Assembly (NCBI GenBank): GCA_951802195.1
Contig: OX637625.1
Span: 1,116,001 to 1,180,000, forward strand
Reading direction: 5' to 3'
From: Tausonia pullulans
Taxonomy: Eukaryota > Basidiomycota > Tremellomycetes > Cystofilobasidiales > Mrakiaceae
DNA length: 64,000 nucleotides
Of this stretch, positions 1-64,000 are shown in pieces. Within the stretch, counting starts at the first letter, position 1. Each line of letters starts with the position of its first letter. Made by a program: the position numbers and the translations under genes. Under the pieces are notes generated by a model. The model saw only the letters and a program-made list of their open reading frames with translations. It searched no databases and was not told the DNA's origin.

Positions 1-3000
1 CGTCATTGGCTCTATCAAGCATCATCTCGCCGACAAAGAGGAGCGCCAGTTGGCCTGTCGAGAGCGAACCCGACTTGGCGCCAGGAGGGAAGACGGTGTC
101 GAGATCTGGGAGTATGTAAAGGGCGTCGACGGCGCTTGCTCGACGATCATCCTCGACCTCAGGGCTTTGGACCATGGCGCCGGGCTCGATGAAGCCGCAG
201 AGATCGTCAAAAATCGTCAACCCGACGGACGACTCGGCGAGTGAGGCGAGGACCTGCTTCGCGTGCGTGACGAACTCGGCGCTACTTCGCCGACTCGATT
301 GCTGAATGAGGAACTTGACGAGCGCGTTGCAGTTCTGAGGAAACGGTCCGCAGGCAAGACTGTTCCAGATTGCCTGCATGGCCGAGAAGTGGCCCTCGCC
401 GAAGCGGACGGCAATGAAAAGAAGATTGGAAAGTATGAGATGAGAAGGAATCACCGAGGCGTCGCCGGCCGCGGAGCCAGGGCGAGTGAGGTCGATCCGT
501 GTCAGGAAGGCCGGACAAATGGAAAGGATGACGGGCCTCCGGGCGGCCTCGACCTGTGTAATCCGGAGGGTACACTCGAGAAGGGCGGACCCGGCTTCGC
601 TCGCATGCTCGGCCGCCCAGATCTCGGCTAGCTTCCTCTGGGCCTCGAGATAGACGTTGGGCGCGGAGCTGCCCACCGCCGGTTGGAGCCGAGCCAGCTG
701 GCCCGACGTGTCGCGCTGGAGGAACTCGAAGAGGTTGAAGGCGTGTCGCCGAATGGCGATGTCTGGATGGCCAAGTTTGATAAGCGCGAGACACGCCTTC
801 TGACTCTCAGAGAGCGCTGGGGGTTTGGGGCCGACGATAGCGTCGGCCACGTAGGCGAAGAAACAGCGGCGGAGGCCAAACTGATCGCCCTCGGCGCACG
901 CTTGGTGAATGACCTCGTCAAGCAACGGAGCCCACTCCGAGTTGAATGTGAGGAGTGACGAGAGAGCTTTCCTGTGAGTCATAAGGGTCAGTTGGTCCCG
1001 CAATGGCAGGGGCTGGGAAGCCAGCGCACCTTCCAATCTCATGAGAGAAGGCGACACTCGACGAAAAGAGCGTCCGAATCCACTGAAGGACTGCAGATAA
1101 ATCGACACCGCGGTGGATGAGGCTGATGTTGCTCTCCCCGATCGACCGAGTGTTGAGAGCGCCGGCCGTCGAGTCCCTGCTCTGGAACTCGCTGAAAAAG
1201 ACGGTCCCTTGCTGTTCGAAGGTGAAGAACGCAAGTAAAGGTCAGTGATAGAGTAAGACCAGCAAGTATCGAGCGGTACCCACGCAAAGGGCGGCCATCG
1301 CGCTAGCCGCGTTTGAGGATAGCATCCTGAGTTCCGTCGCTACCGCGCTGAGCATTGCACCCCGATCACGCGAGTCCCGGTACGACTCGTTCGCAGCCAA
1401 GAGCGTCCTCGACTCCCGGGCCTGAGCAATGTCCGATCTTCGGCCGAGGCTGCACCAGTCGTCGCAACTTCGAAAGATGGCGCACCGGAGCTCGGACGAG
1501 AAAAACCGGTCCGGCCGTTCGACCGTTGCGAGACCGTCGGCGATATTTTGGACGATGACGCAAAAGTAGCGGCGGAGGCGATGGAGTTCAAAGTTATCCT
1601 TGACTTCTGGGCCGAGGAGGAAGTGATGCGTTTCGCGGACGAAGCGGAGCATAAGTTGGACAGTCTCGACGTCGTTGAGCGATCGTGGGTCTCGGATGAG
1701 CGGCGAAATCCGACTGTAGACGTGGGCGACGGCGATGAAGAGCCGGGTCTGAGGTGTCGTTTGGGCAATCGGCTTACTCCGAGCGAAGTCGTTCTGCAGG
1801 TGGCCCAGGATACCTGAGAGAGTCTTGAGTAGGCCTGGTAGGATCGGCTGCGTGATGTAGCCGAGACCCATAACGACTGCTTCTCGGAAGCGGACGTTCT
1901 CCGAACTAAGCAGGGGGATGAGATGTGGAAGGAGCACGGACGACATCGCGAGACGTTCGGCTTCCGGGTCCCGATTGGCAGAGGCACTGCTCCCCACCGG
2001 GGATGCGGACGACGAATCCGACTCGCCCTCAAGTGATGTTGTAGCGCAGAGGATGGCGACGTAGATCTTCCACTGATCCGCAAGGTTCGCATAGTCGGAT
2101 GACGGCCGAGGCGTCGACGTCGTCCGCGGTCGGCTCATGGTCGGCGTCGACGGCGTGGTGGCGCGGGCGCGGCTGTTGATGCTACTGATTACGGCCCGCC
2201 AGTCGAGGAACGTCCGGCCAATGAGTGTCCGGAAGAGGAACATGGTCCTCGGCGTTTTCTCCTGCATTCGGCCGATGAGCGTCGGGAGGTAAAGCCACCA
2301 GAGGGTGGTGTCGGTCGCGTTGTCGCTCTTAGCCCAGCTCATGAGAAAATCGCCTGGAGTTGGGTCCATGAATGTCTCGAGCCGAAGGCGGTCCGTCGTC
2401 GAGGTGGCGGACTCGGGGATGACGGCGAAGACGTTGGGTCGCAGACCCTCCGTCTGAAGGAGATGGAACGCCCGCTCCGTCGGAGGGTTTGTGGAGACAT
2501 CCGAGAGTTGCTGAAGATTCGCAATCGCCTCGAGCGCGACGAGGGAGAGGGTCCGGATCGGCCGAGCAGTCGAGGAGAGGAGAAAGAGCGCGGTAGCCTC
2601 CAGCTCGACGAGAACCTCATTCTCGACGGGGGGCCGCAAATCGCCCCCAGCAGCGGCAGCGGCAGCAGGGGCTTCCCGGAACTCGCTGACCCACGAGGAG
2701 AGAAGATCTATCCAGAGCCGAACAATCCGCTCCGCCTGCTGCTCGTAAGCCTTGAGACCGACCTGGCCCTCGCGAAAGATCTTCTCGGGACCACAGAGGA
2801 ATCGAGAGAAGGCAACGGCGACGGCCTCGGCCCGGCCCCCACTCTCCGCGATACGCTTGAGAGCGAGCGTGGCGGCATCGGCGACGTCCGGGTCGACGTG
2901 CGCGGTGGCACGACTGACAATCTGCAGCATCTGGCCGTTGTCGACGGATGAATGGAGAAGGCGGGGCCACGAATCAAGAACCGCGCGGTAGAGCTCAAAG

Positions 3001-6000
3001 TAAGGTTTCTGCGAGCGGGGATAGGACAGCGAGAGTAGGCCGTGGCGGACGTAGAGGAGTCCCTCGGTGAGATCTGTGGAACGACCAGACTCCGACAGGT
3101 GGCGAGCATGGGAGCGTCCCGTGAAGAAGCGGTCCTCAAAGACGGACATGCCCCCGACCTGAGCGTCGGCATGGAGGGCGACGGTGCCGAGGAGAGGGCC
3201 GAGACGGTCGAGGAACTCTTGCATACCAGGTTTGGAGGCAAACGAGTCGGGAAGTGTCGCGCCAGAAGATTCGTAATCGGTCGCGTAGTCGAACGAATTG
3301 AAGTCCGGGTTAGATGGGAAACTTGGAATTCGGACGTCCTTCTCCATTGACCGCAGCGTGAGTAGGATTGCTCGGACGGCGACGGCCATCCTTTCTGGCG
3401 TGACGAGAGCATCGCTGGAGACCGACGACCCGACGACGGGACCTCCGCCACCACCGAGCCGGTTCTCTGCGAGGAGCTGAAGCACAAAATCACGGCCGTA
3501 GTCGAACTGGCGAACGAGGAGATAGTGAATAAAGTTGACGAAAGGGTCAAGCGGGAGCTCGGTAGGAACGATGAGCCGCTGGCGGAGAGGGAAGCATGTC
3601 CGAAGCACCGAGTCGAGCGTCTTGGTGAGCGTCGCGTTGCTCTCGCCTGTGCATCGATTGAGATAGACCCAGAGAAGCCGCATAATACTGTTGGCGATGA
3701 TGGGTCGCGCCGAACGCTCCTTGACTTTGAGGACGGCCGAGTGCAGGACCGTCTGCCACTGATCCATGAAAAGCTCCCGCGGGGAGACGCAGAGTGCCGA
3801 AACGACAAGCGGGAAGCTGACGCCCCAGTACTTGTCCTTGGTCGCGAGCTTGGTCGCCTGGGCGAGAATAATTGACACAGCTTTTGCCCAATGCGGGTGA
3901 TTGACTTCTGCGGTTGCCGTCTGCAGAGGTTGATCTCAGCAAGAGCTCATAGGAAGGACTGCGCAAAAAGACAGGCCACTCACATTGGCAATCGGGTGGA
4001 TGATGTATCGCAAGATCTCAGCGTACGCTACCTTGAGGATGGTGCCGTGAGTCTGAGAGAAATCTGTCGCAAGCTCGACAAGGAATTCGGCGCCCATGTC
4101 AAAGTCCTCCGGCGGATAGACCTTGGGAAGGAGGCAGATTCGTCAGTATGCACTCATAGACAGAGAAATATGAAGACTCTCACTTTGAGCTTGAACCCCC
4201 CCATCGCACGGATGATCATCTCAAGACGACATTCTGCCTCGCGCTCCGACTTAGCGCTCGCACCCGTGCCTGTTCCAACCCCGGCATCGATGCCCGCCCG
4301 CAGCTCACGGAGAAACCGGTCCGAGAATGTGAGGAACCGTAGGTTGACGAGACTGCCGACAAGCTCGACAAGCAGGTTTCGGTTCGCCAGTCGGCTCGGT
4401 GATCGAGCCAGAGCGTCGCTGAAGAGGGCAGGCGAAAGGAAGTGAGTCAGCCAGAGAAGCGGCGATAAATTCGATCGCGAACTCACAGGTCCCGCTCCTT
4501 GATAACCCATCGCCAGCAAAGATCCTCGATTTTAATTCCGAGCGCGTCCCCGAGGACCTCTTTGCTCGGCATTTGACGTACGATCGAAAGGATGGCTCGC
4601 AGAAGAATGTACGTCGCAGCGTGCTGGAGAAACGATCGGTCAGCGCTCCAAAGCCTCGACTCTCGCTTGCCGATAAAGAGAGCGAGGTTCACCTGGATCC
4701 GCTCGTTCAGCGCAGCAGCTGCCTCCGAGACGCTCGTGATAGATGACGCAGCCCTAAGAAGGAAACGCATCAGAAACACAAGATAGTTTCAAGGACTGGC
4801 AATTGCCCGGCTCCTCACATGTGACTCCGGACATCGCCCCGACCAAGCTCGTCGGCTATTGTCGAGTTCCGCCAGCTGATCAGACTATCAAGGACAGCCT
4901 TGGCCTCCGCCGGCTCCTTGCCTCCCGACGCCGACTTGCCGCCTCCAGACGTAGCGACGAGGCCCAAGCTATCGAGCACGCCATCAAGCTTGGGGTCCGC
5001 CCCTGGGCCGAGAAGTGAAGGCAAGGGCGGCACGGGCGCCGAGAGGGGGAAGACGTTCGCGGAGACGAGAGTCTTGAGGTGCTGGGTCGTTATCTCGTTG
5101 AAGAGCCTCAGGAGGATATTGAGCGCGAACTGGGGTGGAGTCGTCGGCGCTGGCAGGATGAGTGCCGAGCCGGCCTGGTTGAAGTCGGCGAGCGAAGAGA
5201 AGGACGACTGAGGTGGGCGACCCCCTCCAGCGCCTCCGACGCGACGCGTCGTCGAGGGTAATGGTGGCGGCGAGGTCGTCGTTGACCGAGCCCAGCCTCC
5301 AACCACAGAGGTCGCGTGCGAGAACTGGGAGGGGCGAGAGTAGTGTCCCGGTTGGGAGATCGAGTGGCTAGCCGACCAGAGCGCACTTGTAGTTCCTCCT
5401 CCGCCAGATGAGGCCGTCGAAGGTCGCCCACCCTTTTTGCGCAATCCACCAGCGCCGCCCGTGCTCGTGAACGACGGCGGCAAATTATGGCTGTTGAGCG
5501 TGTGAGACGACGACCCGTTCCGGGAGAACGGATTCCGGAGCGCAGGGTAGTTGTGCGAGTCCGGCAAGGGTGGGACCGCCGACGCAGAGACCGTGCGGTC
5601 GAGGGCGTGCGTAGCGCTGGCAGCGCTCTTAGAGAAGGCCGACTTGAGGCTCACGAAGCTACTCTTCTTGCTGACCTCTTTGAGGGTAGGAGGAGGAGCG
5701 AAACCGCCTCCGCCGCTCGTGGATCCGCCAGTTACACGCGAGGAAGAATGGCCGCCGGCTATCGACGACGACGAGCCTACGCCGCCGGAAGTACTCCGCT
5801 GGGTCGAGAAGCCACCGCCGGCGCCTGCGCCGACAGACGACGTGCTCCTCGACTGAGGGAATGAGAAACTACTATCCCCAGCACTGCCGTTGGACGTTGC
5901 GATCGAGTCCTTGCGATGAGGCTGATTGTGGTGGGAGTTGCTACTTGTCACGCCTCCCCCGCCTCCGGGGCCGTACGCGTCCGAGGACGCCATGGAGGAA

Positions 6001-6155
6001 TCCCTGGCGTGGGGCTTGTACGGATTGTCCCACTGGCCTGAGCCGGTGCTGACGCTCGGGTGGCCGAACCGTGGGGTCGGGTACGAAAAGAGCTCCTCCT
6101 GGTCGTCGTCATCGAGCGAAGGGAGCGCGATCTGAAAGGTCGACTCGGACGCCAT
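1..6155 (-). CDS. TAO3: Tao3/Mor2/Furry-family cell morphogenesis protein (3' end outside window)
   Basis: Very large HEAT-like scaffold of the Furry/Tao3/Mor2/PAG1 family, known to act with NDR/LATS kinases (the RAM or MOR pathway) in polarity and cell separation. Hand-built exons, all phase-consistent: 6155-4819, 4753-4487, 4418-4184, 4121-3984, 3920-1284, 1211-1030 and 971-1 (open at the edge). The first ~330 residues are Ser/Gly/Pro-rich and low complexity. Then comes the conserved start of the family (ALNILLRLFNEI, later LNERIQVNLALFIGKRES), followed by VYPPEDFDMGAEFLVELATD and HPHWAKAVSIILAQATKLA, typical of the N-terminal Mor2/PAG1 domain. The remaining ~1,200 visible residues are helical repeats. 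About 1,960 residues are visible; family members run to roughly 2,200-2,400, so the C-terminus is missing. The start ATG at 6155 opens the first conserved exon. The neighbour at 7029 is divergent. Family assignment is strong; the symbol is by homology. Confidence 0.88.
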
Positions 6156-7028
6156 CCAGGCGAGGGCGGCGGTGGTGATGAGAAGGACGGGATGAGGAAC
6201 AGGAACAGTGTATGAGGGGGAGGGGAAAAGGCGAGAGTAAGAGGTTTGTGAACGTGAAGGAGGGCTGAAGGGGGGCGCTGGTGGTTGAGGTCGAGAGGAA
6301 TGTGCGGACGGACATGCGCGTCGAGGAAGCGGCCATCGAGGAAGCCGCCAGGATACAGGCCAGGCCGGCCAGGCGCGTCGGTCGCGCGCGCAGCGAAAGA
6401 AACTAGACGCGTTGCGAGAGCGTTGCCACCCCGTCGTCTCTCAAACGCATGTTCTCACTTTGCGGCAGTCGGAAAGGAGGAGAATGATCTCCGAAAAGGA
6501 CTCTGAGTGGCTGCTCAGCGCTCAAGCGCGCTCCTCTGGGTGGCGGTGCGCACCACTTGGACCTTGAAACCTTGGATTTCTGGAAAATATTGGACTCACT
6601 CAAGGCATGGGACTAAGATCAAGGGATGTTGGTAGATTGGGCGGATGTACCAATGGTGGAAGCAGCAACGTAAGCGGTGCCGATCTCTCGAAACAGGGGA
6701 GATATGATGACATCAGTACCTTCAGCGTTTGTTGCGACGACCGTCGTCGACGGCATGGCACAAGAGGGGGTAGCATGGAGTCTGGCAAGTATATTTCAAG
6801 AGCTCTGGCTTTATTCGCGTGGGACCAGGACGACAGGGGGACGACCAGCCAACGTGACGACGATGGCAGAAAGTGGCTCGAGGTCGAGTTGAGAACTGGA
6901 CGAACGCGCGTGCTGGCGGCTGCCCTCCTGGCCGACCAACCAACCATCCAACCACCACCACCAGCCCCACACGACCACGATCGACCTCACCTCGCCCAGC
7001 TCACCCGCCAGTTCAGTAGTTCACAGGG
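6156..7028. other. Divergent intergenic region
   Basis: 873 nt between the start codons of the Tao3-like gene (-) and the START-domain gene (+). It must hold both promoters and 5' UTRs. I see pyrimidine-rich stretches close to both starts but no convincing coding frame, RNA gene or repeat. Confidence 0.6.
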
Positions 7029-10000
7029 ATGAGCTCCGGGCCCTCGGATGGTCAGAGGTTTGTTCGCTGCTCGTTGAGATCCCTCCTTTCCCCTCCTCTC
7101 CTCACTTCGCTGACGGCCGGACCCTCGGACTTCTCGTCCCGTTTCTTCCATCTCGCTTCATCCTCCCTAGGCTCGCAGAATCGTACTCTGCGACGCTCTC
7201 GACCTCGACGGCCTACTTCCGTGCCCTCCTCGCCTCGGCCAATTCCAAGGCGTGGAAGGTTCTCCCCCTCCCACCTCCACCGACGTCGCCCAAGGGCAAG
7301 GAGTCAACGACTGCTAGCCCGAGCATCGTCGTCCACCGACGGAACGCGACCGCCGGCGAGGTCTTCCGGGGGACCGTCGAGATGCCCCTCGCCGAGGGTG
7401 TCACTGTCGAGGGCTTCCGGAGCCTGCTTGGAACACCAGAGTGTCGCGTTCTTTGGGACAGCATGGTCGAGAGCGCCAGCACCGTCGAGCAGGTCGATGA
7501 GGAAACGCGCATTGTCAGGACGTCCTACCGGCTTGGGTGGCCCTCCAGGTGAGCAAGAAAGTGTCACAAAGCCATGATAGGAGGTAGTATGCTGAGGGTG
7601 CTTGTCCGACCTGCTTCATTGTTCTCTCCATCCCTGTCTCGTCTCACCCTCTTCTCCAAACAGTCCTCGCGACACCGTGACGATCTCCAAAACGTTTAAC
7701 GACGCCGATACGATCATCAACATCTCGACATCGCTCCCCAGGTCGCCCGACGAGCCTGCATACCTTCGTCCAGCGCCGCCCTATGTCCGGGCCCACGTCT
7801 CGCTTCTCGCGTACTGCATACAGCTCCCACCATCGGCCGGCCCCGTCGTGGCCGGTCCGCCCCCACCATCCCCCATGTCGCCCTCGGGGCCCTCGACGCG
7901 CTTCGCGAGCTCGCCGTTGCCGAACCGGGTCCGCCTGACGTGCTTCTGGCAATGGGATCCCAAGGGTTCCTGGGCAGTTGGCTCGAGTATCGGCCAGCAT
8001 CTCCCCGCACTCCTGACAGGCCTCGCCGACCACGCAAAGGACCACGGCGAGCGCATCCCTCTGCTCACCGCGTTTGGAAAGGGCGTCATCATCAGCGGGA
8101 CGAGCTTTGATACATCCCGCGATACGCTCAACCTCGACTACTCGATCGTTGAAGAGGACACCGAGGAACAGCCTGACAGCACGGCCGCGGCGCCTGTCGA
8201 TCCAACAGACCTCAACTCTGTGATCAACCGTGAGAAGGAGGACCGACGGCGCAAGGTAGCTGCTGGCTCTCGGCTAGCGAGGACCCTCGACTTCGCCATC
8301 CCTGCATCACACGGCTGGCGCATCCAAGTGACCGTAAAGTCAATCGTAGCCGCGCCCGAGGACGATTCCGCCTCACCTCCTCCGTGGCAGGCCCAGATCG
8401 GTCGTGTCAAAGGCCAATCGGCATCTAGAGGCTCCTCGTCGTCATCCCCAGACCGTCTGCTCCTCCGTATTTCTCAGCCGCGTCTCCCTACCTCCACCAG
8501 CCTCCTCCGAATCCATGTCGCCATCGCCCGCGACTCATCGAGCCGAAGTGTTCGCATCAATGGTGTCCCTCAGGCGCTCATCGACTTTGAGCCCTCCGGG
8601 AAGGCCGCCGCTGGGGCCGTCCGAGGACTGAGCGCCCGCTTCGGCGACGTCGACTCGGCCAGCATGAGCGGGATCAGTCTCCGGACCGTCGACAGCGTCA
8701 GCAGTGGCGTTGAGGGCTGGAATACCGGTGGTGGTAGCGTCAGCAATGGAGGCACTGCCATATTTAAGCCTAAGGGAGATCGTTCAGACAAGGCGGAGCG
8801 AGCGGTGCTGAGCCTCGTCCGGCGCAACTACATCTGTACGTATCGCCGTAAGCGATAGTGCGAAGACTTTTTAGCTGAACCCCCATACGCAGACTTCACG
8901 TCTCTTCTGCAAGAGCCCGAAGCCAAATGGCGGCCCGTCCTTGAGGCCAGCAAGGGCGTCTCAGTCCACCAACTCGATTCGATCGACCGCACGCTTGTCG
9001 TCTACCGCGCTGAGGCCGTCTTTGTCGGCGTTGGCATCTGGGACCTCCTCGCGGTCATCAATAGTCCCGGCGCGAGGGCATCGTGGGACAAGACGTACGA
9101 GGATGCCGTCTTGCTTGAGGACGTGAACGAGCTGAGCGAGGTCATGTGGTGGAAGTCGAAGGCGGCTTGGCCTGTCGCGTGAGTTGTGTCGCCGTTGTCT
9201 TCCTGCCTGCAGCTTACGACTGACCCTCGATTTGTCCTGCGCATCGCTGCTGCAGTGCGCGAGATAGTGTCCTCCTCAAGACAACCTACAAGTCGCCGAC
9301 TTCCGTCCACGTGTTTGCCTTCTCAACGGACGACCACGCCCTTTTTCCGTCGATCCCTCCCGTCGACTCGACGATCATCCGGACTCAGGTCGACCTCCAG
9401 GGCTGGTCGATCGAGGCTCTCTCGCCCAATACAACGCAGGTCACACTCCTTGAGCAATCGGATCCCAAGGGCTGGTCCAATAAGAGCTCAATTCCGCAGA
9501 TCATGGCCATGTGTGAGTCTATCAGTGGTACTACGCAGAAAGACCTGTTTGACACCTTATTACCCGCTAAGCCCTCGCTGGTATTGGCGAGTTCGCTATC
9601 CGGTCTGGAGGACCCCCACTCTTGACAAGGCTTGCCCACGCCAAGGTCGTCAGCTCGCGCTACGACCTCGAGAAGGGCGCCTTCCGGCTCGAATACCAGC
9701 CTGCCGAGTGGCGTAGGGCAGCTCTCGCGGCCGCGCCCTTCCCTCCCTTCACACCCAATGCCTCGACGGCAACCACGATGGGGGTTGCGCCTGCCTCGAT
9801 CGACGAGCCTTTTCTCCCGGCCAAGGACCGGACCACTCACACGGACGACGGGCCAATCCCAAATGTCGAGTGCGAGCTTCGCTGCGATACAGACATGTGG
9901 GCGACTTCGCTCGACATCGTCATTGACCCCCCACCGCAGACGGTCTCGTGTCTCCGCCGGCATCGGCTCTCCGCAGGTGGCGGAGGAGCGTGGATCACCA

Positions 10001-13000
10001 TCGAGCACGACGCCGTCCTCCTCGGTGAGGACGCTGTCCTAGTGGTCGTCCGCAAGGGTACGCAGACATCGGCTAAAGATAAGAACGTCGTCATCGTCAA
10101 CGGGAGCAAGATCAAAGTCGACGTTCAGGAGCTGCCGGAGGCGGAGGTAAAGAACCTGTCGAAGCAGAAACGGACAAAGCCCAGTCGAATCCCTCTCGAC
10201 CAGCCCCCGGTTCTCGGCGCCATTCGTCGGCGGCATCCACCAGCAGACGACGAGACGACGCCGTCGACCCCATCGACGGACACGTCGAGCGTCTCCTTGA
10301 TGGCTGATCCTCTGCGCAATCTCTACGACGTCACCTCGCGCTTTACGTCTCCTCTTTCGCGGCTGTGGGCGACCGTCCCCGATTCATCATCCTCAACCAT
10401 CGCATCTCCACCGGAGCCTCAGCTCGTCGAGCCTCCCGTGGCACCGACACTTCGGCCGATGCAGCTTGCGCTCAATGCCCTCGATTCGGTCCGACTTCTT
10501 CACAGCCAGGCGCCCGATCCAGGAGCATGGACGCTCGTCGTCGATAAGGAGGGTCTACTCATCGAGAAGCGAACGGTGCCGACCATATCGACGGCGTACC
10601 CTGTCCACCGGGCATCTCGCGTCATCCAGGGCTCTTCCGCCGAGGATGTGATCGGTGTCGTCGCGACTGATGGATGCCGCAAGCTCTGGGACGACAAGCT
10701 CAACACAAGTGTTACGCTTGAGGCATACGGGAATGGCTGCTCGCTCGGCTACTCAACCTCGAAATGCACGTTTCCCTTCCGGGACCGCGGCTTCCTCACG
10801 GCTTCGCTCACCGCGCGCGGTCTCGACTCGGCCCCTTCAACGCCGACAAATGCTACAGCATCGATAGCCTCATCTGTCTTCCACGTCTCGACCTCATGCC
10901 CCAGGGAGGCGGCTGCTGCATTTGACGCGAACAAGCTTAATCCTTACGTCTTGCCTCTCGGCCATCGGGTCATCGAAGGCTGGGTCATGGAGGTACGATG
11001 AACGATCTCTCATCACTATTTTCGATTGAATTGATGCAGAACCTTCCTGCCCCTTTAGACGCTCGATCCCTACGGCAACGAGCAGTACATCATCCCGTCA
11101 ACCCGCTGCACCTACTACTCCGCTTTCGACTACTCGGGCTCTATCCCGATGGTCGTGAACTCCTCCATCAACGCCACCCTGCCGCGGGTCCTTCTCGGTG
11201 TTGAGTCGTACCTCAAGACTCAACGGACTCCGCCTCTTCTCCGGCTGCCTTCGTCCGGCGTTGCGTTCAGCTCACATCGCGACGACCTCACTGGACCGTC
11301 TGCCAACGCAGTCGATCTGAAGGTCTGGGACCTACAGGGAGCCGACTCTCACCGTGTCCTCTTGTCGTCCACCTTCGACCCATCCGAATCAGGTTATAGG
11401 AGCGCTGTTTACGTTCATCCTCAGCCGTGGATCAACGACGTTGATGTGACGCCCTCCGCGAGGAACTCGTCGCTCCCCTTCTCCTCCTCTGGGACGACCA
11501 CTGATAGCAGCAGCGCACAGCTCCCATCGACGGTCACCCGAGATGCTCGCCGAGTGGCCTCCAATGCCTCGCTTCGCACCTCAGACCCTCCTCCAGAGTC
11601 TCACCTCTCAACCTCGGCTCCTAGCGGGCGGGGCATGCGCCATAGCCCAAGTCAAAGCTCTGCGCACTCATCGCTCAGTCGCGCGTCGAGCGCGACGGTA
11701 CTCGACTACGCAAACGAGTTCAGGCGGGCGGAGCGGGGTAAAGACTTTGTCGTGGCCGAGGTTAGTCGGCGGAGGCCTTGAGCGTCACGACTGTCAACTG
11801 ACCCCCTCATCCTACTCTTCAGATCATTGTGGATACAAAGTCCTTCCCTGCAGGCTACAACGTCACCTCGAATGCCACTCTGGCCCACCGACCCGTGGCC
11901 CCTCGCCCGACGCCTGTCCCAGCCGACCCCACGGCCCCTGCTACAGCCTCTCCACCTGTGCGCCCTTGCGCGGACAAACCCCCCTTCTCTCTTCAACCTC
12001 CTACCTCGACCGCCCGCCTCAACCTACCGCTCAAGATCGTTATTTCGCCTCTCCCCATTCCCGTCAGTCATTCGGCCTCGCTCTCGACCTCGCCGCCGCG
12101 GCGGAAACACCTCATCCGCGTGACGCTCCCAACGGCGCAGTTCCAAGCACCCATGCGGGACCCTCTGCATGATGTCCCCGCCAGCACACCAAGCAAGCCT
12201 AGCTGGCTCGAAGCTATCGAGGCTCAGGGCGCGATCGTCAACCTGGCCATTGATGCTCTGGCTGGAGAGCCCTACGAGGACCCCGAGCAGCTGCTCGTGA
12301 CGGTAGAAGGAACCATGGTTGAGGTTGGCCGGAGGGAGAGGACAGGCTCAACGGCCTCGCTTCTGGCCAGTCGGTCGGACTCGCTCGACCTGGCTGGTCA
12401 CGCCTGGCCCCGTCTGCGTCGGTAAGTCATCTTGCGTTCAATTAGTCTCTCTGGACTAGTCGTTGAGCGTGGCAGCTAATGCGGGCGCTCGTCACCCTGC
12501 CGCTTGTTCAGTACACTCCTTCCTCCCGGTGTTCCCGGCATCTCCGCCCCCGAGCCGCCCATATCGCCTCTCCCTGCCTGCCTGTCGGAACCTACCGCGG
12601 TTGCCACTCACCTTCAGCCTGATACCGTACTGTCTGAGAGTGAGGCACCTGCCGAGGCGCTCCCACCGAGCGAGCCGAGCGCCGCACCAACGCTCGAGCT
12701 GAGAGGTACGGCCATCACTCAGCCTCTCTCCGCGCCAGTCGTACGTGCTCCCGCGTCCTCTTCTTCTCTTCCTTCTGATAGCACAGGAAACTCACCATCA
12801 CCTGTTGTTTGTTCTCCCCAGGTTCAGGCTCCAATGCCGCCTCGCAAATTCTCCAATGCGAGCGTGCCCCTCCTCAACTTCTTTCATCTCACCCGCATGA
12901 GCTCGCCTCTCAGCAGTTCCCAGCCCGTCACTCCCGATGGCGTCCTACCGAGCGACGTGTCGTCATCGCTCGATCCCTCGGTGTATGCTTCCACGACAAC

Positions 13001-13250
13001 AGCTACCAAGCTCGCCCTCACTGCTCCAACGTTCTCCCTCACGACCGTCATTCTCGTCGCCGTTCTCTCTTTCCTCATCGGATCCCTTATCCGGTCCCTG
13101 CTCTCCCCAGCAGACTTTGTCGTCTTTGTGAATCGCGACGGCAAGGGCGCCCTCGTCGAGGAGGGCTGGCGCGAGATTCGGAGACTCGTCGAGTGGAAGG
13201 CAGGCTGGAGGGGTGATGACGTCCTGCTCGCCATTGTCAAGCGGACCTGA
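7029..13250 (+). CDS. Large protein with multiple START-like lipid-binding modules and C-terminal membrane anchor
   Basis: Predicted 1,833 residues. Phase-consistent exons: 7029-7057, 7171-7548, 7664-8835, 8893-9178, 9256-9512, 9572-10992, 11059-11760, 11823-12421, 12512-12740, 12822-13250. Three START-like segments are visible: about residues 60-330 (EVFRGTVEMPL, then VRLTCFWQWDPKGSWAVG), 527-745 (WDLLAVINSPGARASWDKTY, later VDLQGWSIEAL and SDPKGWS, the most canonical), and 1000-1235 (VVATDGCRKLWDDKLNTSVT, then STRCTYYSAFDYSGS). Low-complexity Ser/Pro linkers separate them. A single hydrophobic segment at about 1761-1785 (TTVILVAVLSFLIGSLI) precedes a ~50-residue tail, so this is a tail-anchored or single-pass protein. 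START domains bind sterols, phospholipids or ceramide in a cavity; a role in lipid transfer at a membrane contact is inference. The first exon is short (29 nt) with a GTTTGT donor, so the exact N-terminus is the least certain part. Confidence 0.8.
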
Positions 13251-15201
13251 GATGCTGCTGTTGAGCACTGCCTCGCTCTTTCTTCTTGTATCGCTCCTTA
13301 CTCTATATCTCTCTTCTCTCGCTCGTCTACTGTTGCACCATCGACCACCCCCATTCTGAGCTCACGCTCGCCGAGCTACTCTATCCCATACCTCCTGTTC
13401 CATTTTGCTGTCCGTTTAGCTCTTGGCTTTTCCTTCCTCCTTCGTACGATTGCGCGCTTTCGAGCTACTAGTCTTGACCCGACACTTAATGCTTCTTGTC
13501 TCTTCTGACGAGCCTCCTTCGGAGCAATTCAGGGCTGCGAAGCGTGCCGAGCGACGACAAGCGAAAGGCACGCGCGCACAATCGTCTCCCCACCGACGCT
13601 TGCAGATGGGCATCTAGGGTTTGTCGGGCGCGATAGAGCTCTGGGGTATGACCAGATTATGTGTTCCAAGACCGCCGAGAGAGGTGTCCAAAACGCAGCA
13701 GCTGCAATCCGCCCGCTTGAACTGATCGTCGAGTCTTGCCGCCGCCTACGGTGAAGGGAAAGGATGTCGAAGGCCAAGGTTCATTTCTCTCCTTTCTGTT
13801 AGACTGGTCACTCTCCTACTAAGGCGAAAGGTACTTCTCCTCGTCAGCTTCCGTACGGCCCAGCGTGGTGGCAATTTCGGAAGTTGGTCAAGTAACGTGG
13901 AAATCGACTAGCAACGGACGAGCGGCAAGAATCCGCTAATCTGTACCCAGAGGTTCATAGCCGTGCCCAGAGCAAGGAAATATCCATCGTAAGAGCATGG
14001 AAGCGAGAGAATCGGTGTCGAGGGGAGCAGGAAGGACTAGCCTGTTCATAGGGGAGAAAGAGCAAGGCGAGGAAATGTTCATCCGGGTTCAAGCCTGGAT
14101 CAATTCGGTTTTCTCTAAATCAGCCTACGACCCGCCCAGGCTTGCGTTACCACTCCTGTCTGCTCACGATCTACCACTCACAAAGTACCGTCAACGTCTG
14201 CCTGGAGAGAGGGCCGGCTGCATAACGCTTCGCACGCCCTTGTTCTCACGGCCAGACCTTCTAAACTCATGTCACCATCATCTCCTCGCCTCCATTCCCT
14301 CCCATCCTCCTCAAGACCACTCGCCTTCCTTTTATCAACCTGGATGGTCTATGAAACCACTCCTTGGACCTGCTGATCGCTTGCACCGGAGGCGTCTTTG
14401 CTATCGCGTCGTGGCCTCGCTCCCAGGTGCCTGCCTGTACGACCGACTCGAGCTGCGAGATGGCGAGCAATCCATCGCATCGGTTTGGTCTGAATCCTCG
14501 CCAGCGCGACTACTCGTCCCCGGTTTGCTCGTTCGTGGGGCCGCCTCTGCGTCTGTGTTCTTGGCATCTCGAGTAGCCTGATCAGGCATGATACGCCGTC
14601 TTTCTCTCCTTCGCTTCTCGGATATAACGTAACGTCTGGAGAGCAGTTGCGCAAGGCTATATGTCTACGGCTTCAGGGCAAAGGGATCTGAAGTCGCTTC
14701 GCCTCAATTTTCTCGGTGAGAGCCTGGTGTAGCCGAGGAGATGGGGGCTGGAAGTTGGAATCTCTCGTCCTCAAGGTTCAACGCAGTGGCCAGACGAGTG
14801 GCTGGTCTTCACGAGCTGACGGATGAAAGGTTAAGGGACACTCTCTTAAAGAAGGACTCGCCGTCTTCGACGAAGCCGCTCCAGTGCACCTTCTCATTCC
14901 TTTTCTGCTTGTCCTCAATGCATGACCTTTTCATCTACGAGTGTCCACTTTTCTCTTTCTTCCCATCCCTCATTTAACGTCCCTCCCTTTCACGCTCGCC
15001 TTCCACCTTGAGAAGTGAGGCATCAGGGCTCCTTCGAGAAGCCGAGAAGCCGCCATCCATCTGTGACCCGAGGAAACTGACAGGTCGCGCACCACGTCGA
15101 GCGCGCTGCGGAGGAGAGTGCGGTCCCCGCTTGATAATGTGCGAGCGAGAATCCTAGAAAAGAGCATCCCATTCTTCCACAGGTGAGCGGCAACACGCCC
15201 C
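13251..15201. other. Intergenic region between convergent genes, no supported gene
   Basis: About 1.95 kb between the 3' ends of the START-domain gene (+) and the p24 gene (-). A 194-codon plus-strand frame at 13997-14581 and an overlapping frame at about 14364-14576 exist. Two overlapping frames look equally coding-like, neither has a recognisable domain, and the first uses AGA/AGG/ATA codons unlike its neighbours. I found no tRNA, snRNA or repeat here. Confidence 0.5.
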
Positions 15202-16537
15202 TCAAACCCGATACCGACTGGCCGTCCTCGAGAAGAAGGTTTTGAGAATATAGACTTGGAGACTGTGTGTAACGTTGTCAGTGCATCAGCCAGAGATGGA
15301 GGAGGCGAACATTGAACAGTGGAGAGACTCGACGCACAAGGACATAGCGCAAACGGCACAGGCCTCGATAACCGAGTACCAGAATATCCGTGACTGTGTC
15401 GAGGCGACGGTTGATTCATTTCGATTGTTGCGGGTGTGGAAGCTAGGGGCAGGGAGCGGCGGTAAGGTCAGGTGAGGTTCGATGCGTCCGCGTCTCTGCC
15501 CGCCATTCCATCGAAGCGACGAGGGGACGCACTACTTTTGAGTCCGGACTATGGAGGAGAGAAGTCCGTTGAGCTTGTAAATGGACTCCTCGAGAGAAGA
15601 GGTGTGCTCCGAGATAGGGGTTGTCTTGCCAGGCAGATCGCGTCGTGGCTCCGACTCGACCATGATGCTGCGAGGGGGAGGACAGGCCAACCGTCAGCTG
15701 TCAAGGTCCAAATCCTAGAGCGAGAGCTAAAGATGATGAGAAAAGGGAGGGAGAAGGTTTCCTGAGCGAAGGTAAGCAGCGAGGGAGCGACCTCCATCTG
15801 CCAGCACTCAATCTGTCGCGCGCCTGACCTAGCCCGTCGCGTTCGACCCTTGGTTGGCGGGCGGCGCGTGCTGCTGCCGCTAGTGCTCTCCTTCATCCTC
15901 GCCTCGCCGAAAGACTCACTCAAAGTCGATCATCTTGGCCGTCAAGCTCGCTTCATTCTCGAAGCAGAAGCTGTACTCTCCAACTTTGTTGGCCGTCTGA
16001 ACGGGCGTGGGTTGGGGGAACGAAGTATAAAGGGGGGGTCAGACCTCGTCACCAAACCGCTGCTAAGAGGTGAGGCTGTCGGCGAGCAGCAGGCGAGGAT
16101 GTACAAAGATATAGTCCCCTTGCTTCTTGTCGTGGCCCTCGAGGAGGACCTTGTCATCCGGGTCGCTGGAAGGGGGCAGCCAGACGAGGGAGGGGAACGT
16201 CAGACGCGACGTCACGCTACTGCCGTCGTCCTAGCGCGACGTGACGAGGCAGACACGCACTGAACGATAAAGTCAATCTCAAACTCGCCACCGCTCTGCA
16301 CGGCAAAGTAGAAACCTGGGCGATGACGAGAGATAGAACAACCTCAGATCAAGGCCCCAAGAACTGCAGGGCGAAACAGACAGCGTTGGCCTCACCGATC
16401 TTCTCCCCGGCCTGGTCGACGTCGGCAAAGAAGCAGCTACGCTCGGACGCCTCGAGCTCCATCGTGAGGGCGGCCGCGCGAGCCTGCCAGGCCGCCAGCG
16501 GCAAGAGGAGCAGAGTGAGGAGGGAGCCGGGGAGCAT
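15202..16537 (-). CDS. p24/EMP24 family cargo receptor (apparent 1-nt frameshift)
   Basis: Type I membrane protein of the EMP24/GP25L/p24 (GOLD domain) family, which cycles between ER and Golgi in COPII/COPI vesicles as a cargo receptor. Exons: 16537-16396, 16315-16261, 16165-16105, 15996-15920, 15667-15533, 15441-15338, 15262-15202. Seen in order: signal peptide (LLTLLLLPLAAWQARA), GOLD domain with ERSCFF, FYFAVQSGGEFEIDF, DDKVLLEGHDKKQGDYIFV, VGEYSFCFENEAS and MVESEPRR, a coiled coil SLEESIYKLNGLLSS, VRTQKYFHTRNNR, a membrane segment and a tail with the diphenylalanine motif LKTFF. In the sixth exon, near 15423, the family pattern TRNNR followed by NEST(V)xSTxxRIFWYS is split between two frames, as if one A were missing. 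With that base the model is 211 residues. It is either a sequence error or a real truncating mutation. Confidence 0.85.
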
Positions 16538-19500
16538 GGCGGAAGGGTCGGGGCGGGGTGCGCTGTCGTCGTCGAGATGGTAGTTGGACGCGCGGGGAGC
16601 GAAGGCAGCCTCGCTCAAGGCTCGCGTGCGTGCTCTACTCGCACGCACAGCCCGCCACAAATCCTGAGCTGCGTTCTCGTGCCTGCCACTTATGGAAATG
16701 GGCGACGGAAATTGCTCATTAGTACTAACATGAGCGAATTGTATATTCTCAGGGAGAAAGAACTCAGGAGATTGAGCGCGCGGACACCAGAGCCCAGCTT
16801 GCCACACTTGCCACGCCTGCCACACCTGCCACACCGCCGCAGCGCAAATGCAGAGTCTAGACAACTAGTCATTTGAATCCTCCTAAGGGTGATGCCGGAA
16901 GACAGAGAGATAAGCTGAGTTTGTTAGTACTAGGGCGTAGTGCAATCAAACAGCGGCAATGCAAAGATAATGAAGTATGAGTCAAAGCCTGCGAAACATC
17001 CACCTAAGTAGGGAATGCCGCCTTCGACCTCGGACCAGGAGCCAACAGGGTCATTGAGGTCAGTGAAGTGGCCACTAGTGATATCGTGGACTTGGCGCAG
17101 AGTGGCATGTAGTAGTGACGGAGAGCAGTGATTATGAGATCCAAGGGCGATGGCCAACTTAGACAGCCATGAACCCAGAAGCCGCTGACCATGTCATTGC
17201 TGTTGTTGGTCTCCTCGTGGTAATGGGCCCACTTCACCGGGACAGGGGAGAGAGATGACGAGGTTGGCACTGTACTGAAGCGGAAGAGTTGAAGGGGAAG
17301 GCACGCTCTTGCATGAAGTCGTCGACGGCGATCAAATGAACCTGCTTCTTGACGTCAAACTCAACGAGGGCGCTGAAAGAGCGATACAGACGACTGTTGG
17401 GTCGTCCCCTTCTCTTGCACAATTTCTTGCAACTTCGTAACACCACCTGTCCCCTGCCGCATTTTTACCGGTCTCCTTTCCTCTCCTCTTTGTTGTTGCT
17501 CCCTTCCCTTTTCATCGACGTCTCGTGTCGTACACCTGACCTCGGGGAGCCCACTACCCAACCGACCTCGCATTAGGGTGGCCCATCTCAGTCTAATTCT
17601 TTCAAGGATGGAAATTAAGACACACATACGGGCAACATTGCGGCCAAGCTGGAAGTCGTGACTGGAAGCTCAGCCTGGACGTCAAAGAAGATTTTGTCTC
17701 TGTCAGATTGCGCCTTCACGATACATCGCTACGTATCCCTTTGTTTAAAGTTTTATCATTCTCGGTTTTGGCCTAAGCGCTCTTCCGTACAGTCGGCGTC
17801 TACACGCCAGATAGCGTCAAGAAGGACGGATTGGAATCCCTAACGCCGTTTCGCAGCATCTGCTCCTAAGAAGCTGTCAACCCTCATCCGTGAGCTATCC
17901 TCTCGTACTAGCCACTCACCCGTGAATGGTTTCATCAGGAGAAGCAACTCTAAGATCTACTGCGTCGCCGCTTCCGGAGAAAGAGAGAGCGAGAGAGGCG
18001 AAAGCGATTCGTTCGCCTTGAGACTTCTCAGCCTCAGGTTCGAAGACTTGCATGGAGACCAAAAGAACGGGGGAAAAATGAATGAGCATAGCACAAGGCA
18101 TCGCGATCCCAAGAGCAAAAGAAAAAAAAAAAAAAGGTCACCGAACGAAAAAGAAATCAAGAGAAAACATCGCCCTATCCACGAATCGCCGTCCTTCCTC
18201 CTCCTTCCATCAAGCAGCACCAGGTTAGCCAGTCCATCGCCTTACCCCATGACAGGCAAACCCTTATCACAGCGACGAACTGCATGGGAGGAGAGGGTGT
18301 AATGATGAAAAACGGAAGCAAAGAGGGGAGACGGGAAAGGAAGAGAGAGCCGCTCGACATGCTGAAGGAACGCATCCAGTGTGCTCGCAGTAAAAAAAAG
18401 TCCGATGATCCAAAGGACACAAAGGAAGTGAACGACAGAAGCAGCAAGAGTCATAGTGGGGCAGAAAACTCACAAAATGTGGCGAACCTCATATCGAGGA
18501 TCTTGATAGAAACCCGCCTTCGCGTGTGCAGCCCGGACATCGGCCGCGCCGCAGGACAGTGCAACAGTGACGATGGAGTCTTTCGACTACGAATGTCCCT
18601 CGCGCGCTCGGCATTCGTAGCACGATGTAGCAAAGTCAACCCTTGTCTAATCCACCTGCAGAACAATTCCTCTCCCATCTTCACGTCGGCCTTCTTTCCG
18701 CCCCCATCGATGAAGTTTACGACGAGATGGTTGTAGTTGTCGTACACCTGAGTCCGACAATGAATTTGGTTCCGATATGGAAGGATCCATGAGCAGAGGT
18801 GAGGGATAGCTCCGTTATTTCCAACCGGTGGATCCTAAGAATGTAATTTGCAAGCGAAGGAGAGCATTTGGGATGGCAAGGGGTCAAACATCAGCAAGGA
18901 GGTGCCGTGGGCACCGTCCGTACACCAGTAGAAGAGGGCGGCCCCATGAAGATAGAGACTCGTCGAGCCAGGGAAGGCCGTGGATCTTCTGGACCTCGGA
19001 AGAGAAGGAAAAGATCGAAAGCTACCGATTGATAGCCTCGTGTTCCACGACCAGCACTCGTGTGCGTGTCCGTGAGAAGCTCAATTTGCTGGAGATGGAG
19101 AGGTCACTCAAGAGGAAGTTGGTGTGGAAGAGGCCAACCCCTCCATACCCGGTCATGAGGGGCGAGGGGATCATAACCCCTCCCTCTGACAGCCAGCGAA
19201 AGATTTCCTCCGCCCTGTCTGTGACTCGTTTGGAAGATTCGTTGTTGGAGTTAAGACAACTGAAACCTTCAAGCTTGATCGAGCGACGATCCTCGACTGT
19301 GGCGACGTGCGGTGAGGCCGACAAGAGGCTCTTGAATGTCGATAAATGGAAAGTCGACAGTGCTGCGGCGGGGGTTGCTATGGTGAAGGGAGATCTAGGG
19401 GGCCGAGGGGTGTCCCAGTGATGCACGCAGGAGAGCCTTAGAGATAACAGGCGTCGATCTTGTTCTTGACTAACGCTGGGAAGAGGTGGTTGCAGCTCGC

Positions 19501-20422
19501 GAGGATGAGTCTAGTCGACTTGAAGTTTTTTCGGACCGAACCTTCTGTCGATATAATTCTTGATGGACCTCAGGATTCGAAGCAGAGGGAAGGTAGCCAC
19601 AGACAGTAAAAGGTGAGTTTCACTCCGTCGGCCCGGAAAAGAGACACGACGTACTTCACACGTATTGCATTGCTCTGGTTTGAGTAGTACGGGGCGAGAT
19701 CCCTTGTCCAATCGCCAACTTGATCGAGCGTTGCATTGTTGAGGACCAGTCAGTCATGAATCGGCCAGACTCCACTCGTGAGCTGATGAGGTTGACGGCA
19801 GGCAACACCTTATATTGCCTACAACGGGTAGACGCTGGCCTCGTGAAAGTGCCTGGAGACGACAACGGCGGTTCTTAATGTCGGCATGAGAGTGTCACAA
19901 TGGCGAGATGATAGAGAGCAGGAACTCGGGCGGGAGAGATAGGATCGGGCATCCTGGCTGGGCGACGCGGCGTTAACATGTATACTGCTCTGATAGATGG
20001 ACTCAATTCACCTTGTCCCGATCCGAGGCCGGAAAGGTCAGAGAGAGGAGTATCCAGAGAGCCCATATGGATTGTGGCGCACGTGGTGGTGATGGTTCGG
20101 AGACAACAAGGAGCTGGTGTTCGTCTCCGGCGGTGGCCGCTTCTCGCGCAGAGCCGACCCTCACGAATCGGTGTCACTTCGATCTCCCGTATTCCCGTCC
20201 TGCCTCGAACTCAAGCCCCATTCCACAGATGTTGATAGTAATATGGCTAGAGACTGAGCTGACCGGCCCGGCCTCTTCAGCGGTCGTCAGCAGCGGTCTT
20301 GAGGGGGATGAGGAGTGGCTAGGGGCTCCGCTTCTTTTCCAAGGGGACCAGTCATGTCGACTCGCCTCGACTTCTTGCCTGAAATTCCACCTTCCCTCCA
20401 ACGACCATCATCTCCGCTCACC
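16538..20422. other. Long stretch without a confident gene
   Basis: About 3.9 kb between the p24 start (-) and the ADE13 start (+). It must include both promoters. Short minus-strand frames with protein-like composition occur at about 16930-17446, 19022-19426 and 19656-20180. Some can be joined across plausible GT-AG signals (for example a donor near 20040 and an acceptor near 19954), but no domain was recognised and alternative frames compete. Direct features are an A-rich run near 18121-18137, a short array of TGCCACAC-like repeats near 16799-16835, and lower GC than the flanking genes between 17.9 and 18.5 kb. A diverged gene, a pseudogene or a noncoding RNA is possible; I cannot choose. 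Confidence 0.4.
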
Positions 20423-22764
20423 ATGGACTCCTACCAGACCCCCCTCTCCTCGTCAGTCGTTCTTCGGTCACTCTGAAGTTCGGTTCCCGTCATTACCCCT
20501 TTGCTTCAACTCACCTTGTCGCCCCTCGTTTACCGCCTGTTCTGCAGCCGTTATGCCTCGGCTGAGATGTCGAGCCTCTTCTCCAACTCGGTATGTCCCT
20601 CTCCAGCGTTCCACCTGAAACTCTCTCTAACATGCCGCTCCCTTTCCGCAGACCCGCTTCGGAACCTGGCGCAAAGTGCGCCCCGCTGTCCCCCTCACGC
20701 TCGCTCGCTCTCCCTCTTCTGCTCCTTCCCTGATTAGGCCATTTTGATCTGACCCCCGCTCGTGTGTCTCAACGATGTCGCTCTAGCTGTGGCTCAACCT
20801 TGCCATCGCTGAGAAGGAGCTCGGCCTCCCGATTTCGGACAAGGCCATTGAGGAGATGAAGGCTAACCTCGTGCGTGCTCGTCCTGGTCGCGCTTCTTCA
20901 GACGTTGGTCTGTCGCTGCCAGTTTGTTCTGATGAATCAACCGCTGGCTCGCCTTAGACTCTCGATGCCGAGCAGTTCAAGCTTGCCGCTGAGGAGGAGA
21001 AGAAGCGTAGGCATGATGTCATGTACGCCAAATCATCTCCCAAACGGAGCAGGAAGACGCGTCTCTGGCGTCTTCCAACTTCGGACCGCCCTGCCCATTC
21101 GTGACTTACTTTTCGATGTCCTCTGCCACTTCTAGGGCTCACGTCCACACCTTTGGACTCGTCGCTCCGTCGGCCGCTGGTATCATCCAGTGCGCTTCGC
21201 TCGCTCCCTCTGCGACTATAGCGTGTCTCGAGCTGATGAGTATCCTTCGTCTTCCTTTCTGTCCAAAAGCCTCGGAGCCACCTCATGCTACGTTACCGAG
21301 TGAGCATATTTTCGCTCTTTAGTTGTTCCAGAAGCAAGAGGCTGACGCCCTTCGCAGCAACGCCGACCTCATCTTCCTCCGGGACGGTCTCAAGCTCGTC
21401 CTCGACAAGCTCGCCGTCGTCATTGACCGCCTCGCCTCGTTCGCTGAGGAGTACAAGTCGCTCCCCACGCTTGGATTCACTCACTTCCAACCTGCCCAGC
21501 TCACCACTGTCGGCAAGCGCGCCACCCTCTGGCTCCAGGTGAGAGACAGGGCCCTCAGTCTTTTCCACTGTGACACTTACGGCTTACACTCTGCCGCGCC
21601 TGCCCTCTACCCTGTTCTCCAGGAACTTCTCTGGGACCTCCGCAACCTCACCCGTGCCCGTGAGGACATTGGCTTCCGTGGCGTTAAGGGTACGACCGGC
21701 ACCCAGGCCTCGTTCCTCGCTCTATTCGACGGCAACCATGAGAAGGTTGAGGCCCTCGACAAGCGCGTCACCGAGCTCCTCGGCTTCCCGTACGCCTACC
21801 CAGTCACCGGTCAGACCTACTCGAGGAAGATCGACTGTGATGTCCTCGCTCCTCTTGCTTCCCTCGGATCGACCGCGCACAAGATCGCGACCGACAGTTA
21901 GTACGAATTCGCGTCGACTGGAGAGGAAGAAAGTACGCGGCTCTGACGGCAGCGCCTTCCAGTCCGTCTCCTCGCTAACCTCAAAGAGATTGAGGAGCCC
22001 TTCGAGAAGGACCAGATTGGATCGTGCGTCGTCCGGCTCGTCTTGCTGTCCAGTCCCGCTATCCCCCCTCGCCTGATGCCCTCCCTCATTCAACAGTTCC
22101 GCCATGGCCTACAAGCGTGTATGACTCCAATCTCCCGGGCGCCTTGTCACAAATACATAGCTGATTCCTCATTGTCGTGCGGCGCCCACAGAACCCCATG
22201 CGCTCTGAGCGCGTCTGCTCGCTCGCCCGCCACCTCATGATCCTCCAACAAAATGCGCTTATGACCAACTCGGTCCAGTGGTTTGAGCGGACGCTCGATG
22301 ACTCGGCGAACCGTCGTGTCACGATTCCGGAGGCCTTCCTCACGGCCGACATTGTCCTCAGCACGCTTCAAAACATCATGGAGGGTCTCGTTGTCTACCC
22401 GAAGGTCATCGAGCGTCGGATCAACCAGGAGCTCCCCTTCATGGCCACAGAGAACATCATCATGGCCATCGTCAAGGCCGGCGGCGATCGCCAGGAGGCC
22501 CACGAGAAGATTCGCGTTCTCTCTCACCAGGCCGGCAACGTCGTCAAGCAGGAGGGAGGCGAGAACGACCTCATCGAGCGTGTCAAGAAGGACGAGTACT
22601 TCAAGGGCATCCTCCCGGGCCTTGACGAGCTCCTCAACCCCAAGTACTTCATCGGTCGTGCGCCCGAGCAGGTCGACTCCTTCCTCAAGGAGTGGGTCCG
22701 GCCCGCGCTCAAGCCGTACGAGGCTGTCGTCAAGGGCTCGTCGAGCGTCCAGCTTTCGGTCTGA
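20423..22764 (+). CDS. ADE13: Adenylosuccinate lyase
   Basis: Enzyme of purine synthesis that splits fumarate from SAICAR and from adenylosuccinate; cytosolic homotetramer of the fumarase/aspartase superfamily. Predicted 479 residues from twelve exons with consistent phase: 20423-20451, 20548-20590, 20652-20675, 20787-20870, 20958-21022, 21136-21189, 21270-21299, 21358-21538, 21623-21896, 21963-22023, 22095-22116, 22192-22764. Visible motifs: [37 protein letters not shown] (about residues 151-157), [12 protein letters not shown], and the superfamily signature [15 protein letters not shown] (about 282-296), whose loop carries the catalytic serine. Length matches eukaryotic ADSL. Several exons are tiny (24, 30 and 22 nt), so the signature loop itself lies on two exons. 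The start ATG gives the expected short N-terminal extension before RYAS. Confidence 0.97.
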
Positions 22765-23120
22765 GCGGGTGGTCTTCGTTGTTTCGTTTTCAGTCAATTA
22801 TGCTCGTTCATCTTGGACTGCGAGTCGGATTGGTGTGAGAGGGACCCACGCATGCCCTTCAAAGTTCCTTCTCTCGAGCAGTCTCTCGAGTGCCACCAGC
22901 GATAGAGAGAGGTCCCTTCTTGTTGTGCAGCCCTGCTTCTCTACGAGTCAAACAACCACAGCGACAAGGGGGCTGAAATGAGTCACTCATGCGACCTTCA
23001 GACTCCGGCCTCGTGCGAAGCGCGAATTGCCCGCGGCCTCCTTCCTTTTCTAAGCTCCCTTCCCTCGAAACCACGACTACAACCATTATCTCGACCAGCG
23101 TCGTCCGTCCTAGCAGCAGC

Positions 23121-24703
23121 ATGTCTGTCCCGCCCTTGTCTGTGAACGGCTCGTCTTCAAACGGCGCCATCCCCGTCATCATCGAGCCCTCGCGTGTCCT
23201 TAGCATCCAAAGCCATGTCTGCTCAGGCTACGTCGGTGGGTCTCCTCATTCGTCGTGTAAGCCTGACTCGTCTGATAACTCCTTATCCACGACAGGAAAC
23301 AAGGCCGCGACATTCCCGCTCCAGCTGCTTGGCTGGGACGTGGACGTCGTCAACACCGTCCAGTTCAGCAATCACACAGGTCGTTATCTTCCCCCGGTTC
23401 TCCTCGTCAAACAGGACTGCTGTCACTGACAGCCCGCTCCACGACCAGGCTACGGACACACTGCTGGCACCAAAACGACTCCGGAAGACCTTACGGCCAT
23501 CTTCTCCGGTTTATGTGCCAACGGCCTCCTCAAGGCCGGGCGACTCTTGACCGGTCCGTTTCTCACGCGCGTCGGTCGCGGCTTCGGGGCTGAACGCTGA
23601 CGCGTCTGTCTGTGTTTGTCATTATCTCGCTGATTTGCCTACATCGGCGACCTCAGGCTACATCCCCGGCGGTGAAGCCGTCCAGAGAGTCGGAGAGCTC
23701 GCCCGGAAGCTCCGTGATGACCGCGCAGGCCTCGGGGGCGAGGCGCTCGTCTACGTTCTTGACCGTGAGCTGTGATAGGCATCGCTTCCCTGTGTTTCGA
23801 TCAACTCAATGCTTGCCTGTGTTTCGTCTGACTCAATCTTTCTTCTCCTCAGCTGTCATGGGCGACCATGGTACCCTCTACGTTGCCGACTCGGTCATCC
23901 CCATCTATCGCTCTCTCCTCTCCCTTGCAACCGTCATCACGCCGAACCAGTTCGAGGCCGAGTTCGTTCAGCGTTCATCCTGAGTGCCTCCTTATTGAAT
24001 GCTCTGACTTATAAACACTCATTTACCCACCCACGCTTTAAGGACGCTCGCCGACCTCAAGGTGACCTCGCTCGCCTCACTCCACGCCCTTCTCAAGCAT
24101 CTCCACATAACCTACTCCCTCCCTCACATCATCATCACCTCCTTCACCCTCCCTGCCCCAGCATCTTCTGCCCTCGCTGCTCTCGATCTCCCAGCTCCAC
24201 CGCAGGCATACCTTGACCGGCTCGCTGAGGTCGCCAACACGGAAGGGACCGCGACCCCCACAGCCGCGACTGACTGGCGATCCTTCCCGCTCCTCACGAC
24301 TGTCGCGTCCTCCATCGTTCCCGGATCGACAGCGGGAGAGCTCGACACGACGCTCTTTGCGTTCCCCCAGATACCAGGTTACTTCTCCGGCGTCGGCGAC
24401 CTCTTCTCGGCGCTCACGACGGCGCACTTCCAGCCGGTTCCCTCCTCCTCATCAACGTCCCCACTCGCCTCGGCCGCCTCGAAAGCCCTCTTCTCAACGC
24501 AGCAGATCCTCCTCTCGACGCACCTTCGCACCGTGCAAGACCCAGATGTCGAGGGCTCAGACGAGGAAGGTGACAAAGCGATGCCTGGGAGGCGCGTCCG
24601 CCGAATGCGCGGAAGGGAGTTGGGCATCGTGGGAAAGAGCGCGAGGAAGGATCTGGAGGATGGTGGGGAGTGGGGGGGCAAGAAGGTGGATTTGCTTGCG
24701 TGA
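23121..24703 (+). CDS. BUD16: Pyridoxal kinase
   Basis: Ribokinase-like PdxK/PdxY-type kinase that phosphorylates pyridoxal, pyridoxine and pyridoxamine in vitamin B6 salvage; cytosolic. Predicted 393 residues, exons 23121-23235, 23296-23379, 23449-23553, 23657-23764, 23853-23961, 24043-24703. Seen: [20 protein letters not shown] at the N-terminus (substrate-binding loop), [36 protein letters not shown], and the ATP/anion-hole motif [10 protein letters not shown] near residue 292, with the catalytic Asp in GDL. It is longer than the usual ~310 residues because of an insertion between the TPNQFE and GDLFSAL motifs and a basic C-terminal extension (about residues 350-393). An in-frame upstream extension is open, but the ATG at 23121 sits at the expected distance from the first motif. 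It is tandem with ADE13 but separated by 356 nt, so it is an independent gene. Confidence 0.93.
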
Positions 24704-24942
24704 GAATGTTTCATAGACTTTAAATGGATGGACATTGCATGCGCTCTCTCAAGAGCGATCTCTGCGGCACGACAGACATGGCAATGCAGACCCATTGGCA
24801 AAAGAAGAAAAAAGGGGGGAAAGAGGAAAAAGACTGAAAGAGCGAGAGGGAGAGAACAGAACATGACAACACAGAGAGAGAAGCGACAAAAGATCGTAAC
24901 ACCCGTAACCCTTCCTCCCTCCCTCCTTACTTCCTCCACTTT

Positions 24943-27900
24943 TCAGATCTCAGACTCCTTGCCACCATCTCCCTTGGAAGCCATCTTGTCCCCTCCGTCA
25001 TCCTGGTCTTCTTCTCCGTTCCTTACCGTCCCTCCTCCTTCACCCGATGTCCTCTCCGTTACCCCACCGTTCGCCTCATCACCAATGACGCTGATCCCCG
25101 TAACAAGGTCGTCATCCGGGAAGTCGGCCATGTACGCCGAGAAGTCAAAGGCGGCGAGCTCGGCGTCAATATCGGCGTACTCTGTCGATGGAGCCGGCGC
25201 CAGCGGAGGCGGTGTCGGCGCGGTGGGTGCTGTTGATGGATGAGGAGAAGCCGCCAATTGCGTATGATGGCGATGCTCGAGCGAGGAAGACGGCCTCTCG
25301 TCGCCCCGACCTGGCGTCGGCATCGCCGCAGGCGAATGATGATGTCCGTTGGTGGAGGCGCCACCTTTTCCCCCACCGTGGCCATTGCCGTTCGCCATCC
25401 CTCCGCCAACGGTCCATTCCGCCGGGAAGGCGTCAAACCCGTTGCCTCCTCCACCTCCACCACCAGCAGCGTCCAGCAAAGCAGCCGGCGTCGTCGGAGG
25501 TTGTTGCTGCTGCCTCTGCTGTCTCGCCTGAGCCTGCGCCTGAGCCTGCAAGGTCGCAGGGCTCACAGCTGGCGTGCTGCTAGACCCTCCTCCCCCCGCA
25601 CCTCCTGCGCCGGGGTAAAAGTACTGCTGCTGCTGGCCCTGACCAGGATGGGGTGACCCAGCTGCGGGGCTGCCGCCGCTTCCGAGAGGGTGCGGCGAGC
25701 CTGCTTGGAGATACGTGGTTGAGGCGGCGGGAGTGCCGCCGCCATGCTGCTGAGGTGTTGGTGGGCCGGGGCCTGATCGGCTTGATGGAGAGGGAGCGAT
25801 GAGAGATTCTTTGGGTGTTGGCGGGTTGGAGCGCTGGAAATCGATCGGCCAGGGAAGGAAGGGATCAGTATGCGACCCTGTAAGAGGGGAGGAAGGGCAC
25901 AGAAATGAGACTGACAGCACTGACAGACGCCACGGAAGGGATGTGAGCCCCTGCTCCAGGCGTGCTCGGCGGAGGCGGCATCGCCGGGTTCTTCGGAGTT
26001 GGCGCCTTGGCTGACGATGCTGCTGGGCTTGCAGCCGCCGCGCCTGAGGCCTTACGCTTAACGGAGGACCGCGGGCCCCCCGACGAGGTAGCAGGAGGGG
26101 CAGACGGTAGATGGTGGCCATTGGCGGTGCCGGCACCAGCGCCGCCCTCCGCCATGGATGGGCTACCGGGGGTTGGAGCGAAGCCTGTTTGGGGCGGGAC
26201 GAGGTACATCTGGCGGCCCTGTTCGCACAAAGAAAGATATCAGTCTCGCGCGGGTGACGATGCAAGCTATCCGAAGACAGCAGACGAACATTGCCAGAGG
26301 CGCCTCCTCTAGGCGGGCTCTTGCGCGGCCGCTTCGACGGGGCACCGTTGATAGCTGTCGTGGCTACCGGCGTCACGGCAGCCTGTGAAATGGGAGACGC
26401 CGTCACGTCTCTGAAGTGTAAGCCCTGCTTTCGCTCCTCTTCCAATTCCCCCGACGCATACAGCCTGCAATCGGTGGAGTCAGCCGGTGTGCAAACCAGG
26501 AGTCAACGAGCGCGCAGCTACGTACCTGTTCATCGCAGCGATGCCGGCTTGCGTTTGAGGCGGCTGCTGGCCCATCATATGCGCGTAACGAACCTGAACG
26601 TCGGCCTGTTCTTCCCATCAAAATTAGCAGCTGCCCAATAAGACGATGACGCCCTCGCATGCGCTGGCCAACGCACCTTCTCCTCCGGCGAGAGAGTGTG
26701 AGGAGCCCTGGTTGCAAGCCCGAGGTTACCAAGGATAAACATGACAGTCTCCTGGTCGATGGGATGCCGCAAGCCGAGCGATTCGAACGGATGCAGCGGG
26801 TGGTGCTGCGGGTGTGGCTGCTGGGCGAACGGTGGCGGCGGCGGGTGGTGAGGATTGTGGAGGACCGAAGGAGGTTGGGGTTGGGACTGCTGCTGCAACT
26901 GGAGCTGGTTCGGCTGGGGTGGTGTCGGCCGGGGCTGGTGGGCGAGTACGACGGGTTGCGACTGGAGCGGGTGGCCATGCTGCATAATCGCAGGTGTCAG
27001 TATCAGGGCTCTTCCTTCCTCTCTCTCTCATACATTCTCCTCTCACCGCTGCCTCCACCACTCTTTACGGAACACTCACAATCTGCATGTACGCGAACCC
27101 GCCCTCCCCTCCAGCCCCCGCTACAAGCCCGTTCGGACTCGGGCTGTGCATCTGAATCTGCGGCGGCTGCTGCTGCTGATAGCGCTGCTGCTGCTGTTGC
27201 ACCGCTAGATGCTGACCAGGGCCGCCGGGGACAGCCGTCGCGTACAAAGGGGTCCCTCCACTCGACTGTCGCACCGGCAGCGCCTGGGGCTGCTGAAACT
27301 GTTGGTACTGCGGGTGGAGAGGGGTCATCCGACCTGTGGCAGCAGCTGACTGGTGGGCGTAGAACGGGTCGAGAGAGCCGCCAGCTGGTGGACCTCCGCC
27401 AGGCGCGTAGTCCGGCCGGTGGACGGACAGCTGCCTCACGCCCAGAGGAGCCTGGAGCTGCTGGGCCTGGTGCGTGGAGTCAGCATGGGTGGAAGAGAGG
27501 TGGAAGAGAGAGGGCGAGAGGGTGGAGACCGACCTGGACATAAACTGAGGCGTCATCTTGAGCTGGGCCACCGGTCGTTCCTCCGGCGGCCTGGTCCTTG
27601 TTCTGAGCCTGGAAGATTTCCCAAAAGACGCTCCACCACCTTCGCGAGCCAGACTTTCAGAGAGTAGTTCGACCCGATAGTGCAGACGGGAGAGACCCAC
27701 TCGTAGAGGAGGCCCTGCTGGGCGTTGATGGGGATCGCGAGGTCTTCGATCCGGCCGAGACCGGCCTCACGGCCAATCTCCTGGGCCGTCATGGCGAAGC
27801 CGCGCTTGAGACAGTAGTCGGCGATATACAGGTCAAGCCTGGCGATAAAAGGGGATTAGTATGAGCCCGGTAAGTCGATCAAGGGCCAACCCTCAATGAG

Positions 27901-28305
27901 AAGAGACAAAGACGGAACGAGGACGACCGACGCGACTCACATCTGGCCACCCTCCCACCTGACCCCGCCAGGCGGCGCGCCTCCGCCGGTGGCTCCTCCG
28001 CCTTGCGCTAACGGCGGCGGCTGGGCTGAATGCTGGTATAACGGCGTCGGCTGCGGCGGCTGCTGTTGCTGCTGGATCGCCTGCTGTGACTGGCCGCGAG
28101 GGCGGATAGGCGGCGGCTGGAGGGTGAGCGGGGGCTGCTGGCGGGGGAGATACTGGGCCGACGAGGCCGGGACCGTCTGAGGGAGACCCAGCTGAGAAGG
28201 AGGGTAGGCGGGAACCGGGCCAGCATCCCCCGCTGCTGGATGACCGCCTGGCTGGGCGTAGTATATCGTCGTCGCCGCCGAGGTCGAGGCCGCCGGCTGG
28301 GACAT
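24943..28305 (-). CDS. LisH-domain transcriptional regulator, Flo8/SomA type
   Basis: Predicted 912 residues, exons 28305-27941, 27838-27701, 27639-27534, 27466-27080, 26979-26677, 26605-26526, 26464-26290, 26218-25925, 25833-24943 (phases agree throughout). An N-terminal Pro/Gln-rich region (about 120 residues) is followed by a LisH motif: MLDLYIADYCLKRGF, INAQQGLLYEWWSVFWEIF at about residues 122-185. A LisH with the YEWWSVFW continuation is the hallmark of the SomA/Flo8 and LEUNIG-like nuclear adaptors that control adhesion, filamentation and development. A second conserved block (GLRHPIDQETVMFILGNLGLATR, ending in LSPEEK) lies near residue 410. A basic patch (KRPRKSPPR, SSVKRKASG) fits nuclear import. 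The C-terminal ~300 residues are low complexity with an acidic region (TEYADIDAELAAFDFSAYMADFPDDD) resembling an activation domain. Target genes cannot be inferred. Confidence 0.85.
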
Positions 28306-29509
28306 GGTCGTCGGCGGGCGAAAAGGAGGAGAGCAGGCAGCAAGGGGGAGAAGGAGGGAGGGGGAGGTCGTGGGTCGGGTGCAGACCCGAGGCTACGTCT
28401 GGCCCGAGAAGGGGGAGGGAAAGAGAGGACGATGGGGAGGAGGGGCGGGTGGATGAGACGCGTCCAGAGGGGCGGGTCGGGGGCGTCGGGGGAGGGGACA
28501 AAGGGCCGAGAGAGGTTGAGCGACTGACAGCCGGACGGGCGAGGCGAATGGAGTCCGGGCGGTGGGCCGAGAGGACGGCGGGCGGACAAAGGCGAGCGAC
28601 GGAGGCGACAGCGGACGGCCCTCTGAGCGGGGACAGGCGAGCGCTGAGGGTCTCGGTCGACGTTTTTTTGGAACGGGCGAAGGCGAGATATCGAGGGCTG
28701 GCTCTGGCGGAGGGAGGGGGGCCGGGGTCGAGGGGAACGCAAGCTGAGGGCAAGGGCCGGATGGTCGTCGGGGGAGAAGCGCGCAGGAGCGAGAGCACGA
28801 GGGCGTCTCCCGTCTGCGTCACCCTGGTTGCGCCAGGCGTGGCGCATCTCTTTTTCCTCAGGCAGTCCGGCGCCTTTCATGCGTGATGCATCAAAGGGGG
28901 CGCATGTCAGCCGTACATATCTTCAACTCGGTGCGGTCGAAAGGGGAGGCTCTCATATGAGGCTGTTTGTCAAGGGCAGATATTGGTGCGATTAGCCTCG
29001 CCGATGTGTCGCTTTCATCTCGAGTCAGTCCCAGCAAATATCGATCAGAAGTTGGTCAGAAAAGGATCAGACAGTAAGGACATCGATGCCCCATTCTTTC
29101 TTCGAACCAGACTTTTCCTTCATACGCTTCAAATCCATCACTACGGCGTGCGTACAGAGGCGGCCGGGACGACCACCTCGACTCCATAGTAAGGCGACCG
29201 TTGCAACTCCTCAGTTTCCTCCATTCTCATCTTCCACAACTGCAGATCTTTTATCTCGCCCCGAGAGCACCATCTCTTCAGCGTGGAGCAAACCATTTTG
29301 CACGTGTCGATGGGGCTCGAGCGAGAGCGCTCTCATGTTTTCCGCTCCTTGCTCGCCGCGGGCATCGCGGCGATGATATATTATCGTCGATCTCCCACGG
29401 CGCCGTTTCCCCCGCCGCACGCTCACCATCACCACCTCTGCACCTTCACTGCCACAGACACCCTCTTACTACCACCGGCTTTCCTTGATGAGGCAAAAAG
29501 GAACTGTCT
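28306..29509. other. Promoter/5' flank of the LisH regulator, no gene seen
   Basis: 1.2 kb upstream of the LisH regulator and downstream of tRNA-Ala(CGC). The proximal 500 nt are very purine/GC-rich. Long antisense frames here overlap one another and carry no domain; they reflect composition. Large fungal regulators of this type often have long 5' leaders, but no leader can be shown from sequence. Confidence 0.5.
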
Positions 29510-29581
29510 GGAGGCTATAAGAGTTGAACTCATGACCTTTCACATGCGAAGCGAACGCTCTACCAACTGAGCTAAACCCCC
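29510..29581 (-). tRNA. tRNA-Ala (anticodon CGC)
   Basis: Reads 5'-GGGGGTTTAGC...GCCTCC on the minus strand. The acceptor pairs over 7 bp with two G-U pairs. The anticodon stem is TTCGC/GTGAA around loop TTCGCAT, giving anticodon CGC. The T loop is TTCAACT. No intron. A T5 run follows on the minus strand, a likely Pol III terminator. It is highly similar to the Ala(AGC) gene at 36131-36202, including the anticodon arm except the wobble position and a few stem bases. Confidence 0.93.
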
Positions 29582-29799
29582 AGGTCACTTGGATATCCCA
29601 GCCGTGCACGCGCTCGACAGCAGCCCACTCTCTCATCCTCGCCCGGTCTTTGCACGCGCGCCTCGCCACGCCACGCCACGCGCTCACGGCCCCACAGTGC
29701 TTATCGGGGTGTGCGGACGGGGCGGGAAGACAGACCGTCGGGCACGGAGTGCAAACAAGGTTCTGACTGTGTAGTTGACAACAACTGCACAAGCAGCTT

Positions 29800-29873
29800 G
29801 ATCGATTAGCTCAGTTGGTTAGAGCGTGGTGCTAATAACGCCAAGGTCGCGGGTTCGACCCCCTCATTGATCA
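29800..29873 (+). tRNA. tRNA-Ile (anticodon AAT)
   Basis: Starts GATCGATTAGCTCAG and ends TTGATCA. Acceptor GATCGAT/ATTGATC pairs over 7 bp. Anticodon stem TGGTG/CGCCA around loop CTAATAA gives AAT (read as IAU). T loop TTCGACC. 74 nt, no intron. A T-rich tract follows at about 29876-29883. Confidence 0.95.
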
Positions 29874-30004
29874 TGTTCTTTTTGGCCTCCCTCGGTCCCA
29901 TGCTTCGTGCCCTCGAGAGCAGTGCGAGTCGGACGGTGGGGCGGTGGGGCGGTGAGCGATGGAGCGGTGAAGTGGTGGCGGATGCCTCAGAGAATTCCGC
30001 GCGC

Positions 30005-30089
30005 CACCGCTTAGCTCATCTGGAAGAGCGTGAGACTGTAACGACCGAAACCGCGCTCTCAAGGCACGCGATTCGATCCCACGAGGTGA
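30005..30089 (+). tRNA. tRNA-Tyr(GTA)-like gene with intron, poor 3' half
   Basis: The D arm (AGCTCATCTGGAAGAGC) and anticodon stem TGAGA/TCTCA are good. The loop CTGTAA carries GTA followed by about 14 nt that look like the usual tRNA-Tyr intron. However, the T arm (around ATTCGATCC) pairs only about 3 of 5 positions in any register, and the acceptor CACCGCT against CGAGGTG has two mismatches. Either this is a decaying tRNA-Tyr copy or I have mis-set the 3' end. Confidence 0.45.
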
Positions 30090-30327
30090 GGAGTTCTGGA
30101 ATCTCCTTTTGCTGGCTGCATGGAGGGAAAGGCCGTAGGAAGCGGTGGTGGACCAAGCCTTGGGGGCGGGTGGAGATGGGCTGGGCTGTTGTCACGCACG
30201 TACCTTGCTGGTCCCACGATTGCCTTTTTCACACCTGCGTAACACGCACGCAGTCCTAAGCTGTAGACTGCCAACCTGCAGGGACGTCTGTGGATCCAGT
30301 ATCCGGATGGCGGCTGAAGACGACAAG

Positions 30328-32660
30328 TTTTTTTTTTTTGTATTTAAGTCATGAGTTATACGTAGAGAACGAGGTAACCCTATGAGAGATATCGAGTAGT
30401 AGCCAGATAGAGGGAGAGCGAAAGTAAAGAACAGGTAGAAGGAAAGCAATATATGGGTGTGGACATAGGCCCATTAAAGAGGTAAGATATTAAGATGACC
30501 AGCTACATCAAGCAGTGGCTATGGACCAGCCATACTTCCCCACCCCAGACCTGCTTGTCACCCAGGATCGATGTCGGCGCCGACCGCAGTTCCATCCATC
30601 TGGTCCTTGCGAGCCCTCCACCTCGTACTCGACTGCCAGTGTTTCTGCTGGATCGTAGACGCGATCTTGCGGATCTCCTCGTCCGTGACAGGGTCGAGGG
30701 CTGCGATCTTGCTGTATCTCCGCCTCCGGACGAATCGCCATGTCCGGGCAACAAAGATGCAGTGGAAGAGGAAGACCCCCCTCGGCGGCGACGGTGTCGG
30801 GCAGACAAGCGTCTGGAGGGAGGGAGGATGGGAGGGGAGTGAAGGCGAGGCACGTGCAGCAGCCGCAGCAGACCAGATAGCGCCCACGACGGGACACGGC
30901 TCGTCGAAGAGGTGGAAGAAGGACTCAACGGGGGCCGTCAGGCACAGCGCACATCGCTTGGACCTGTTGTGCGGTGTAGCGGTGCCGTCGGCGAGGAATG
31001 CCGCAGCAGTATGCTTTCCTGGGTGGAGACTGTACAGCGAGAAGCGGTGGGCCAAGTCGACGTCTTCGGGCGACGCTCGGGACACGGCCTTGAGCAAGCA
31101 CCACTGCCGCTTCCAATCGATCTTGGTAAGCGCCGGAAAGTGGTCTTGCCACCCCTTTGGGATGATGAGGCCGCGGTTGGCTAGAGTACGACTGTGTGCG
31201 CCGTGGGGCTCACGAGGAACGTTCAGCCGGCCCAGGTTTGTGTGGCCAGGGTGGAGAGCTATCCGCAACTGGCTATCTGTACCGAACGTAGACATCCAGT
31301 GGACAGCGTTCCTCCAGCGGTCTTGATTCCAGTAACTCATGTCAAAGCTGATTTCTTCGAACCATGCCCGGAGGTAAGCCTGCCATCGTGCAGGGAGAGC
31401 TCCTTGGAGCTTTGTGATGGCATTCCACCAGACGGCTGGGAAGAACCATTGACCTTCCACTGGGGAAAGGAATACGCCTAGCCAGCTGAAATTGGCGGGC
31501 CGAGGTCCTCTGATGAACTCTCCATCCCTGAAGATGGTGCGAGTCATCTTTCTATAAGCCCTTGGGTCGAGGCTCATGGTATGGATGATCCGCTTGCGAA
31601 TACGGATCGATGCGGGAAGCTCCGGTTGGAAGAGCACATCGCCAGCCCACTGGGCGCGCGCCTTGATGAGCCGGAATCGGAGTGGCGTGAAGCCAAAGCC
31701 GCCGAGGTCTCGAGGGGTTTCCAGATGCTCCCTGCTGACGTCGTGGTGTTTCGATCGGTAGAGGGACTTGTAGGCCGTTGCCTCGAGGTCTTCCAGGATA
31801 TCGTCTGGGCACGGCAGGAAGCGGTCCAGTTAGATGATCTTCGAGTAGATGTACTGGTTGATGACGTTGCATCGCGCAAGGAGAGGGAGATCGTGCAGCG
31901 GGATGCGAGCAAGACGAGCCTTCAGCTTGCCGATGATCTCTCGCCAGTGAGCAGGCACGTTGACCGTGCGACCGCATGGAACGCCGAGGAAGTCGAATGA
32001 AAGCGTTTGGACGCGCCATTCGTGGTACCTCGTAGGCGCATCCGTCCGGCATGACCCTAGCGGATAGAGGAGTGATTTCTGGTAGTTCAGCTTGCTTGCT
32101 GCGGCTTTCTCGTACTCTCGGAGGCAGACCGTCGCCTCATCGACCTCCGACCAAGTCCGACACCGGATACTTAGATCGTCTGCAAAGAGAAGGACCTTCC
32201 GCTCGTGTAGGGGGGGCGGATTGGCTGGTGGGAGGCGATGACGGAGCATACAAGCCAGCGGCTCCAGGAGGAGGGCGAAGATCGTCGGTGCCGCGGGATC
32301 GCCCTGTCGGACACCGGACCGGATATGGATGGCTTGACCCATCCATCCGTTGATCATGAGCCGAGCAGTCTGAGAGGTCATCGTTGAGGTGATCCACGCG
32401 GCGGCGCGCGGACCGAACCCCATGTGGCGGAGGCAGGGGCCAACAAAGTCGTGCGACACTCTGTCGTATGCCTTCTCAAAGTCGACTTGGGCGAGGACGC
32501 CAGGCAAGAGGTCTTCGTCGTCTATGGCGAGCTGGAGAGAGGAGATGTTGCGACCCGAGTCGCGGCCAGGGAGGAAGCCTGTCTGGTCCGGAGGGAGACA
32601 CATGAACAGGGCGTGAAGACTGATGGGTGGGTGGATGTTGGTGGCAACGTAAGGCTTCTT
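30328..32660 (-). mobile_element. 5'-truncated non-LTR retrotransposon (LINE), copy A
   Basis: A LINE fragment on the minus strand. From its 5' side it has the reverse transcriptase core, the ORF2 C-terminal region, a 3' UTR, and a poly(A) tail (T12 on the plus strand at 30328-30339). Coding similarity (…PPISLHALF… then DQTGFLPGRD) runs to within a few tens of bases of tRNA-Glu at 32671, so the truncated 5' end faces the 5' end of that tRNA gene. No endonuclease domain or ORF1 is present. The last ~170 nt (30328-30497) recur at 33196-33360, 36516-36686 and 36691-36790. I could not find a clear target-site duplication. The exact 5' boundary is uncertain by roughly 50 nt. Confidence 0.88.
30558..32603 (-). 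pseudogene. LINE ORF2 fragment: reverse transcriptase and C-terminal zinc finger
   Basis: Visible RT blocks: DQTGFLPGRD, AQVDFEKAYDRVSHDF (block with the first catalytic Asp), SGVRQGDPAAPTIFALLLEP (fingers/palm QGDP), VLLFADDLSI (the FADD catalytic pair), SKLNYQKS and FLGVPCG. The C-terminal half contains CALCLTAPVESFFHLFDEPC, a CCHC-type finger common at the end of LINE ORF2 proteins. One in-frame TAA at 31830-31832 splits an otherwise continuous frame. Upstream parts of ORF2 (endonuclease, first RT block) are absent because of the 5' truncation, so this copy cannot move on its own. Only one stop in about 2 kb suggests a fairly young insertion. Confidence 0.88.
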
Positions 32661-32670
32661 CTGAGCTTTA

Positions 32671-32742
32671 TCCTTTGTTGTCTAACGGCTATGATATGAC
32701 GCTCTCACCGTCAAGGCCCGGGTTCGACTCCCGGCAAGGGAA
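32671..32742 (+). tRNA. tRNA-Glu (anticodon CTC)
   Basis: Starts TCCTTTGTTGTCTAACGG and ends CAAGGGAA. Acceptor TCCTTTG/CAAGGGA pairs over 7 bp. Anticodon stem TGACG/CGTCA around loop CTCTCAC gives CTC. The T arm CCCGGGTTCGACTCCCGG is canonical. 72 nt, no intron. LINE copy A ends just upstream of it on the opposite strand. Confidence 0.95.
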
Positions 32743-33195
32743 TATCACTTTTGCTTTGCACATCCTTGAGATGTTCCGACGTCTGCGGGAGGGGAACCCT
32801 CTGTTGTGCGGGGAAGGAGACGGTCGCGGACACGAGCAACACAACACACAAAGCTTCCCTGTCTTGACCGCCGCGCGTCGTCCTTGCACTTTGTGTTCCT
32901 GTGGTGGTCCCATCGGCGTCTCCTGCAGAGGCCTGTTCCGTCCCAGCGTCTCTAGAAAGAGCCAGGCAGGAGTCACGGACCGAGGGGGGTCGTCCCTGGA
33001 CCATGCATCCGCTCTCATCTCAGTACCAGCTGGAGGACTGGGATGCTGCTGAGCCAGGCTGAAGACGATGCTTTCTTGTGGTTAAGGTGTGAGTCGAAAG
33101 CAGAAAACGGCATGACCCTGTGAGAGCCCGCGAGAGGGGGGACGGGGAGAGATGGAGGACGGGGGGGAGGGTGAATGTTGTTGTTGAAGAAGGAG

Positions 33196-34670
33196 TTTTT
33201 TCTGTGTTGAGTCATAAGTCATACGTAGAGGAGGAGGTACCCCTATGAGAGATAGAGAGTCGTAGCTAGATAGAGGGAGAGCGAGAATGAAAGAAGAGGT
33301 GGAAGGAAAGCAAAGACGGGTATGGATATAGGCCCATTAGAAAAGGTGATATGTCCATGGGAAAGAGCGTTGAGTGGAGATGGAAAAATGTAGAAGGCGA
33401 GAGTGGGCGGGGTAAGGGATGTCTAAAAGTACACATCAAGGTGATCAGCCATATCAAGAAACTCCTCCTCTATTTCGTCGTCATCGTCGGAGTTCTCCAG
33501 CAGGCCTTCCTGCAAAAGCTTGTTTGGGGTATTGTAGCACGCGTGGATCCGAGGTTTCACGCCTCTCACGTTCAGCGGCAGGGACTGTAGTTGGGTTAGG
33601 ATGTCTTGGGCATTTCCTTGAGGGTCGATCTGGAGGAGCATTCTGCCATTTCGATTTTTGAAAGGACGGATCAGGCTGGACAGCTGTTCGTTGCACTCGG
33701 AGATTGCGTTGGAGATCTCGATGGGAGTGGTATCTCGAGGGACGAAAATGGCGAGACGGTTCACGCGGTCGAAACCCAAGGCTGAGAAGATCGAGGTAAT
33801 ATCCTGCGGAGGTTGTTGAGCGGCTCCGAAGGCGAATGCAAGCCGGGGCTGGATGTCAGACGAGTCACGTTGCCTCGCAGCTGAAGTTGTAGGATGAGCC
33901 TGTTTGGCGGCATTCGCTTGTGAGCTGCCAACGGCGTTCGGCTGGGGGTTTGCGGCGGAGGTCGCCGGCGCGGGCGACGCGGCGCTGGGGACGAAGGGAG
34001 GTTGTTGATAGAGTGTCTCGCCTGTGGAACGAGGCGGTGTGAGATGCGCCCCTTCAGACGTGAGGGATGGAGCGGCATTGAGGTCGCTAATGGCTGAGCT
34101 CGACAGAGTGACACGGCCAGTCGAGGGGGTTGCAGGGGTACGGCGGAGAGGGGAGGGAGAAGAGAGGGGGGCCGTGGGGCTGATGTGGTTGTGGGGCGTG
34201 GTAGGGTCGGGGGTAGGAGTAGTAGGGTGGGTGTTATCGGTAGCTTCGGTAGGCTCGGGGGCCTCGGAAGCCTCGGTAGCCTCGGTGGCTCCTGTAGGCT
34301 TGATAGGGTTGCTGGGATGGGTAGGGGTGCCAGGGTCACTAGGACTGGTCGGACGAGAAGGAGAGCCGAGGGTGGGTTTGTTGACGGGCGTGTTGGGACG
34401 TTCGTCGATGCGAGAGGGCGTGTTGGTCGCCGTGTCTTGGACGGCGATGGCCGCCTCGTCCGATCCGCTCTTTTGCTGTGCTGGAGAGGGAGGGTCTAGG
34501 GGATCCTCGGGAGCCCTGAGAGCTCCATGGGGTCGCTTGAGGGCTGAGTCACTAGGCATATGGTAGGGTGATCTGGGTTGCCTGGTGGTGGTTGTGGTGG
34601 TTGTGGTGGGTTGTGGTGCGGGGGAGGAGGAGGAAGACCGAACGAGCTGCTGGCGGGCTCGCCCTGCCAT
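33196..34670 (-). mobile_element. ORF1-only LINE derivative (copy B)
   Basis: Minus-strand unit made of one long ORF (34670-33423) followed directly by the LINE 3' tail (33196-33360, more diverged than the other tails, with a poly(A) reduced to T6 on the plus strand). The tail shares the TAAGTCAT, ACGTAGAG, ACCCCTATGAGAGATAG, TAGATAGAGGGAGAGCGA and AGGCCCATTAGAAAAGGT blocks with copy A. No reverse transcriptase lies between the ORF and the tail. The ORF start codon is 13 nt from the 5' end of tRNA-Leu (34684) on the other strand. The simplest reading is an internally deleted, non-autonomous element like the half-L1 (HAL1) elements of mammals. A separate family sharing the tail is the alternative. 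Confidence 0.7.
33423..34670 (-). CDS. Putative LINE ORF1 protein
   Basis: 415 residues, uninterrupted. The N-terminal two thirds are very rich in Pro/Ser/Thr/Ala with short tandem peptides (TEATEASEAPEPTEAT). The last ~130 residues are ordered: SIFSALGFDRVNRLAIFVP, ISNAISECNEQLSSLIRPF and GRMLLQIDPQGNAQDILTQL, which may form an RRM-like alpha/beta fold, followed by an acidic tail (DDDDEIEEEF). It is called ORF1 because it is followed by the same 3' UTR as the RT-bearing copy. A nucleic-acid-binding chaperone role is inferred from LINE ORF1 proteins in general. The lack of any break suggests the copy is recent or still maintained. Confidence 0.6.
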   Translation of the reverse strand: MAGRARQQLVRSSSSSPAPQPTTTTTTTTRQPRSPYHMPSDSALKRPHGALRAPEDPLDPPSPAQQKSGSDEAAIAVQDTATNTPSRIDERPNTPVNKPTLGSPSRPTSPSDPGTPTHPSNPIKPTGATEATEASEAPEPTEATDNTHPTTPTPDPTTPHNHISPTAPLSSPSPLRRTPATPSTGRVTLSSSAISDLNAAPSLTSEGAHLTPPRSTGETLYQQPPFVPSAASPAPATSAANPQPNAVGSSQANAAKQAHPTTSAARQRDSSDIQPRLAFAFGAAQQPPQDITSIFSALGFDRVNRLAIFVPRDTTPIEISNAISECNEQLSSLIRPFKNRNGRMLLQIDPQGNAQDILTQLQSLPLNVRGVKPRIHACYNTPNKLLQEGLLENSDDDDEIEEEFLDMADHLDVYF

Positions 34671-34683
34671 CCATACAGCACAC

Positions 34684-34777
34684 GGTCGGATGGCCGAGCG
34701 GTCTAAGGCGCTAGCTTAAGGTTCTCATATGAACTCGCTAGTCTTCACGGGCATGGGTTCGAATCCCATTCCGATCA
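34684..34777 (+). tRNA. tRNA-Leu (anticodon AAG) with intron
   Basis: Starts GGTCGGATGGCCGAGCGG and ends TTCCGATCA. Acceptor GGTCGGA/TCCGATC pairs. D stem GCC/GGC. Anticodon stem CTAGC/GCTAG is perfect, with loop TTAAGG then an intron of about 14 nt and C. This register gives AAG; shifting by one would give TAA but removes base 26. A variable arm of Leu type precedes the T arm ATGGGTTCGAATCCCAT. Confidence 0.9.
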
Positions 34778-35066
34778 TGTCTCTTTTGCTCCGTCCTGCG
34801 GTTCTCCCGGCGTGGCCAGCGTCAGCTGGAGGACCGCTCGATGGCGTCGGGGTGACCGCTCAATGGCGTCGGGGTGTCAGATAACGCAGGACGAACGCAG
34901 GAAGGGTCCGTCCAGTCCACCACGGCTGAAGGGGCTGCGAGAGCCGATGCTAGAGCTTTTGTTTTGTTTTCAAAAACAGGAGAGCGACAGCATCGTCAGG
35001 TTTGGGGTGGCCTGGGCGACGAGCGTCCATGGAACGAGGGATGCTTCGGCTGCTTCGTCTGAGCGT

Positions 35067-35170
35067 GCCCTGCTAGCTCAATCGGTAGAGCGTCAGACTC
35101 TTACAGCAGGTGTTCAACAGTCGCTTCGCAGGTGATCTGAAGGTTGGGGGTTCGACCCCCCCGTGGGGCT
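35067..35170 (+). tRNA. tRNA-Lys (anticodon CTT) with intron
   Basis: Starts GCCCTGCTAGCTCAATCGG. Acceptor GCCCTGC/GTGGGGC pairs with G-U allowances. Anticodon stem TCAGA/TCTGA encloses CTCTTA, an intron of about 31 nt, then A. The anticodon is CTT. T arm GGGGGTTCGACCCCCC. The intron begins after position 37, as usual for eukaryotic tRNAs. Confidence 0.92.
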
Positions 35171-35192
35171 AATGTTTCCTTTTGCCGGGATC

Positions 35193-35246
35193 CTCGATGC
35201 TGTGAGGGATCTCGATGCTGTGAGGGATCTCGATGCTGTGAGGGAC
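35193..35246. repeat. 18-bp tandem repeat, three copies
   Basis: Unit CTCGATGCTGTGAGGGAT at 35193, 35211 and 35229 (last base C in the third copy), just downstream of tRNA-Lys. Confidence 0.95.
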
Positions 35247-35420
35247 CTCGTGGCTGGTCGGGACATGCAGTGTGATCTGCAGGCTGTCTGGATGGCTCTG
35301 GATGGCTCCGGTCCGGGCAGGCGCTCGGTCGCTAGGGGAGGCGTGGATGAACGGCGGGGCGGAGAAGGGTTGTGCCGGTCTGGGTGCGCGTACGAGCCAG
35401 ACTGTCACTAAAAGCACTCG

Positions 35421-35490
35421 TCGGGATCGTATAATGGTTAGTACAAGGTGTTAACACCGCCTAGACCCGGGTTCAATTCCCGGTCCTGAT
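35421..35490 (+). tRNA. tRNA-Val (anticodon AAC)
   Basis: Starts TCGGGATCGTATAATGG and ends GTCCTGAT. Acceptor TCGGGAT/GTCCTGA pairs with two G-U. Anticodon stem AGGTG/CGCCT around loop TTAACAC gives AAC. T arm CCGGGTTCAATTCCCGG. It is one base short between acceptor and D stem (70 nt). A T7 terminator lies at 35494-35500. Confidence 0.87.
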
Positions 35491-35500
35491 ATGTTTTTTT

Positions 35501-35638
35501 GGTGTGTGTTTGGTGTGTGTTTGGTGTGTGTTTGGTGTGTGTTTGGTGTGTGTTTGGTGTGTGTTTGGTGTGTGTTTGGTGTGTGTTTGGTGTGTGTTTG
35601 GTGTGTGTTTGGTGTGTTTCTGGTGTGTTTCTGGTGTG
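35501..35638. repeat. GT-rich 11-bp tandem array
   Basis: About twelve copies of GGTGTGTGTTT, with the last two units altered to GGTGTGTTTCT. It begins directly at the T7 terminator of tRNA-Val. All G/T on the plus strand. The antisense reading gives a His-Thr-Lys/Pro-Asn repeat frame with no real protein character. Confidence 0.95.
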
Positions 35639-36130
35639 ACCTCACACTTCAAGCCTGAAGTCCGCCTCACCTTTTGCTGGACGTGGGCAGATGTGATCGT
35701 CCGTGTCCGTCATCGGCGCGCCCTCGTCCCGCCCGCTTCTCTGCACCTCATCAAGAATGTGTCCGTCTGACCGTGGCCCAGCACCCACGTTCCCTGCGCA
35801 GGAAGCAGTCTGCTTGACCCGGGACCCGCACGGGTGCCCGCAGACCGAAGCGAGGATCCAGTCTACTGCGAGCTGGCTAGTCCCAAGCTGGTCGATCCAC
35901 TGCAAGCTGGTCGATCGATCAGCCGACACGAGCTCTGCTCGATGTCCTGTCGGCACCCCAAGCATGGGTCAGTCGCGCCCTGCTTCCCAGCCGACTGCAC
36001 GCCCGCTGCTGGCTGGGCCAAGCTCGCACTGTCCGTGGAGATGAGGCGTTGCAGGCCTGCCAAGGGCAGAGCAGAAGACAGCGGGGCAAAAGAAGGATCG
36101 TGTTCCTCAACGAAGAGGTGACACTGTCTT

Positions 36131-36202
36131 GGAGACTATAAGAGTTGAACTCATGACCTTACACATGCTAAGCGTACGCTCTACCAACTGAGCTAAATCC
36201 CC
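36131..36202 (-). tRNA. tRNA-Ala (anticodon AGC)
   Basis: Minus strand GGGGATTTAGCTCAGTTGG...TAGTCTCC. Anticodon stem TACGC/GTGTA with loop TTAGCAT gives AGC (read as IGC). No intron. A near-twin of the Ala(CGC) gene at 29510-29581. Confidence 0.94.
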
Positions 36203-36515
36203 AAGTGGTTTTTATGTGCAGTCTGCGCCGTGGGAGGAGCTTGTTCATCGTTCGTCAGGGGCGCGCCGTTGCGCCGCGCGAGCAGCCGGCGGATGCCTCT
36301 CTCTCGCCGTCAGCGCCCTCGTCCGAGGTATCGGAGAGTCAGAGACAACAAGCGATCTCGGGTCGGAGACGGTAAGAGGTCTCGAGTCGGAGACAACACG
36401 CGATGTTTACTCGGAGTCGAAGTGTACTGTCAGGGGACTGTCCCTTGGACGGGACGAAAACAAGCGCGAAATACAAACGTGTGGCGAGAAGGAGAGGCTG
36501 GGATGGGTTGGGCGA

Positions 36516-36690
36516 TTTTTTTTTTGTATTTAAGTCATGAGTTATACGTAGAGAACGAGGTAACCCTATGAGAGATGATGATTCGTAGCTAGATAGAAGG
36601 AAAGCGAAAATGAAAGTAGGGATGGAAGGAAAACAAAAGATGGGTTATGGACATAGGCCCATTAGAAAAGGTAAGATATTAAGATGGGCG
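36516..36690 (-). repeat. LINE 3'-tail copy C
   Basis: A heavily 5'-truncated copy holding only the ~165-nt 3' UTR and a poly(A) tail (T10 on plus at 36516-36525). It matches copy A closely from GTATTTAAGTCATGAG through ATAGGCCCATTA to GTAAGATATTAAGATG, then abuts the poly(A) of copy D at 36691. Confidence 0.9.
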
Positions 36691-36790
36691 TTTTTTTTTT
36701 TTTTTTTGTATTTAAGTCATGAGTTATACGTGGAGAACGAGGTAACCCTATGAGAGATAGCGAGTTGTAGCTAGATAGAGGGAGAGCGGA
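36691..36790 (-). repeat. LINE 3'-tail copy D
   Basis: T17 on the plus strand at 36691-36707, then about 85 nt matching the LINE 3' UTR up to AGAGGGAGAGCG. Beyond that the match stops and a GC-rich minisatellite begins. It may be a very short insertion or the 3' end of an element whose body is the minisatellite. Confidence 0.85.
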
Positions 36791-36840
36791 CATGACCGAG
36801 CGCGAGAACGTCGGGCGAGGCGCCGTGGGAAGAGGGTTGG

Positions 36841-37715
36841 CCGAAACACTGGGGATGGTTGGCCGGACGGCGTGATGGGCGCCGTGAGAGGGGGGGGGGG
36901 TTGGTCGAACCACCGGGGATGGTTGGCCGGACGGCGTGATGGGCGCCGTGAGAGGGGGGGTCGAACCACCGGGATGGTGGTTGGCCGGAAGAGGGTTGGT
37001 CGAACCACTGGGGATGGTTGGCCGGACGGCGTGATGGGCACCGTGGGAGGGGGGTTGGTCGAACCACCGGGGATGGTGGTTGGCCGGAAGGGGGTTGGTC
37101 GAACCACCGGGATGGTGGTTGGCCGGAAGAGGGTTGGTCGAACCACTGGGGATGGTTGGCCGGACGGCGTGATGGGCACCGTGGGAGGGGGGTTGGTCGA
37201 ACCACCGGGGATGGTTGGCCGGACGGCGTGATGGGCGCCGTGAGAGGGGGGGTCGAACCACCGGGATGGTGGTTGGCCGGAAGAGGGTTGGTCGAACCAC
37301 TGGGGATGGTTGGCCGGACGGCGTGATGGGCACCGTGGGAGGGGGGTTGGTCGAACCACCGGGGATGGTTGGCCGGACGGCGTGATGGGCGCCGTGAGAG
37401 GGGGGGTCGAACCACCGGGATGGTGGTTGGCCGGAAGAGGGTTGGTCGAACCACTGGGGATGGTTGGCCGGACGGCGTGATGGGCACCGTGGGAGGGGGG
37501 TTGGTCGAACCACCGGGGATGGTGGTTGGCCGGAAGGGGGTTGGTCGAACCACCGGGATGGTGGTTGGCCGGAAGAGGGTTGGTCGAACCACTGGGGATG
37601 GTTGGCCGGACGGCGTGATGGGCACCGTGGGAGGGGGGTTGGTCGAACCACCGGGGATGGTTGGCCGGACGGCGTGATGGGCGCCGTGAGAGGGGGGGTC
37701 GAACCACCGGGATGG
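36841..37715. repeat. Minisatellite with ~446-bp higher-order period
   Basis: Two related units alternate: one of about 59 bp (GATGGTTGGCCGGACGGCGT… to …GGTCGAACCACCGGG) and one of about 36-43 bp (ATGGTGGTTGGCCGGAAG…). The GGACGGCGTGATGGGC core starts at 36865, 36929, 37024, 37162, 37221, 37316, 37375, 37470, 37608 and 37667. Spacings 138-59-95-59-95 repeat, so a unit near 446 bp is present about twice. All three minus-strand frames stay open for over 300 codons because unit lengths are mostly not multiples of three. The array ends about 70 nt upstream of tRNA-Met. Confidence 0.93.
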
Positions 37716-37786
37716 TGGGCGACAGGCGGATGGAGGTCGCCTGGAGGTCACCTGTTGGTGTCTGTCTGCCTGTTGGACGACGGCAT

Positions 37787-37870
37787 GCCTCGATAGTTTA
37801 GTTGGTTATGACTCAAGTCTCATATGACCTATGCGATCTTGCGACCCCAGTTCGAATCTGGGTCGAGGCA
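37787..37870 (+). tRNA. tRNA-Met (elongator, anticodon CAT) with intron
   Basis: Starts GCCTCGATAGTTTAG and ends TCGAGGCA. Acceptor GCCTCGA/TCGAGGC pairs perfectly with discriminator A. Anticodon stem CAAGT/TCTTG (one T-T mismatch) around CTCATA, with an intron of about 11 nt after position 37. T arm CCCAGTTCGAATCTGGG. The intron and acceptor fit an elongator rather than an initiator. Confidence 0.85.
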
Positions 37871-38108
37871 TCAGGTCTTCATCCCAAGATGTGACACCGA
37901 AGCCATTGAACAACTTGTCTGCGAGTTGTTCATTCCTTTTTGCCACCTCCAACGCTGGGCGAGGTCATGCAATGCAGTGGCGCACACAGTAATACCTGCC
38001 GAGGCTGTCTGTCCGTCTCCTCATATCCATCCATTCTACACATCCATCCTCTATTCGCTCCTTGCCCACCACCTCGCCCACTATCCTTCTGCCCTCTCCC
38101 CCTTCCCC

Positions 38109-38474
38109 ATGTTTGCCTCTCACCTCGCCATCAGCTCTCTCTTCGATGTCAACCACAACGGCGTCCTCACCGCTCGACGCGGCTGGGGCCTCGGCCGCAT
38201 TATGGCCCTCGTCCTCGTCGTGTCAGGATCTCGCGTACTTGCCACCTTGGTTCTGCGCCTGGCTAACTCTGTGCCTGAGTTGCTTGCTCCCAGCTTGCTC
38301 CGCATTCCCTCATCTTGGACCATTCTTTCGCCACATTGGCTCACACTCCTTGTATTATTACTATTTACTCTCCTTTTATTTGTCATCTGCTCCACACTTT
38401 TTGCGTTTTCGCGCTTCTCATCCCCTCCCTTGTTCTTACCCCTGGTTCATAAAAAAACGCTCAGTTCATCGTAG
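38109..38474 (+). CDS. Possible small membrane protein (uncertain)
   Basis: A 122-residue frame from an ATG at 38109 with two hydrophobic stretches (MALVLVVSGSRVLATLVLRL; LTLLVLLLFTLLLFVICSTL) and C-ending codons like the real genes nearby. It is the end of a longer open frame that starts inside tRNA-Met, and an overlapping frame on the same strand also looks coding-like. No family recognised. The rest of 37871-38915 shows no other feature. Confidence 0.25.
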   Translation: MFASHLAISSLFDVNHNGVLTARRGWGLGRIMALVLVVSGSRVLATLVLRLANSVPELLAPSLLRIPSSWTILSPHWLTLLVLLLFTLLLFVICSTLFAFSRFSSPPLFLPLVHKKTLSSS

Positions 38475-38915
38475 AGTTTGTTCTGCACTCTGACTATCAT
38501 TTGGACCCGACAAACCTGCCCAAGACCCTCAAGCGAGCCCGTGTCACCTCCAGAGAAAGACAAGCATGCGTATCTGAGAAAGAGAAAACGCTGGGAAAGT
38601 ACTATCCTTATGGCAACGAACCCCCAACAGAGGAGGGGAGGAGGGGATCAAGTCAACGTAGCAAATCAATGAGAGTGTGGGCTGGGAGAGAAGGAGCTCA
38701 AGAGAGTCGAGATGCGCTCAAGGGAGCGGGAAGTCGAATCGGACAAACGGAAGTCGGTTGAGTGACAAACGAAGGGAAAGGTTGCGAAGTTCTACAAACG
38801 ATGCGATTGACGACAGAGAGAAAAGAGTGTACATAGAAGATGGGAAGGAGAGAAGCGAAGCAGGGAGAGTCAACTGAAGTGGAAGTTGGCCTTTACGGTG
38901 CAAGCTGGACCAGCT

Positions 38916-40329
38916 TTATTTGCGTTTCTGGCCGTTCTGAACGGCCTGGGCGACCTTGAAGGCATTACCGATGTGCTTGACGGACGAGTACATGGCAATC
39001 GAGGGGATAACGGCCCAAGGGAAGTTAAGGCCGACGAACTCGCCCCAATAGTAGATGGCCTCGGGCCGGGAGACAGCCTTGATCTGGCCACCGAGGATCT
39101 CATCAAGGATGGGGATGCCATAGTAGAGGTAGAGACCGTAGCTGAAAGAGATGAGGTCTAAGTCAGTGCGGGTTATCGAAGGGAAGAATAACATGGACGG
39201 AGACGTACAACTGGCCGAGCGAGACACCGAACTGAGTGACGTAACGATAGGGCGAGCCCTTGGGAATCATGTAAAAGGCCAGGGCGGTCGAGAGAGGACC
39301 CCACATGACCTGACGATAGAGCGGGTGTCAGCTTGAGCATTGAGAATCAGTCAGGTAAGGGGAAATCCGGGGACGCACGGCGGTGAAGCCTTCCATAAGG
39401 ACAGTGAAAGAATCCGAGGTGATGTAGCGCGAGTCGGCGAGAGAGTACATCTGGTGTGGCACGCAGGCAAGTCAGGCACCGAAGATGTCAGACCGCACTT
39501 CATCGGGACACACCTTCCACATCTGGGCCTCTGTGGATGAGCAGAGGGGTCAGAACACCTTCGCAATGGCCGAACAAGGGGAGATGGTCGACGCACCGAC
39601 ATAGTTGGATCCGGCCATGTGCTTGGAGAAGAAGGCGAAGTATCCTAGGAGGGGACAAAAATAAGGTGAGATTAGCCAATAAAAGAAAAAGAACAGGAGA
39701 GAATAGCAAGCGGAAAATCTCTGATTAAATTTCCACCACCTCGCCCTCGTATATGTTTCTTCGGCGACTCCACAAAGGAGAATATCGCGCCTTTGGGACA
39801 GGTACAGATCGGGACGAGCATTCGGGCACCAAAGGGAAGATGAAGAAGTGGGGACAGAACGTGCCAGCGGGCGACCCCGGCGACGCGCGGTCGCCGACTG
39901 ACTTGAACCGGCGCCAGGCGATTCGCGCGCAGAGGCCGCGCACGCGTGGTTGCATGCGTTCTCGCGCCATGGGGCGGCTCGAGCGGTGACGATGAGAGAG
40001 AAGAGAGAAGCGATTGGCTCGGATTCACCCTCGAAGGTCATGTGGATGATACCGGACGCGGCGAACCAGAGCACCCAAGCCTGGTCTTTGGACGAGAGCT
40101 TGCCGATTGACGACGTCGCGCGGGCGTAGAGGAGGGCACCGTACATCCAGACGCCGAGGATGGAGAAGAAGATGGCGAGCATCTCGATCGGGGTAAGCGT
40201 GTTGGGGACATAGCCCGGAAGAAGAGTCGCTATCGGGTAGAAGGGGTGTGCGGTGAAAGGCGGAATGCCAGTGAGCGGGGTCGGGTAGAACGTCTCGAGG
40301 AGGCGCTGGATGTTGGACTGCTTCGTCAT
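38916..40329 (-). CDS. EBP: EBP-type sterol isomerase (EXPERA domain)
   Basis: Multi-pass ER protein of the emopamil-binding family. In animals and plants EBP converts delta-8 to delta-7 sterols. Predicted 254 residues, exons 40329-40029, 39644-39597, 39530-39514, 39450-39379, 39309-39209, 39141-38916. It aligns by eye with animal EBP: GIIHMTFEGYFAFF (catalytic His and Glu), WKMYSLADSRY, FTVLMEGFTAVMWGPLS (second Glu and Trp), VSLGQFYGLYLYYG and YWGEFVGLNFPWAVIP, then a basic C-terminus (QNGQKRK, an ER-retrieval-like lysine end). One exon is only 17 nt, yet it keeps the frame and codes EAQMWK across its borders. Saccharomyces uses the unrelated ERG2 for this step. Whether this fungus also has ERG2 cannot be seen here. 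Confidence 0.9.
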
Positions 40330-40795
40330 GGCGGGCGGACTGGGACTAGGAAGGAAGAAGGAGAGTGAGAAGAAAACGACGGGGTCTGAGTGGTGGTCTG
40401 TGGTCAGAAAAAGAGACGGAAGCTTCCTTTACCTGGACCGAACGAGGCGCGCGCTTGCAACTGTCCGCCGGCTTCCTCGGTCCGTCAGCTCACTCGTCCC
40501 ATCTCATGCAAACCCACGCACGGGTCTCTCATGCACATCCACGGCGCATGGGTCTCGTTCCGCGACTTAGCGGGGAGCGGGGAAGCAGGCGAGAGAAGGC
40601 GGAAGAAGAGAAAGTAGTGGTGGAGCCGAGTGGAGGGACGATTAGACGCCACCCGTGGGAAGCCTGACACTGGATGAATCCGGCGACAGGCGAAGGCCAC
40701 TGGCGAGCGACCACCGATGAAACCAAAGCCCAGCGTCGACCGTCCGCAACGCCCACCACCTTCAACTCACCTCCTTCGACCTCACCCCTCACACC

Positions 40796-42283
40796 ATGTC
40801 CTTCGCTCCTTGTGCGTGGGCGCGCCCCTAGGTGTCTCCCCCTGTTGTCACGCTTACATCCCCGCTCTTCTGTCCGCCCCTTGTACACGCCCCCTCCCTC
40901 TGTCCCCTGCCTTGGCGTCCGTCTTTCTCGCCTTCTCCTCACAGACCAGCCGCCCCCGGACCTGCCGCCAGACGATGCCCCAGAGAAGAAGAAGAAGAAC
41001 TCGCGTCCCTGGTTCAGTCGCGACCAGAGCTCGTTTGCGCCCTCATTGTCCTCCGGATACCAGTCTGGAAGCACGGTCGGTGCGTGCTTCTTCGTCGCCG
41101 TCTCGAAGGCCTGGAGGGAACGGGCTCGAGCAGTGTCAGGGACTGTGGCTTGTGGCTGTTCAGACGGTCAGGCGGGAGACGGCTTGGGCAGCAGAGTGTG
41201 CGCGGTCACGGTCGCTCGTCTTCGACGCGACGCTGTGCTCGCGTCATCTCGACTCCGTCATTTGGCTAGAAGATCTCGTGGCCTCTTGATTGAGGTCGGA
41301 AAACGCACTCTACAACGCCCCTATCTCGCGTTGCTTGGAGGCCCATCAGTGACAAGCGTTCGCTTGGGCCCTCGCTTCCGGGTAGGGGGAACCGGAGAAC
41401 CCCGCTGCCTTTCGCCTTTGCCCGCAGCTCATCGTCATCGAGAATAATCGCTCGCTCGCGTCTGTCTGCCCGATCTTCTATCGCTCTTGACGCTTGAAGC
41501 TCCTTTGTCTCGTCTCCCTCTCTTCATTTACTGACTGGCCCCTTCACATTGCCTGTACCAGGCCAGACGTCTTACTCCTCGACGAACCCCGTTGCTTCCT
41601 CCTCTCAGCCGATCCCTGGCGCGTACTCATCTGCGGGCGGTGAGGAAGCCGGGCTCGCCAACTCGTGGGAGACGCGATTTGGCTTCCGCGTTGGTGCGTT
41701 TGGGTGTTGGAGACGGCCTTGCTCGCGCGCGCGAGTAAGTCTGAATGACGGATCCTTACGCCCCTCCTTTCACTGGCGGGTGCCTGCAGACGTCGAGGCA
41801 GCGTTCGCATACATCCTTGGGCCTATTTCGGGTGAGCTAAAACTTTTCTCAATCAACGCCACACGCGTACGCTTTCTGATATTCCTCCTCTAGCCCTTCT
41901 CCTTCTGATTCTCGAGACGTCGAACGACTTTGTCCGCTTCCACGGTATGACCTTCTCTTTCCTCAAAACGACATTGCTTCGCTTGCTAAACGTCATTCGG
42001 ATCCCCAGCCTATCAATCGGCCCTCCTCACGACGCCCCTCCTCCTCGTCCACGTGCTCGTCTCCCTTCTCTTCTGGCACTGGTTCAAGGTCCTCTTCATC
42101 GTATTCGAGTTTGCGCTCATCCTATTCATGGCGTACGTTCCTCCCTCCTTCCTTCCTTCATCTTGACGACTGACGGGACGCGTATACAGATGGAGGGCCT
42201 TCACGGACGGGAGCAAGGGCCTCGAGCGGTTCTATCTCCCTATCATCGGGGATTACGCGGAGAAGTGGGTGGCAGGGGAGTAG
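40796..42283 (+). CDS. UPF0132/DUF4870-like small membrane protein
   Basis: Predicted 197 residues, exons 40796-40811, 40945-41079, 41562-41693, 41790-41831, 41894-41944, 42009-42132, 42190-42283. A soluble, Lys/Ser-rich N-terminal ~95 residues (DAPEKKKKNSRPWFSRDQ) precedes three hydrophobic segments: AAFAYILGPISALLLLILET, then after RFHAYQSALL a pair TTPLLLVHVLVSLLFWHWF and VLFIVFEFALILFMAWRAF. The order 'AYILGP…ILE…VRFHAYQS' is the signature of the UPF0132/DUF4870 family, common in prokaryotes and present in fungi. The function of that family is unknown to me. The first exon has only 16 coding nt. Confidence 0.8.
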
Positions 42284-43258
42284 TCAATAAAGTGTCAGGG
42301 CAGCGTCGAACGAATGCACAATGGTCGGCGAGATGAAGGAGGGGATGCGTGGATGCAAATTGATGAGAGGAGGAAGGCGTGGAGCGATCCCATTAAAGTC
42401 TCTCTATCTGTTGTTCTGAGTTTGGGCCAGGGCTTCAGAGCACAGTTTGAGTCTAAGTCATCCGTCTCTTTTCATCTTCACACGTATTCTTATTCCTCAC
42501 ATCTACGGTTGTTGGACGACGATCGTCAACCCTGTTGAGCCGGCGCGCTCGACGCCGGCGGAGTGACAGAAAGAACTGTGTCATCATCACCGTTTCTCAT
42601 TCTGTCTCACCTGGTCGCTTGCTTGAGGCGAGACATTTATGGTTCAGGAAATATTTCTGACATGTCGGTTCACTTTCTTCCGTCACTTACTTCCGTGATC
42701 GTCGTTCTCTCGCTTGGCAGAGTAGCCGGATTCACGGCCCCAGACATCGTATATTCTCCCGCGCCGAACCCACCGGGGAAAAAGAAGGTCCTGAGTGCGC
42801 CCGATCATCCCGTCTGTCTTGTTTTTGTTTCACTCTGATCGGGACAGAGGTTTCGAATGACCGCCCGGCGCCAAGGGCTTGGATGAGACCCGGAAGATCG
42901 ACGTGACGGCGGAAGATCGACGTAACAGCAGGTCTCAGTGGCTGGGTCAGCAAGACGAGTTCCCTTGTGCCCTCGATGCGCGCTCTCGCTGGCACCGGAG
43001 TTTCGGCATTCGGAGAAAAGCCTCCGGCTGTACGATTGTAAAACTTTCTGATGATTGATCGAGACTTCTCACATCTCCTTGTCACAGGCGGGCCTTGGAT
43101 TGTCTCTCAGGTGTCTCTTCTTCTGCCTTCCTTGCGGGGCTTCTCCGCTCGTCTGGCGCTGAACGCATGGCGCGCTCGCCCTGCCAGCTCGCCCTTTAAC
43201 TTTTCTTTTTCTTCTTGTTAACTCACTCACAACAACGACCACACTACTTCTCTCACTA
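42284..43258. other. Intergenic region, promoter of secreted protein gene
   Basis: 975 nt between tandem plus-strand genes. The last ~60 nt before the ATG at 43259 are pyrimidine-rich with ACTCACTCACAACAACGACC, a typical highly expressed fungal leader. No coding frame or RNA gene recognised. Two copies of a GGAAGATCGACGT motif lie at 42892-42904 and 42911-42923. Confidence 0.5.
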
Positions 43259-44727
43259 ATGCGTCTCTCCTCCCTCCTTTGGCCAGCCGCCCTTCTAGCG
43301 TCCTCCTCCATCGTCGCTCACGCCGCCCCGACGTCGAGCTCATCGACATCGCCCACTACCCCGGTCGATGTTTCCTTCTGCGGCGGCCTCGTCGAATTCT
43401 GTCCGGAGGACCATCTCTTCACCTCGCCCAAAATTCGGAGCGTTTCTCCAGCCCCGGCACCCGTTCCAGCGTTAGTGACCAGAGTTGGACGACAACGAGC
43501 GGCGGCGGATGGTCAACATCTTACGAACGCCCAGCGTTTCGCTCGGGGCTTGCCTCCAAATCCGCCTGTTTTGAAGCGACGAAGTGAGTAACTGCTCCAG
43601 CGACTTGAATCCGCTATGTGCCGCTGACGCTTCCGCTCTCTTTAGCGAAAGCCCAGATGGCCGCTAAGCGTCAAGCGGCCTCTCCCATCCCCCCAGTGAC
43701 CTATCAAGGAGTTATTCGCGTTACGAACCTCACGACGAACGCAGTGGGATATGGTTCGTATTCTTCTCTCAACGAACAAGTCTTTAGGACCACCGGCTAG
43801 ACGTCACATAATCAGCTAAAAAGGAAGGGATGTGATGAACTTTGACTGACCGATTGAACTTACTTCGGTCCTGCTCCCCAGTGTCTTCAACGGATGGCGC
43901 CTTCCGGACGTTCACACCCAACATCGCCAGTGCGCTCACCGTCACCTTCCAACTCCCGGTGGGCGTCAACTCAGGGACAAACATCAATCTCGCTGTCCAA
44001 GTGCGCGCCCTCGCTCATTCGGCCACCCGCATGATGCTGTGTACTGATCTCGACCGACTGTTGCACAATTCAGGGAGAGTCCTACCCCTATCTCGGCTTC
44101 GTCCAAGGTCGAGACTCCACGAGCAGCACGATGGCCTCAGGGAGCGTCAACTACCTTTACCTTGCCTTGACAGCGCAGAGTGAGCACATCCACCTTCTTC
44201 CTCTCGTTGTGGCATGGGAATCTCTGCTGATCTTCTATCGCGACGTCCGATCACTAGCCGCTGTTAACGCCGTCCCTGCTTTCGTCGGGAACGAATACAC
44301 CGCGGGCGTCTCCACCGGGCTTCAGAGGACGTCCGAGTCGGCCATTGTGAGTTCTATCGAGAGTCTCAGAGATCAAAGACCCGATAAGGAGGTTTGGGGT
44401 GACAGCATGATCGCTGATCCGAGTCTTCACCATCTTCTTTTTCTTCAGTGGACGGTCAATGTTGTCACAGGAGCGATAGCCCCAGTGTGGACGAACCCGA
44501 ACGGAGGTCAGCCCTCATACATCTTCCTTCTTAAACGATTCGGAGCCAGCTGCTGAATCCGCGCGCTCTTCCATCTTTTTTCCCGTCCTCCAGCCAAGCC
44601 CACCCTCAGCTTCTTCACCCAAGGCACCGTCCTCTACGCGGGTGGTGATAAAGCCCAGTTCCAATCCCGCTTTGCAGCTTCCCCGCTCCATGACTATCGG
44701 TTAACGTTCGTTCCGACGGTCGCCTAG
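43259..44727 (+). CDS. Secreted protein with dibasic processing sites, unknown function
   Basis: Predicted 312 residues, exons 43259-43583, 43646-43753, 43882-44000, 44074-44179, 44258-44346, 44449-44506, 44594-44727. It has a clear signal peptide (LWPAALLASSSIVAHA). After a Pro/Ala-rich pro-region come KRR and AAKR (Kex2-type sites), then a beta-rich domain: PPVTYQGVIRVTNLTTNAVG, GAFRTFTPNIASALTVTFQL, GSVNYLYLAL and FTQGTVLYAGGDKAQFQSRF. There are several N-glycosylation sequons and few cysteines. The domain looks like a conserved basidiomycete secreted family, but I cannot name it. No cellulose-binding or GPI signal is seen. Confidence 0.75.
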
Positions 44728-45192
44728 TCTATTTATGGTTCTTCTTCCCCTTGATTCGACCATTCCTTCCACGCAACTTCTGCCCCCCTCCAACTTCATT
44801 ATTATTTGCTTCGTCCTCAGAGCCTACATAGAGTATCATCGGCTCGCTCTGCTCCTTGGTCCCTTGTACATACACACACACACCCTCCCCCCCCCCCTCC
44901 TACGTCTCAGCTTGTCATTGCTTCACATTCCCTCTTGTCGTTTTTCAGTCTCTCGCAGTCTCCTCGCTTGTTCGCAGCCCTAGTCATAGACAGTCTCCCT
45001 TCCCCCTACAAGATGCAAGATGTACCCTAAAAGGAAACCAGCTGACGATGAGAAGAGGAGAAGTAGAAAGGGCATACCTGCATAGGTTGAATGATCGAGA
45101 GGAAGGAGAGGAAGAGGGAGGAGGGGGGTCTGTCCTTGAAGAGGTGAGAGTAGAGGTGAGAGTAGAGGTGAATTTGAAACAGGGTGTTGGGT

Positions 45193-45208
45193 GGGGGGGG
45201 GGGGGGGG
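45193..45208. repeat. Poly(G) tract
   Basis: A run of 16 G in the 3' flank of the coiled-coil membrane protein gene. Confidence 0.95.
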
Positions 45209-45391
45209 AGCAGAAAGAAAGAGGAGAGGTGAAAGAACATAATACGAGCGGGAGGGGTAGAGAGAAAGAGGGGTATGAGGAGCACAAACGCTAGATTGTT
45301 TTTGGGAGTAAGAAAGAGAGAGCGAAATGAAGGGGATACCAACAGAGAGCGAGGAAAGGAAAAGAAAACTAGGGTCCATCGAGGAGGAAGA

Positions 45392-48300
45392 TCAAGCCAA
45401 CGTCGGCACCACAACAGCCTCTTCTCCACTGGCGTCGTCATCGTCCGCCCCTTCGACGACAACGAGTGGGACGGCCTTCCTCTCCTGGTGGTCCCCGCCA
45501 CACTCACCAGGACTAGGACCAGCCACCGCCTCATTCTCAGAGGCAGCAGCCGGTGCATCGCTGCCGAAAGCGGGGGGGATAGCGCCGCCAGACAACCCAA
45601 TGCTGCTTGGAGGCAAGGCGGCCTCCTCGTCCGAGGTGGAGCATTGACTCACGCTGACCTCATCCCACTCGGGCGTTGCGACGACTGTCGTTGCCGCCAC
45701 CGATGCAGAGGACGAAGCCCGGCGATCACGGGTCCTTCCCCTGTCGTCTGCATTGTCCTCCACGTTCGCACCCTCAAGCAGGAGCCCCATCTCGCCCTCA
45801 CCCTCGACAACATCGTGCTTGTTCATCTCAATCTCCGGCTCAGCGACCTCACCATCCGCAAGTGGGACGGCGTGCCGATTGTACCTCGGCACCGAGGCAA
45901 ATATGAGCGGGCAGTCGTCCGTTGACGCTGGGTGTGTGGACGTCGATGTTCGTGCGGGGAGCAGAGGCCGAGTGTGTCGAGCTGGGGAGGGGGAGAGCGA
46001 GAGATGGGAAGAGGAGGAAGCCGAAGCCGAGTGGGAGGAAGAACCGTCGCCCCCGTCGGATGAGCGGTCATGCATCATGGGAGGGGACGAAGGAAGAGGG
46101 GGAGGAGGAGGAGGGATGGAGGAAGCGAGGTGCGGGTGGGAGAAAACGGGCGGCGGCGGCGGCCCCGGGAAGAGCTGCTGCTGCTGAACAGACGAGGAGG
46201 GCTGCTGGGAGCTATTGAGGTCCGAGGGTCCGACACCGAGGCCGATGGGGTTCTTTCTAATCGAGGGGAAAGGTGCATCGAATCAGTGACAAGCTCGGCA
46301 CAACGGAGAACAAGGCCCAGCATCCTCCGGACTCACAAGACACTCAGCGCAAGATGATCGCTGATCGCGACAATCTCACCGTCCCCACCAACGCCAGCAT
46401 AGTTCGGGGACCTCGGGACCGGGTGACCCGTCGGTTGAGGCGGCTGATGTTGATGCTGTTGAGAAGAAGAGAAGGGATGGGGACTGTTGCTTGCTCCGAG
46501 CGGCAGCTGATGGAGGTAAGAGCTCGCTCCACGCGAGCTCCCATTCCCCAAGCCCTGACTGCTTGCGCTTCCTCCACCACCCCGCGAGTCCCGTCGCATG
46601 GGCGAGGACGAGGGTGATGGGGGACCACCACTTCCCACTCCTCCTCCGCCGCCGCCGTTCAACCCACCCGGTACAGGCAGATGCAATCCGCCCAAACTGG
46701 GACCACCTGGGCTGACATGCATCGACCCCGGCGGCAGGCTTCCCCCCTGTATCGGCGGCAACGGTCCTAGCGGTGCAGGCGGCGCAAGCCCCAGCTCCCT
46801 CAGGACGTTCTCGAGTGCCCTCGCGTGCTGGACGAGCTGGGCATGTGCTCCAGCGAGATGATGGAGTTGGAAAGCGAGTTCCGCCTCACGCCTTCGTGGA
46901 GGCGGAAGCGGTGCCATTGAGTAGGGCGATTGAGGAGACTGCTGCTGATGATGCTGTTGCTGCTGGAAATACATCTGCCTCAAAACACGCTCTCGCTCCT
47001 CGTTGAGCTCCCGCCTGGCCCGATGCAGCTCTGCAGAATTCGACTGAGCAGCAGCCTGAGCTGTCAAAAGCTCCGAGTTGGACCTCTCGAGCGCCGCATG
47101 AAGGGTAGCGATTTCCGCGTGGAGCTCGGCGTCGACAGAGGGAGCGGGCGTCGTGGGCTTGGTAGAGGTCGCTCGGGTTGAGGGCAGCGAGACTCCTCCT
47201 CCTCGATCACCATTGCCTATGCGTGGGGGGGAGGGGAGATCCCAGTCCCATTCTGGGTCTGCGGGGGGTCGCTGGGAGGCTGTAGAGGATGCGGAGGAGG
47301 AAGGCGCGCGGGTCTTGGTGGAAGTAAGGAGGCCGAGGGCGGCGCCTGGCGCAGACGAAGAGGCGGTCTCTGAGATGGAAGAAGCCTTCTTCTTAGGCGA
47401 CGGCGGCGACGAGGAGATGGTGTTCGTCGTCGTGGGGAGAGCCACCGTCCGCTCCAGAGGCGAGAGCGGAGCGACTCCTCCAGACGGCTGCTGCTTGATC
47501 GCCGATGACGGTGAAGAAAGCCGGTTTGGATCGTTCTTGGAGCGTGACTTGGACTTTGAGCCCTTGCGTCCTCCAGTAACGACGACAAACTCGGGCGAGG
47601 CCGGCTCGATAGAGTCCGTCGGGGTGGCGTCTGAGGAGGACGCCTGGTTATATTTGGCCCAAGAGGAGGGGGCCGTGGAGGCGAAGGAACTCGCTGATGC
47701 AGTGGCAGATGGTGTCGAAGGGATCGCTTTCGGGGTGGCGGCCGTTGTGGAGGAGGACGATGAGGAGGCGGACGCACCGGCCAGAGCAGCATTCATGCTG
47801 GCCGCCGACGCCGTCGAGGGAAATTCCTTGACGCCTTTTACGGCCGGCTCCTCGCCCAAGCTCGATGCTGTCCCAGTTGAAGGCGTAGGAGAGACGTCCT
47901 TAGTCGAAGCGAGCGGGGCAAGGGCACCACCGCCGCCCGCAGCCGCCTGGAGCTTGGACGATGATGATTTCCTTCGTTTTTTCGACGGCCCTGTGGTCGC
48001 AGGATGAGTCACTGACTTCGCAACCGAGCTCGAGACCGTCGTAGATGTGTCTGAGGAGCATGATCCGGCAGCGGTACTGGCTCCCGTCATCGTTGCTCCC
48101 GTCCCTGACGCGCTGCTCCCGTTTCCGCCGGCGCTTGCTGTCATCGTCGCTGCGCTGCCGAGGCTTTCACGTCGACTCAAGGCAGCGGCAGAAACAGTAA
48201 CCGATCCACCAGCTGCAGAAGGAGCAACAGCGCCAGCCGCGGCGGCGTTTACTTTGTCCTTGTCTTCCTCTCGTGCGAGCTCCTGGCGGACGCGCTCGGC

Positions 48301-48534
48301 TCGTTTAGCGCGTTGAGCGAGATCGTAGGCGGCTTTATGCCTCGCGATGTACCATCCGACGAGGCAGATGAGGATAATCCCGAGTGCAATGACGTTGGAG
48401 TTGAGGGCAGAGGACGTGCCGGAGATGGTGGTCTTGGGAGCGTACCGGCCTCGAGAAAGAGGGGGGACACCCTGCGCGGGGCGACGAGCCGCCGGGATCG
48501 GGGGCCGCTTGGGAGCAGGATGGGACGTTGGCAT
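45392..48534 (-). CDS. Single-pass membrane protein with low-complexity linker and coiled coil
   Basis: Predicted 1,020 residues in two exons, 48534-46337 and 46256-45392. A short cytosolic-type N-terminus is followed by one membrane segment at about residues 46-65 (NVIALGIILICLVGWYIARH) and a charged helix (RAKRAERVRQELAREEDKDK). About 350 residues of Ser/Ala/Thr-rich disorder contain a basic RKGSKSKSRSKNDPNR patch. A coiled coil at roughly 480-540 (AEIATLHAALERSNSELLTA, LHRARRELNEERERVL) follows, then Pro/Gly/Ser-rich sequence and an acidic C-terminal third (VAEPEIEMNKHDVVEGEGEM). No enzyme domain. The layout resembles tethers or membrane-anchored adaptors, but no family was recognised. Confidence 0.7.
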
Positions 48535-49662
48535 GGGCTGGTCGGATGGAGAGACCTGCGTGTTTTTTTTTGTTTGTTTGTGGATGGCGAGCTACTAAGC
48601 TAGCTGTCGACGTGTCAAGTCAGAGAGAGCGAGAGGTATGCAAAGGGACGAGACGAGGGCGAGCTGGTCGACGGTCGGGTCCAAGGGAACGTGCGCGTGA
48701 AGGGGGGATCGCGTTCGACGTGCTCAGTCGTCCCGCTGCAACGCTTAAGGTTGGGGTCTATCCGAAAAGAAAGGAGGATCCAGGGGAAAGAGAAGGGGAG
48801 ACGGGTCAGAATTCTGTCTGAGGCTAAGGGAAACGGCCAAGCCCTCTCATCGGCGTGCTGCCCGCCTTTGTGCAAGTGACGCGTCCCATCTTTGGGGGGA
48901 GAGGGAGGTCGACGCGCTCGATCCCTCGCTGTCTTCTGATCCAAGGGACGACTTGGAGCATGCGAGCAGCCCGTCGGACCAGACCTCGAAGAGATCGAGG
49001 TCCAGCGAGTCTCGCTTGCGGGCAGACAGGCGGAAGGGGGCGTGTGTTTCGCTGGCTTGCTCGTCGACTCACAGACGGCGGGCTCGCTGATCCAGGCGAG
49101 ACGAAACGAACGCCTACAATGGAAGGGTGCGAGGGGAAAGGAGGGGCCGGGTTGTTGCTCGGACGTGTCGCTCTCGCTCACTCGGTGGATGGTCGTCGTC
49201 GTCGAGATGCAGCAAGCGGGGAGGGGAGGACGGGGGTTTGATGCGAACAGTGTCCCTCTCTTCCAGCGCCTGGGGTCCTCGCTCAACCGGCGGCATCGTG
49301 TAGCGTCTGCCTGCCCCCCCCCCCCCCCCCCCTTTGCTCCGTAACTCGCAAATCTCCTCATTATGCATTCCGCCCGCACACTCGCCCGGATGAGGACGGG
49401 CGATGTCAGCAGGACTCCTGTCCGCTCTGCATGCGCCGTCCCTCTCTTTCTTGCTTCTTCTTATTCTCTCTTCCGTGCAGAGACGTGACAACATCGTCAT
49501 GCACCCCGCGGGGCAGACGGCGCCGTCGGGGCTGTTGTTGAGTTCATCGAGGATCACTCGTCACCCCTTTCTATCTCTCGTTCTCGTTTCAGCCCGCTCG
49601 CCCGGATTCCGGCCGCATATATCCACCTCGAAACGCCTACGAGACAGCACTCTTACCGCATC
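48535..49662. other. 5' flank of the coiled-coil protein gene, no gene seen
   Basis: About 1.1 kb. It contains an uninterrupted poly(C) run of 19 at 49314-49332. Overlapping antisense frames look like composition only. Confidence 0.5.
49314..49332. repeat. Poly(C) tract
   Basis: A run of 19 C in the 5' flank of the coiled-coil membrane protein gene. Confidence 0.95.
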
Positions 49663-49725
49663 TTGAGTCAACACCTCGCCAGCTCCCTCAGAACGCAATA
49701 CGATTTATCTTCGGATCCGAAGAAT

Positions 49726-50335
49726 GAACCAGGACCACCTTCCGGCGAGCAAGAGGGCCAAACGGCCTCCTCCGACCGGCTTGTGACGGACGGCGTGACG
49801 GACACGGGCCGGCAGGATTCAACTGGGGTGTACGTACCTCTCTCACACTTCTCCCTCCTTCTCTCCAATCTCAGCTATCCCCTGTCTGAGATCAGCGGCT
49901 GCATGAGGGCGTGGCTTCATTGCAGCCGGACGTTGCTGGACTCACCACGCAAGTGTTGATGCGTCATTGGAGTCGCCCCCTTTGCCAAGCGCACACGAGC
50001 GAGGAGGGCATTGCTGTAGCGCCGGATGACATTTGCAGCGCTAGTCGGGCACATGGACCAAGGAAATGGTTCTGTCGAGCCAGCCGTCTTCATCGACGAC
50101 AAAGGCTTTGCGTCAATCCTTTACACTCAGCGCGCGCCAACCACGACTTCTTTACCGATCATTTAATCCTCACCAGTCTTTACTCAGCCGATAACCAAGG
50201 AAGCATATCTCACCTCAAAATGCCTTTCCTGGTCTCGTTCATCGACATAGGGTAGACCAGCGCTACGCCCGAAGAACGGCCGCCCACCTGCGGGAGATGA
50301 GCACCAAGCCGTTCAAGTACTTGCTGGTGGTCTAG
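49726..50335 (+). CDS. Possible multi-exon hypothetical gene (tentative)
   Basis: Three plus-strand pieces have strong codon bias and can be read as exons: about 49889-49945 (RLHEGVASLQPDVAGLTTQ before a GTGTTG donor), 50021-50135 after a CTGTAG acceptor (MTFAALVGHMDQGNGSVEPA, VFIDDKGFASILYTQ), and 50253-50335 after GGGTAG (QRYARRTAAHLREM, STKPFKYLLVV then TAG). An ATG at 49726 (MNQDHLPASKRAKRPP, with an NLS-like run) could be the start, but the splice joining it to the next piece was not resolved. The product would be a small, probably nuclear protein. No family recognised. Confidence 0.35.
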
Positions 50336-51938
50336 TGGAGAAGAAGAGAAGGGCGGGCTGGCGATGTACTCAAGAGCCCTCCACGGTCTGGACGAGGAGA
50401 AGGAGGGAGGAATAGCTTCAGAACAGTCAGTGTACAGTAGTTGAGAAAAGGCGAACGTTGGAGTGAATGGCGTTCACGCAGGAACTGATGAGAGGACGAA
50501 GGGCGCGACGAGGAGCTTGGTGAGCCGCGTAGCTTCCAGTACACTCCAAAGAGATGGCTAATACGGAGCGAGAAGAAATCGTCGAGGAAGACGTAGCTTG
50601 TTCACCAGCCACCTTGCTCGGGGTGTGCAATGCCAACGGGATGACATGCTTGGCGACTGTTTTTGGCGTTGATCGACGATATGATGAGGATCGAGTCGTC
50701 TTCGGCCTCATCGGCGTTGGAGAATCGTCCTGGATGCTGCATGGATCAAGAACTGGTGGGTCAGGTCTCCAGAGTATGAGCGAAAGGAGACGGCCAGCTG
50801 GCTCACGGAATGATGAGAGTCGCAACATTCATTTCGGCATCTTCTCTTCTTGACAGTGATCTTGAACGAGAGATCAGGGAAACTTATGATGCAGTGGCCA
50901 GCACTGTTGATGTCAACTGGACGGATCAGGAAAGGAGGGAGCTGCTCGAGATTGCACGCCAAGCAAGATGACCAGCTGATGAAGCGAGTGCGAGAGCATA
51001 GGGGCAAAATCCAGGCAAGGGGCCTTGAAATGGCAAGGACCAGAACTTCCTCCAGTGATGAACATGACCCTTTTATTGACATTGAAGAGTGAACGACGGC
51101 GAAAGAAGTGGCAAGGCATGATAGTGATGACAGGAAAGCTGAGCGCTAAGTGACGTTGAGGGCATCCAGGTGAGAGAAGAGGCAAAGGGGTGGACATGAG
51201 AAGAGGACAAATAGTTCTGGCACCTTGTAATGTCTCCGCCATATCAACGACCGATCAATGATGCTCACGTCGAGAGGCCTTCGGGCTGGGCCCCCCAAAG
51301 TCCGCGAGCGCTTCGCCTGAGGGGTTGGTCAGCAATTGAGTAATCTATTTGCCATACATCATGGAAGGAGATGCCTCTCAACCAGCTGGCTGACTGACTC
51401 TTGAGGTCGTACTGGTCGACGCTTGGGCTTGAATGACCAAGGTACACACACACCACGCGCAGCCGACTTCGAAGCGATCTCCAAGTCGCCGGTGATGGTC
51501 GTTCGACCAAACGACCTGCAGAGCTCGATGTCTCCTAGATGTTTGGCATTCTTACCTTTGATCGTTCGGCCTCAGTCGCTGAGATGGCTCGACCTCCTGT
51601 CGAGTGCATTCTGGACTCTGGGTTGACCCGACGAAAGAGAAGCGCGCGGAACTCGATGCTCCAAGGAGGCGCGCATTTCTCTCGATCATCTTGCTGTGGC
51701 CATGGTGCGCTTTGAATGATTGTTCAGAAAAGCTCAGAACTTCTCGCCGCTGATGCGAAATGATGGTCGTCAAGTTGTAACCCGTCACCGAGTCGACAGT
51801 CGATGACGGCGGGGGGACAACTTCATCGAGGTCTTCGGTCAGCCGCGTGGGAGGCCTCGAAGTCGCCTCGACGCCCTCTCTTCCTCACGCGACCTCCCCT
51901 CCACCCTTTCTTCCCTCCCTCTCTCCTCCTTGAACAGT
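50336..51938. other. Lower-GC stretch with possible gene relic
   Basis: Fragments at about 50730-51092 on the plus strand read like pieces of a protein (AAWIKNWWVRSPEYERKET; NWTDQERRELLEIARQ; MKRVREHRGKIQARGLEMAR) but lie in different frames, so this looks like a broken gene or transposon-derived relic of unknown family. The rest, to the CUE gene start, shows no recognisable feature. Confidence 0.3.
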
Positions 51939-53052
51939 ATGATCGAGGACACCGTCGGAATCGTCAGTCCCGCTTGCCGCCTCCGATAGGTTCCATAGCT
52001 GCATTGTAGCGCTCGCTGACCTGACCCTCCCACCATGCAACAACGCTCAGATCGTCGCTGTTGCGGTAGTCTACTTTGTCGGCTCGTGGCTCTTCAAGGG
52101 TGAGTAAGCCTCTCCCGATACGAGCGGATGCCCTAGAGTGCTGTGGTCCCATCCGTCCAGTTAGTCGAGAGAGAAGCGACCGCTGACGCGCGCGCGCGTT
52201 TTCTCGATCCAGGCTCACCAACGCACCCCTCCAACGCCGCCTCCTCTGGTGGCCCTCCCGTTCTCGGCCAGGGAATTCTCCGTGGTGTGAACGAGTCCAT
52301 GGTCCGTGCCCTTTCTCGTTCCATGGGTTGAGCACGCTTGTATTGATTGACGGTCGCGCACTCCAGGTCGAGGCGGTCTCGTCAGCGTTCCCGGACGTCG
52401 CCCGCGAGCGCATCCTGTATGATCTCTCTCGGACGCGGAACGTTCAGGCGACCGTCGAGAAGATTCTTACAACTGGGGGGCTTCCTGCTGTGCGTGTATC
52501 GTTCGACCTCGAAGGGAGACCGCTGGACTGAAGCCACGCCTTCTTTCATGAGACAGCCTCCGCCCGGGCTGTTCCCTCCCTCGCCTCCTCCGCCATCTTC
52601 TGCTTCTTCTTCTTCTCCCTCCTCCTCTTCTACCAACCCATCCGGAAGCAATGCCACTTCTTCCCGCCGCCCGCAAACTCTCATCGATCGGTTCGATCTC
52701 ACCTCGCGCGTCGCCAAGGGCAAGGATGTCGACCGGGCCTTCTCCTCCGACCCTATCACGGGCGCTGCGCCGACGACGACGAAGTTTGCCGCTGCTGGAA
52801 ACGCCTCCAAGTGGGAGGCGACGGCTGAGGCGAGGGAGGCAAGCTTAAAGCGCAGGAAGGAGGAGATGGTTCTGGAGGCGAGGCGGTGAGTTCCTGGCCT
52901 TCTCCTCTCCGTTGTTATCAGTCCTCGCCCGGGGAAGAAGGCTGACCTGACCGGAGCTTTCTCAATTGGCTGATTGCGACTGTAGAAAACTCCTCGAGAA
53001 GAAGGCGGCGCGTGCTGCGGCAGAGACACTTGCTGGGACTGGTTCGAGCTGA
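51939..53052 (+). CDS. CUE-domain ER membrane protein (Cue1-like)
   Basis: Predicted 226 residues, exons 51939-51962, 52051-52099, 52213-52301, 52367-52489, 52557-52885, 52986-53052. An N-terminal membrane anchor (IIVAVAVVYFVGSWLF, residues about 8-23) is followed by a linker and a CUE domain at about 53-95: VEAVSSAFPDVARERILYDL then VQATVEKILTTGGLP, with the conserved FP and di-Leu-like ends that bind ubiquitin. A Ser/Pro-rich linker leads to a basic C-terminal helix (SLKRRKEEMVLEARRKLLEK KAAR) that fits a U7BR-type E2-binding segment. In yeast, Cue1 recruits Ubc7 to the ER for ERAD; layout and size match. The 24-nt first exon was chosen because it opens the anchor in frame. Confidence 0.85.
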
Positions 53053-53216
53053 ATGGCGCCTGGACCGTCGGTCGAGTATGAACATGGGAGGCACATTCAC
53101 ATGTCGATCTTACTGTTATGGGGTAATTTTTCAATCATTGCTTGACAAGCTCGGAGAGTCGAAGATCTGCTAGTCGTTCAGGGAGAAGTCGATTCTTTGT
53201 TCCATCGAAAGACGAC

Positions 53217-53717
53217 GAAGATCAAACTTGATTTATTGGGAGGAAAAGCGGCCCACCACCGGACAGTCGATCGGTGTCTTCGTCACTTCCCTCTGATTGA
53301 ACTCCATGTGCGTCGAAACCATCTGGGCGTCCAAGTCCGGGACTGCCACGGTGGGTGAGTCCTCCGGAAGACCCTCGGCCCCGTCACGTCTGCATCGCTT
53401 GGTAATACACTTTCAAGGAGCCCTCGATTATCTTCATTCACAATTTAGCCTTACTTCTGGTCAGCGAAGTCGCCCAGACTCTCTCGATTGACCTTATGGA
53501 GGAGAAGGAGACCCTCCACTCCCCCACCCGCGCTGAGGCCGGTCAATCCATCTTCTTAAAGCTCTTTGCCTCCATAGACTTGGAGACCGACGAGTACCCG
53601 CTTGAGCTCGAGTGTCTCTGTATCAACCCACATGGGACTCTGGAGTCGATGTTCTCTTCCTCGCTTGGCTCACAGCTGGCCGAAAGCGGATCTCCTCTCT
53701 CTCCCAGTCTTGGATGA
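53217..53717 (+). CDS. Possible hypothetical gene fragment
   Basis: Two plus-strand pieces join in phase across a good intron: one ending at 53350 (FPLIELHVRRNHLGVQVRDC, donor GTGGGT) and one from 53449 (ALLLVSEVAQTLSIDL…, FLKLFASIDLETDEYPLELE) to a stop at 53715-53717. No start codon was found upstream in frame. A further frame at 53772-54146 (GYLIQRKLGRLEVQIRSLLI) may be another exon or a relic. No domain recognised; it may be the remains of a gene convergent with RCY1. Confidence 0.3.
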
Positions 53718-54422
53718 GACTTCGGCTTCAGACGTTCGCCCTGGTTTTACGGTAACTGTCCCCACCTCAGGGTGATAGACTTCATCATGGATCCTGGACG
53801 CGACCTCCGTCGACTGCTAAGAGCCGAGAGGATGCGAAGTACCCTGGCCTCTATGCTGTCGAGCTCAAGATCGGCCGATTCCAAACTACCAGCGACATCG
53901 GCCCTCACGACGATGGCAACCCCCAGTGTGCCCCACAAGGGCTATCTCATACAGAGGAAGCTCGGAAGGCTCGAGGTGCAGATCCGCTCTCTCCTCATCC
54001 AACTGTATGGAACCGACCCATCGACGGCCAGCGGTAGTACAATTCTTACGAAGCACTCCGGTTCGTTCAGCTTGATCAACGTCTCGCTCGACGCCGAGGA
54101 ACCAATCGAGGGAGGATCAACTCTGCACCTCGATCGGCGAGACTGAGAGGTTATCACCCCCCTTGGGGAAAGCTTCAGTGTGACGATCGGAAGTCGCAGG
54201 GAAGGTGTGGGCGGGAGGACAGGGTGTAAACGGGAATAAAATATCGGCGATGGAGCAGTGAGTGGACTAATGACGGCGGCGTCGGAGGGAGAAGCGGTTG
54301 AATGGAGGGAACTAGCGTGTCCATTGGGGTGAACGGTCGAGGTGGAGACGTAGAAGAAAGACTGAGAGGGTGCATCTCCCTTACAACGAGATAAAATAAT
54401 TGACTATCTCTCGCAGTCCATC

Positions 54423-57400
54423 TCAGCAGATGACGCAGTCCTCCTTAAGCGAAAGCGAGTACATGGCGTTGTCCTGGAGCAAGAAGTGAAATAGAGAGAA
54501 AAGTCAACGTCAGTCACCGGCATAAGAGCATCGGCTGCTGGCAGAGCGAAGGGGCGAGCTAGCGACTCACCACTGTCTTTTCAATTCGCTTCCAGTCTGA
54601 TCGTCGCTGGATAAACTCGTACACACTATGAGAAGGGAAAAGCCGTTAGTCTTTCTGTGAGGGAAAGCGAACTGTGCGTCAAGCGCCTCACTCTTCTGGC
54701 CGGAATGTTCCGCCATAGCGGGTTACGTCTCGGACGATCTGCGCGAGATCCTTGGCATCCTCGACCTGAACAAAGTGCGGTTAGCAAGCCAGCTCGATTC
54801 TAAGATGAGATCTCGGCCCTTACGATGAAGACATGGCCGAGCATCTTGAGATTGGAAAAGTCATCGGTGACCCTGGGTGAGGAAGCGGAGGTCAGGCATG
54901 GCGGCTACACGACCAGGCTGGGCGGGCTGCTCACCTCGGTTGCTTTAGAGACGAGACAAAGGCGTGGTACGTGTTGAGGTCCGAGATGATCTGGAATCCG
55001 CCTTGGAGAGAGATAATCTGCCGCTTAAGATGTTTTTGGATGATGCTGGGTGAAGATGGGGGGGGGATTTCAGTTTGGGATTCTCTCTTCCTCATTCGCT
55101 CTCGCTGACGCTCATCCGCTCACCTCTGCAAACGAATGCCGACCTCCTGATAGAAAACTTCGAGAACATCCTTCGAAGTGCTTCCCTTGAGCAGGTTGCA
55201 GTGTATCTCGAGACTCGCTACCGCCTCTCGGCAACCCCTTGTGGGCCCCAAGTCCATGTCAACTCCTTCCATCGGGTAGTACTCTCTGGGACCCGTCCGG
55301 GAGGTGATGATGTACTCGACTTGGTCCATGAGGACCTCTATCCCAGCATTGAGACCCGCGGCGACGGCCTCGTCGAGGACGTTCTCGAACCGCTTCTTCT
55401 CGCGGACAACGCTGTTGAGGAAGTCGGTGCGGTCGATGTGGGGGACCTGTAAGCGTGGCTAGGTAAGTAAGAGGGAAGGGGAGGAGCTGCTGTTATTCGT
55501 TGGCGACCTACCATTTCCTTGTCAAAGTAGACCTGAACCATGCTCTGGATCGTATCTCCGACATGGACGAGTTCAAAAAACTGCAGCAACGGCGCAACGC
55601 TCGTCGCTTCCTCGTGTTCGGCCGGTTTGTACGTCCGCATCTGCTCCGTCGCAAGTCTGAACCCTGGCCCAATGTGCCGGTCGGCCATCGCCTGGAGGAG
55701 CATGATAAAAACCTCCTCGATCGTCTCATGGACGCGCTCCCCGACTCGACCAGGATACCGCTTGAACGTCTCGACGCGCTTAAGCGCCTCGCGATCGGCG
55801 TGGATGAGCTCGAGGGCCGTGTCGAGGGAGATGAGGAGCTGAAGAGACTCAAACGTCTCCTTAGGTGCGGGGGTGATCGCTCGCGATGGAGCCGCCGTGG
55901 TCGAGGTGGACCGGCCGTTGGAAGGCATGGCGAGCCTGGAGGCCGAAGGGATCGGAGCGGTCGTCGACGACGGCACAGCGAGCGTTGTCTTGGAAGCGTT
56001 GGTGGACGATGATACTGCCGTCGGAGGAAGGAGGTCGTCCTCATCGCCAAGCTCAAAGACTGTCGGGTCTGGCTCGCCGTGCTTCGAGTACGCCTCCGCG
56101 ACGACTTGGCTCTTGGCCGTCGTATTACTGCTGCTTCCCTGCCACTTGCTCGGATTGAGCATCGAGAAGCCGCTGACGGCAGCGTTGGACCCAGCCGAGA
56201 CGACGTAGACAGCCGTTCGGGGGATGATGGTGACAGGGAGGAGAAGGACATCTCGGAAACCGGCAAGGACGTTCTTCTTGACGAGCGCGGGGTTTTGCGA
56301 GGTGAGGAATGTCGTCGTTGCGGTTCCTGGGCCTTGCGACTGGGATGAGTCGTTCTTGAGCTTTGAGGGGAGGGGGGGCGGGGGCGAAATGTCAACTGGT
56401 AGAAATTTCAACGGGGCAAGCGAATGACGCACCCGAATATCCCACTCCTTGCAGATCTTATTCATCGATGCTTTGACCCAGTCAATCTCCTCATCGAGAT
56501 ACTCGTCCATGTTGAACTCGAACATCTTAAAGCTTGAGGGAGCAAGAACCGAAGATCAGCCTCGAGACACAGAGATATAGAAGCATGACCTTTCGCTCAC
56601 ATGAGATCCTCGACCTCCTTGCTCTGGACACTGCCCCCACCGGCCTTCTCGACAGCCTCGACGATCCTTCCCGTGACCGCATACACGGCCGCCGAGGCCC
56701 TCAAAAAGATATCGAGTCCGGACTCCCTTGCCCGCTCGAGTAACGGCTGGACGTAGCTCTCGCCAATGACATCCGATATGACGCGTTCGGTGAACATGCG
56801 AAGGACTTGGGAGGTTGGAGGAAAAACACGCATCGCGAGCTCGCCGGAGGAGGCGATGGCTGCCTCGACATGTGAGATAAAGGCGTCCATGGGGGTGAAG
56901 TTAAGTTGGGCTTCAGGAACCATCGGTGGGGTACTAAAGGGAGAGAAGGTAGTCAGTCGGCCACAGTATGACAATGAAGTAATGACTGAAGAGATATTCA
57001 CGCACAGGATGTTTTTCAGCGGATCCCACATGGACCCTCCCTCATAGAACAACTCCCTCCTCTCAATCCATACCCTCCCAACCTCCCACTCCTCGACCCT
57101 TCTCCTCTTCAGACCCGTCGATCCACTCCCACTCGTCGCTAACACCCACACATTCCAACCCGCGCTTGCCCAAAGCTTCATCGCCGCTTCGTCGCCCTTT
57201 TCGTCCGCCCCCTCGAACCCAATCAGACACGCCGCGTCGAACCGGTCTGCGGCGGCGAGAACGGACTGACGGATGACCTTCCATCGGTCGAGTGGCTGGA
57301 CTTGGGGAGTGAGGAAGGTGAGAAGGGAGACGAGGACGGCGGACTGTAGGACCGCGGCTGCAGGTGTGGATGAGAGCGAGGCGGGGAAGAGGAGCGAGAG

Positions 57401-58322
57401 AGTTTGGGAGGGGGAGGGCGCTGGGATAGTCATCAGGGGTTGGAGGGTCGGCATGAGGGAGGTGTGATACGCCTGATAGAGCTTTCGATAAGGTCGCTTG
57501 GGCTTGCGAACCGCAGATGAGGATGAGGGCATTTGTGACTCGGTGGTCTTGACTGGAGAGAACGCGAAGAAACCATTCGACCTCCCGCCAGTCGCAGCCC
57601 GATTGCTGGGCAGAGGCACAGGCTTGTCAAATTCCATGAGACTCTGCTGACCGCCAGTGGCCCCGCCACCTGCTTCATTGACGGGGACGTTGACGAAATC
57701 TCCGAACTCGTCGAGTGGAGGGCTCGCGGGCGTCCGGGCAGAAGCCGAGAAGTCAGCGAACCCACTGGCGGATGATTTTGGTCCGTGCGAGGGGAAGTTG
57801 ATGGGAAGGGGGGAAGAATTTGAGACTGCTGGATCGCTGGAGGTCAATGGTGGGGGGGTGATGACTGGAGAGAGACGCGTCGAGCGGTCATCAGCCAACG
57901 CGTCTCGTCGTCGTAGCACGGACGCATCCCTTCCTCTCTCATCCCAACGCGCCAGAGATCGATATAGACGCCACAGATCTCTCTGAAGCAAGTCAAGACT
58001 CACCAGTCTCATCTCGAAGCCCCAAAGCCTGCCATCTTCCTTCCCAAGCCTCATCACTCGAGACCAACCTCCCAAACGCCCTCGAGACCCTCGCGACCTT
58101 CGGCAATTCCGAGACAGGGAGTGCTGCAATGACGAGTAAGTGCAGACTTTCGGGGAGGGGACCGATCCACGCGCCGAGCTTGGGTGGAGGGGCTCGGAGG
58201 GGCGGGGGGAGAACACCGGAGATGGTGTAAGGGTGAGAGGAGGTGGAGAGGGCGGTCGCTTTGAGGCGGGCGGTGAGGGATTCGCCTGGTCGGGATGGTG
58301 TAAGGGGGGCCCAGCGATCCAT
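54423..58322 (-). CDS. RCY1: Recyclin-1: F-box plus Sec10-like protein with C-terminal CAAX-like box
   Basis: Endosome-to-Golgi recycling factor. In yeast it pairs with Skp1 through its F-box and acts in Snc1 and late exocytic traffic. Predicted 1,040 residues, exons 58322-58004, 57864-57006, 56933-56601, 56532-56433, 56360-55512, 55446-55124, 55045-54935, 54872-54824, 54765-54692, 54625-54571, 54473-54423. F-box at about residues 45-100 (LPESLHLLVIAALPVSELPK, SRAFGRLVSSDEAWEGRWQ). Acidic/Pro linker with DEFGDFV. Then the exocyst Sec10-like region (PYRKLYQAYHTSLMP, FTERVISDVIGESYVQPLL, MFEFNMDEYLDEEIDWVK, ENVLDEAVAAGLNAGIEVLM, RTGPREYYP). It ends in DCVIC, a CAAX-like prenylation signal as in yeast Rcy1. 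A competing long frame starting at 58480 is out of frame with the F-box and was rejected. Confidence 0.92.
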
Positions 58323-58784
58323 TGGTTGCTAGAATGGCTGATTTTCCGGACGAGGGGAAGTGATGGAGTTTGGTTTATTGGCTGGTGGTGGTTGCGAGGA
58401 GGGTGGGGCAATGGATGGACGCGCCCGACCGCGTTTTCCAGCCGCCGCCGCAACCCGAGGAGAGATGAGTATGGTGGCATCGTGCCTTACTCGAGACCAT
58501 CTACGATTGTCGTTCACAGTGTGTAGGTAGAAACTGGGAGAATACGTCCATGCAGGGTAGCAAAAGCAAAGGATAGCGATCTTACGAACGGCCGAGAATA
58601 AGGTAATACGAGCGAGCGAAGAGCGGTTGGAGGGAAATGCAGGCAGAGCGAGCAAATGAGCGACTGGGAGAGAACGGGAAAGACCGAGATGCAACGAGAG
58701 AATGTGTAAGAGAGGGAGAGAGAAAGAAAGGGAAGGGGAAGAACATCGCGTTCCTGCTTCTCTCCGATTTTGTGGACGATTTCC

Positions 58785-60668
58785 TTAGAGAACCCAGAAG
58801 GCAGCAGCTCCAAGAACACCAGCAAAAATGCCGACCGCGCCCTTGCGGATCTCGCGCTCACCGGCGCTGGTTCCACCGACATCAGCAACCGAAGCGCTCG
58901 CGCTCGATACCGCCTTGCTGACCGTCTTACTAGCAGCAGCGGCGCTTCCGCTAACGCTGGCAGCCTTGGAGCCCGTTGCTGAGGCAGCAGAAGCCGATCC
59001 CGTGGATGAGGAGCCCCCGGTGGAGGAGTTGCCACCGCTGGCGGTGTAGCCGATCTTGGCCCAGGCGGCGTCGCCCGCAACGGCGTAGCCACCCGTCGAG
59101 GGCAGAGCATTAATGTAGTAGAGCTCACCGGACGATGTCAGCTGAACGAGGGAAGATGTCGAGGCGGCATAGACGGAGGCAGTGTCCTTGGACGACGGGG
59201 CGGGGAGGATCTGGGTCGAGTTGATGAAGCTAGAGATACCGTCCGGAGCTCCGTCGGTGGAACCAGCGGTCGAAGGCGAAGTCCAGTGAGTGATGATGTA
59301 GGTCGAGGAGAAGTCGTCCGGGACGTAGGCGAACTGGAGCTGAGCGTCGGTGCTGGCAAGGAAGAACGAGGCGGCCTGACCGTGCGAGGCCGGGAAGGCG
59401 GCGCCGTTGTTGAGCGTAGGGAAAGTCTGAGCCTCCGGCTGCCAATTGGCGGCTGCGAGTGGGAAATGCGAGTAAACGATCAGCGGGAAGTTACTTTCCC
59501 TCTATGAGCGACCGCAGCGACGCACTGTGGATGGTGAAGATGTCGGCCGATCCGGCGGCGACATCCGGGGCGCCGATGTACATGATGTGGTTCGAAGCGA
59601 GCGCGGCGGTGGGCTTGTATGACTGAGCACGCATAAGTCAAGACTGTCAAACTCAGTCGAGCGGAGGAGATTCTGATCTCCAAAAGGCATGCCACGAACA
59701 GTGGAAGTCCAAGGCGCGGTGTTGACGCCCTCCCAGGCGAGGCTGTTGCTGGTGGCGGCCGCAGTGACGGAAGAGAAGTCGAGCTGGGTCATTGAGTTGC
59801 CCCCCGACAGAGTGAAGAAGGTGTTCGTCTACATATGCGAAGCGAACGAAATGGAGTCAGACACTTCATATCAGGGCGCTGAGCCGCCACTAACGTCGTG
59901 GTCCAGGATCGTTGCTGATCCGGCGAGATCGGGGATTCCGGTCGTTGCCTGCTTCGACCAGGATGACTGGGCGAAGTTGTAGACGTAGACATTGCCCTTG
60001 TTGGCGGAATCGGCTCCCAGGATGTACAGGAGGTTTCCGTACTGGTACAGGTAGCACGTCTATGTGAAGGAAAAGTGGGAAGAGAGGAAATCAGCATTCT
60101 GACAGGTCTAGACAAGCGAGCCGAGCGTCGATGGAGAGGGGAAGTAAAGTAAGAGGGGGAGTGACGCGCGATGAGAGCGGCAGCGCGCGGCTCGATCACT
60201 CAGAGGTCCACCACAGCGAGGACGCACCATGTCCGTGCCCGTGTAGGGACTGGGAGGGGGGGATGGAGGGGCAAGCGTCTGAGTAAGAGAGCAAGGGAAC
60301 CGGACGAGCAGCATTCTTACTCACGGCCGACCATCGGTGGGGAGGTTGCTCGGCGAGGGGGCTAGCAAGAGGTCGAGGCGCGACCATCGTGAGCTTGAGA
60401 AGCCGGGGGCAGCACACAAGAGAGGGCGACACTACGAACAGGCCCACTTGGAGGAGTCGCCGAGCGAGACATCAGCCGAGCCGCCGAAGACGTAGAGGTT
60501 CCAGCTCGCGTCGCTAAAAAGAATAGGAGAGGAGAGGTCAGTTCGGGTGACAGATGAAGAGGAAACGGCGAGAGGGATCCCTCACAAAACGACGCAGGAG
60601 GAGGCCGCACGAGCACCCGAGGCTACGAGGGAGAGGGCGACGAGGGAGGAAGAGAGAGAGCGGAGCAT
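58785..60668 (-). CDS. Secreted, probably GPI-anchored propeller-like surface protein
   Basis: Signal peptide (LSSSLVALSLVASGARA). Repeated beta-propeller/kelch-like strands: WNLYVFGGSADVSLGDSSKW, YLYQYGNLLYILGADSANKG, NVYVYNFAQSSW, FFTLSGGNSMTQLDFSS, SNHIMYIGAPDVAAGS, LYYINALPSTGGYAVAGDAA. The C-terminal ~100 residues are a Ser/Ala/Gly stalk ending in a hydrophobic tail (GIFAGVLGAAAFWVL), the usual GPI-anchor signal. Exons: 60668-60586, 60513-60436, about 60393-60325, 60278-60228, 60059-59895, 59828 to about 59640, about 59610-59526, 59452-58785. Two junctions (between exons 2 and 3, and exons 6 and 7) could not be closed with standard sites in phase, so those borders are approximate. Likely a cell-wall or surface protein; no enzyme motif. 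Confidence 0.75.
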
Positions 60669-62279
60669 GAGAAAGAGGGTAAGGTGGGTAGAGTGAGTTG
60701 GAAGCGGGAGAAGACGTGGGAGGTGAATGAGGGAAGCGGCTCGAAGTGCACGCGTTGTCGCCGTGTCTGCTTTCAGTCGTACTCGCACGCGAAAGGGCCT
60801 CGTCGGCGGCTGGAAACTATTCTCGGTCGAGGCTTTTCGTCCTATATTCAGGCCTGGGCCATCGTTGACCTTCCCAGTCTGTTGACTTTCATTGCTGTGG
60901 ACGAGGAAGTTGCCAGATGGCTTATAAGGGTGGCGGAAGCTCAGGGGCACAAGACATGACAGATTGGAATAGAAAGACATGAGATCAAACAACAGCACAA
61001 AACACAGCAAGCGAGAGAGAAACTGAAGACAAAGGCAAGAGCCAGAACGTCAGCAATCACGTCTTTCAACGAAGGCAACGACGCAGAGGCAATAATGATA
61101 AAAGGAGGGTGGCAACGGAAAGATTCAGATCTCCTGATGTGTTATCAACGATGCGGCTCCCCACCCCCGATTGTACACGTGGGGGCTCCCTATTGAAAGG
61201 AGGAGAGACGCAATTATGTCCGCCCATCGGTGTAGCTTCAACATGTCGAGAGAAAGTGGCGAAATGGGAGACAAAGGGTAGATACAAATAAAACTCACGA
61301 TTCAGGAGTAACGCACTAAAGCGATGTCAGTGCGGGAGACCGAAACACACACGGCTGAATGCAAACAAGGCAAGCGGGAAACGAGTCAGTCACACGTTCA
61401 CCAGGACAAGGGCAACAAACAAGCTAGATGGTAAGGGAAGCTCAGACAAGGCTGAAAGAAATCAACATGATGGATTAAGAAGTCCAAAGCTCCGTGTCAC
61501 GGGAGCAATTGAGTATGTTTGGTCAAAATTATCGTCATAGCTATGGAGTGAAATGGGAAGAGCAAAGAGGCCGAAAGACAAAACTGACCTTGTCGGGATG
61601 AAGGGAAGGAAGAAAAAGTGAAACTGACAGGCAACGACCTCACCATCGACGAGTTCAAGGCTCGCGAGGCTGGAAGAAATCGGCAGACGGAGTCAATAAC
61701 ACGATCGAGACAGGCGAAACACACGAGACATGGCTGGGGAGTCAGATCATGTGTATAGGAGAGACCTTCACGGCGACCCTCGACCCTTGACGGTCTCGGA
61801 GGTCACTCGTCTCGAGGTGATGCTCGTCCCGCTCTCCGTCCATGGTGGAAGAAGGAGAAGGATGGGATGGAAGATACTCACGGATCAAGGGCGCACCAAG
61901 AAGGGGGAGACAGATAAAGCGAGCGAGAAGAGAACGCAAGATCGTGGTTGAGGGCGAGACGGGTTGCGAGAAAAAGTCAGGCCGCTCTCTCTCTCCTCGT
62001 TTCTCGTCGTTAGGCTCAACTTATTCCCCTTTCCCCTCCAGAACTAAGCCCATACTGTGAACGTGACTGGATAACGCAGTCTCTAAACTGGCCATTTTGC
62101 AGGCTCTGGTTCACGCCTGCGGGTTAGCAAGAGAAGCAAGAACCCTAGGTTCGTAACCGTCCTCTCGCTTGGACCGTCGCGCCCAGCGCCGAGCGAGGCT
62201 AAGCTGTAGGCCCATTGAGACTCTCTCATATCCATCCGCCCACCCACATCCACATTCGCACGATCTAGTACAAGCAGCC
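60669..62279. other. Divergent intergenic region, no gene recognised
   Basis: 1.6 kb between the starts of the surface protein (-) and the BTB gene (+). The minus strand shows several splice-like motifs close together (for example TTCTTCCAG with GTGAGG near 61634-61672, and GCTTTAG with GTGAGT near 61299-61325). These could mark a spliced noncoding RNA or a gene with tiny exons. No conserved peptide was found. Confidence 0.4.
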
Positions 62280-64000
62280 ATGGCGCTGCCATCTTCGTTT
62301 ACCAGTGGTTGGTATGAGGTGTGCTCCTATCGACGCGAGAAGGGGCTGACCAGATCGCCATGGCGTGTTGTTGATCTCGCGCCTTAGGCATCTCGCTCGG
62401 GCGACACAACAGCACCCTCGCCTTCTCCACATCCTCCTCCCCCATCCGACCCTCGCCCATCCAAGCTTATCGGCCCTCCTCCTCCTTCTCGGGATCGTCC
62501 ATCGGAGGCGGCCGAGGCGGCGATCAGCTCCGTGACGCCTCGGGCAAGCTTCTTGCAGCGGACGACACTCTGTTCCAGGCCAACACGCTCGTAAGGCCCT
62601 CTCTCTCCTTCAGTTCATTCGATTTTCGTGAGATCTTGCTAGACTCAGCTCGCGGCCACGCCAGGTATTCGAGTGGCGCGTCACAGGCGTCAAGGCACTT
62701 GAAGCGGAGATCGCCGCCGCCCCTAGCGAGGATCCTTCGGAGAACGAGCTTCTCCGGCCTGGGCCAGTCATTGGGCAAGGCCAGTACAAGATTGACTGTC
62801 GTAAGTGCTCTGAAGGTATTGTGAGGAATGGGGAAGAGGGAACAAAGCGGCGGATCATTCTAGCTGTTGAGCGAGGGGGTTTGGGTGCTCACTAAATGAA
62901 ACGCCTCCCTCTCGACAATCAGAGGTCGAGACTCCGGCCGACCGACAGACTCAGTCAGGCACGCCGACAATGCTTTCTCCCGAAGAGCATAAATCTCAGG
63001 CCACCGACGAGTCTAATGAGCTCTGGCTCTATGTTGCCTCTCTCGAGGTCGAAGTAGCCGCGGTGAGTAAAGAGCAATTCGAAACTGGTCACCCTCTCTG
63101 TCGCTGAAGGTTGGCGTTCTGCAGCGTATCATGGTTGGAATCAAGGCGTGAGCTTTTCGGCCTGGTGTGTCTCCTGCTTCGAGGCATAGGCTCACCCTTT
63201 CAAGATCTAGATACGATGATAACATCGGTTCAAAGCACGCCCCCTCCGAGTGGCTTTTTCAGGAGGTTTGTTCTAATTCAGCGCAGTAGCAGTTTCAACC
63301 AGTCTTACAACCGACTGGCCTGCTGTGTCGGTTAATAGTGGGAAGATTGCTTTGGCTTCTCGCGCGATGCCGAATTTTGGAGTCAGTCATCCTTTCTCTC
63401 CACCGGCTTACAACCGTTTCGCGGAAACTAACGTCAACCATATGCCTTGTTACCTCTCAGGATGCCAGCTCCCTCCGATCTCTAACCTCCTCAAAGATCC
63501 CTCGGTCGAGGCTAAGGACACATTTGTCCTCGTCATCCAGGTACAGACCCCCTCCTCGCCTCGAACAGCCCCCATCGAGATCAGGGACTGCCATTACGTC
63601 CCTCGAGCTTTGCTCACGGCGCTTGAGAGCTCGCTCGATAACGCCACGACTGGAGATGTCATGGTGAGACGCCAAATAGTAATATGTGCCATGCGCTGCG
63701 TTCAATTAACGATGTCCCACCGCCCAGCTTATTACGCGCGAACGCCAGAAGGAGAACCCGCCTGCCAGCCCAATCCAGCACGCCTCAAGGAGGAGCACTG
63801 GCTCAACTTCTGCGACCTCCTCAGCCCCTTCGTTCTCGACAACGAGCGGAGATGTCCGTACGAGGAAGCGCGTAATCTGGGCGCACAAGGATGTGTTGAT
63901 GGCTCGAAGTGACTACGTGCGTCTGCTCTCCCCGGCTTCGCTGCTTTTGATCAACGCTGTATCTCTGAACCATATCTGCTGGCGATGATGGCAGTTCGAC
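62280..64000 (+). CDS. BTB/POZ-domain protein (3' end outside window)
   Basis: 340 residues visible from exons 62280-62307, 62388-62590, 62665-62800, 62923-63062, 63125-63147, 63211-63265, 63339-63381, 63461-63663 and 63728-63916; the next exon begins at 63995 and runs off the edge. A Ser/Pro-rich N-terminus with HNSTLAFSTSSSPIRPSPIQ is followed by a MATH/TRAF-like beta region (VFEWRVTGVKALEAEI; WLYVASLEVEVAA; AYDDNIGSKHAPSEWLFQE; KDTFVLVIQVQTPSSPR). The start of a BTB fold follows: KRVIWAHKDVLMARSDYFD, the hallmark 'AHK-x-L-x-xRS-x-YF'. Such proteins often act as Cul3 adaptors or transcription cofactors; which one cannot be said without the C-terminus. Confidence 0.8.

Follow-up and report, generated by a model that had tools for sequence, protein, structure and literature searches.

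A probable tRNA gene-targeting L1-like LINE family in the basidiomycete Tausonia pullulans

Several pieces of one non-LTR retrotransposon family lie beside tRNA genes in a 64,000-nt stretch of Tausonia pullulans DNA (hereafter the window; contig OX637625.1, positions 1,116,001 to 1,180,000), which raises the question of whether a LINE of this fungus aims its insertions at such genes. The pieces, designated copies A to D, and the tRNA genes next to them are listed below by position in the window.

30328..32589, minus strand: LINE copy A, 5'-truncated, 95% identical over 2260 nt to the element at locus L032
30328, minus strand: poly(A) end of copy A, visible in the sequence as a T run on the plus strand
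31830-31832, minus strand: stop codon of the ORF2 frame of copy A (ORF end)
32589, minus strand: 5' junction of copy A, 82 nt from tRNA-Glu
32671..32742, plus strand: tRNA-Glu(CTC), target of copy A (ARAGORN and Rfam)
33196..34593, minus strand: copy B, ORF1-only (internal deletion), with the common 3' tail (BLAST to the L032 and L040 elements)
34684..34777, plus strand: tRNA-Leu(TAA), target of copy B (ARAGORN and Rfam)
36509..36515, no strand: left target-site copy TGGGCGA, before copy C (comparison of target-site duplications)
36516..36686, minus strand: copy C, a truncated tail of about 171 nt (alignment; locus L024 has C without D)
36685..36690, no strand: middle target-site copy TGGGCG, separating C from D, with initial bases that overlap the boundary of C
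36691..37717, minus strand: copy D, non-autonomous, beside copy C, with an about 97-nt LINE tail and a minisatellite body
37716..37722, no strand: right target-site copy TGGGCGA, which follows D and lies about 65 nt ahead of tRNA-Met
37787..37870, plus strand: tRNA-Met(CAT), target of C and D (ARAGORN and Rfam)

A sequence-only reading had recognized pieces of one non-LTR family on the minus strand inside a tRNA cluster, and alignment bore this out. Its distances did not survive alignment to long copies. Copy A does face tRNA-Glu with its 5' end, the junction being 82 nt away. The ATG 13 nt from tRNA-Leu, taken for the ORF1 start of copy B, opens a mechanical ORF; homology of this copy to the long copy L040 stops about 91 nt from the tRNA gene (the exact 5' end is accurate to about 10 nt), and GGTGGTT-type repeats continue past the homology edge to about -81. 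Copies C and D with a minisatellite indeed occupy the upstream side of tRNA-Met, where D ends about 69 nt from the gene; the minisatellite is the body of copy D. Altogether, three of the eight Rfam-called tRNA genes in the window were occupied (Glu, Leu and Met), and no element was present upstream of its tRNA-Ala, Ile, Lys, Val and Ala genes.

The LINE tail occurred in 496 copies in the 23.86-Mb T. pullulans assembly, and by its sequence features the family is a multi-copy, L1-like LINE with two predicted ORFs. A contig of 18.8 kb (C21) contains COX3; of the best 120 relatives, the three in records with an organism name were fungal (52-55% identity; best overall, 58%), which supports a fungal source. 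The copies at L040 and L047 begin at AACCACCACCAGG, 35 nt ahead of ATGCCTAGTG; L040 and L041 have a 5' UTR of 35 nt, and both ORFs, which overlap at ATG, were intact in these two. ORF1 contained zinc knuckles spotted by eye. In ORF2, profile searches detected RVT_1 (1.4e-24) and an APE-type endonuclease domain (Exo_endo_phos, 7e-4, under the curated cut-off of this profile) as the sole domains, with no match to an RNase H family, and a Cys/His motif was seen by eye close to the C terminus. The element ends in poly(A) and did not conform to an LTR/integrase type. When L1 and R2 were compared in a PDB search, ORF2 matched human L1 ORF2p with an E value of 1e-44 and R2 with about 1e-15, placing the predicted reverse transcriptase nearer to the L1 type. 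The 3' tail of the LINE was also carried by passengers, including the ORF1-only copy, the minisatellite-bearing D family and recurrent 61-nt solo tails.

We then compared tails and tRNA genes in samples of the assembly. Twenty stretches picked by the LINE tail alone contained 34 tails, 13 of which lay no more than 400 nt from the 5' end of a tRNA gene (rotated control, 1.0), and all 13 were head to head; there were 17 head-to-head versus 4 other arrangements within 1000 nt, and 19 versus 5 within 2500 nt. Among 20 tRNA flanks picked without regard to LINEs, 11 contained an antisense element end (10 detected by BLAST and one, L089, by eye). By coordinates only, an exact tail with the same strand label was found at most 500 nt upstream of 6 of 24 listed tRNAs, compared with one opposite-label tail upstream and none downstream (random mean, about 0.1 each); opposite-label tails at most 2500 nt upstream were found for 6 of the 24. 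The tail-chosen loci and the window together had 45 tRNA genes (34 occupied, 10 empty and 1 unjudged). Fifteen of the 18 tail-chosen chains in L031-L050 reached a tRNA gene, which was a permuted one in a single case; two extended past the sampled stretch, and one, L045, had no recognisable tRNA or other Pol III gene, a search of any Rfam family yielding nothing useful. For 16 of 30 short loci chosen by tail similarity (L001-L030), these 16 being judged by the tail end alone, neither Rfam nor ARAGORN placed a tRNA in the 3.2 kb of the locus.

The occupied junctions (n = 45) had a median position of -86, and 43 of them were at -60 to -115, the closest being -63 (L049, for example, was at -66). 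The earlier proposal that the family inserts upstream of tRNA genes, head to head, was supported: in every case in which the sampled DNA contained both an element end and a tRNA gene, orientation was fixed and distance was narrow. The check suggested with it, on distance and orientation of tail copies, was run on these assembly samples rather than on all 496 copies and supported targeting. Old, diverged copies would likewise cluster at tRNA genes if insertion were random and selection then removed every copy except those lying harmlessly in tRNA flanks. However, such selection gives no reason for a fixed orientation or for 43 of 45 ends in a 55-nt band, and copies with tails 99-100% identical to that of copy A also ended at tRNA genes (L003, -64; L005, -67; L011, -106), which makes this explanation very unlikely.

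Hallmarks of target-primed reverse transcription were present, namely a poly(A) end, 5' truncation, which in the samples reached as little as 18-26 nt of the element, and target-site duplications (TSDs). TSDs of at least 5 nt were found in 15 of 28 junctions (maximum in 20000 shuffled pairings, 9) and of at least 6 nt in 11 (maximum, 7); this count excludes four dropped junctions plus L040:5906 and L041:4511, and a few of the scored matches may contain element bases. The other 13 junctions, including those of window copies A and B, were without a 5-nt TSD. In a series of paralogous tRNA-Met genes, the TGGGCGA site was without C and D in L018, had C in L024 and had both C and D in the window. 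This empty, one-element and two-element series and the TSDs show that one site was hit repeatedly by insertion.

Segmental duplication of one or a few tRNA-LINE units could also multiply such arrangements. Indeed, eight of the nine empty flanks in the tRNA-first sample (L081-L088) were near-identical copies of one flank, and one junction was common to L062, L066 and L069. Truncation point, distance, flank, TSD and tRNA isotype nevertheless differed at most junctions; duplication is therefore excluded as a full account, a role in which we regard it as extremely improbable, and explains no more than a share of the copy number. A tRNA-LINE chimera formed by template jumping was also rejected, as 60-110 nt of unlike flank lie in between.

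Mild sequence preferences are known in APE-type LINEs, and an endonuclease that recognizes a DNA motif or shape in tRNA flanks, with no Pol III protein required, would fit with these and with the wide spread of distances (-63 to -111 for most junctions). On the other hand, no common motif was evident by eye in the longer TSDs, and the targets included varied tRNA isotypes as well as permuted genes with unlike flanks, so that we consider motif or shape recognition unlikely.

Twenty-one permuted tRNA-Gln(CUG) genes were found, five of them with the LINE family upstream. Besides the one in the tail-chosen locus L038, 4 of 20 were occupied, of which three were copies of one flank. A scan of the sampled DNA for other permuted isotypes gave Gln alone (shuffled control, 0), and a pattern search for a tRNA-Gln(TTG) 5' half had no match. 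In permuted tRNA genes the B box precedes the A box, and they offer a natural experiment that sets A-box-based against start-site-based aiming. Three independent junctions upstream of these genes preceded the 3' half by 97, 109 and 120 nt, and insertion therefore tracks the start of the unit and not the A box. Among other Pol III genes, two U6 genes above the cut-off had no exact tail within 2.5 kb; one 5S gene was also identified.

Taken together, position, orientation, TSDs, truncation, repeated insertion and passengers, each observed on samples of the assembly, make it highly probable that target-primed reverse transcription places copies of this L1-like LINE family about 60-115 nt ahead of tRNA genes, oriented so that the element's 5' end points at the 5' end of the gene. 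The ORF1 or ORF2 protein may contact TFIIIB once the Pol III initiation complex is assembled, and this complex would position the nick; binding of TFIIIB by the ORF1 protein is a trait of the TRE5 family. With less weight, we suggest that the promoter of the element is borrowed: Pol II would transcribe divergently out of the open chromatin at the tRNA gene, and the fixed orientation could result from such promoter use with a 35-nt 5' UTR. A broader scheme is tentative, being plausible but somewhat short of an even chance: a fungal L1-like LINE gained Pol III targeting independently of dictyostelids, senses where the initiation complex sits, so that even permuted tRNA genes are found, and, with hardly any 5' UTR, borrows divergent tRNA-gene transcription as its sole promoter, with passengers sharing the route.

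According to the available parts of two reports (PMC5391098, PMC5911963), TRE5-A of Dictyostelium discoideum is a non-LTR element with two ORFs, the second containing APE, RT and zinc-finger-like domains; it sits upstream of tRNA genes, its 5' end always toward the tRNA 5' end, may form tandems and has an ORF1-bearing non-autonomous derivative that was used as an assay blueprint. The fungal LINE shares the head-to-head orientation upstream of tRNA genes, ORF1 plus an ORF2 with APE and RT domains, tandem insertion and an ORF1-bearing non-autonomous derivative. However, TRE5 inserts 40-54 nt upstream (median of the fungal LINE, 86 nt), and TRE5-A needs a -1 frameshift, whereas the fungal ORFs overlap at ATG. 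TRE5-A also has A/B/C modules, none of which were noticed in the fungal LINE with its 35-nt 5' UTR, and here the host is a fungus and there are minisatellite-bearing passengers. By this comparison, the fungal LINE would work like TRE5, but farther out; we do not claim membership in TRE5. Other dictyostelid non-LTR elements upstream of tRNA genes, NLTR-A and NLTR-B, differ, in the portion of the source available (PMC5006619), in having an RNase H domain and in inserting 2-6 or 39-64 nt upstream; the fungal ORF2 had no RNase H match. Ty1, Ty3, Tj1 and Ylt1, which are fungal LTR retroelements upstream of tRNA genes, have LTRs and an integrase, the Ty3 type inserting at the start site and Ty1 over a window of about 1 kb (PMC5911963, available part).

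In the literature as far as available to us, tRNA-gene targeting by LINEs has been reported for dictyostelids only. A 2018 review has a table without a fungal non-LTR case, although the authors anticipate in the text that Pol III targeting will turn up in fungal retrotransposons, LINEs among them. A fungal case would mean that this habit arose in another lineage or has a wider spread. The hundreds of tails provide a natural series for study, and an aimed LINE is of interest for gene delivery to safe sites.

Two of the window copies resemble known passengers in layout, with no sequence relation claimed. HAL1 of mammals is an ORF1-only derivative, and SVA is a VNTR-bearing passenger on LINE machinery; copy B is HAL1-like and copy D is SVA-like. 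Unlike SVA, copy D retains the LINE's own 3' tail of about 97 nt, and its family was also found at other tRNA genes (L033, L038, L047, L048, L049 and others).

Within the window, a cluster at 29.5-37.9 kb held eight tRNA genes by Rfam, and four minus-strand pieces of one non-LTR family were mapped among them, as the sequence-only reading had described:

30328-32589, minus strand, LINE copy A, 5' end 82 nt from tRNA-Glu
33196-34593, minus strand, LINE copy B, ending ~91 nt from tRNA-Leu, with repeats continuing to ~-81 (negative distances are nt upstream of the tRNA 5' end)
36516-36686, minus strand, LINE copy C
36691-37717, minus strand, LINE copy D, ending ~69 nt from tRNA-Met

The distances for copies A, B and D correct those of that reading, which had, for example, placed the ORF1 start of copy B 13 nt from tRNA-Leu. 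Five of the eight tRNA genes were unoccupied, i.e., had no antisense LINE-family end upstream. A degenerate tRNA-like match with GTA at the anticodon place was also present at 30005-30089 (Rfam 20.2 bits, below the gathering score of 29).

The assembly searched comprised 23,855,473 bases in 21 contigs, with the window at C6:1116001-1180000. Among the best 120 COX3 relatives, the three that carry an organism name are fungal (Microconidiobolus, Malassezia and Entomortierella), and a basidiomycete host is plausible. A pattern for the tail, the shared 3' end of the LINE, occurred at 496 places at up to 3 mismatches (reversed pattern, 0), the first 100 of which were used. Twenty stretches chosen solely for their tails, in the order listed (191,173 bases), contained 34 tails and 18 tRNA genes, a permuted one being left out. 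Within 400 nt, a tRNA 5' end lay on the LINE 5' side, antisense (head to head), for 13 of the 34 tails and in the other three arrangements for none, against 1.0, 1.0, 0.1 and 0.1 for the four arrangements with rotated positions; the proposed placement of this LINE upstream of tRNA genes thus held when compared with random positions in these samples. Head-to-head cases rose to 17 within 1000 nt (versus 2 and 2 otherwise) and to 19 within 2500 nt (versus 3 and 2; rotation 5.8, 6.0, 0.8 and 0.8). An element end was found at -66 to -158 for 17 of the 18 tRNA genes, an occupancy that is not unbiased because the stretches were picked by tails. Fifteen of 18 chains of elements reached a tRNA gene, two left the stretch, and one, at locus L045, had no tRNA. 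Downstream of the minisatellite-bearing element at L045:4976-5330 there is no recognisable tRNA; a stretch of ATATAT and a run of TTTTCTTTTC follow it and may mark an unknown Pol III gene.

Sampling was also started from tRNAs, using 20 flanks of 200 nt in the order of the Rfam tRNA list (its first 29 entries minus 9 already obtained via tails, all 9 of which were occupied), in which strong tRNAs come first because the list is sorted by score. Blast detected an antisense element end in 10 of the 20 flanks at -78 to -149, and L089 was also occupied by eye, at ~-73. The nine empty flanks were L077 and L081-L088. The latter, eight near-identical flanks with equal Rfam scores, are a segmental duplication of tRNA regions along contig C6. 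When 24 listed tRNAs on contigs C1-C3 were compared with exact tails by coordinates only, 6 of 24 had a tail of matching strand label no more than 500 nt upstream, 1 of 24 had one of the opposite label there, and none had one downstream (random means ~0.1); extending the range to 2500 nt gave 9, 6, 3 and 1 for the four arrangements, versus ~0.5 each. By coordinates, exact tails in C2:364009-400578 recur six times, with a constant step of 5369 nt inside units of ~6.1-6.3 kb, the pattern expected of tandemly repeated LINE-bearing units. Among 27 tRNA genes of L001-L030 and the window, 17 were occupied, 9 were empty and 1 lacked flank sequence; no ordinary tRNA was found in 16 of the 30 short loci (3.2 kb each), where element 5' ends were untraced.

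The 45 occupied junctions had a median distance of -86, with 43 at -60 to -115, although ends taken from blast edges and by eye may err by up to ~15 nt. Target duplications were counted for the nearest insertions whose T run was clear, 28 in all (four were dropped and two never entered): flanks matched over at least 5 nt in 15 and at least 6 nt in 11, compared with maxima of 9 and 7 in 20000 shuffled pairings, and a few matches possibly contain element bases. Insertions without duplications, including A and B of the window, may reflect small target deletions or misjudged ends. A series was provided by tRNA-Met paralogues, of which L018 lacks C and D, L024 has C, and the window has both; each step duplicates TGGGCG(A), and L018 has another, older copy at -98. 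Thus, a new copy entered beside the tRNA and displaced the older one, and repeated entry of this kind can produce the stacks of L037 and L047.

Long LINE copies were found at L032:2480-7515 and from L040:5981 to L041:3799. In the latter, both ORFs are free of internal stops: the 624-aa ORF1 begins at ATGCCTAGTG, 35 nt past the 5' start AACCACCACCAGG (shared by L047), and ORF2 has 1224 aa. ORF2 of L032 (1225 aa) matched Pfam RVT_1 (1.4e-24) and, weakly and under the curated cut-off, Exo_endo_phos; neither the partial L032 ORF1 nor the copy B ORF had a Pfam match. In a PDB search, ORF2 resembled human L1 ORF2p (1e-44) much more closely than R2 (~1e-15).

Several shorter forms share the LINE end. 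Copy B consists of the N-terminal part of ORF1 fused to the LINE tail. D elements (copy D and its minisatellite-bearing relatives) combine the 3'-terminal ~97 nt of the LINE with a minisatellite body and start with AACCACCA, as the LINE does. GGTTCGACCCC, present in sense direction in the D minisatellite (window 36691-37717 and other D copies), fits the Pol III B-box consensus, and the minisatellite may bind TFIIIC. Solo 61-nt tails with an identical 5' end occurred at L032, L040 and L012, as if reverse transcription stops at a fixed position in the 3' tail RNA. The shortest pieces were 26 nt (L031) and 18 nt (L005); the latter is bordered by an 8-nt match, ACGAACTT, as if TPRT had started there and halted nearly immediately.

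According to the portions of PMC5391098 consulted, TRE5-A, a tRNA-targeting LINE of Dictyostelium, has this orientation too, forms tandems and possesses a non-autonomous derivative with ORF1; the fungal LINE therefore works like TRE5. Membership in TRE5 is not claimed, because the upstream distance differs and the comparison is one of behaviour rather than of RT kinship. Non-LTR cases are solely dictyostelid in a table of tRNA-adjacent retroelements from a 2018 review (PMC5911963, in part), the portions of PMC7175516 consulted name no fungal non-LTR element at tRNA genes, and a literature search in which subscription journals were poorly covered returned no such case.

Two half-gene patterns, each with 21 places, paired one to one on the same strand, the 3' half preceding the 5' half:

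L038:5324-5406; L007:842-942; L051-L069 (contigs C1, C11, C12, C14, C16, C17 and C18), 21 predicted circularly permuted tRNA-Gln(CUG) genes

Spacers, read in all 21, were 5-47 nt, and TTTT occurred within 27 nt past every 5' half. Three acceptor-stem variants, GGTGGCA/TGCTACC (n=1), GGTTGCA/TGCGACC (n=5) and GGCGGTG/CACTGCC (n=15), keep all seven pairs, G-T allowed. ARAGORN reported tRNA-Gln(ctg) in 21/21 with halves joined in mature order and in 0 in genomic order. Up to 2014, 34 permuted tRNA genes were counted in unicellular algae and archaea (PMC3978253, in part); titles and abstract openings in a literature search revealed none in fungi.

No evident motif was common to the target duplications and the distance was roughly constant, so the simplest guide would be a protein sitting at the tRNA gene. 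For Dictyostelium TRE5-A, sections of PMC5911963 describe ORF1 as contacting subunits of TFIIIB and state that targeting is lost when the B box is mutated; we infer by analogy that such contact or B-box dependence may hold for the fungal LINE too. Antisense ends lay before the 3' half of permuted genes by 97 nt at L062, L066 and L069 (copies of one), 120 nt at L068 and 109 nt at L038, and none lay within 200 nt of the other 16 of the 21. These ends, which represent three independent events, are ~161-190 nt from the A box (~93 nt in ordinary genes); therefore, the LINE seems to aim by the unit start rather than the A box.
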